A stretch of DNA of 37,912 nt from Candidatus Sungiibacteriota bacterium. Its GTDB lineage: Bacteria; Patescibacteriota; Minisyncoccia; Sungbacterales; HO2-52-23. The notes under the pieces are model-generated. The model worked only from the letters and a program-made list of their open reading frames with translations. It had not been told where the DNA came from and did no database searches. The stretch lies in NCBI GenBank assembly GCA_016181585.1, contig JACOYX010000002.1, positions 1 to 37,912 on the forward strand, given 5' to 3'. Each line of letters opens with the position of its first letter. Position 1 is the first letter of the stretch. Positions 1 to 37,912 of the stretch are shown here, in pieces. The position numbers and the translations under genes are program-made.

Positions 1-1
1 A

Positions 2-115
2 TACTTTTACATTCACATCCCTGCCAATGATAAGCCAAGAAATTTTGAAGCGATTTTGTCGCGAATTGAAATTGCAGCAGAATTATCTTTAATCAGCGGG
101 TCTACACTGTTTTAG
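2..115 (+). CDS. C-terminal fragment of an unidentified protein entering from the left edge (…YFYIHIPANDKPRNFEAILSRIEIAAELSLISGSTLF*)
   Basis: Open frame from the window edge to TAG at 113-115; not in the ORF track because it has no start codon. Confidence 0.35.
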   Translation, partial: YFYIHIPANDKPRNFEAILSRIEIAAELSLISGSTLF

Positions 116-218
116 GTTGAAAATTTCCCTTTGAAATACCGCTCCGGTACTGTACTATGAAGTTGCAATTAGCCTGCGGACATTGTTGCGTTTAGAGCGA
201 GAATTCATATACACACAT

Positions 219-247
219 TTGACTTTTCCATTTTATTCAGCTATACT
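219..247 (+). promoter_or_regulatory. Sigma70-like promoter for rnpB
   Basis: TTGACT (219-224), 17-nt spacer, TATACT (242-247), about 20 nt before the RNase P RNA. Confidence 0.7.
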
Positions 248-267
248 GCGCTTAGCTCTCATACATT

Positions 268-795
268 GGGCAATTGCGGCGGAAGGATTTTTTCTTTCCG
301 TCGAGGAAAGTCCGAACACCCTGTGATAGAAATATCGCAGAAGCAGATAGCGGCTAACAGCCGCCTACCGTTTGATGTGCGATTCGTTGCGCATCACACG
401 AACGGGACAGTGTCACAGAGACCATACCGCCAATCGTCATCGTAAAAACTTAAACCCCGTTAGAGAATTTATATTGAACACATCGAGATAATCTCTTTAA
501 AGGAGATTTTCTTGTTAACTGCATCATCTTGATTGAGTTCTCTAACGGGGTAAAATGTTTTTGCGGTGGAGGAGGCAAGGGTGAAAAGAGGTGAGGTAAA
601 AGCTCACAGTTCCGCAGAGCAATCTGCGGTAGTGAAAAACTCCTATCTGGTGCAAGGGACCGGAATTGCTGTTGCAATTTACGGATACCGCAAAGAGCCT
701 GCCGGGCAACCGGCGGCCAAGACAGATGATTGCCTTCCCGGTATTCATTAAAACTATTTAGTGAAGACAGGGAAACAGAATTCGGCTTACAGATG
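268..795 (+). ncRNA. rnpB: RNase P RNA (class A-like) with an extended peripheral stem
   Basis: Conserved GAGGAAAGTCCGAACACC near the 5' end, GGGACAGTG..CAGAGA and AAACCG-type core segments, ACAGAATTCGGCTTACAG at the 3' end; followed by a terminator. Exact ends approximate. Confidence 0.9.
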
Positions 796-807
796 CATGG
801 GAGCAAT

Positions 808-840
808 AAAAAAACACGAAGCTAATCTTCGTGTTTTTTT
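808..840 (+). terminator. Intrinsic terminator after rnpB
   Basis: AAAACACGAAG-CTAA-TCTTCGTGTTTTTTT hairpin plus T run. Confidence 0.85.
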
Positions 841-847
841 ATTTATC

Positions 848-919
848 GGGTCTGTTGCCGAATAGCCTTTGAAGCTAAGCTGTATAAATTCGGCCAAAGA
901 GGTATTCGGCAACAGTCCC
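848..919. mobile_element. Candidate 72-bp MITE-like element with 17-bp terminal inverted repeats
   Basis: GGGTCTGTTGCCGAATA (848-864) versus TATTCGGCAACAGTCCC (903-919), 1 mismatch; flanked by TTATC at 843-847 and 920-924. Confidence 0.5.
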
Positions 920-1549
920 TTATCTGTGGAATCCGAGATCTGCAGGGTTTCGATCTCCAGAAATATGCGCAATATAACCCCCTTGTTCCTCAAAATCCTT
1001 CCGCAACGCTCTCACTTTTTTTATGAGATTCTTCGTTTCCTCTTTTAGCGTTTCCTTTTTCATGATTCCTTTTGACCAATACTCGATAACCAGCTTGCTG
1101 TCGCCAAATATTTTTTTTCCATTATTCTTCTTTGCTATTTCAAGCGCGAATCTGAGCGCCGTAAGCTCGCCAAAGTTGTTGGTTGCAGAAAAATCCCGAA
1201 TCACATATGTTCCGAATCGTGTGATTTCCTCTGCGCTAAGAATATACGAAAGCAAACTTTTCCCTTTCTCGTCGGTCACTTTTGCCTCCACAAGCCCCTC
1301 TCCCCTGCCGGTGCCGGCATCGAAGTAGATTCCGCGTTCCAATGCCTTGCTTATATACTTCGCTTTTTTTGCATGAGATTCGTATTTTGCACCATCCGCA
1401 AGCCAATTCTCCGCATCTTCTTTGCGGGAAAACCCTTTAAACCGCGCGCCTTGTACTCCTGATACTTTTTCTTCGCACTCCTTCCAATTTTCCGCTACCC
1501 CGATCTCTCCCGTATCAGGAACGATATATGCATAATATTTTTTTGCCAT
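920..1549 (-). CDS. Viroplasmin-domain ribonuclease HI family protein
   Basis: N-terminal viroplasmin-like KYYAYIVPDTGEIGVAENWKECEEKVSGVQGARFKGF; RNase H-like IYFDAGTG..., NNFGELTALRFAL, GDSKLVIEYW, GDRNPADLG. Confidence 0.85.
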   Translation of the reverse strand: MAKKYYAYIVPDTGEIGVAENWKECEEKVSGVQGARFKGFSRKEDAENWLADGAKYESHAKKAKYISKALERGIYFDAGTGRGEGLVEAKVTDEKGKSLLSYILSAEEITRFGTYVIRDFSATNNFGELTALRFALEIAKKNNGKKIFGDSKLVIEYWSKGIMKKETLKEETKNLIKKVRALRKDFEEQGGYIAHISGDRNPADLGFHR

Positions 1550-1556
1550 AATGACT

Positions 1557-1716
1557 AGACCTGTCCCCTAATAACAATTCTACTGCAATTCCAGAATTTT
1601 GGCTGCGACTCGATAAAAGTTTCTCGACATATACGCCGTATATGCCTCAAAACTTTTATCGTCGTCTCGCCTAAAATTCCGAAATTTCGTAACGAAAGTT
1701 ATTAGGGGACAGGTCT
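1557..1716 (+). mobile_element. Structured repeat element, copy A (160 bp, complete)
   Basis: 19-bp perfect terminal IR AGACCTGTCCCCTAATAAC/GTTATTAGGGGACAGGTCT; TTCTACTGCAATT and TTTCGTAACGAAA internal boxes; ACT direct repeats at 1554-1556 and 1717-1719. Confidence 0.7.
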
Positions 1717-1723
1717 ACTGAAA

Positions 1724-2521
1724 CTATACGAGATATCCAATTTTTTTGAGCCAATAATCATTTTCCCACTCCCATAATATTTTGGCCGCCATAAACGCTT
1801 TAACGTCTTTATAAATGTAGGGAAATTCGCGAATCGCTACATCACCTTCCATCTCGCCCCATTCATGATTTCCATCGGCGCATAGAGCATCCCTTTTTTT
1901 CGAATTCGCCGGCCGTATTTTTTCATGACCTCCTTTGTTGCGAAACGTTGCTTTGCAAAGCTTACAAACCTTACGCTGGTCTATCCGCAAAATCCAGCGC
2001 GTTTGAATATCTTTTGGCAAAGCGCAGAGGCGCTTTATTTCAAATTCCTGCAATGCGGAAACATATGCCGCGGTTTGCAGATTGTATTCCGGAAAAAATC
2101 CTGTCGAAGTTTTTATGTCGAGAACGCCGAATTTTCCGTCTATTTCGGCAAGCGCATCTACCGTCCCCGCATAGCGGTATCGCGAAGACCATACGCGTCG
2201 TTCGATGTGCTCCGGATAAAAAAATATTTTCTTTTCCTCGTTAAAATTCTGGAATTTCTCCACCGCCGGACGTATGGCTTCGGGAATATCTACTTTCTCC
2301 CCAACCACAAGGCGCTGGACTGTTTCGTGCACCAATGATCCGTGCAAGGCGGATTTATTTTTTATATCCTCCGCGGAAGCATAATGGCCTACTTCTTTCC
2401 AAAATGTTTCAAGTCCCGGCTTTGACTTAATCTCGAGAATTTTCGTAACACGCGGATACCATGCGCCGTTTATTTCATACCCGCTCGCAGTCCTAAACTC
2501 CTCCTCGTTTGCGTACCACAT
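1724..2521 (-). CDS. PD-(D/E)XK nuclease superfamily protein
   Basis: GTVDALAEIDGKFGVLDIKTSTGFFPEYNLQTAAYVSAL matches the D-X(n)-D-X-K plus QxxAY pattern. Confidence 0.75.
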   Translation of the reverse strand: MWYANEEEFRTASGYEINGAWYPRVTKILEIKSKPGLETFWKEVGHYASAEDIKNKSALHGSLVHETVQRLVVGEKVDIPEAIRPAVEKFQNFNEEKKIFFYPEHIERRVWSSRYRYAGTVDALAEIDGKFGVLDIKTSTGFFPEYNLQTAAYVSALQEFEIKRLCALPKDIQTRWILRIDQRKVCKLCKATFRNKGGHEKIRPANSKKRDALCADGNHEWGEMEGDVAIREFPYIYKDVKAFMAAKILWEWENDYWLKKIGYLV

Positions 2522-2627
2522 AAAAAGTTAAAAATGCGAAAATAAAAATATAAAATTACAGCGTTCTGCTTTCAGCGGAACGAATTTATAGATTTTTAAA
2601 TTTCTGCACTGTCATTTTACACCTTGT

Positions 2628-3815
2628 CTATTCCACCTGCCCAAGTATATTTACATTTTTATTTTGTAACGCTTCTATACCGGGAAGTTTTTTGCCAGCT
2701 AAAAACTCAAGCATCGCCCCGCCGCCAGTGGAAATGTGCGTAATATTGCCGGTGAGCCCGTACTTATGCAGTGAGGAAACCGTGTGTCCGCCACCCACAA
2801 CAGTAAACCCTTTTACCTGCTGAATGCTTTTTGCTACTGCAATAGTACCTTCTGCAAACCGCTTGAGCTCCGCTTGACCAAGAGGCCCATTCCAAATCAC
2901 CATTTTCGATTCAGATATTACCTGTCCAAACTTCGCGGCACTTTCCGGTCCGATATCGAAAATAATTTCATCTTCCGCAATGGCAGAAGCTTTTACGGTA
3001 CGCTCCTCACTTTCAATATCTCTTGCCACTACCGCATCGTGCGGCAAAATAAGACGAGGATGCGTAAGCACAAATTGATTGGGGTGCCGCAAAAAATCTT
3101 GATCTACCGCCGATTTCCCTACCGATACTCCGCGTGCGGCAAGAAGCGTATTCATAAGTTTTCCGCCGACCATAACCACCGCTTCTTTTTTTAGAAAGCT
3201 TTCCACTAATGCCAATTTTGTTTCAATTTTTTCTCCGCCTAAAACGGCCGAGAACGGATACTCTGGAGATTCCAGTACGCGCGAGAGCATTGCCACTTCC
3301 CGCGTAAAACACAAACCGGCGAATGAGGGTATTAAAATAGGAAGCAAAACAATTGACGCATGTGCGCGATGCGAAACTGCGAAGTCTTCATTAATATATA
3401 TGTCGCCCCATCCTGCAAGCATTTTCGCAAAACTTTTACTGTTTTCTTCCTCACCCGGCCAAAACCTTATATTTTCAAAAAATAAATGCCGAGGTTCATG
3501 CGCCAATTTTCCTTGTATGCCGGCATCCAAAGGATTTTCGATAAATAAAAATTCTTCTCCAAATTCCCGAGCAACAGACGAAACAATGTTTTTCAAAGAA
3601 AGCGCGGGAATCATTTTCCCTCCGGGGCGCCCAAGATGCGCAATGATTCGTAAAACACCGCCGCGTTGGGCGATAAACTTTAACGTTTCAACCGTTTGGC
3701 GAATGCGGAATCCGTCTTCCACCGCTCCTTCCCGCAGTGTCACGTCGAAATCGGCAAGAACAATGACTCTTGTGCCTTTTTGTATATCTGCATCTTGTAT
3801 TTTCCGAAGCTCCAT
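2628..3815 (-). CDS. pgk: Phosphoglycerate kinase (start at internal Met MELRKIQD)
   Basis: DFDVTLREG, AHLGRP, ENIRFWPGEE, HRAHAS, NGPLG, VVGGGHTV, STGGGAMLEFLAG. Confidence 0.9.
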   Translation of the reverse strand: MELRKIQDADIQKGTRVIVLADFDVTLREGAVEDGFRIRQTVETLKFIAQRGGVLRIIAHLGRPGGKMIPALSLKNIVSSVAREFGEEFLFIENPLDAGIQGKLAHEPRHLFFENIRFWPGEEENSKSFAKMLAGWGDIYINEDFAVSHRAHASIVLLPILIPSFAGLCFTREVAMLSRVLESPEYPFSAVLGGEKIETKLALVESFLKKEAVVMVGGKLMNTLLAARGVSVGKSAVDQDFLRHPNQFVLTHPRLILPHDAVVARDIESEERTVKASAIAEDEIIFDIGPESAAKFGQVISESKMVIWNGPLGQAELKRFAEGTIAVAKSIQQVKGFTVVGGGHTVSSLHKYGLTGNITHISTGGGAMLEFLAGKKLPGIEALQNKNVNILGQVE

Positions 3816-3819
3816 GCAG

Positions 3820-3850
3820 TAGATTATACCCAAAATATATGATAGAATCA
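3820..3850 (-). promoter_or_regulatory. Promoter for pgk, probably giving a leaderless mRNA
   Basis: On the minus strand TTGATT-17 nt-TATAAT, with TATAAT only 7 nt before ATG. Confidence 0.5.
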
Positions 3851-3874
3851 ATTAAACGTTAAATAAGATCTATC

Positions 3875-5113
3875 TTGAATTCCATGAACATCTCCGAAAA
3901 AAAAAATATCGTGATTGTAGGCGCTGGTTTTGGCGGCGTTACCGCGGCCATAAAACTCGCTTCAGGATGCGCCAGCAAAAAATTTAAGATCATGCTCATC
4001 GATAAAAATCCCTACCAATTATATACCCCTGCGCTCTATGAGATAGCGGCGATGCCCCATGAAAACGCCAATGCCGTTGCATTAAGCCACGCTATTACCA
4101 TAGCACTGGAAGATATTGCGTCGGAAAAACATATAGATTTTATACAAGGAGAACTTGCAAGCCTCAACCGTGAACAAAAGAAAATAACACTCAAAAACGG
4201 CGCTTTGGTGGAATACCACTCCCTTATCTTAGCGCTTGGTTCGGAGACCAATTATTTCAATATTCCCGGACTCGCGGAATTTGCACTTCCCCTCAAAAAT
4301 TTTAACGATGGAGTGATTCTCCGCAACAAAATGGAAAAACTCATCCGTGAAAAAACTGGAGTACTCCATATTGCAGTCGGCGGCGCGGGCGCTACCGGCG
4401 TTGAACTTGCCGCAGAATTCATAAGTTTTGTCTGCCGCCTACAAAAAATCTACAACAAAGAACAAGTATGCCGTGTTGAAGTATCGCTGATGGAAGCAAC
4501 CGGGGAAATTCTTCAGGGTTTTTCTCCGTGGGTGGTAAAAAAAGCGCGTCTGCGCCTCCAACAAATCGGCGTGCACATAAAAACCAACACACGCATTGTT
4601 TCTGTGAATGCGGAAGAAATAAAAACAGAGGAGGAATCCATACACTACGATCTCTTAGTATGGGCGGGCGGAATCTCGGGACCGCGCATACTGCAGTCTC
4701 TTGGCCTCCCCTTGAATAAAAAAGGGCAAATTGAGGTAAACCAATATCTCGAAGCCGCAGAGGATATTTTTGCGATTGGAGACAATGCTTCTTTTACAGA
4801 TCAGTCGCAAAAACCGCTTCCCGGCAATATTCCCATTGCTGAAGGGCAAGCAAGAAAAACTGCAAAAAATATTCTGCGTGCCATAAACGGACAAACAAAA
4901 AAGCCCTATCGGGCGCGGAATAAATATCCCTATATTCTTGCGGTGGGGAAAAAATATGCAATTGCGGATATTATAGTCATTCGTTTTGCAGGATTTTTTG
5001 GCTGGCTTTTAAAACAGCTTATAGAATTGCGTTATTTTTTATTCATACTGCCTCTTAAAAAAGCACTCCCTTTGTGGATTTATACCATCAAAACATATAG
5101 CGCCAACGACTAG
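3875..5113 (+). CDS. ndh: Type II NADH dehydrogenase (FAD-dependent)
   Basis: IVIVGAGFGGVTAAIKLA, LILALGSETNYFNIPG, VGGAGATGVELAAE, AAEDIFAIGDNA. Confidence 0.85.
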   Translation: MNSMNISEKKNIVIVGAGFGGVTAAIKLASGCASKKFKIMLIDKNPYQLYTPALYEIAAMPHENANAVALSHAITIALEDIASEKHIDFIQGELASLNREQKKITLKNGALVEYHSLILALGSETNYFNIPGLAEFALPLKNFNDGVILRNKMEKLIREKTGVLHIAVGGAGATGVELAAEFISFVCRLQKIYNKEQVCRVEVSLMEATGEILQGFSPWVVKKARLRLQQIGVHIKTNTRIVSVNAEEIKTEEESIHYDLLVWAGGISGPRILQSLGLPLNKKGQIEVNQYLEAAEDIFAIGDNASFTDQSQKPLPGNIPIAEGQARKTAKNILRAINGQTKKPYRARNKYPYILAVGKKYAIADIIVIRFAGFFGWLLKQLIELRYFLFILPLKKALPLWIYTIKTYSAND

Positions 5114-5139
5114 AGCTCATCTCAAAATTCATTTTCGAA

Positions 5140-5187
5140 ATAAAATACAGCGTTTATGCGCGATCGCGCATAAACGCTGTATTTTAT
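5140..5187. terminator. 48-bp perfect palindrome between convergent ndh and tpiA (likely bidirectional terminator)
   Basis: ATAAAATACAGCGTTTATGCGCGATCGCGCATAAACGCTGTATTTTAT is its own reverse complement. Confidence 0.75.
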
Positions 5188-5237
5188 AAGATAGACAATA
5201 GACATAAAATAGGCAAATTGGGATTAAATCTTTTACC

Positions 5238-6005
5238 TTATCGGGCACGGGAAGCAATTTCAATGATGCCGGTAAATTCATCGGCGTCAAGGCCGGCGCC
5301 TCCCACCAAAGCGCCCTGCATTTTCCCCTCCGTCAAAAATCCGTAAAGATTGTCTTTTCGCACCGATCCGCCGTAGATTATCCGCAAAAGATCTGCTGTT
5401 TTTCTATCATAAAGGCCGGTGATAATTTTACGGATAAAAAGCACGGCGCGAAATGCGCTGTCGGGCGTATCGGGCCGCGCGTTTTTACCGGTGCTGATCG
5501 CCCATACCGGCTCATAGCATACGATCAAGTTTTTTAACAATTGCTTTTTAACACCGGCAAGCGCAGAAACGAGTTCCTCGCCCACAATAGCGGGTATTTC
5601 TCCGTCTTCCCGCTCGCTCTCGCCAATACAAAGAATTGTGGAAAGACCATGATCCAATGCCGCTCTTACTTTTTTATTTACCATTTCATCCGTTTCTCCC
5701 AGATGTATTCTTCGTTCCGAGTGACCCAAAATTACATGAGTGGCTCCAATGTCCCGAAGCTGTGCCGGAGAGACCTCGCCTGTGTAAGCCCCCTTTTCCG
5801 CCCAAAATGTATTTTGCGCTCCATATTTTATTTTTTTAACCGCCGTGCTTACCACAGCGATGTATGGAAACGGCGGACAAATTACAACATCGACATTTTT
5901 CCCAAATTTCAAGTATCCATCCTCAACACGGCTCGCGAGAACATATGCATCGCTTTGACGCAAGGGATTCATTTTCCAGTTCGCGACAATAAGGTATTTT
6001 GACAT
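5238..6005 (-). CDS. tpiA: Triosephosphate isomerase
   Basis: ANWKMN, AQNTFWAEKGAYTGEVSP, ILGHSERR, CYEPVWAISTGK, IIYGGSV. Confidence 0.95.
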   Translation of the reverse strand: MSKYLIVANWKMNPLRQSDAYVLASRVEDGYLKFGKNVDVVICPPFPYIAVVSTAVKKIKYGAQNTFWAEKGAYTGEVSPAQLRDIGATHVILGHSERRIHLGETDEMVNKKVRAALDHGLSTILCIGESEREDGEIPAIVGEELVSALAGVKKQLLKNLIVCYEPVWAISTGKNARPDTPDSAFRAVLFIRKIITGLYDRKTADLLRIIYGGSVRKDNLYGFLTEGKMQGALVGGAGLDADEFTGIIEIASRAR

Positions 6006-6010
6006 ATAGG

Positions 6011-7012
6011 CTATAGAATAATATTCCTTAAAAATGCGGCGGCGGCTTCGGGAGTAACCGCGGAAATTTCTATTCCCGTGCCGATTTCAAAACCCGCCCA
6101 AATAGAGGTTTTTGGTAAAATTTCAATATGCCAGTGATAATGCCGATACTCTTCAACACCAAACACGGGGGCAGTGTGCAGGAAAAAATTGTAATCGGGA
6201 TCATCCAACCCTTTATATAATTTACCCAAGGCATTACGCAATGCATCCGCAAGCGCAAACCGATCTTTAAGCACTGTCGTTTCAAAACGCGCGTTATGCT
6301 GTTTCGGCAAAATACGCATTTCAAAAGCGCTCTTTGTGGCATATGGGGAAAGCACCACCATCTGCTCGTTTTCATAAATAATGCGTTCTTTGATACTTAC
6401 TTCATACTCGATCACCGCGCAATGCACGCATGCATTATGCTCTTGAAAATATGTGACCGATCCCCGAAGGCTCCTGCCGATATCCGGCGGCACCACCGGA
6501 ATAGCGATAATTTGCGCGTGAGGATGAGAAAGAGAAGCACCGGAGGAAGCGCCTTGATTTTGAAAAATTGAAATATATTCTATGCAAGGCTGTGCCTGCA
6601 GGGCAAGGTATCGCTCCTGAAATACTCGAATTACCAACTCAATTTCTTCTTCCGTCATAGTGGCAAGAGGCCGGTCATGATCCCGCGTTACCACCACTTC
6701 ATGAAAACCAACTCCTTCTTTTTTTTTATACGGCCCTTTTTTTTCATAGGTTTCGCACACTCCTTTTCCAAAAGCAGGAAACTTGTTCGGTATTGCCTCC
6801 ACCCACCAATTCTCACTATCATTTTTCCCATCGTGCGAATAAAAAAGCAGAGGCTCTTTTTCCATGGCTTCAAATGGACACGCTGTTTTGGGTTGATTGA
6901 ACGGCTTTCGCTTCGATTTCAAAAAATCCTGCGGCCGCTTAGCGCGTCCGGTAGCAATGACTACCCAATCTCCGGAGACAATATCCTGGCGAAGTTCAGA
7001 AATAGAATCCAT
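6011..7012 (-). CDS. galT: Galactose-1-phosphate uridylyltransferase family
   Basis: CPFE, SGASLSHPHAQIIAIP, YHWHIEILPK; HIT-superfamily GalT architecture. Confidence 0.88.
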   Translation of the reverse strand: MDSISELRQDIVSGDWVVIATGRAKRPQDFLKSKRKPFNQPKTACPFEAMEKEPLLFYSHDGKNDSENWWVEAIPNKFPAFGKGVCETYEKKGPYKKKEGVGFHEVVVTRDHDRPLATMTEEEIELVIRVFQERYLALQAQPCIEYISIFQNQGASSGASLSHPHAQIIAIPVVPPDIGRSLRGSVTYFQEHNACVHCAVIEYEVSIKERIIYENEQMVVLSPYATKSAFEMRILPKQHNARFETTVLKDRFALADALRNALGKLYKGLDDPDYNFFLHTAPVFGVEEYRHYHWHIEILPKTSIWAGFEIGTGIEISAVTPEAAAAFLRNIIL

Positions 7013-7162
7013 AAAAATTAAAAATGTAAAATGAAGTTTCGAACGTCATCCCCTCCCGATTTCCATCGGGATAAACTTGTGGCCCGGTGAAAACAGGGCT
7101 TCAGCCGTGATCCGGTTCATTGGATCACTCATCTGGTGCGGGATAACGCTTTCGTGTCAATT

Positions 7163-7930
7163 TTAACATTTTACATTTTGATTTTTAAATTTTACATTAT
7201 ATACTCCCGTCATCAAATTCCACCGTATCTTGAATACATCCATAAATACTTTTATATACGCGCCGAGTGTCACCTTGCTATCGGGATCGAATTTCCAGCG
7301 GATAGGAATAATGCCGATTGAATACCCAAGCTTTCGCGCCAATGCGAGCATTTCAATATCGAACGAGAATCCGGTCATTTTGGCGCGGGAAAAAATATCT
7401 TCCGCCGCTTTTTTGGTACACGCCTTAAATCCATTTTGCGTATCCCATATCCCCCATACGCCAAATATCTGAATTACCATGTTCCCTAAATTCCCCAGGA
7501 TTTCGCGGTACCACGGTTCCTTTATATCCCGCGTGGCGCCTGCTACATCTTTTGGATTGCGGGAAGATATAACCACGTCGAACCCCTGTTTTAACATCCT
7601 TTCCATTGCATCAAAATATTCCGGTGCAGTTGAATTATCGGCATCGGAAAAAATACGATAATCTCCAATGGACTCAAGTAATCCCCTTCGCACTGCCGCA
7701 CCCTTGCCGGTGCGTGGTAAATTGATCAAGCGTAAATTTGCAATATCTTTTCTCAAACCCAATACGATTTCTTCGGTGCGGTCTTTGGAAGAAGAATCTA
7801 CAACGATAATTTCATATCCTACCGAAAAATTTTTTGAGCGCAAATATGCATCCACTTCGCGCAGGGTTTTTTCTATCCGGCGTTCTTCATTAAGTGCGGG
7901 TATGATCCAGCTTAAATACATAAATTCCAA
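7163..7930 (-). CDS. Family 2 glycosyltransferase (dolichyl-phosphate glucosyltransferase-like)
   Basis: IIPALNEERRIEKTL, IIVVDSSSKDRT, GKGAAVRRGLL, FSDADNSTAPE. Confidence 0.85.
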   Translation of the reverse strand: MEFMYLSWIIPALNEERRIEKTLREVDAYLRSKNFSVGYEIIVVDSSSKDRTEEIVLGLRKDIANLRLINLPRTGKGAAVRRGLLESIGDYRIFSDADNSTAPEYFDAMERMLKQGFDVVISSRNPKDVAGATRDIKEPWYREILGNLGNMVIQIFGVWGIWDTQNGFKACTKKAAEDIFSRAKMTGFSFDIEMLALARKLGYSIGIIPIRWKFDPDSKVTLGAYIKVFMDVFKIRWNLMTGVYNVKFKNQNVKC

Positions 7931-7935
7931 ACTAC

Positions 7936-8014
7936 AAATAACAAATAAATTTCAATAATCAATAATTCAAAACAGATTTTTTGAGTATTGATAGTTGTGA
8001 TTTATTTGTTATTT
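7936..8014. repeat. Intergenic inverted repeat, AAATAACAAATAAAT family
   Basis: AAATAACAAATAAAT (7936-7950) / ATTTATTTGTTATTT (8000-8014), perfect 15-bp arms. Confidence 0.7.
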
Positions 8015-8388
8015 CGGTCCATGTATGATTGCAATATAATTGCCGCAGAGGCCGCGTCTTTGCTGGCCCTTTTTACTCCTGCATGCTCTGCCATGCGGCT
8101 GGTATACATTTCATTTTCGAACTCTATCGGCAAACCGCTGATGCCGCCAAGCCACGCAGAAAACTCACGCACCATACCGCTTTCTTCAGTTTCTCCGCCG
8201 TTGTCTGCAAGCGGCAAACCGATAATTATTTTTTCTATACCCTCATCAGCCAATATCTTCTTAAAATCTCCCTCAAGACGCGGATTTTTTCTCAAATATA
8301 TCGCATGAGGAAATGCAATGCGCCCTTCCGGATCTGAAATCGCAATCCCGATACGCGTCCGCCCAAAATCAATGCCTAAATATCTCAT
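8002..8388 (-). CDS. ruvX: RuvX/YqgF Holliday junction resolvase-like protein
   Basis: MRYLGIDFGRTRIGIAISD, IIIGLPL, E..TS..A, KDAASAAIILQSY. Confidence 0.92.
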   Translation of the reverse strand: MRYLGIDFGRTRIGIAISDPEGRIAFPHAIYLRKNPRLEGDFKKILADEGIEKIIIGLPLADNGGETEESGMVREFSAWLGGISGLPIEFENEMYTSRMAEHAGVKRASKDAASAAIILQSYMDRNNK

Positions 8389-8413
8389 TATTCTTCAGTT
8401 TAACAGCTCCCTT

Positions 8414-8443
8414 TAAAAAAGAAAAGCGGCCATCTAAGCCGCC
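8414..8443 (-). terminator. Intrinsic terminator downstream of map
   Basis: Minus strand GCGGCTTAGATGGCCGC followed by TTTTCTTTTTT. Confidence 0.75.
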
Positions 8444-8454
8444 CACAGTATAAT

Positions 8455-9267
8455 TTATATTTTCGTTAAAACTTCCGCACCTTCCCTTGTTACCGCCATC
8501 GTGTGCTCGAAGTGAGCGCCCAAACTGCCATCCGCCGTTTTAAAAGTCCATTGATCATCGGCAAGTATAACCCGCCAATCGCCGAGTGTCGCCATGGGTT
8601 CGATCGCAATCACCATATCTTCTTTAAGTTCAACGCCGCTGTACGGTTTTCCAAAGTTCGGAATCAAGGGATCCTCGTGAAGTTGGTACCCCACGCCATG
8701 CCCAGCTAGATCGCGGATAATACCCAGCTTGTCTTTTTTTAACCGCGCTTCAATCGCGGCGCCAATGTCGCCGATGTGCACTCCCGCGCGCACTGCTTGA
8801 ATACCGATATCAAGCGATTCTTTAGTCGCACGCATCAAACGTTCCGCTTCTTTCGAAATACTTCCCACCCCCACGGTAATTGCCATATCGGTGCACAGTG
8901 CGCCGTCCGGCCTTCCGTTTTGTTTTGCTATTCCTTCCCGCACCGGCCACCACATGCCGATGTCCAACCCCACTATATCACCTTCTTTTAAAATAGCATT
9001 TTTTCGAGGAATTGCGTGCACGATTTCATCATTTACTGAAATACAAAGGCTTGCCGGATATGGCCGGGAACTTCCCCGCGAAGCGTATCCTTTGAACGAA
9101 GGTACTCCGCCGGATTCTTGAATCATCTTTTCGCCCAAAAGATCAAGTTCATAAGTCGAAATACCGGCGGCTACCGCACCGGCAACGCGAGAAAGCACCT
9201 CTGCAAGACGTTTGCCGCCTTCCCGCAAAAGATCTATTTCTTGTTTGGTTTTTATGGTGATGGCCAT
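8455..9267 (-). CDS. map: Methionine aminopeptidase
   Basis: SVNDEIVHAIP, GDIVGLDIG..., TDMAITVGVG, GHGVGYQLHEDP, IAIEP, FEHT. Confidence 0.95.
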   Translation of the reverse strand: MAITIKTKQEIDLLREGGKRLAEVLSRVAGAVAAGISTYELDLLGEKMIQESGGVPSFKGYASRGSSRPYPASLCISVNDEIVHAIPRKNAILKEGDIVGLDIGMWWPVREGIAKQNGRPDGALCTDMAITVGVGSISKEAERLMRATKESLDIGIQAVRAGVHIGDIGAAIEARLKKDKLGIIRDLAGHGVGYQLHEDPLIPNFGKPYSGVELKEDMVIAIEPMATLGDWRVILADDQWTFKTADGSLGAHFEHTMAVTREGAEVLTKI

Positions 9268-9860
9268 ACTTCTTTCAACCTTTCTTTTAAAGCATTACTA
9301 AGTCGCGCCCATACTTCGCCCGGCGTGCCATTTCCATTTACATGAATAAGCCGCCCATCTTTTTTATAATAATCTATTATTGGAAAGACATGCTGTTCAA
9401 ACGATTTCATCCTATTTTTAATTGTTGACTCACTATCATCCGCTCTTCCGCGTAAAAGCAAACGTTTTGTTACCTCCGCTTCGTCTACATCTATGTAAAC
9501 TCCAATAGGAAGAGGACGTTTATGCGCTTCCATAACATCATCAAATGTTTTTGCTTCCATCAGCATACGCGGAGATCCATCGAGTATTAAATGCCGATTT
9601 GCAACTCCCTCTTCCACGAGTTCGCGAGTCCAAAGAAAAACAGTAAGCCAAAAAGGCACAAACTGACCACTTTCAAGAATGTGTTTAATAAAATCTGCTG
9701 TGGGATTATTTTTTTGGGCCAGTGTACGCAAAATCTTCCCTGTTTCGATGCGATACGCATCTTTCCCTAAATACTCGACCACGCGCACCACTTGTGTTCC
9801 TTTCCCTGAACCGGAACGCCCAAGAAACGTAATCGCTATTTTGTTGCTTAAATCTTCCAT
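9252..9860 (-). CDS. adk: Adenylate kinase
   Basis: P-loop GRSGSGKGTQ, LDGSPRM, LLLRGRADD; secY-adk-map context. Confidence 0.9.
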   Translation of the reverse strand: MEDLSNKIAITFLGRSGSGKGTQVVRVVEYLGKDAYRIETGKILRTLAQKNNPTADFIKHILESGQFVPFWLTVFLWTRELVEEGVANRHLILDGSPRMLMEAKTFDDVMEAHKRPLPIGVYIDVDEAEVTKRLLLRGRADDSESTIKNRMKSFEQHVFPIIDYYKKDGRLIHVNGNGTPGEVWARLSNALKERLKEVWPSP

Positions 9861-9912
9861 TGTTCTTTCATCACCTGTGAAAAAAATATATATGTGCCAA
9901 CTTGCTTATCAA

Positions 9913-11184
9913 TCACACTCCCTCATATTCCCTCATCACCAGCTGCGCATCAATCTGCTTTACCGTCTCCAACACCACCGACACCACAATCAAAAGCGCC
10001 GTCCCTCCCAACGCAAGCGACTGCACGTCGAAAACTGCACGGACAACAAGCGGCAGTACCGCAATAATACCGAGGAAAAGCCCGCCGGCAAGTGTAATGC
10101 GATTCAAAATATAATTTAAATATTCCGCCGTCGGGCGTCCGGGACGAATACCGGTAATAAACCCGCCCTGCTTTTGCAAGTTTTCTGAAATGGCATTGGC
10201 ATCAAAGGTAACTGCGGTATAAAAATAAGTGAACAGAAAAACAAGAAAAAAGTAGACAATGCCGTATATCCATTGATTATTGAAAATCTCTATCAAAAAT
10301 TTTGCCGCGCTTTGCACATAGGGATTACTTGCACCCGTAAGAAAACTTCCGATAAGTCCCGGAAACAAAATAATGGAAATGGCAAAAATGATCGGAATCA
10401 CTCCCGCTTGATTAACGCGAAGCGGAAGATGTGTCGAAACACCGCCATACATTTTCATACCGCGAATACGTTTTGCGTAAGAGACCGGAATATTGCGCTG
10501 TCCTTCGGACACCATCACCACTCCGGCAATCACCATCAGCCCGACAACGATAAACGCGAGATACGAAGGGATTTTTTCAGGACCGAAGGTAAAAAACTCC
10601 TGCTGAATACTGCGCGGAAGCGCGGAAACTATGCCCGCAAAAATAATCAGTGAAATACCATTGCCGATTCCCTTTTCAGAAATCAACTCTCCCAACCACA
10701 TTAAAAAGAGCGTGCCCGCAGTTGCCACGATCATGTTGGAAGCAAAGCCCCACACACTCAACGGGCCGATAACCTGCTGGCGCATAAGCAAAATCAAAAG
10801 GCCATAGGACTGCAAAAGCGCAAGCGGCACCGCAAGCAGGCGTGAATATTGATTAAACCGCGCACGCCCCGCCTCTCCTTCCTCTTGATACATTTCTTTA
10901 AAACGAGGAACGATCATCGTCATGAGCTGCATGATGATCGAAGCGGTAATGAAAGGTCCTACGCCAAGCATGACTATCGATAAATTGTCGAGCACGCCGC
11001 CGGAAAAGATATTGAGAAGTCCAAAAAACTGATTTCCTCCGATAAACGCTTTAAGCCGCATTGGATCCACTCCCGGCACGGGAATTGCCGCAGTAAGGCG
11101 GAACACCACCAAAACGCCAAAAATAAAAATTACCTTCTTGCGGAGGTCTGGTACGGTAAAAAGCAATGAAAGGCGTTTGAACAT
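9913..11184 (-). CDS. secY: Preprotein translocase subunit SecY
   Basis: IPVPGVD, FSGGVLDNLSIVMLGVGPFITASI, GIGNGISLIIFAGI, multi-TM. Confidence 0.97.
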   Translation of the reverse strand: MFKRLSLLFTVPDLRKKVIFIFGVLVVFRLTAAIPVPGVDPMRLKAFIGGNQFFGLLNIFSGGVLDNLSIVMLGVGPFITASIIMQLMTMIVPRFKEMYQEEGEAGRARFNQYSRLLAVPLALLQSYGLLILLMRQQVIGPLSVWGFASNMIVATAGTLFLMWLGELISEKGIGNGISLIIFAGIVSALPRSIQQEFFTFGPEKIPSYLAFIVVGLMVIAGVVMVSEGQRNIPVSYAKRIRGMKMYGGVSTHLPLRVNQAGVIPIIFAISIILFPGLIGSFLTGASNPYVQSAAKFLIEIFNNQWIYGIVYFFLVFLFTYFYTAVTFDANAISENLQKQGGFITGIRPGRPTAEYLNYILNRITLAGGLFLGIIAVLPLVVRAVFDVQSLALGGTALLIVVSVVLETVKQIDAQLVMREYEGV

Positions 11185-11199
11185 AAACGTTTATGTCTT

Positions 11200-11300
11200 A
11201 GACCTGCTGCTTAATTATTTTTCTACTGCAATCTTCATATTTTGGCTGTGGCTTTGCAAAAATTTCTCAACATATACCGCTTATATATGCTTCAAAAACG
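11200..11300 (+). mobile_element. Structured repeat element, copy B (right arm missing)
   Basis: AGACCT at 11200, TTCTACTGCAAT at the same 21-nt offset as A and C, then TATTTTGGCTG...AATTTCTCAACATATACC...TTCAAAAA aligning with A; CTT precedes it at 11197-11199. Confidence 0.55.
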
Positions 11301-11691
11301 CTTTGGAAAAAGAAACATCTTTAAATATAAATTTCTTTTTCGTGGATGCGCCTCCCCCTAAAATTTTTACTGCGGGGATGCGCCCTTTTACTTTACCAAT
11401 GAGTCCTTTTTTATACAACACTTCTGGATTTATTGTATCTCCCTCCTGAAACGATTTTTCCACAATACCAAAATTCACCGCCACCGGCTGGTTGCGATAT
11501 GACTTAAATTTATAACCCCGTAGTTTCGGAATCCGCTTGATAAGCGTACGCTCTTCTGGATGAAACTTGGCACCCGAACGCGCATGCTGACCTTTGGTGC
11601 CTCGACCGGAAAACGTACCACGTTTCCCTCCGCGCCCTATGCGAATCTCTTTTTTATTTTTATGGATTCTTTTTATCTGATGAAGCTGCAT
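11281..11691 (-). CDS. rplO: 50S ribosomal protein L15
   Basis: MQLHQIKRIHKNKKEIRIGRGGKRGTFSGRGTKGQHARSG. Confidence 0.93.
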   Translation of the reverse strand: MQLHQIKRIHKNKKEIRIGRGGKRGTFSGRGTKGQHARSGAKFHPEERTLIKRIPKLRGYKFKSYRNQPVAVNFGIVEKSFQEGDTINPEVLYKKGLIGKVKGRIPAVKILGGGASTKKKFIFKDVSFSKAFLKHI

Positions 11692-11696
11692 ATTAA

Positions 11697-11781
11697 ATAA
11701 ATTATGAATCAAGAATTATGAATCATGATAATGATAAATGGGAGCATTCTGAATTTTTACATAATTCATAATTCATGATTC
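11697..11781. repeat. Intergenic ATTCATGATTC-family repeat (rpsE/rplO junction)
   Basis: attatgaatcaagaattatgaatcatg ... ataattcataattcatgattc. Confidence 0.7.
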
Positions 11782-12260
11782 TATTTGAGTTTTCTTAATG
11801 CCGTCATCGTCGCCTGCGCATTGTTTAATTTGTTTGGCGTTCGGCCGAGAATTTTTGCGCTAAGATCCTTGATACCGCCCAAATCAGCAATAACACGGAT
11901 AGGACCGCCCGCCACAAGTCCTCTTCCTTCCCGCACCGGCTTCAAAAGCACCCTTGCGGCGGATACTTTACCTTCCACTGCATAAGGAATTGTTTTCGTT
12001 TTTGTCAGTGGTATATAAACTATTTCCTTTTTACCTAGCAAAACAGCCTTTTCAACGGCCGCCGCAACATCCACACCCTTTCCTACACCAAGGCCCACGC
12101 GTCCTTTGTGGTCGCCAATCACCACTGTCGCACGAAAACTAAAACGGCGTCCTCCTGCTACCACGCGGGTAGTGCGGCGCACATCGAGCACTTTTTGGTC
12201 AAATTCCGGCCGCTCGCGCTCCATTTTTTCTCCTCTTGGTTTTCTTTCTCTTGGTTTCAT
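11781..12260 (-). CDS. rpsE: 30S ribosomal protein S5
   Basis: FRATVVIGDHKGRVGLGVGKG, PIRVIADLGGIKDLSAKILG. Confidence 0.95.
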   Translation of the reverse strand: MKPRERKPRGEKMERERPEFDQKVLDVRRTTRVVAGGRRFSFRATVVIGDHKGRVGLGVGKGVDVAAAVEKAVLLGKKEIVYIPLTKTKTIPYAVEGKVSAARVLLKPVREGRGLVAGGPIRVIADLGGIKDLSAKILGRTPNKLNNAQATMTALRKLK

Positions 12261-12285
12261 AAATATAGTATCCAGTCGTTAGCGG

Positions 12286-12645
12286 CTAAAACTTAAGTTC
12301 TCCTTTTCGCGCACCTTCTGCGACCGCTCTTACAATACCGTGATAGTCATACCCGCCCCGGTCAAATACCACCGATGAAATTCCTTGTTCTTTTGCCTTT
12401 TTTGCGAGCAATGCCCCCAACGCTTCGCCGCGTTTCATTTTTGAATCTTTCTTTTTTGCGGCGCCAAGCTCCGAATCGCGCATGGCGACAATCGTTTTTC
12501 TTGCGGTATCGTCAATAATCTGAAGTTCAATATGCTTATTTGAACGAAATACGGAAAGCCGCGGACGATCTTTGGTGCCGATTATTTTAGCGCGGATTCT
12601 TTTATGCCGCCGGATTTTTAATTGTTGTTTTTTGATTTGATTCAT
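12286..12645 (-). CDS. rplR: 50S ribosomal protein L18
   Basis: RIRAKIIGTKDRPRLSVFRSNKHIELQIIDD, VVFDRGGYDYHGIVRAVAEGARKGELKF; true start MNQIKK. Confidence 0.95.
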   Translation of the reverse strand: MNQIKKQQLKIRRHKRIRAKIIGTKDRPRLSVFRSNKHIELQIIDDTARKTIVAMRDSELGAAKKKDSKMKRGEALGALLAKKAKEQGISSVVFDRGGYDYHGIVRAVAEGARKGELKF

Positions 12646-12801
12646 ATTCGCTTCGCTCAAATGTAAAATGTAAATGCTTGTTCCGTGCTACGATACGGGA
12701 CCAAAATGGAAAGTGATGCACCGGCGTCATCCCGAGGGCTTGTGCCCGAAGGATCTCCTTGTTATTTCGTGGGATCCTTCAGTCACTTCGTTCCTTCAGG
12801 A
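12642..12801. repeat. 160-bp direct repeat, copy 1
   Basis: Differs from 13325-13484 by one base (gggaccaaaa / gggactaaaa). Confidence 0.9.
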
Positions 12802-13328
12802 GCCTTCTTTCCTGCCTTTCGGCGAATCACTTCACCGCGATACCGGATTCCTTTTCCTTTATACGGTTCCGGCGGACGCAATCTCCGCACTTGCGCGGCT
12901 GTATCTCCCACAAGCTCTTTATCGATACCGTTCACCGTGATCGAATTTTTTTCAACTAAAAATTTTATTCCTTGGGGAGCCCTAAAGCGCACCGGATGAG
13001 AAAAACCAAGCTGTAAGACAAGGGTATCCCCTTCGACATTTGCGCGATACCCCACCCCCTCAAAATCAAGTTTTTTTTCAAAGCCGGAAGTAACTCCGGA
13101 AATCATGTTTGCAATAAGCGAGCGGGTAAGCCCCCACAATGCGGATGTTTTTTTGGATTCTTTTCGCGGTATTACCGACAAAAACCCTTCTTCCGATTTA
13201 AGACCCATAAAGGGATGAAAGACGCGAGTAAGCTCCCCTTTCGGCCCCTTTACGGAAACTTCAAATTCCGTGAACGTTATGTTCACTCCAGAAGGCACAG
13301 CAATTGGTTTTTTTCCAATACGACTCAT
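12783..13328 (-). CDS. rplF: 50S ribosomal protein L6
   Basis: MSRIGKKPIAVPSGVNITF, PEPYKGKGIRYRGEVIRRKAGKK. Confidence 0.95.
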   Translation of the reverse strand: MSRIGKKPIAVPSGVNITFTEFEVSVKGPKGELTRVFHPFMGLKSEEGFLSVIPRKESKKTSALWGLTRSLIANMISGVTSGFEKKLDFEGVGYRANVEGDTLVLQLGFSHPVRFRAPQGIKFLVEKNSITVNGIDKELVGDTAAQVRRLRPPEPYKGKGIRYRGEVIRRKAGKKAPEGTK

Positions 13329-13484
13329 ATTCGCTTCGCTCAAATGTAAAATGTAAATGCTTGTTCCGTGCTACGATACGGGACTAAAATGGAAAGTGAT
13401 GCACCGGCGTCATCCCGAGGGCTTGTGCCCGAAGGATCTCCTTGTTATTTCGTGGGATCCTTCAGTCACTTCGTTCCTTCAGGA
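13325..13484. repeat. 160-bp direct repeat, copy 2
   Basis: See 12642-12801. Confidence 0.9.
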
Positions 13485-13513
13485 CATTTTGACTTTTAAA
13501 TTTTGAATTTTTA

Positions 13514-13897
13514 TTACCATATCTCCGCGATTAATTCTCCTCCTACTTTTTCTTTCCTTGCTTCATCGCTTGCCAACACACCCTTTGGTGTAGAGACAAA
13601 CAATACGCCGCCGCGAGGTGAAACCTGCAATTCTTTATACGACATATATAATCGTCGGCTCGGTTTGGAAATCAGCCGTACATCGTGCATGAGAGGATCT
13701 CCTTCCCGGTACTGCAAAACCAGCTCAAGTGTTTTCTTTATTCGTTTCCCTTTCCGTTCAACGCCTCCTATATACCCCTTTCGCTCAAGAGCTTTTGCAA
13801 TTTCGTGCTTATATTTTGAATAAGGAAATTGCACGGTCTCATGGCCGGCGCGTTGCGCGTTTTTTATTCGTATAAACATATCTGAAATTGGATCCAT
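13514..13897 (-). CDS. rpsH: 30S ribosomal protein S8
   Basis: DPISDMFIRIKNAQRAGHETV, RRLYMSYKELQVSPRGGVLFVSTPKGVLASDEAR. Confidence 0.95.
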   Translation of the reverse strand: MDPISDMFIRIKNAQRAGHETVQFPYSKYKHEIAKALERKGYIGGVERKGKRIKKTLELVLQYREGDPLMHDVRLISKPSRRLYMSYKELQVSPRGGVLFVSTPKGVLASDEARKEKVGGELIAEIW

Positions 13898-13912
13898 ATT
13901 CGCTTTGCTCAA

Positions 13913-14034
13913 ATTAAAAATGTAAATGCTTGTCCCGTGCTACGATACGGGATCAAAATGAAAAATTATGGTATTCCGGCAAGCCGGAATGAATTTATAT
14001 TTTTCATCTTGATTTTTAAACTTTACATTTTACC
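13913..14034. repeat. Intergenic repeat with hairpins (rpsN/rpsH junction)
   Basis: CCCGTGCTACGATACGGG hairpin and GGTATTCCGGCAAGCCGGAATGAATTTATAT hairpin module. Confidence 0.65.
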
Positions 14035-14220
14035 TCACCAGCTTGATTTTCTTATTCCCGGAATTTCTCCGCGGTTCGCCATTTCCCGAAAACAAATTCT
14101 GCACAAATCAAAATCCCGCATATACCCCCGCTTTCTGCCGCAACGCGCGCATCGGCGCACGACACGGGATTTGAATTTAGGTTTTTTTAACGCTCTTGCA
14201 ATAACGGATTGTTTGGCCAT
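14035..14220 (-). CDS. rpsN: 30S ribosomal protein S14, zinc-binding type
   Basis: 61 aa, [30 protein letters not shown]. Confidence 0.95.
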
Positions 14221-14226
14221 ACGAAA

Positions 14227-14760
14227 TTATTTTAGGGGGAACCCGATTAATTTTAGCAATTCCAAACCCTCTTCTTTGGTGCGCGCAGTGGTAACAACAG
14301 TAACTTCCAGTCCGAATAAAAAGCGATAATCTTCACCTATCATCTCGGGAAATACTATATTCTCTTTTACGCCTACAGTCAAGTTTCCTTTAGGATCTAC
14401 GGAACGTATAGAAAGACCCTGAAAATCGCGTACGCGAGGAAGCGTGATCCGAGTAAACCTCGTCAAAAAATCATACATGCGCTTGCCGCGAATCGTTACT
14501 TGATAACCGATAACGAGCCCTTTTCGCGTTTTAAAAGAAGCAATGGCTTTTTTGGCGGGACGCGGCGAAGGTTTTTGCCCGGTGATGAGAGTGAGAAATT
14601 TCACTACTTCCAGCCGGTCTTTCTCGTCGCGAAATCGTCCCACGCCGCAGTTGACCACCACTTTTTCGACACGCGGAACTTCCATGCTATTTTTGTAGCC
14701 GAATTTTTCTCGCATTGCCGGCACTATTTTTTTTGTGTATTGTTCTTGGAGTATCGTCAT
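14227..14760 (-). CDS. rplE: 50S ribosomal protein L5
   Basis: NSMEVPRVEKVVVNCGVG, TGQKPSPRPAKKAIASFKTRKG. Confidence 0.95.
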   Translation of the reverse strand: MTILQEQYTKKIVPAMREKFGYKNSMEVPRVEKVVVNCGVGRFRDEKDRLEVVKFLTLITGQKPSPRPAKKAIASFKTRKGLVIGYQVTIRGKRMYDFLTRFTRITLPRVRDFQGLSIRSVDPKGNLTVGVKENIVFPEMIGEDYRFLFGLEVTVVTTARTKEEGLELLKLIGFPLK

Positions 14761-14795
14761 CGCTTCGCTTAAAATTTAAAATGCAAATATCAAAA

Positions 14796-15104
14796 TTAGG
14801 TTTCTTGTCCGCATTTTTTGCACACTCGTATCTTGGCTCCGGAATCGTTAACCCTATACCCTATTCGTGCCGCTTTTCCGCATTTTTTGCAAACAATCAT
14901 AACGCGCGAGGCAGTAAAAGCCGCTGGCACCAATATAACTTCGCCTTTTTTGCCTTGCTGGCGCGGACGCATATGTTTCTTTTTCAAATTCAGCCCTTCG
15001 ATCACAATCTTTTCTTCATCACGCAAAATAGACAGGATGGTTCCCTGCTTTCCTTTATCATTGCCGGAAATTATTTTTACTTGATCGCCTTTCTTCAGTT
15101 TCAT
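14796..15104 (-). CDS. rplX: 50S ribosomal protein L24 with C-terminal CxxC...CxxC
   Basis: LKKGDQVKIISGNDKGKQGTILSI; CKKCGKAARIGYRVNDSGAKIRVCKKCG. Confidence 0.95.
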   Translation of the reverse strand: MKLKKGDQVKIISGNDKGKQGTILSILRDEEKIVIEGLNLKKKHMRPRQQGKKGEVILVPAAFTASRVMIVCKKCGKAARIGYRVNDSGAKIRVCKKCGQET

Positions 15105-15109
15105 AATAA

Positions 15110-15475
15110 TTATACTACTTCCGATGCCAGCGAAACTATTTTTGTAAATCCGCGCTCACGGAGCTCCCGTGCAACCGGCCCGAATATGCGACCTCCTTTA
15201 GGTTCAATACCGTCTAAAATCACTGCCGCGTTGTCATCAAACCGCACATACGAACCGTCTTTTCGGCGAAGCGCGGCGCGAGTTCGCACAATCACCGCTT
15301 TTACCACATCTTTCTTTTTTACCGCCTTTCGCGGTTCGGCAATCTTGACGGATGCCACGATCACATCCCCTATGCTGGCATATCTGCGCCGAGTCGCCCC
15401 CAAAACCTTAAACACCTGAAGCAATTTCGCTCCGGAGTTATCGGCAACTTTTAACATTGTTCTTGGTTGAATCAT
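15110..15475 (-). CDS. rplN: 50S ribosomal protein L14 (start at MIQPRTML)
   Basis: [26 protein letters not shown]; the longer ORF start lies in an intergenic repeat. Confidence 0.95.
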
Positions 15476-15572
15476 GAATAATGAATCAAGAATTATGAAG
15501 CAAGAATTATGAAGCATGCGAATTAAAATTTTCCGCATTTCCCATGATTCACGATGCATGCTTCATGATTCT
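15470..15572. repeat. Intergenic ATTCATGATTC-family repeat (rpsQ/rplN junction)
   Basis: aatcatgaataatgaatcaagaattatgaagc ... catgattcacgatgcatgcttcatgattc. Confidence 0.75.
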
Positions 15573-15580
15573 CTCTCAAT

Positions 15581-15850
15581 TTATTTACTTTCCTCAACTT
15601 CCGCTTCAGCTACTATAGGTCTTTTCACAAGCCCCGCTACTTTCCACCGTTTCTCCTTAGACATCGGTTTTGTCTCTTCAATAACTACTGTATCACCCGC
15701 TTTAAATTCTCCTTTTTCGTCGTGCGCCTTGAATTTTTTTGAAACGCGGTAATATTTCAAGTACTTTGGGTGCTTTCGAAGACGGTCTATTCGTACCACT
15801 ACCGTTTTTTGCATTTTATCCGATACGATTGTTCCTTTGAGTTTTCTCAT
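15581..15850 (-). CDS. rpsQ: 30S ribosomal protein S17
   Basis: LKGTIVSDKMQKTVVVRIDRLRKHPKYLKYYRVSKKFKAHDE. Confidence 0.95.
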   Translation of the reverse strand: MRKLKGTIVSDKMQKTVVVRIDRLRKHPKYLKYYRVSKKFKAHDEKGEFKAGDTVVIEETKPMSKEKRWKVAGLVKRPIVAEAEVEESK

Positions 15851-15920
15851 AAGTATAGTGCCCAGCCATTAGCGGCTAGCCATAAAAACAGTTCTCCTTA
15901 ACTATCCTTGTGGCTAGCTA

Positions 15921-16103
15921 CTAGTCGTTCTTAAGCAAAGTCATTATTCTTGCGATATCTTTTTTGATGCCGGCAATTTCTTTTACGTTTTTCTGCTTCC
16001 CTTGACTCAATGCGAATCGCAAATCATCAATGCGCGTGCGATCCTCCGCAAGCGTTGCATTGAGTTCATCTTTCGATTTTTGTTTTAATTCCGCAAATTT
16101 CAT
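15921..16103 (-). CDS. rpmC: 50S ribosomal protein L29
   Basis: MKFAELKQKSKDELNATLAEDRTRIDDLRFALSQGKQKNVKEIAGIKKDIARI. Confidence 0.93.
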   Translation of the reverse strand: MKFAELKQKSKDELNATLAEDRTRIDDLRFALSQGKQKNVKEIAGIKKDIARIMTLLKND

Positions 16104-16117
16104 AAATAATCTCTGTC

Positions 16118-16522
16118 TTATTTTTTAACAAATTTAGTTTTTATCGGAAGCTTATGCGCCGCAAGCCGCATCGCCTCATGGGCGATTTCCTCCGTCACTC
16201 CATCCATTTCAAAAAGTATCCGCCCCGGGCGCACCACCGCGACATAGTGATCCACAGCCCCTTTGCCTCCTCCAAGCGTTACTTCCGGCGGTTTTCTGGT
16301 AATCGGTTTGTCGGGAAAAATACGAATCCAAATTTTACCTCCCCGCGCGATATAGCGCGTCATCGCACGGCGTGATGCCTCGATTTGGCGTGCAGTAATC
16401 CAGCAAGGCTCCATAGCCTTTAGTCCGTATGATCCCATGGCGACAGTCGTTCCACGCGTATCAACACTGCGCGGCGCGGCTTTTTGCCATTTTCGATGTT
16501 TTACTTTTGCCGGTTGTAACAT
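16118..16522 (-). CDS. rplP: 50S ribosomal protein L16
   Basis: [51 protein letters not shown]. Confidence 0.95.
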
Positions 16523-16530
16523 GTTCGCTT

Positions 16531-17202
16531 TTATTTTTCTTCAAACACTTCTCCTTTATAAATCCAGACTTTAATACCTACCGTCCCATAAGTGGTGTAC
16601 GCTGTTTTTTCCGCATAGTCAATATCCGCACGGAGCGTCTGCAGGGGAATCCTGCCGCGCTTCATCCATTCCACGCGTGCTATGTCGTTGCCGTCGAGAC
16701 GCCCTTTTATCAAAATTTTAACCCCCTTCACTTCTCGCATCCCTGCGGTTTTTTCGATGGACTGCTTCAGCACACGGCGATATGGCATTCTTTTTTCTAT
16801 TGAATCGGCTATCATCTGTCCTACAATAGCCGCATGTGTTTCCGGCGAGCGGACTTCTTCAATCGTCAGCTTGAGTTCTCGCTTCTCCGGAACCCGTCCT
16901 ACGCGCTTCCAGATTTTGATAATCATTTTCTCGATTTCTTTTTTTAAATTTTCCGCCCCCTCTCCCCCGCGCCCGATCAAAAGCCCGGGGCGCGCTGTTT
17001 TTATAATAATATGCAGTATGTTTGGCGAACGCTCGATTTCTATCACCTCGATATGCATCTGGCGCAGTTTTTTGTCGAGCCATTCACGCAGAATCATATC
17101 CTCGCGCAAATACTCCCTGAATTTCTTCAGATTAAACCAGCGTGATTTCCACGTTTTTGTCTGTCCTATGCGAAATATGTATGGGTGAACTCGATGGGTC
17201 AT
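16531..17202 (-). CDS. rpsC: 30S ribosomal protein S3
   Basis: [68 protein letters not shown]. Confidence 0.95.
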
Positions 17203-17330
17203 AAAAAATTTAAACTGTAAAAATCAAAATGTAAAATTACGGTATTCCGGCTTGCCGGAATGAATTTATATGATTTTGCATTTTACATTGTCATTTTTCA
17301 TTTTGATTTTTAAACTTTACATTTCCTGCA
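17203..17330. repeat. Intergenic repeat with hairpin (rplV/rpsC junction)
   Basis: GTAAAATTACGGTATTCCGGCTTGCCGGAATGAATTTATAT plus TTTTACATTGTCATTTTTCATTTTGATTTTTAAACTTTACATTT. Confidence 0.7.
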
Positions 17331-17665
17331 GCCTTGTTTTCGGCAAGCACTATTGAAATATGGCTCATTCGCTTGCGAATCATAGCCGCACGTCCGAACG
17401 CTCTTGCACGCGTGCGCTTGAGCACCGGCCCCGCACCCACTGCAATATCCTGAATATATAATCCCTGCTCTTCAATCGAAAAATTATGCTTCGCATTGGC
17501 AATCGCCGAGTGCAAAAGCTTTGCGATCGGCAAAGAAGCGTGCTTCGGATGATGAGCAAGTTCAGTTTCCGCGTGCGCCACTTCCATTCCTTTAATCAAA
17601 TTTGCAACCAATCTGACTTTTCGCGGGGAAATATGAATATATTTTGATTTTGCAATAATTTCCAT
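17291..17665 (-). CDS. rplV: 50S ribosomal protein L22 with repeat-encoded tail NVKFKNQNEK
   Basis: YIHISPRKVRLVANLIKGM, LKRTRARAFGRAAMIRKRMSHISIVL. Confidence 0.95.
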   Translation of the reverse strand: MEIIAKSKYIHISPRKVRLVANLIKGMEVAHAETELAHHPKHASLPIAKLLHSAIANAKHNFSIEEQGLYIQDIAVGAGPVLKRTRARAFGRAAMIRKRMSHISIVLAENKAAGNVKFKNQNEK

Positions 17666-17685
17666 AATAGTATATCAACTAGCAA

Positions 17686-18009
17686 CTATTTTTTTACTTC
17701 TTTTGCCGGCTCCTTAGGACCTTCTGCCGCCTTCAATTCCAATTCGCGTTGCATACGGCCTCCGTGGCGGATGAATTTCCGCGTAGGAGAAAACTCTCCC
17801 AGCCGATGTCCTACCATATCTTCCATAATGCGTACATCAATAAAGGCTTTTCCGTTATGTACGGCAAAGAGATAACCGATCATTTCCGGAGTGATCGTGG
17901 AATTGCGAGCCCATGTTTTAATAGCCGTCTTGCTACCGGGCGAAACTCTCTGCATATGCTTTGTAATTGCAGGGTGTATAAACGGACCTTTTTTTAAACT
18001 TCGTGACAT
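17686..18009 (-). CDS. rpsS: 30S ribosomal protein S19
   Basis: MSRSLKKGPFIHPAITKHMQRV, HNGKAFIDVRIMEDMVGHRLGEFSPTRKF. Confidence 0.95.
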   Translation of the reverse strand: MSRSLKKGPFIHPAITKHMQRVSPGSKTAIKTWARNSTITPEMIGYLFAVHNGKAFIDVRIMEDMVGHRLGEFSPTRKFIRHGGRMQRELELKAAEGPKEPAKEVKK

Positions 18010-18019
18010 ATCAATTCAA

Positions 18020-18101
18020 TTAATTATGAATCAAGAATTATGAATTATGGAAATTAATTTTTTGCATTTCCCGTGATTCGTAATTCATGCTTCATGATGC
18101 T
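18020..18101. repeat. Intergenic ATTCATGATTC-family repeat (rplB/rpsS junction)
   Basis: aattatgaatcaagaattatgaattatgg ... cgtgattcgtaattcatgcttcatgatgc. Confidence 0.75.
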
Positions 18102-18927
18102 ATTTCCTCCTTTCCACAATAAATTTATCCGACCTATTTTTCCGCTTGCGTGTCTTAACGCCTCGCGCAAGTTTTCCCCACGGCGTTGCCGGGCCTCGCC
18201 GTCGTCCGATGAGCGCTCTTCCTTCACCGCCTCCATGCGGATGATCAACAGGATTCATAGCAGACCCGCGCACCGACGGACGGATTCCCATACGCCGCGC
18301 CCGTCCTGCAAAGCCGATAGTCATAAAGCTATTTTCAGGATTTGAAAGCGCGCCGATTGAAGCCCAGTTTTCGGAACGGATCAAACGCACCTCTTTCGAA
18401 GGAAGCTCAATGTGTGCATACTCCCCCTCTTGCGCCAGAATAACCGCACTCGATCCTGCAGAACGCACCAACTGCGCGCCTTTTCCTTTTGTCAATTCGA
18501 TATTATAAATAAACGTCCCCACGGGAATTTTTGAAATCGGCATACGATTCCCTGCCTCAAGCGGAGCCAGCTCCGAAAATAGCAGTTTGCCCCCCACGGA
18601 AACTCCTTGCGGCAAAAGCGTATAGCGTTTTGTCCCGTCACGATAGACAAGAAGCGCTACAAAACTGGTTCGATTCGGATCATATTCGACAGTGGTAATG
18701 GTAGCAGGAATATCTTTTTTGTCATACAAAAAATCAATTTCGCGCCAAAGCCGCTTCACGCCGCCTCCCTTGTGGCGCGTGGTAATACGGCCAGCCGAGT
18801 TGCGCCCGACATGCCGTTTGCGGCCGAAAGTCAAGCTCTTTTCAGGCTCTTTTCTGGTTACAATCGACCTCCAATCGATATATTCAGCTTGCCGCCGTGA
18901 CGGCGATGTAGGTGAAAAACGCTTCAT
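18100..18927 (-). CDS. rplB: 50S ribosomal protein L2
   Basis: GRNSAGRITTRHKGGGVKRLWREIDF, MNPVDHPHGGGEGRALIGRRRGPATPWGKL. Confidence 0.97.
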   Translation of the reverse strand: MKRFSPTSPSRRQAEYIDWRSIVTRKEPEKSLTFGRKRHVGRNSAGRITTRHKGGGVKRLWREIDFLYDKKDIPATITTVEYDPNRTSFVALLVYRDGTKRYTLLPQGVSVGGKLLFSELAPLEAGNRMPISKIPVGTFIYNIELTKGKGAQLVRSAGSSAVILAQEGEYAHIELPSKEVRLIRSENWASIGALSNPENSFMTIGFAGRARRMGIRPSVRGSAMNPVDHPHGGGEGRALIGRRRGPATPWGKLARGVKTRKRKNRSDKFIVERRK

Positions 18928-18951
18928 AAGTTTAAGACTTCTTTATTAGAC

Positions 18952-19347
18952 CTACTGTATTTCTATTTTTTGCCCTTCTTTAACGGTTACGATCGCCTTT
19001 TTAAGACCGGGCTTGTGCCCCACGATCACTCCGCGGCGGCGCTCCTTACCTTCGGAATTAAGCGTTCTTACTGCCACCACCGAAACCCCGTATCTTCCTT
19101 CAACAGCTCGCTTGATTTCAATCTTGTTTGCTGATTTGCTTACCGCAAATGCATATGTATTGTTCTTTACGCCCTGTGCTGTTTTTTCGGTAAGATGCGC
19201 GCGCAAAAGTATTCCCGCAAATTCTTTTTTTCCGGTACTTGCTTTATCGGCCGCCGCTTTCGTTTTTTTTGCACGCAGAACAACGCCCTTATTTGCTGGT
19301 TTTTTCTCTTCCTCCGGCTTATTTTTAAATCGGTCAAGTAAGGCCAT
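18952..19347 (-). CDS. rplW: 50S ribosomal protein L23 with Lys-rich N-terminal extension
   Basis: RAHLTEKTAQGVKNNTYAFAVSKSANKIEIKRAVEGRYGVSVVAVRTLN. Confidence 0.93.
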   Translation of the reverse strand: MALLDRFKNKPEEEKKPANKGVVLRAKKTKAAADKASTGKKEFAGILLRAHLTEKTAQGVKNNTYAFAVSKSANKIEIKRAVEGRYGVSVVAVRTLNSEGKERRRGVIVGHKPGLKKAIVTVKEGQKIEIQ

Positions 19348-19988
19348 TATTTTTTAAAAACTTCTATTACTTCCCTCGGCATTACAATATATCTAAATTT
19401 GAGTACTTCCGCGGCGTAGAGATTTCGCGCTTCATCGGTCTCGGCATAGGGTAAATTGCGAAACGCCCGCTTTATTCCTTTCGCTGAAGCGGAAAGAGCC
19501 AAGAGCATTCCCTTGCCCTTCACTATTTTCTGAAACGCATCCTGTGTCGCAAAACTTTTTACAAACGATGCCGCGTGTTTTGTCTTTTCCTCCGGAAAAT
19601 GTATCGCATCCACCACAACCAGCTCATTGTCCCGCGCTTTTGCGGACAATACCGTAAAGAGCGCTTTTTTTGCCATTTTTTTATTGATCTTCTTGGTATA
19701 ATTTTTATCGCTTCGCGGGCCGTGCGCCACACCGCCGCCAATCCAAATCGGCGAGCGAATTGATCCGTGGCGCGCCCTGCCCGTACCTTTCTGCCGCCAT
19801 GGCTTCTTGCCGCCGCCGCGCACCTCGCCGCGCGTTTTTGCATGCGCCGTTCCCGCTCTCCGATTAGCAAGCTGTCCCATCACCACCTGATGCACCAAGT
19901 CGCCATTCCACTTCAAGCCGAAAACCGCGTCTGGAAGCTCCATCGTCCCTGTTTCCTTGCCCTCTTGATTGTAGGTCTTGAGTTTCAT
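19347..19988 (-). CDS. rplD: 50S ribosomal protein L4
   Basis: MKLKTYNQEGKETGTMELPDAVFG, KPWRQKGTGRARHGSIRSPIWIGGGVAHGP. Confidence 0.95.
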   Translation of the reverse strand: MKLKTYNQEGKETGTMELPDAVFGLKWNGDLVHQVVMGQLANRRAGTAHAKTRGEVRGGGKKPWRQKGTGRARHGSIRSPIWIGGGVAHGPRSDKNYTKKINKKMAKKALFTVLSAKARDNELVVVDAIHFPEEKTKHAASFVKSFATQDAFQKIVKGKGMLLALSASAKGIKRAFRNLPYAETDEARNLYAAEVLKFRYIVMPREVIEVFKK

Positions 19989-19989
19989 A

Positions 19990-20076
19990 ACTTGAATCAC
20001 GAATCAAGAATTATGAATTATGCGAATTTAATTTTCTGCATTTTCCATGATTCATAATACATGCTTCATGATTCTT
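19990..20076. repeat. Intergenic ATTCATGATTC-family repeat (rplC/rplD junction)
   Basis: cttgaatcacgaatcaagaattatgaattatgcg ... ccatgattcataatacatgcttcatgattc. Confidence 0.75.
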
Positions 20077-20078
20077 AT

Positions 20079-20696
20079 TCATCCTCTAATCTCCAACAGA
20101 ACCCCTCTTCTCCCCGGCACCGCGCCAAGCACCGCGATTACATTATTTTCCGCATCCACTTTCACAATCTTTAAATTGCTTACGGTATTGCGATTTCCGC
20201 CCATGCGTCCCGCCATGCGCATCCCTTTTACCACGCGTCCACCCGCACGTCCGCCGGCGCCTCCAATGGCGCCCGGCTCGCGATGTGCATGCTTTGTGCC
20301 GTGCGTTGCCGGCGCTCCGCGAAATCCATGCCGCTTTACCACGCCTTGGAATCCTTTTGATTTTGAGATACCGCTCACTTTTACCGTATCTCCCTCTGCG
20401 AATACCGATGCATCAATTTTATCGCCGCGGTTTAGCGCCCCCGCTTCCGCAAGACGAAACTCTCGAAGGTGTTGGAAATTCCCCAACTCCTTCATATGCC
20501 CGATTTGCGGCTTTCTGATATTTTTCGATTTTCTCTCGCCGAATCCCACCTGCACCGAAACATACCCGTCTTTTTCTTGGGTTTTTACTTGCGTTACGAC
20601 ATTCGGTGTTACGCGCACCAGCGTTACCGGCACCGCATTTCCCTGTTTGTCGAACAGCTGGGACATATCGATTTTTTCTCCGAGAATAAATTTCAT
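20079..20696 (-). CDS. rplC: 50S ribosomal protein L3
   Basis: MKFILGEKIDMSQLFDKQGNAVPVTLVRVTPNVV, SKGFQGVVKRHGFRGAPATHGTKHAHREPGAIGG. Confidence 0.95.
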   Translation of the reverse strand: MKFILGEKIDMSQLFDKQGNAVPVTLVRVTPNVVTQVKTQEKDGYVSVQVGFGERKSKNIRKPQIGHMKELGNFQHLREFRLAEAGALNRGDKIDASVFAEGDTVKVSGISKSKGFQGVVKRHGFRGAPATHGTKHAHREPGAIGGAGGRAGGRVVKGMRMAGRMGGNRNTVSNLKIVKVDAENNVIAVLGAVPGRRGVLLEIRG

Positions 20697-20724
20697 GTGA
20701 TTTATGAACAAGGTGAGTAAATCA

Positions 20725-20778
20725 CTTCAGAATAGAAACCGTAGGGTGCTAATAATGTATCCGGTTTCTGTTCTGAAG
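20725..20778 (-). promoter_or_regulatory. Candidate leader stem-loop upstream of rplC
   Basis: CTTCAGAATAGAAACCG / CGGTTTCTGTTCTGAAG, 16/17 paired, base about 28 nt before the rplC start. Confidence 0.5.
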
Positions 20779-20807
20779 AACCTTAAATTTCAATGAAGTG
20801 CGCAGGC

Positions 20808-20833
20808 AAAATAAAAACCGGTTCCCCGGTTTT
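20808..20833 (-). terminator. Intrinsic terminator/attenuator between the coiled-coil gene and rplC
   Basis: Minus strand AAAACCGG-GGAA-CCGGTTTTTATTTT. Confidence 0.65.
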
Positions 20834-20993
20834 GCAGGAGGACACAAAATTGTGCGATGAAATTAGGTGTGAAATTTCATCATATTCGGGTCCCTCGACA
20901 ACAGAGGGAAAGACAACTGAAAAAGTTTACAGCCGCCCAGTCTTCTTCACAGAAAGTCTATGAAGAATCACTCGAAGGCCGAAATAGGCATTT

Positions 20994-21428
20994 CTATTTT
21001 TTTGCCTCTACTTTTTTCAGGCGAGCATCGTGGTCAAGCAGTGTATCGGAAATTCGTCCATGGAGAGCGGTATGCGCCGCTTCTTCCTTCTCTTTCGCAT
21101 CAAAGCTGGTAGCAAGTTTATCAAAAGCCTGAAGTATTGTTATTGTTTCATTTTTCATCTTCTCCGTAATTTTGATTTCGAAGTCTTCAAAGTTTATGGC
21201 CATTTCTTTCCGAACTGCCCTAAACCCCGTATCCATTTCTTCGCGCACCGCAGCAAACCCCGTATCCATTTCTTTCCGAACTGCCCTAAACCCCGTATCC
21301 ATTTCTTCGCGCACCGCAGCAAACCCCGTATCCATTTCTTTCCGAACTGCGGTAAGACCTGAATCCATCTCGCTCCGAACTGCGTTAAATTCCTGCTGTG
21401 TTACCAAGGCAAGCTTATCAATAGTCAT
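20994..21428 (-). CDS. Coiled-coil protein with 11-residue tandem repeats, inserted in the S10 operon
   Basis: (MDTGFAAVREE)(MDTGFRAVRKE) repeated; start MTIDKLALVTQQEF. Confidence 0.75.
   Translation of the reverse strand: MTIDKLALVTQQEFNAVRSEMDSGLTAVRKEMDTGFAAVREEMDTGFRAVRKEMDTGFAAVREEMDTGFRAVRKEMAINFEDFEIKITEKMKNETITILQAFDKLATSFDAKEKEEAAHTALHGRISDTLLDHDARLKKVEAKK
21201..21380. repeat. 33-nt tandem repeats with 66-nt higher-order periodicity inside the coiled-coil ORF
   Basis: Repeated ccatttctttccgaactgccctaaaccccgtat / ccatttcttcgcgcaccgcagcaaaccccgtat. Confidence 0.9.
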
Positions 21429-21467
21429 TTTTGTATGTTTCCTACTTTTTCTCATAATAAACATACA

Positions 21468-21833
21468 TTACATCATCTTCACCTCGATATCAACTCCCGC
21501 CGGTAAATTCAAATTTGTCAGCGCGTTAATCGTTTTCGGCGTGGGGCTTACAATATCAATAAGACGCTTGTGCACGCGCATTTCGTATTGCTCTCGGGCA
21601 TTTTTATGGACAAAACTCGATCGATTCACCGTGTATTTATGGATTTCAGTAGGAAGCGGCACAGGACCTACTACTGTCGCACCGTTGCGTATTGCCGTAT
21701 CGACAATCTGCTTTACTGAATTATCAATAATTTTCGAGTCGTAAGCTCGAACTTTGATGCGAAGTCTTGTAGCTATTTCTTCTTGTTGCTTTTTTGCTGC
21801 CAAAGAGCGTAGGCGAATCGTATCAGCACGCAT
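21468..21833 (-). CDS. rpsJ: 30S ribosomal protein S10
   Basis: RIKVRAYDSKIIDNSVKQIVDTAIRNGATVVGPVPLPTEIHKYTVNRSSFVHKNAREQYEMRVHKRLIDI. Confidence 0.96.
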   Translation of the reverse strand: MRADTIRLRSLAAKKQQEEIATRLRIKVRAYDSKIIDNSVKQIVDTAIRNGATVVGPVPLPTEIHKYTVNRSSFVHKNAREQYEMRVHKRLIDIVSPTPKTINALTNLNLPAGVDIEVKMM

Positions 21834-21873
21834 AAGGAAGTGTTCGTTCCTTATGCATGCCGAACGTCACTGA

Positions 21874-23073
21874 TCACTTAAGTATTTTGGTTACCACCCC
21901 CGCGCCGACTGTTTTCCCTCCTTCTCGAATCGCAAAACGCTGTTTCTCTTCAAGCGCTACCGGCATGATAAGTTTTACCGTAAATTTAATGGTGTCCCCC
22001 GGCATAACCATTTCAGTTCCTTCCGGAAGGGTTACTTCCCCCGTCACATCGGTTGTTCGAAGATAAAATTGCGGCTTGTACCCTGCAAAAAACGGAGTAT
22101 GACGGCCGCCTTCTTCCTTGGTCAAAATATATACTTCAGATTCAAATTCAGTATGAGGAGTTATGGTTCCCGGTTTTGCCAGTACCTGCCCGCGCTCGAC
22201 ATCTTCTTTTTTCAAACCGCGCAAAAGAAGCCCTGCATTGTCTCCCGCCATCCCTTCGTCAAGCGATTTATTGAACATTTCAATTCCTGTAACCGTGGTT
22301 TTTTGCGTGTCGCGAAGCCCGACAATTTCTATTTCGTCGTTCAGTTTCAGCTTTCCGCGTTCAATACGGCCAGTCACTACCGTACCGCGGCCTTCAATAG
22401 AAAAGACATCTTCCACCGGCATAAGAAACGGACGATCCACGTCGCGCACCGGATCGGGGATATAGGTATCAAGCGCATTGGCGAGTTCGTGGATTTTCTT
22501 TACCCATTGGTCGTCCACAGAGGTCGCTTCAAGCGCTTTGAGCGCAGAGCCGCGAATAACCGGCGTCTCGTCTCCGGGAAATTCATATTTTTTTAAAAGC
22601 TCACGCACTTCCGCTTCCACCAAATCGATCAATTCCGGATCATCCACCATGTCGCATTTGTTCAAAAACACCACAATCGCCGGAACACCTACTTGGCGCG
22701 CCAAAAGAATGTGCTCGCGAGTCTGCGGCATGGGACCATCGGTAGCGGAAACTACCAATATAGCGCCATCCATCTGTGCGGCGCCCGTAATCATGTTTTT
22801 GATATAATCAGCGTGTCCCGGAGCATCGATATGCGCATAATGACGCTTCTCGGTTTCATATTCCGAGTGGTGAAGGGCAATTGTAATCCCGCGCGCCCGT
22901 TCTTCAGGGGCATTGTCAATCTGGTCAACTGATTCCACGCGCGAAGGGAGACCCTTCAAGCTTAGCCCTTTGGTAATTGCCGCTGTCAGCGTCGTCTTGC
23001 CGTGATCAACGTGGCCGATAGTGCCGACATTGACGTGAGGCTTATTTCGTTCGAATTTTTTTGCTTCCGCCAT
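21874..23073 (-). CDS. tuf: Elongation factor Tu
   Basis: [54 protein letters not shown]. Confidence 0.98.
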
Positions 23074-23151
23074 TATTGAAACCGCAGATAATTTCGGTTC
23101 ACAAATTTTTTAATAAAATTCGTGCCTTTAGCTACGGGTAAATAGTATTAA

Positions 23152-23182
23152 ATTATATAAAATAATAGTAACCGATGGTAAA
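23152..23182 (-). promoter_or_regulatory. Probable promoter for tuf
   Basis: Minus-strand TATAAT (23152-23157) in an AT-rich 250-bp gap upstream of tuf; -35 weak. Confidence 0.35.
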
Positions 23183-23249
23183 AGAATAGTCAACAGTCTC
23201 ACTTTATGCTTATCTTTATTGGTAGCGAAAACATGGGGAAAGGTCAAGA

Positions 23250-23330
23250 GATATGAATCATGAAGCATGAAGCATGAATAATGGGAATGCCTAAATTAAT
23301 TAGCATGACTCTTGATTCTTGATTTATAGC
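23250..23330. repeat. ATTCATGATTC-family repeat upstream of tuf
   Basis: tatgaatcatgaagcatgaagcatgaataatggg ... agcatgactcttgattcttgatt. Confidence 0.65.
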
Positions 23331-23653
23331 TAAAGCGGCAAATCCTCCAACCGTATATCTTCAAGCCGCACCGGCATAGCACCGGAGGATCGTCCCATAA
23401 CCCTTGCCCGCGCCGCAATTTGCGGCGGCAAAAATTCCGTCTCCTCCAAAACCGGCTCACTCCTTACTTCCGGTTTTTCTTCGAACTGCGCACGTGGCTG
23501 TTTCACTTCGCCCATACGTCCGGCCGCGCCTTGAAGCAAGCGATCATATTCCTGAAAAGACAGCATTACCACGTCCGGCTCCCCCGTTTGATCGAGCATG
23601 ATAAATTTATCCCCGTTTTGCTTGACAAATTGTTTTATTTTTGATATGTCCAT
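23330..23653 (-). CDS. Phd/YefM-antitoxin-like small protein between tuf and fusA
   Basis: MDISKIKQFVKQNGDKFIMLDQTGEPDVVMLSFQEYDRLL resembles the antitoxin N-terminal fold; C-terminal low-complexity tail. Confidence 0.45.
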   Translation of the reverse strand: MDISKIKQFVKQNGDKFIMLDQTGEPDVVMLSFQEYDRLLQGAAGRMGEVKQPRAQFEEKPEVRSEPVLEETEFLPPQIAARARVMGRSSGAMPVRLEDIRLEDLPL

Positions 23654-23713
23654 ATTGAGCGGCTTCTGCCGCTTTTTCTATTGAAGTATTGAAGTCTCAC
23701 TTCAATAGGCAGT

Positions 23714-25828
<2,115 letters not shown>

Positions 25829-25977
25829 AAAAACAAATATGTATCACTGATTTAAATCATCTATAAAAAACAGGGACTAAACATAAAGAGACGCCCTATA
25901 ATGCCCGCAAAGACTCCTGCAAGCGCTATTACGGTGATAACAATAATCGGTATTTTACACAAGTTTTCCGCGTTCAA

Positions 25978-26163
25978 TTACTGCTTTACCCTCTTCCCTG
26001 AAAAAATATCGACATCTTGTGAACTTATTAGCCACAAATACGACAAGAATCGAAAAAACATTTCTAAAATCTTCCATAAAGCAAACCCTATCAAAGCTAT
26101 TCCTCCCGCTAAAATAGGGGCAAGTATAATTCCACCAGCAATTGTAAACATTAGCTTGCCCAT
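25978..26163 (-). CDS. Small putative membrane protein
   Basis: 61 aa with hydrophobic FTIAGGIILAPILAGGIALIGFALWKILEMFFRFLSYLWLI. Confidence 0.4.
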   Translation of the reverse strand: MGKLMFTIAGGIILAPILAGGIALIGFALWKILEMFFRFLSYLWLISSQDVDIFSGKRVKQ

Positions 26164-26186
26164 ATTCTTCTTAAAATGTAGAAATG

Positions 26187-26625
26187 TTATCTATAAATAT
26201 CGTGCGTACCAGTGTTCACATACATCACAGTACTATCGTCCATAAAATAAAAATGTACTCGATACTGTTCGTTAACCGAGTACGCCTAAGTATCTTAGAC
26301 CTACTGCGCAAAGATACTTCTACTGCAATTTCTTAATTTAGGCCAAAATCGTTGAATAAATTTCTTGGCTTATCTAAGCCGATAGGCCTCGAAATTTATT
26401 CAACGATTTTGTCTCTAAATTAAGAAGTTTCGTTACGAAAATCTTTACGCAGTAGGTCTCTTTTAATTCACCACCTAGTTTGTGCGTTTTCAACGATGGA
26501 TGAAATGCATCCTGACGAAACATCTTATCTTTTTTCTTCGCAAGTTTTTGAATGCGTCCATGCAACCGATTGAGCTCTCGCCCAAATCGCGGAGAAAGAA
26601 AGATGCGATCAATCGGACGAATCAT
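26187..26625 (-). pseudogene. RelE-like toxin gene split by structured element copy C
   Basis: 5' part (26463-26625) MIRPIDRIFLSPRFGRELNRLHGRIQKLAKKKDKMFRQDAFHPSLKTHKLGGELK; 3' part (26187-26290) AYSVNEQYRVHFYFMDDSTVMYVNTGTHDIYR* on the far side of the element. Confidence 0.8.
26297..26459 (+). mobile_element. Structured repeat element, copy C (163 bp, complete)
   Basis: AGACCTACTGCGCAAAGAT / ATCTTTACGCAGTAGGTCT; TTCTACTGCAATT and TTTCGTTACGAAA boxes; CTT direct repeats at 26294-26296 and 26460-26462. Confidence 0.78.
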
Positions 26626-26837
26626 GATTTTATAACTTCTCCGAGATCAGATATGAACCGCGCTTTGCCTTGTTTCCATGCCTTACGCGCCTCCCGTATG
26701 GCATCTTTTGCATCTTTAATCTCCCATTTTTGGCGCAGTTTTTTTTCAAATTCTTTCGGGTCCACTGCAATAAGCCGACGAACTCTGCTACGGCCTGACA
26801 GTATTTTCTTTGGAATCGTAATGGTGATAATTTCCAT
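26622..26837 (-). CDS. Antitoxin partner of the RelE-like toxin
   Basis: MEIITITIPKKILSGRSRVRRLIAVDPKEFEKKLRQK...ARKAWKQGKARFISDLGEVIKS; stop overlaps the toxin start. Confidence 0.6.
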   Translation of the reverse strand: MEIITITIPKKILSGRSRVRRLIAVDPKEFEKKLRQKWEIKDAKDAIREARKAWKQGKARFISDLGEVIKS

Positions 26838-26865
26838 AGTACAACCGATTATATCATGAATTCTC

Positions 26866-27333
26866 TTACCACGCAAAATGCGCAAATGCCTTGTTCGCTT
26901 CCGCCATTCGATGAGTATCAAGTTTTTTCTTAATCGCCGTTCCTTCGTTTTTCGCCGCAAGCAAAAGCTCATCCGCCAATTTTTCATGCATCGGTTTTCC
27001 TTTTTTTGAGCGCGCCGCGTCCAAAATCCAGCGTGATGCAAGCGCAAAACGGCGTTCACCGCGCACTTCGCGCGGCACTTGATAAGTGGCGCCTCCGATA
27101 CGGCGCGCTTTGATTTCAAGCGTAGGTCCGGCGTTTTTTAGCGCCGTGTCAAACACGTTCAAAGGGTCTTGCTGATGTTTCTTTTCGATCACGGCAAATG
27201 TGCTGTATACCACTTTTTCCGCGGTAGCCTTTTTTCCTTTTTTCATCGTGTAGTTGATAAATTTCGCAACCTTTACGCTGCTAAATTTATTGTCCGGCAA
27301 TATTTCTCTTGTGATATTTCGTTTCCTTCTCAT
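26866..27333 (-). CDS. rpsG: 30S ribosomal protein S7
   Basis: DNKFSSVKVAKFINYTMKKGKKATAEKVVY, GGATYQVPREVRGERRFALASRWI. Confidence 0.96.
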   Translation of the reverse strand: MRRKRNITREILPDNKFSSVKVAKFINYTMKKGKKATAEKVVYSTFAVIEKKHQQDPLNVFDTALKNAGPTLEIKARRIGGATYQVPREVRGERRFALASRWILDAARSKKGKPMHEKLADELLLAAKNEGTAIKKKLDTHRMAEANKAFAHFAW

Positions 27334-27337
27334 AGCA

Positions 27338-27421
27338 ATGAATAATAAATCAAGAATTATGAATTATGCGAATTAATTTTTCCGCATTTTTCATGATTCG
27401 TAATTCATGCTTCATGATTCC
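27338..27421. repeat. ATTCATGATTC-family repeat (rpsL/rpsG junction)
   Basis: aatgaataataaatcaagaattatgaattatgcg ... cgcatttttcatgattcgtaattcatgcttcatgattc. Confidence 0.75.
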
Positions 27422-27424
27422 GAT

Positions 27425-27844
27425 TTACTTTTTTTCTTTAGGTCTTTTCGCTCCGTATTTACTGCGCTGTTGTTTTCTTCCTTCCACTCCGGCGGTATCC
27501 AAAACGCCGCGCACGATGTGATATTGCACTCCCGGCAAATCTTTCACGCGCCCTCCGCGCACTACCACAACCGAGTGCTCCTGCAAGTTATGCCCTTCTC
27601 CGGGAATATATGCCGTTACTTCCATGCCGTTGGTCAAGCGAACGCGGGCAACTTTACGCAAAGCGGAGTTTGGCTTCTTTGGCGTCATGGTAGTTACCTT
27701 GATGCATACTCCGCGTTTAAACGGAGCAGGATAAAAAATCGGGCGGTTTTTCCGCACATTAAACCCGCGCTCGAGTGCCGGTGCGCCTGATTTATATTCT
27801 GTCTTTTTCCTCCCTCGCTTCACGAGTTGGGTAATGGTAGGCAT
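27425..27844 (-). CDS. rpsL: 30S ribosomal protein S12
   Basis: [70 protein letters not shown]. Confidence 0.97.
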
Positions 27845-27910
27845 ATTAGTATTTAGAGAGTGTAACAAAAAGTATTCGAGCCGTCAACTGCGCGGAAATC
27901 CGTCTCAATG

Positions 27911-27940
27911 AAAACCACCAATGCTGAAACGCATCGGTGG
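27911..27940 (-). terminator. Probable intrinsic terminator for the 27948-28811 gene
   Basis: Minus strand CCACCGATGC-gtttca-GCATTGGTGGTTTTCATT. Confidence 0.5.
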
Positions 27941-27947
27941 AGATACT

Positions 27948-28811
27948 CTACTGCCGTGCACCACTTGCACGCAACACGCCTTCTATATATAAGTATGCGC
28001 TATCCGCCAAGTCATAAGCCGCGCGCTCGACATCTTTTTCGATTTCCTCGTGGCTTCTCTTTTTTCGCATATCCAGAAGTGCTTCAAACCGCATTCTCTT
28101 ATCCGCACGGTGAACACCGTTATCCAAATCTTCCAACATTTTTTTATGCTTACTGCCGTCTCCGTTCCAGACAAGCGCAAAAACGTCTACCGTAATTCGC
28201 AGTGTCCCAAAACCATTGTCGGTATATTTATCGAAAATGGAAAACGCATGCCTTAAAAATTTCCCATCGACAGCACCTTTTCTGGTTAGAGCGACAAGCC
28301 GCGGTTCAAGCAGTGCATCGAATCGATCAATAAATCGTTTTACTTCAGGCGTATCTTTTTGAAACCCCCAGAAAAACTGGATAAATCGCAAAGGAAACTG
28401 CATGGCCGCCGCGGCCTCCGTACTCGCGAAAAAATCTTTCGGATAGGGAAAGGGGCACGAGAGAGTCAATATCGGCTCAAACGCACGCGCCGCAAGCACC
28501 GCCTTGCTTTCCGCCGTCAGAAAACCCAAGGGCGGCATACCCGAAGAAGGATCAAACCCTATTAAATAGGCATCGGGCAGAGAACGCGCATAAATTTCAA
28601 CTTTTGGCGGAGTAATATCAGCAATCTGTACGCGATACTCCGCGGGCTCGAAATTTTCTTTCAGCGGATCAAGATGTTTGCGCAAAAATGCTTCAAGATC
28701 ACCTTTGCAAGACAACACGTCGTCCATCGCTCGGTCGTAGGAAAATACTTCCGAATACATTCTGAAGAACAACATAAACACTAACGCAAGCGAAACACCT
28801 ACCGAGCGCAT
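27948..28811 (-). CDS. Hypothetical exported/membrane-anchored protein
   Basis: N-terminal hydrophobic signal-like segment MRSVGVSLALVFMLFFRMYSEVFS; no family recognised. Confidence 0.7.
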   Translation of the reverse strand: MRSVGVSLALVFMLFFRMYSEVFSYDRAMDDVLSCKGDLEAFLRKHLDPLKENFEPAEYRVQIADITPPKVEIYARSLPDAYLIGFDPSSGMPPLGFLTAESKAVLAARAFEPILTLSCPFPYPKDFFASTEAAAAMQFPLRFIQFFWGFQKDTPEVKRFIDRFDALLEPRLVALTRKGAVDGKFLRHAFSIFDKYTDNGFGTLRITVDVFALVWNGDGSKHKKMLEDLDNGVHRADKRMRFEALLDMRKKRSHEEIEKDVERAAYDLADSAYLYIEGVLRASGARQ

Positions 28812-28910
28812 AAAAAGCTCCTTGCTTTCGTAAAGTTTGATATAAAGAGCACAAAACCTACCTTCATGAAAGCAAAACGGAGCCGATTTGGCAAATGGTA
28901 TGCTTCGCTA

Positions 28911-29537
28911 TCACCCGCCGACGATAAGCCGGAATAAATAAAATACCGGCCAAACAAGAATATTCGCAAAAAAGAAAATAAATATAAGAAGCAGAATAAT
29001 CCCGTATTGCTCCAAAAAAACTTGTATCCCGCGATACTGATACGGAAGAACCGAAAAAAGCACTTTTGATCCGTCAAGCGGAGGGATAGGCACAAGGTTG
29101 AATATCGCAAGCATCAGATTGAGCACTACGATGGTTTGCGCAATACCCGCAAAATTAAATACGAAGGTCCCTTCAGCAGATGCCAACGGCAGATAACGCA
29201 CTACCAAACCGAATACAACGGCAAGTAAAATATTGGCCGCGGGCCCCGCCACGCCGACAATCGCCGGCCCCCATTTTTGATCGCGAAGATTATAAGGATT
29301 ATAAGGCACCGGACGCGCCCAGCCGATCAGCGGAAGATTTGCAAAAGCAAGCATAAGCGGAAGAAGCACGGAGCCGAAAGGATCCAAATGCTTCACGGGA
29401 TTGAGCGTTAGACGTCCCTCGTATTCAGCAGTGTGATCCCCAAGCCAAAGCGCGGCAAAACCGTGCGATACTTCGTGGAGCACCACAGAAAAAATGACTA
29501 TCGCGATATGAACAATAATTTGTATTGCATTTTCCAT
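28911..29537 (-). CDS. Site-2 protease (M50) family intramembrane metalloprotease
   Basis: HEVSHGFAALWLGD, LNPVKHLDPFGSVLLPL, LNLMLAIFNLVPIPPLDG. Confidence 0.9.
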   Translation of the reverse strand: MENAIQIIVHIAIVIFSVVLHEVSHGFAALWLGDHTAEYEGRLTLNPVKHLDPFGSVLLPLMLAFANLPLIGWARPVPYNPYNLRDQKWGPAIVGVAGPAANILLAVVFGLVVRYLPLASAEGTFVFNFAGIAQTIVVLNLMLAIFNLVPIPPLDGSKVLFSVLPYQYRGIQVFLEQYGIILLLIFIFFFANILVWPVFYLFRLIVGG

Positions 29538-29566
29538 AGAAATATGATAGACTGGCTATCAGCTTG

Positions 29567-29623
29567 TAGCTTGGTTAGCTTCGTTAGGGAATTCAGAATT
29601 CCCCTAGCAAGCAAATCAAGCTA
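29567..29623. repeat. Long imperfect hairpin in the rpmB leader
   Basis: TAGCTTGGTTAGCTTCGTTAGGGAATTC-A-GAATTCCCCTAGCAAGCAAATCAAGCTA. Confidence 0.6.
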
Positions 29624-29640
29624 TAACCTATAAGCTATTC

Positions 29641-29826
29641 ATGAAATCCTGCACTATTTGCAAAAAAGAATCTGTGAAGGGCGGCCGGCGGTCGTTTCTT
29701 CGCAGTCATTATAACCCAACCGCCACCGTAAGAAAATATCCCAATTTGCAATGGGGCCGCCTTGCCGACGGCATGCGTGTAAAAATGTGCGTGCGGTGCT
29801 TGAAGACGTTACATAAAAAAGTTTAA
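29641..29826 (+). CDS. rpmB: 50S ribosomal protein L28 (zinc-binding form)
   Basis: KSCTICKKESVKGGRRSFLRSHYNPTATVRKYPNLQ...MCVRCLKTL. Confidence 0.85.
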   Translation: MKSCTICKKESVKGGRRSFLRSHYNPTATVRKYPNLQWGRLADGMRVKMCVRCLKTLHKKV

Positions 29827-29900
29827 ATTTAAAAATATAAATTCATTCCGGCTTGTCGGGATACCTAAATTTTTTATTTTTGAATTTTGCATTATTTATC
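29826..29900. repeat. Inverted copy of the GGAATGAATTTATAT hairpin-module repeat
   Basis: ATATAAATTCATTCCGGCTTGTCGGGATACC. Confidence 0.6.
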
Positions 29901-29901
29901 G

Positions 29902-31419
29902 ATGAATATCAACACTGCTTACTACAAATCTATTGCTAAAGCCGGCAATCTCTTCCTCCCCGTCTTCACCTCTACCCCTCTCGAGAAAGAGGATTTTTTT
30001 TCATATCTGCCGGATACGGCAAAAGACACATTAGTACGGTTTGCAAAAGAATGCAAACGCGGCGAAGGAGAAGTAAAAACACTCCGCCTTTTTGAGGACG
30101 GCATAAAAAGCATTGTCCTTTTCGGCATGGGGGCAAAAGAAAAATGGAATGCGCGAAAACATGTTTTTATCGCGCGGCGCATGGTGCAGTACGCGAAAGG
30201 CGAGTCCATCAAAGAATTTTCAGTGCCGATACCGCTCATCCGATTCGAAAAAAAATCTTTATCAGAGACCGCAAAAGTTTTTGCGGAAAATGCAATCCTG
30301 GGCAATTTTGCGTTTACGAAATATAAAGAAATGCCGAAAGAGGGGTGGCCTGAAGTGCATGCGGTCAACCTTCTTGTTGAAGGTGGCAAAACCGCGGAAG
30401 TTTTGCTTGGCATTCGCGAAGGAGCAATCATTGGCGAAGAAACCAATGAATGCCGAGCGCTTGCCAATACGCCGGGCGGCGACATGACGCCCGTTCTTCT
30501 TGCCGAAGCGGCACGGCGCAGTGTGGCAAAACTTGACGTGCGCGTCAATGTTTTCGATGAAAAGAAAATGGCGAGCCTTGGCATGGGCGCGATTCTAGGC
30601 GTAGCAAAAGGTTCCGTGGAAAAACCGCGGTTTATCATACTCGAATACTTGAATGGCCCGAAAAATCAAAAGCCTCTTGTCCTTGCAGGAAAGGGAGTAA
30701 CTTTCGACACCGGCGGACTCAATTTGAAACCTTCAAACTATATTTACGAAATGCACATGGATATGTCCGGCGGCGCCGCGGTGATTCACGGTATTGCGGC
30801 AATCGCGCGCCTCAAGCTTCCTCTCAACGCCATTGGTCTTATCCCTGCCGCGGAAAACATGCCTTCGGGATCGAGCTATCACCCTGGAGATCTTTTGAAA
30901 TCGCTCTCCGGAAAAACAATCGAAGTGCTGGACACCGATGCGGAAGGCAGAGTTTTGCTTTCCGACGCCCTTACGTACGGGCTCCGTTACAAACCGGGAC
31001 TTTTGATAGATTTCGCAACACTCACCGGCGCGGCGCATGTGGCGCTCGGATCACACATGTCCGCTGTTTTTACCCGAGAACATGATCAAAAACTGCAGGA
31101 CACATTGATAGAAGTCGGACTTCAATCTGGCGATTATGTTTGGCCGCTTCCTCTGTGGGATGAATATTTAACCGAAATTAAAGGAACATTCGGCGATCTT
31201 GCCAATGTAGGCTCCCGCGACCGCTATGGCGGCGCGATCCATGGCGCAAAATTTTTGGAGCAATTCGCCGGCGATGCGCGGTTTGCGCATATAGACATTG
31301 CGCCGCGCATGACTACAATCGAGGGAGAATATCTTGCCAAAGGCGCATCCGGAGTAGGAGTGAGATTTATTGTGGAGCTTGCAAAAAGTTACAGCAGAAT
31401 CATGAGCCATGAATCATGA
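29902..31419 (+). CDS. pepA: Leucyl aminopeptidase (M17)
   Basis: VLAGKGVTFDTGGLNLKPSNYIYEMHMDMSGGAAV, PSGSSYHPGD, DTDAEGRVLLSDAL. Confidence 0.93.
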   Translation: MNINTAYYKSIAKAGNLFLPVFTSTPLEKEDFFSYLPDTAKDTLVRFAKECKRGEGEVKTLRLFEDGIKSIVLFGMGAKEKWNARKHVFIARRMVQYAKGESIKEFSVPIPLIRFEKKSLSETAKVFAENAILGNFAFTKYKEMPKEGWPEVHAVNLLVEGGKTAEVLLGIREGAIIGEETNECRALANTPGGDMTPVLLAEAARRSVAKLDVRVNVFDEKKMASLGMGAILGVAKGSVEKPRFIILEYLNGPKNQKPLVLAGKGVTFDTGGLNLKPSNYIYEMHMDMSGGAAVIHGIAAIARLKLPLNAIGLIPAAENMPSGSSYHPGDLLKSLSGKTIEVLDTDAEGRVLLSDALTYGLRYKPGLLIDFATLTGAAHVALGSHMSAVFTREHDQKLQDTLIEVGLQSGDYVWPLPLWDEYLTEIKGTFGDLANVGSRDRYGGAIHGAKFLEQFAGDARFAHIDIAPRMTTIEGEYLAKGASGVGVRFIVELAKSYSRIMSHES

Positions 31420-31798
31420 ATCACGCAAAATAAAATCATTCACTGATTTAAATGCATGGAAAAATGCTCACTTGCTTGTTTTAGAAATTTATAAGCTTAC
31501 AAAAAACTTACCCAAAGAAGAAATGTTTGGACTTACTAATCAGATAAGACGCGCCGATGTCTCCATTAGTTCTAACATTGCTGAGGGTTTTAGCAGAAAT
31601 TCATACAAAGAAAAAATTCAATTTTATTATATTGCATTAGGTTCCACAACAGAAGTCCAAAATCAGCTCTTGATTGCCAGAGACTTGGATTATGTTTCTG
31701 GAGAAATATTTTCTGATATCGCAGAGAAAACCATTGTAGTTAATAAATTAATCAACGGTTTAATCAAAGCATCCAAATCCATAATTCATGATTCTTGA
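31409..31798 (+). CDS. Four-helix-bundle (S23/IVP-like) protein
   Basis: FTDLNAWKNAHLLVLEIYKLTKNLPKEEMFGLTNQIRRADVSISSNIAEGFSR. Confidence 0.85.
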   Translation: MNHESRKIKSFTDLNAWKNAHLLVLEIYKLTKNLPKEEMFGLTNQIRRADVSISSNIAEGFSRNSYKEKIQFYYIALGSTTEVQNQLLIARDLDYVSGEIFSDIAEKTIVVNKLINGLIKASKSIIHDS

Positions 31799-31801
31799 TT
31801 C

Positions 31802-32668
31802 ATGATTCAATGCTTTCTTGCCAAAATCAAAACCCTCGACCACATTGTTCTTGAAGGAATAGCCGTACTGCCAAAACAAAAATCCGACACAGCCCTCTTT
31901 TGGATTCACGGGCTTTCGTCGCGCTTTTCTTCGGGACAAACACTCATCCAAGAACTTTCAGATGCATGCAGAAAAAATGGCATTGGCTATTTTAAGTTCA
32001 ATACGCGGGGACACGATATCGCATCCGGCGGAGGAGAAAACATTATCGGCGCCGGTTTCGAAACATTTGAAGATTGCATTGTGGATATCCGCGCGATGAT
32101 CCGATTTGCAAAGTCGCTCGGATATAAAAAAATAATTTTAGCGGGGCATTCCACCGGAGCGAACAAGGCGCTGTATTATTGCCATAAGACCCGCGACCGC
32201 GCGGTAAAGAAACTGATTCTTTTGGGTCCCATCAGCGATATTGCGGGAGAAATAAAAATGCGCGGCACGGGAGGACTCAAAAAAGCTTTAAAAATCGCAG
32301 AAAAACTCGCGAAGAAAAATCCGCAGGCACTCATGCCGCCGGAATACGGCATTATCAACACCGCACGGTACTTGAGTCTATACCGCCCCGGCTCCGCCGA
32401 AGATGTTTTTCCCTATCATTCTTATGAGGCAACGCCTCGTAAGAATTGGAAAGAACTTAAAAGCATTCGCATACCGCTTGCTGTAGTCATCGGCGCACGC
32501 GACGAGTATCTTGATCGTCCAGCCAAAAAATTGATAGAAATTTTTAAAAGCCAAGCATCCTCGACATCGGCATTTCATGGGATTATTATACAAGGAGCAA
32601 ATCATGGGTTTAAGAAAAAAGAGCAAGAGCTTGCAAGAGAGATGGTTGGGTTAATAACTGAATTATGA
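31802..32668 (+). CDS. Alpha/beta hydrolase
   Basis: FWIHGLSSRFSSG, NTRGHD, ILAGHSTGANKALYY. Confidence 0.82.
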   Translation: MIQCFLAKIKTLDHIVLEGIAVLPKQKSDTALFWIHGLSSRFSSGQTLIQELSDACRKNGIGYFKFNTRGHDIASGGGENIIGAGFETFEDCIVDIRAMIRFAKSLGYKKIILAGHSTGANKALYYCHKTRDRAVKKLILLGPISDIAGEIKMRGTGGLKKALKIAEKLAKKNPQALMPPEYGIINTARYLSLYRPGSAEDVFPYHSYEATPRKNWKELKSIRIPLAVVIGARDEYLDRPAKKLIEIFKSQASSTSAFHGIIIQGANHGFKKKEQELAREMVGLITEL

Positions 32669-32720
32669 ATTCTGTATATTGTTTTTTGAATTTCCATAAT
32701 TCATGATTCATAATTCAGAC
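32664..32720. repeat. ATTCATGATTC-family repeat upstream of the tRNA
   Basis: gaattatgaattctg ... ccataattcatgattcataattc. Confidence 0.65.
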
Positions 32721-32726
32721 TGCAAA

Positions 32727-32797
32727 CGGGCCATAGTATAGTGGCAATACGTACCCTTGGGGTGGGTATGTCGGCGGTTCGATCCCGCCTGGCCCGA
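32727..32797 (+). tRNA. tRNA-Pro (anticodon GGG)
   Basis: CGGGCCA/TGGCCCG acceptor, TACCC-TTGGGGT-GGGTA anticodon arm, GGCGG-TTCGATC-CCGCC T-arm; no encoded CCA. Confidence 0.9.
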
Positions 32798-32815
32798 ATA
32801 AAAATATTGATTTAC

Positions 32816-32847
32816 AAAAATATCCCGCCAATCGGCTGGATATTTTT
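32816..32847. terminator. Hairpin terminator between convergent tRNA and ybaB
   Basis: AAAAATATCCCGCC-AATC-GGCTGGATATTTTT. Confidence 0.7.
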
Positions 32848-33133
32848 ATTGCATCCCTTTCATTTTGTTTACCAGCGATTCCTTTATTTTCGCACTCGCG
32901 CTCTCAAATGCCTCTTTCTCTGCGCGAGCGGTTTTTGCCTTGTCGTAGAGATGATTGTCCGCAAAAGAAACTTCAAGCACTTCAAAACTGCCGTTCAAGG
33001 CAACACTCACTGTGGCGTCGCGCGATGATCCGGTTTGCCGCTCGCCCGAGAGCATCACCTGCACCTCGCGCGCTTGTTTTTGCAGATTGTATAAATTTTT
33101 TAGTCCATCTAGCATAAAATTAACTATCGTCAT
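32846..33133 (-). CDS. YbaB/EbfC family nucleoid-associated protein
   Basis: DGLKNLYNLQKQAREVQVMLSG... VSVALNGSFEVLEVSFAD. Confidence 0.75.
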   Translation of the reverse strand: MTIVNFMLDGLKNLYNLQKQAREVQVMLSGERQTGSSRDATVSVALNGSFEVLEVSFADNHLYDKAKTARAEKEAFESASAKIKESLVNKMKGMQ

Positions 33134-33146
33134 GAGCTTGCCCTAA

Positions 33147-33533
33147 CTATTCGTCTCTTAAAAAATGCAACAGCTTCTGAAGACTATTCAAAATGTTCGG
33201 CAGCGCCGCATATACTTCCTCTGCAAGATCCTCGTCATATGTGTGTACCGTTTTGTTGCGAGTTTCGACAAGTTCTTTGATCCACGCATCATCGTATTCC
33301 ACCAAACCCTGACGATACGCTTCCTTAAAACAAGAAACGGGAGAAGTGCATGATAACCCCTTATCTTCCAAAAACGCTTTTATTGTTTTCCATGCCAAAT
33401 CAAAAGCAAGTTCAAAACGTTTTATTGCGGAGTCGCGCATAAATTCGTCTTTCGGTTTTTTCAGAACCTCTTCAAGCCCAATTACTGCTTCCTGATATTC
33501 ATTTCGTATGGCTTCATATTTTGACTGGAGCAT
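33147..33533 (-). CDS. HEPN-domain nucleotidyltransferase substrate-binding-like protein (HI0074 family)
   Basis: KRFELAFDLAWKTIKAFLEDKG, ELVETRNKTVHTYDE (HEPN RNxxxH motif). Confidence 0.85.
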   Translation of the reverse strand: MLQSKYEAIRNEYQEAVIGLEEVLKKPKDEFMRDSAIKRFELAFDLAWKTIKAFLEDKGLSCTSPVSCFKEAYRQGLVEYDDAWIKELVETRNKTVHTYDEDLAEEVYAALPNILNSLQKLLHFLRDE

Positions 33534-33843
33534 TTTTGTTTTTGAGTTCCTCCGTGTTTTGAGACGCAATGTCTCTAAACCGTGGAGAAACACGATTAAA
33601 ATCTACAATCTCTACTTTATAAAGCGTAGGAAAGTTCTCAAATTCTTCTTGTATATCAAACCATATATGAGGAGGAATAGGCGGCCCTTCAATGCCAACG
33701 TCGATATCCGAACGATCAGTGCCTTTGCCTGTAACGCGAGAACCGAAAAAAAATACTCTATATGCTGTTACATCAAGATGTTTGGCGAGAGCATTAAGAA
33801 TTTCTTTTTTTAGTTTATCTACGGGATAATGTTCTAAACGCAT
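33514..33843 (-). CDS. MNT-type minimal nucleotidyltransferase
   Basis: VFFFGSRVTGKGTDRSDIDVGIEG. Confidence 0.88.
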   Translation of the reverse strand: MRLEHYPVDKLKKEILNALAKHLDVTAYRVFFFGSRVTGKGTDRSDIDVGIEGPPIPPHIWFDIQEEFENFPTLYKVEIVDFNRVSPRFRDIASQNTEELKNKNAPVKI

Positions 33844-33877
33844 ACCTTTAATTATTATATCACGCATCACCCCTTAT

Positions 33878-34081
33878 TCAAAGCGCACGCACTTGATAAG
33901 AAAAAAGTTCCAAAAAAAACTTGCGGTCTTCAGGAATACGAAGCCGCGGCAGATATTTTTTAAGCAGTTCCGGATCAAGTTTCTTTTTGCCTAGCCCATA
34001 AAGAATCAGCCGCTCCATGCTCCACAGCGGATCGGCTTTTTCCTGACGCTCATATTCTTCTTTTGTGTAATCCCATGTCAT
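33878..34081 (-). CDS. Small protein of unknown function, probably co-transcribed with MNT/HEPN
   Basis: 67 aa MTWDYTKEEYERQEKADPLWSMERLILYGLGKKKLDPELLKKYLPRLRIPEDRKFFLELFSYQ; ends 35 nt before the MNT start used here. Confidence 0.65.
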   Translation of the reverse strand: MTWDYTKEEYERQEKADPLWSMERLILYGLGKKKLDPELLKKYLPRLRIPEDRKFFLELFSYQVRAL

Positions 34082-34190
34082 GGTCTTATTATACTATAAA
34101 ACACAATGAATACGCAATTACCATGCGCTTTCAGCATGGGGATCCAGGGAAACTGTATCTCCACTTGGATGCTTAGCCTCCGAAGCGAGA

Positions 34191-34739
34191 TCACTCTCCG
34201 CGCTGATTATCATCAAGCCGCCGGTATTTCTGCCACGAGCGCAGAAGTCGGAGCATTTTCCCCCTCACATTTATATATCGGAGCGACAAATCCTGAATCA
34301 GCTTTCCGTCCAGTTTCTCGCCATATAGGCCGAGGGATTCTTCCATATATACGATCATTTTATTGCATCCCGCCATTGCTTTCTCAAGGGTTGCCATCGC
34401 CGCCGTAAAATCCGAAAAGCGCAGAGAGTGCGCCTCCGCGATATATAAAGGAATTGAGAGCGAACAATTGGTCATCCCTTCGGCGAAAGGAAATTTTAAT
34501 TTCGCAAGCGCGGGCATAACATTTTTCCCAATAAGCACCGAACATTCAAGCGTCTTCTGATACACTTCCAGGTCGCGGAATGAACGAACTGCTTTTTTGG
34601 GGGTAAACGTCCCGCTGCCGACGTTGCCCGCTCTTCTGAGAGCATATCCCCTTTTGCCGACATTGTCTCGGGAAGAAAAACTGCTTCCATAAGGTCGCGC
34701 AACTTCGGCAGCGGCGCCGACCTGCTTCCATTTATTCAT
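34191..34739 (-). CDS. Four-helix-bundle (Avd-like) protein with an apparently chimeric N-terminus
   Basis: SFRDLEVYQKTLECSVLIGKNVMPALAKLKFPFAEGMTNCSLSIPLYIAEAHSLRF...SWQKY; first ~50 aa overlap DNA homologous to the fibre gene. Confidence 0.65.
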   Translation of the reverse strand: MNKWKQVGAAAEVARPYGSSFSSRDNVGKRGYALRRAGNVGSGTFTPKKAVRSFRDLEVYQKTLECSVLIGKNVMPALAKLKFPFAEGMTNCSLSIPLYIAEAHSLRFSDFTAAMATLEKAMAGCNKMIVYMEESLGLYGEKLDGKLIQDLSLRYINVRGKMLRLLRSWQKYRRLDDNQRGE

Positions 34740-35036
34740 ACGATAGATAATTTATTTTCTTTTGAAATCTCTGCTATAGAGCCATCCTTATAGCGCACTT
34801 TTCGTTTCCGCTCGCGCGATAGTTTCTTTACTACATGCAAAGGGTAAAATTCAAAATAATCTTTCTCATCAAATGATAGTACGCGAAGTAAACGTGCGGC
34901 CGCAATCTTGATTGCGGCAAAGATACAATTGCACCTGCTGATGCTTGTTTTCGCGCACGCCGCGCTTGACGAAATTGTCGCTTTTGCAGTAGGGACAAGA
35001 TTCTGCCGCGCGTTCAAGAATTTGTTCTTGTATCAT
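34736..35036 (-). pseudogene. Remnant of a transposase-like zinc-ribbon protein
   Basis: Frame 34869-35036 gives MIQEQILERAAESCPYCKSDNFVKRGVRENKHQQVQLYLCRNQDCGRTFTSRTII*; continuation appears in another frame as ...SFDEKDYFEFYPLHVVKKL. Confidence 0.5.
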
Positions 35037-35063
35037 GACTGTATTGAATGTGAGATGGATAAA

Positions 35064-35125
35064 TTTTCAATTATCAATTTTGCAATTTTCAATCAATGTT
35101 CAAATTATTTAATTTTCAAAACCCC
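35064..35125. repeat. AATTTTCAAT-family repeat, left flank of four-helix gene
   Basis: ttttcaattatcaattttgcaattttcaatcaatg. Confidence 0.65.
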
Positions 35126-35491
35126 ACTTTCTCGCGATGATCTGTTTATCTTTGAAAAAATAAGCAAAAGCTCATGTGCTTCTTTCCAAAATTTTCGTAT
35201 CTCTTCGGCGTGTTCTGAATTCGCCCGCGCAAGCAAACGCAGCCAATGCATGGTTTCTTTTACCTCTTTCTTCACAATGCCAATTTTATGCACAAAATCT
35301 TTTTTACTTTCTGCTTCAACCGCTTCGCAATAATTGGCTCCGGTTGATCCTGCCGAGCCAACAATCTGGTCGATAATTCTCCGATTAACCACATCTTGCT
35401 TAATGGTTCGTACAAAATCAATAATGACCTCCGCGAATTTAGCAGTTCGTTCCTCTAGATCGTATTTGTTATTACTTGATAATTGATTCAT
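35105..35491 (-). CDS. Four-helix-bundle (S23/IVP-like) protein
   Basis: YDLEERTAKFAEVIIDFVRTIKQDVVNRRIIDQIVGSAGSTGANYCEAVEAESKKDFVHKIGIVKKEVKETMHWLRLL. Confidence 0.85.
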   Translation of the reverse strand: MNQLSSNNKYDLEERTAKFAEVIIDFVRTIKQDVVNRRIIDQIVGSAGSTGANYCEAVEAESKKDFVHKIGIVKKEVKETMHWLRLLARANSEHAEEIRKFWKEAHELLLIFSKINRSSRESGVLKIK

Positions 35492-35532
35492 TGGAAATTG
35501 ATTGAAAATTGATCATTGAAAATTGGAAATTA
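35472..35532. repeat. AATTTTCAAT-family repeat, inverted copy on the right flank
   Basis: ttgataattgattcattggaaattgattgaaaattgatcattgaaaattggaaatt. Confidence 0.65.
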
Positions 35533-35614
35533 TTTCCTTGCACTATCATTTTACATCCCGTATCGCAGTATACGACGGGTATCACGGGTTTTAAGGGGTG
35601 GGGTATCACGGGTT

Positions 35615-37912
35615 TTACGGATTTGAAGAAGTACTCGTGCTATTCGTGCTATCATTTGAGGCACTCATTTGCTCTGTTTCCTCGGAAGAATTTTCTTCCG
35701 GCGCTGCCGAAGCTGCCTGCTCTTTTGAGAGCATGTCCCCCTTTGCCGAATCTTCGGACACAACAGGCGTGGACGATGCGGTATCAACAGCAGTAGCAGT
35801 AAGTACTGGTGCTGGCGTGGAATCTAGTTCATAGGATGTGCTGCCGGAAGGAAGAACAATTTCGGCAGAAGGGGATATGCTCCCAAAGGGCACGGCAACA
35901 TCGGCAGCGGGGCTGACAATATCGACAGCACTTACCTGATTTTTCTCCAAAAGTTTTTTTAGCTGATCCTCATTCACACAGGTCTCGCCCACACAAAGCT
36001 CTTTGGTGCGCACACGATCCGCGATGAATTCCTTGGCGCGCACAATACCCTCTTCTACATATACCCCGATTTGCTTCAAAAAATCAAGTAAATAAGCCGT
36101 ATAGTTATTCCCTGAGCTCCCCTCTTTGTCATTCTGAGCGGAGCGAAGAATCTCGGTGCTAGATGCAATCTGCTCAACCTTAAAATTTAATTCCTGTATC
36201 GCTTTTGCCATGAGCGCGGTCATCTGCGAGTAGCGCACCCCTTCCAGCATTCCTTGGTCTGTCCAGCGGGCAAGGAGAGGGCTCGTGCTAGCCACTTCTT
36301 CGGCGATAAAGCCAAGGTCGCGGCGATACAAAGGAGAAGAGGATGAAGCGCTTTTCCAGTCAAAGGATACGGGGCGAAGGGCAAGGACCGTATCAAGACC
36401 AAGACTCAAATCTTCAATATGTTCTTTCCATTGCAGAAGCGACGTACAGCCTGCCAAGTCGCCCGAAGAATTGCGGCACTGGGTAGTATTGTTGTCTGCG
36501 GTAGCGGCAACGTAGCGGATTTGACCGTTTACCTCTAATTCTTGGCCGGGCCCCGTCGTCCCTATGCCGACGTTGCCGCTTTTATCTATTCTCAATTTTT
36601 CTGTCGCCTCTGCCACACTACCTGTGCCGAAAGTGAGGTCAAATGAGCGGCCTGTGCCGGAGTCGTTTTCGACCGGGGTGATAAAGGCGCGCACACCAGT
36701 CGCGGCTGCGCTTGCATCAAAGTTATAAAATTCTATAGAGCCGAGTTTTTCTCCGGCGCTCTGGGTAGCCCCTTGATTAGTAATCCGCAGGACACCGCCG
36801 CCTGCCGCCGAGCTTGAGACTTCTAACAGAGTCGCGGGACTCGTCGTCCCGATGCCGACGTTGCCGTCGTTTGTTATTCTAACTCTCTCACTACCACCAG
36901 TCGTAAATGTCATTGGTTGGGATGCCAACGCTGTAAGCGAAAATGCGGATAAGCTGGACAAAATTAGCCCGGTGTCTGCCGTTACAGAACCAGCTGTTCC
37001 GTAGGAAAACATCAGACGAGACTGAGAACTTCCTCCTCCACCGACAATTGTTATCGCACTTGTATTGGCTGTGGGGTTGAACACATGAAGAGGAGATACG
37101 GGTCCCGTCGTCCCGATGCCGACGTTGCCTGATGTTGATACATAGAGACTTGATCCTGTGGTACCGCCTACATAGAGAGTACTGGTGGCGATGAGGCTTC
37201 CCGATGTCGTGGTGCCTGATATGAGTGAGTTGCCGTGCACGGACAAGAGGCTTCCGGGGGACGTGGTGCCGATGCCGACGTTGCCACTTCCTCTTACTAC
37301 CAAAAGTGAGTTACCCAAATAATCCTCAATAGAGAGAGGGTAGTTGGAGCTATGATCTATAAGGCGCAGAAGCGCGAGGGAAGTGGAAGGGCTGGAATTG
37401 TTGTTGGATCGGCGTAGCGTAGCCACCGCCGCGCTAGGAGTCCCGTCCCGATCGTCAATGTACAGGCTACGCGTATCGTTAGCTGGATTTATGGCAAGAG
37501 TAGCACTTGGACTCGTCGTCCCGATGCCGACGTTGCCGCCGCTTGTGATTCTGACCCGTTCCGATGGCGCGGTATCCGTAGACGCAGCGCGAGTTGCAAA
37601 AACAAGATCGTCGATGTCAAAGGAGGTTGTATCCGTAACGATAGAGTAGATCGCCGTGGGAGAATACGTTGCGGTACTCACTGAACGACCTAAACCAATT
37701 TGAAATATATTTCCAACGCCAGAAGAGTCAGTCCCTATGCCGATACCGCTTGAAGATAATAATCCAACTGTTGATTGCCCCGATGAGAGAACCTCAAATT
37801 TTGACAACGGCCCTGTCGTCCCGATGCCGACGTTGCCGGCAGATGTTAAATGTAAAAATCCTGCTCCAGCATTTGTTGTTAGTCGCAGGCTGTTATCAGT
37901 ATGGTTGTACCG
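35615..37912 (-). CDS. Fibre-like surface protein with GNVGIGTTSP repeats and S74 intramolecular chaperone domain (partial, start outside the window)
   Basis: At least six GNVGIGTT(S/G)P modules; SLLQWKEHIEDLSLGLDTVLALRPVSFDWKS...LGFIAEEVAS; the frame stays open to the right edge. Confidence 0.88.
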   Translation of the reverse strand, partial: RYNHTDNSLRLTTNAGAGFLHLTSAGNVGIGTTGPLSKFEVLSSGQSTVGLLSSSGIGIGTDSSGVGNIFQIGLGRSVSTATYSPTAIYSIVTDTTSFDIDDLVFATRAASTDTAPSERVRITSGGNVGIGTTSPSATLAINPANDTRSLYIDDRDGTPSAAVATLRRSNNNSSPSTSLALLRLIDHSSNYPLSIEDYLGNSLLVVRGSGNVGIGTTSPGSLLSVHGNSLISGTTTSGSLIATSTLYVGGTTGSSLYVSTSGNVGIGTTGPVSPLHVFNPTANTSAITIVGGGGSSQSRLMFSYGTAGSVTADTGLILSSLSAFSLTALASQPMTFTTGGSERVRITNDGNVGIGTTSPATLLEVSSSAAGGGVLRITNQGATQSAGEKLGSIEFYNFDASAAATGVRAFITPVENDSGTGRSFDLTFGTGSVAEATEKLRIDKSGNVGIGTTGPGQELEVNGQIRYVAATADNNTTQCRNSSGDLAGCTSLLQWKEHIEDLSLGLDTVLALRPVSFDWKSASSSSPLYRRDLGFIAEEVASTSPLLARWTDQGMLEGVRYSQMTALMAKAIQELNFKVEQIASSTEILRSAQNDKEGSSGNNYTAYLLDFLKQIGVYVEEGIVRAKEFIADRVRTKELCVGETCVNEDQLKKLLEKNQVSAVDIVSPAADVAVPFGSISPSAEIVLPSGSTSYELDSTPAPVLTATAVDTASSTPVVSEDSAKGDMLSKEQAASAAPEENSSEETEQMSASNDSTNSTSTSSNP
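36128..36154. repeat. Dispersed GTCATTCTGAGCGGAGCGAAGAATCTC repeat inside the fibre ORF
   Basis: Encodes EILRSAQND on the minus strand. Confidence 0.7.

What the first reader, a model, noticed from the sequence alone, without database searches (positions are those of the whole stretch)
26187..26625. Copy C interrupts a RelE-like toxin gene, and the reading frame is recovered on removal
The ORF 26374-26625 begins as a RelE-like toxin but its last ~27 residues are translated from element C. Directly beyond the element, the minus strand encodes AYSVNEQYRVHFYFMDDSTVMYVNTGTHDIYR*, a typical RelE-family C-terminus that the ORF track lacks. Removing C plus one CTT joins GGT GAA TTA AAA GAT ACT TAG GCG TAC TCG = GELKDT*AYSV in frame. 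The only blemish is TAG, one substitution from TGG (GELKDTWAYSV). This supports both insertion and the 3-bp duplication, and suggests later decay. The antitoxin gene (26622-26837) appears intact.
Basis: partly seen in the sequence, partly recalled or inferred. Interest (0 to 1): 0.8.

Follow-up and report, generated by a model that had tools for sequence, protein, structure and literature searches.

The report
Hairpin mobile element breaks toxin gene
A 163-base hairpin-shaped jumping element, one of about 40 in this tiny bacterial genome, landed in and broke the toxin gene of a toxin-antitoxin pair; related bacteria still carry the unbroken gene, and the element belongs to a family spread across the Patescibacteria with a strikingly conserved folded core.

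Summary
Element C (26297-26459, 163 bp) sits inside a RelE-like toxin gene on the minus strand. Three relatives of the same GTDB family carry the uninterrupted gene between rpsG and fusA. Aligned separately, the two flanks meet in each relative with an exact 3-base overlap (AAG), so insertion with a 3-bp target duplication is shown, not inferred. The element supplies residues 56-83 of the 83-aa ORF. The displaced 3' part carries a stop where the relatives have tryptophan. The antitoxin is full length. C is one of roughly 40 whole or partial copies in an 867-kb genome. Over 86 copies sampled, 48 have exact 3-bp duplications, mostly ANT. The same ends (AGACCTNNTGCNNAATAAC) and 3-bp duplications flank IS5-type transposase genes in other Patescibacteria, including one in the same family, so C is best read as an IS5-type MITE. 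No such transposase was found in the host assembly (86% complete). The unexpected part is the core: across 33 diverged elements it keeps a folded palindrome with 25 of 40 pairs showing double-sided changes, while the unpaired boxes keep their sequence. The gene disruption itself is ordinary; the structure-conserved core deserves follow-up.

The parts
26460..26625 (-). 5' part of the RelE-like toxin gene (native residues 1-55)
   Evidence: aligns end to end with the intact gene of G010, G007 and G008; 54-aa piece is 67% identical to the G007 toxin
26297..26459 (.). element C: 163-bp palindromic MITE, AGACCTACTGCG...CGCAGTAGGTCT
   Evidence: blastn finds ~40 places in the own genome; empty site in three relatives; terminal stems and boxes
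26460..26462 (.). target-site duplication copy 1 (CTT; AAG on the coding strand)
   Evidence: 3-nt overlap of the two flanks in all three relatives
26294..26296 (.). target-site duplication copy 2 (CTT)
26187..26296 (-). displaced 3' remnant of the toxin gene, with one in-frame stop at a conserved tryptophan column
   Evidence: aligns with the 3' part of the intact genes of G007 and G008 up to their stop codons, and with G010 until that gene diverges
26374..26625 (-). chimeric ORF: native residues 1-55 plus 28 residues read from the element; matches no family
26622..26837 (-). antitoxin gene, 71 aa, apparently intact
   Evidence: full-length alignment with three relatives
26318..26330 (+). left box TTCTACTGCAATT of element C
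   Evidence: near-invariant across 33 elements apart from one R position
26428..26440 (+). right box TTTCGTTACGAAA of element C
   Evidence: near-invariant across 33 elements apart from two variable positions
1557..1716 (.). copy A: same family, different terminal stem (AGACCTGTCCCC...), duplication ACT/ACT
11200..11295 (+). copy B: half element (left arm plus centre) at the 3' end of rplO; right limit approximate
1..103 (-). further copy, cut off by the start of the window

Best explanation
Element C is a non-autonomous miniature inverted-repeat element (MITE). An IS5-type DDE transposase acting in trans recognised its AGACCT-ended inverted repeats, cut the target with a 3-base stagger (AAG on the coding strand, at codons 55-56 of a RelE-like toxin gene) and inserted the element; gap repair duplicated AAG. 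The insertion removes the C-terminal part of the toxin (about 35 of 90 residues) and replaces it with 28 residues read from the element, so the toxin is almost certainly inactive. The antitoxin gene upstream is left alone, and the orphaned 3' part carries a stop. Shown: insertion, 3-bp duplication, family membership, shared ends with IS5-type elements elsewhere. Inferred: which transposase did it, loss of toxicity, and the order of insertion and stop.
For: Empty site in three relatives with an exact 3-nt flank overlap. 80 blastn matches in the own genome, reducing to roughly 40 places. 86 copies: 48 exact 3-bp duplications against 1-9 in shifted controls, 37 of the 48 of form ANT. An ANT duplication is called consistent with bacterial IS5 transposons in PMC4482050. 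IS5-type elements with the same ends: L274 (1057 bp, TAT/TAT), L277 (1055 bp, AAT/AAT, 18/18 terminal match), L280 (1028 bp, ATT/ATT), and one split over two contigs in G010, same family (ATA/ATA). The L274, L277 and G010 proteins pass the Pfam cut-off for DDE_Tnp_4: 91.6, 77.2 and 48.9 bits against 24.8.
Against: No IS5-type transposase was found in the host assembly nor in two other element-rich genomes (G003, G009); it may lie in missing parts, be lost, or the partner may be something else. The inner boxes of the element were not seen in the IS5-type ends inspected. NCBIfam IS5 models match below their cut-off (66.1 against 140). No transposition has been observed.
Confidence: 0.87

Rival explanations
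1. The element is moved by a REP-associated (Y1, RAYT) transposase that recognises the hairpin as single-stranded DNA.
For: Y1_Tnp genes occur in five of six genomes tested, four of them in the host; the element is a palindrome with conserved inner loops.
Against: Most Y1 genes are flanked by their own, different hairpins; no element lies within the Y1 loci; G009 has 9 pattern matches for the element but no Y1 match; a fixed 3-bp duplication is not expected of Y1 enzymes (established knowledge).
Confidence: 0.05
2. The two gene halves were never one gene, or the arrangement is an assembly artefact at a repeat.
For: Copies of this element do break contigs in this assembly (several copies at contig ends).
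Against: Both flanks match the same gene in the same rpsG-fusA interval in three relatives, with a 3-nt overlap; a chance misjoin would not give this.
Confidence: 0.03
3. The element is a protein-coding palindrome of the Rickettsia (RPE) kind, inserted in frame and tolerated in a working protein.
For: It adds 28 residues in frame to the toxin N-terminus; RPEs are palindromes of 105-146 bp found in genes (PMC2229807).
Against: The ORF stops inside the element, so the toxin's conserved C-terminal part is lost; the chimera matches no family; most other copies lie between genes or at gene ends.
Confidence: 0.03

Closest known systems
Bacterial MITEs derived from IS5-family insertion sequences
   Same: short, no coding capacity, terminal inverted repeats shared with IS5-type elements, 3-bp ANT target duplications, many copies
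   Different: core of about 120 bp keeps a covarying folded structure and fixed boxes across many candidate phyla while the terminal stem sequence changes; the boxes were not seen in the IS5-type ends inspected
YPAL / RU-2 of Yersinia (about 168 bp palindromic element)
   Same: length, palindromy, many copies, makes target duplications (PMC2229807)
   Different: YPAL duplications vary from 3 to 26 bp and its inverted repeats are internal; here 3 bp fixed and terminal repeats
bcr1 of Bacillus cereus
   Same: short repeat known for a conserved fold and target duplication (from memory, not tested here)
   Different: different host group; no sequence comparison was made
REP / REPIN elements with RAYT transposases
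   Same: hairpin-forming repeats
   Different: no RAYT association, target duplications present
RelE/StbE, YafQ and HigB toxins (type II toxin-antitoxin)
   Same: weak matches of the intact relatives; small antitoxin gene directly upstream with 4-bp overlap
   Different: below every curated cut-off; the copy in this window is broken

Membership tests
MITE | short (< about 600 bp), no transposase gene | tested here: met
   163 bp; most full copies in the sample 147-187 bp
MITE | terminal inverted repeats | tested here: met
   terminal 16 bp of element C complementary but for one mismatch; mean 94.6% of cells paired in helix 1 over 33 elements
MITE | target-site duplication of fixed length | tested here: met
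   three empty sites; 48 of 86 copies exact at 3 bp against 1-9 in shifted controls
MITE | many copies | tested here: met
   about 40 places in the host; 32 pattern matches, none for the reversed control
MITE | ends shared with an autonomous element | tested here: met
   IS5-type elements L274, L277, L280 and the G010 copy share AGACCTNNTGCNNAATAAC-like ends, though none is in the host assembly
MITE | mobilised by that transposase | not testable with these tools
   needs a transposition assay
IS5 family (the proposed autonomous partner) | DDE_Tnp_4-type transposase | tested here: met
   PF13359 91.6, 77.2 and 48.9 bits, cut-off 24.8
IS5 family (the proposed autonomous partner) | NCBIfam IS5 equivalog cut-off | tested here: not met
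   66.1 against 140; 41.3 for the contig-cut copy; hence called IS5-type only
RelE/ParE superfamily toxin | profile match above curated cut-off | tested here: not met
   RelE_StbE 27.4 against 27.9 is the nearest
RelE/ParE superfamily toxin | cognate antitoxin gene next to it | tested here: met
   gene pair with 4-bp overlap in the window, and adjacent pairs in three relatives
RelE/ParE superfamily toxin | RelE fold | tested here: inconclusive
   AlphaFold2 model with two-sequence alignment has mean pLDDT 42.7; only an alpha-alpha-beta-beta-beta order is hinted
REP/RAYT system | elements flank or match the hairpins of a Y1 transposase gene | tested here: not met
Rickettsia palindromic element type | in-frame insertion leaving a complete host protein | tested here: not met
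   ORF ends inside the element

The most novel reading that the evidence does not exclude
The element family is a structure-selected DNA hairpin: transposition, or a host protein, reads the folded core and its conserved unpaired boxes rather than only the terminal repeats. This would let one core spread through many candidate phyla of Patescibacteria while exchanging terminal stems to match different IS5-type transposases.
Probability: 0.3. Interest if true: 0.75.

Novelty: new variant of a known kind. Interest (0 to 1): 0.5.

Why it matters
It gives a clean, three-relative empty-site proof of mobile-element inactivation of a toxin gene in an uncultured bacterium with a small genome, and identifies the element. 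More broadly, it brings to light an abundant MITE family across Patescibacteria; I found no description of one in the papers searched. Its core covaries like a structured nucleic acid, with G-T and A-C mismatches equally common, which points to constraint on DNA rather than RNA. Whether transposases or host factors recognise such folded DNA can be tested directly with these copies.

Tried and rejected
RAYT/Y1 transposase as partner: rejected. IS1595 (one genome only) and rve-type transposases (present in 5 of 12 genomes, absent from element-rich G009 and G044; the host rve gene L266 has an element nearby but is not flanked by these ends) rejected as partner. Rfam: nothing at gathering threshold; only weak plant-miRNA hairpin matches far below threshold, read as chance matches to a long hairpin. 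Viral contigs: 35 pattern matches, none with a convincing complementary mate. Long-range mates of lone left ends to find an autonomous copy in loci already held: only one far pair, whose ends belong to different elements. PDB sequence search for the toxin: no relevant match. Structure model of the intact relative too poor to use. Literature searches found no description of this family.

Full report
What was checked. The finding says that element C interrupts a RelE-like toxin gene on the minus strand at 26187-26625. The sequence agrees: the 83-aa ORF 26374-26625 consists of 55 native codons plus one base (26460-26625) followed by 28 residues read from the element. The element is 26297-26459, 163 bp, from AGACCTACTGCG to CGCAGTAGGTCT, with CTT on both sides.

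Empty sites. A search of 55 related genomes with the DNA of the toxin 5' part and antitoxin found three relatives in the same GTDB family, G010, G007 and G008. All three carry the toxin-antitoxin pair in the rpsG-fusA interval. The 5' flank ended at relative position 1806, 1811 and 1827, and the 3' flank began at 1804, 1809 and 1825. The overlap is 3 bases in every case, AAG on the coding strand. Scores of 91-196 compare with a maximum of 36 for shuffled flanks. This shows that the halves were contiguous and that 3 bp were duplicated. The stop in the 3' remnant lies at a column that is tryptophan in all three relatives. Whether the stop arose before or after the insertion cannot be told.

The gene pair. 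The intact toxin of G007 (90 aa) gives RelE_StbE 27.4 bits against a cut-off of 27.9, YafQ 21.9 against 30 and HigB-like 21.9 against 27; G008 is similar. It is therefore RelE-like at superfamily level but not a certified member. The chimeric ORF of the window matches nothing. The antitoxin is full length and 55-67% identical to those of the relatives.

The element family. Blastn with element C gave 80 matches in the own genome, which merge to roughly 40 places, many full length and several at contig ends. A two-box pattern occurs 32 times in the host, 13 in G003, 16 in G010, 9 in G009 and a few times in others, with almost no control matches. A scan of GTDB genomes with a mate test separated real elements (outer complementarity at least 15 of 20) from chance. 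All 47 real ones are in Patescibacteria or in unnamed bacterial bins, among them Sung-, Falkow-, Magasanik-, Doudna-, Jorgensen-, Lipton-, Staskawicz-, Azam-, Yanofsky-, Yonath- and Berkelbacteria.

Target duplications. Of 86 copies sampled, 48 have an exact 3-bp duplication, against 1-9 in shifted comparisons; 37 of the 48 are ANT. The sample still holds a few chance pairs (L004 170-353 and L027 1595-1848 are examples), which lower rather than raise the fraction. PMC4482050 states that an ANT duplication is consistent with bacterial IS5 transposons.

Transposase. PF01609 led to a G010 contig in which AGACCTTTTGCACAATAAC lies just upstream of an IS5-type transposase ORF. The other half is on another contig with the right end; both flanks read ATA. 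A search of 384 genomes of the class found more: L274 is 1057 bp with TAT/TAT, L277 is 1055 bp with AAT/AAT and 18 of 18 terminal bases matching, and L280 is 1028 bp with ATT/ATT and a decayed gene. DDE_Tnp_4 is passed clearly by L274 and L277. The host assembly has no such gene, but it is only 86% complete. RAYT, IS1595 and rve enzymes do not fit.

Structure. An alignment of 33 diverged elements gave a consensus fold of 40 pairs, 25 of them with changes on both sides. Against the controls, 93.9% of cells pair (79.2% shuffled; 32-49% when slid), and the covariation score is 0.413 (0.142 shuffled, 0.08-0.09 slid). The consensus structure was derived from the same alignment, which favours it somewhat, but the slid controls are far below. 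The inner helices 4 and 5, which lie beyond the terminal repeats, covary as strongly as the ends. Inside the conserved boxes one pair covaries (A-T 19, G-C 11). G-T and A-C mismatches are equally common (28 against 32), the opposite of what an RNA constraint on this strand would give. Matching of the terminal stems could come simply from both ends binding one transposase, and arm-to-arm copying can also make palindromes. The persistence of non-complementary positions in the boxes between covarying stems is what favours selection on a folded DNA core; I give that 0.3.

Position of copies. Among 26 host copies examined, most lie between genes or at gene ends; three ORFs end 15 bases inside an element. 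An insertion well inside a gene, as here, is unusual and fits a dispensable gene.

Noticed in passing
L092:1003-1053, L093:980-1030, L094:1055-1105, L096:599-649, L103 around 2013; L095:1002-1041; L111:1010-1044: Mini copies of 51 bp (and 35-40 bp): near-perfect palindromes made of the terminal stem around the right box; most carry 3-bp duplications. Unusually short for a transposable element.
   Followed up: partly
window 11200-11295; L020, L023, L027, L032, L033 (1400 on): Many solo half elements end just past the central loop of the palindrome, as if deletions start at the hairpin centre; copy B also holds the stop codon of rplO.
   Followed up: partly
L011, L012, L034: ORFs of the host end 15 bases inside an element in the frame AGA CCT ACT GCG TAA, so the element end supplies a stop codon.
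   Followed up: partly
L047:1641-2222 (G010): In G010 the toxin gene has lost its last residues and its frame runs into the start of fusA; an independent decay of the same gene, or an assembly fault.
   Followed up: partly
L025:1450-1629 and window 1-103: A variant with an unrelated segment (TTTACATTCACCTCCCTGCCAATGATAAGCC or close to it) in the centre occurs at both places.
   Followed up: no
window 12624-12801 and 13307-13484: A 178-bp repeat, 96% identical, in the gene starts and spacers of neighbouring ribosomal protein genes; a third shorter copy lies at 13887.
   Followed up: no
window 21167-21389: 33-bp tandem repeats inside ORF 20994-21464 (repeated TGFAAVREEMD units).
   Followed up: no
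L082, L086, L090, L091 (host genome): Four Y1 (RAYT-like) genes with their own short hairpin repeats in the flanks, unrelated to element C.
   Followed up: partly
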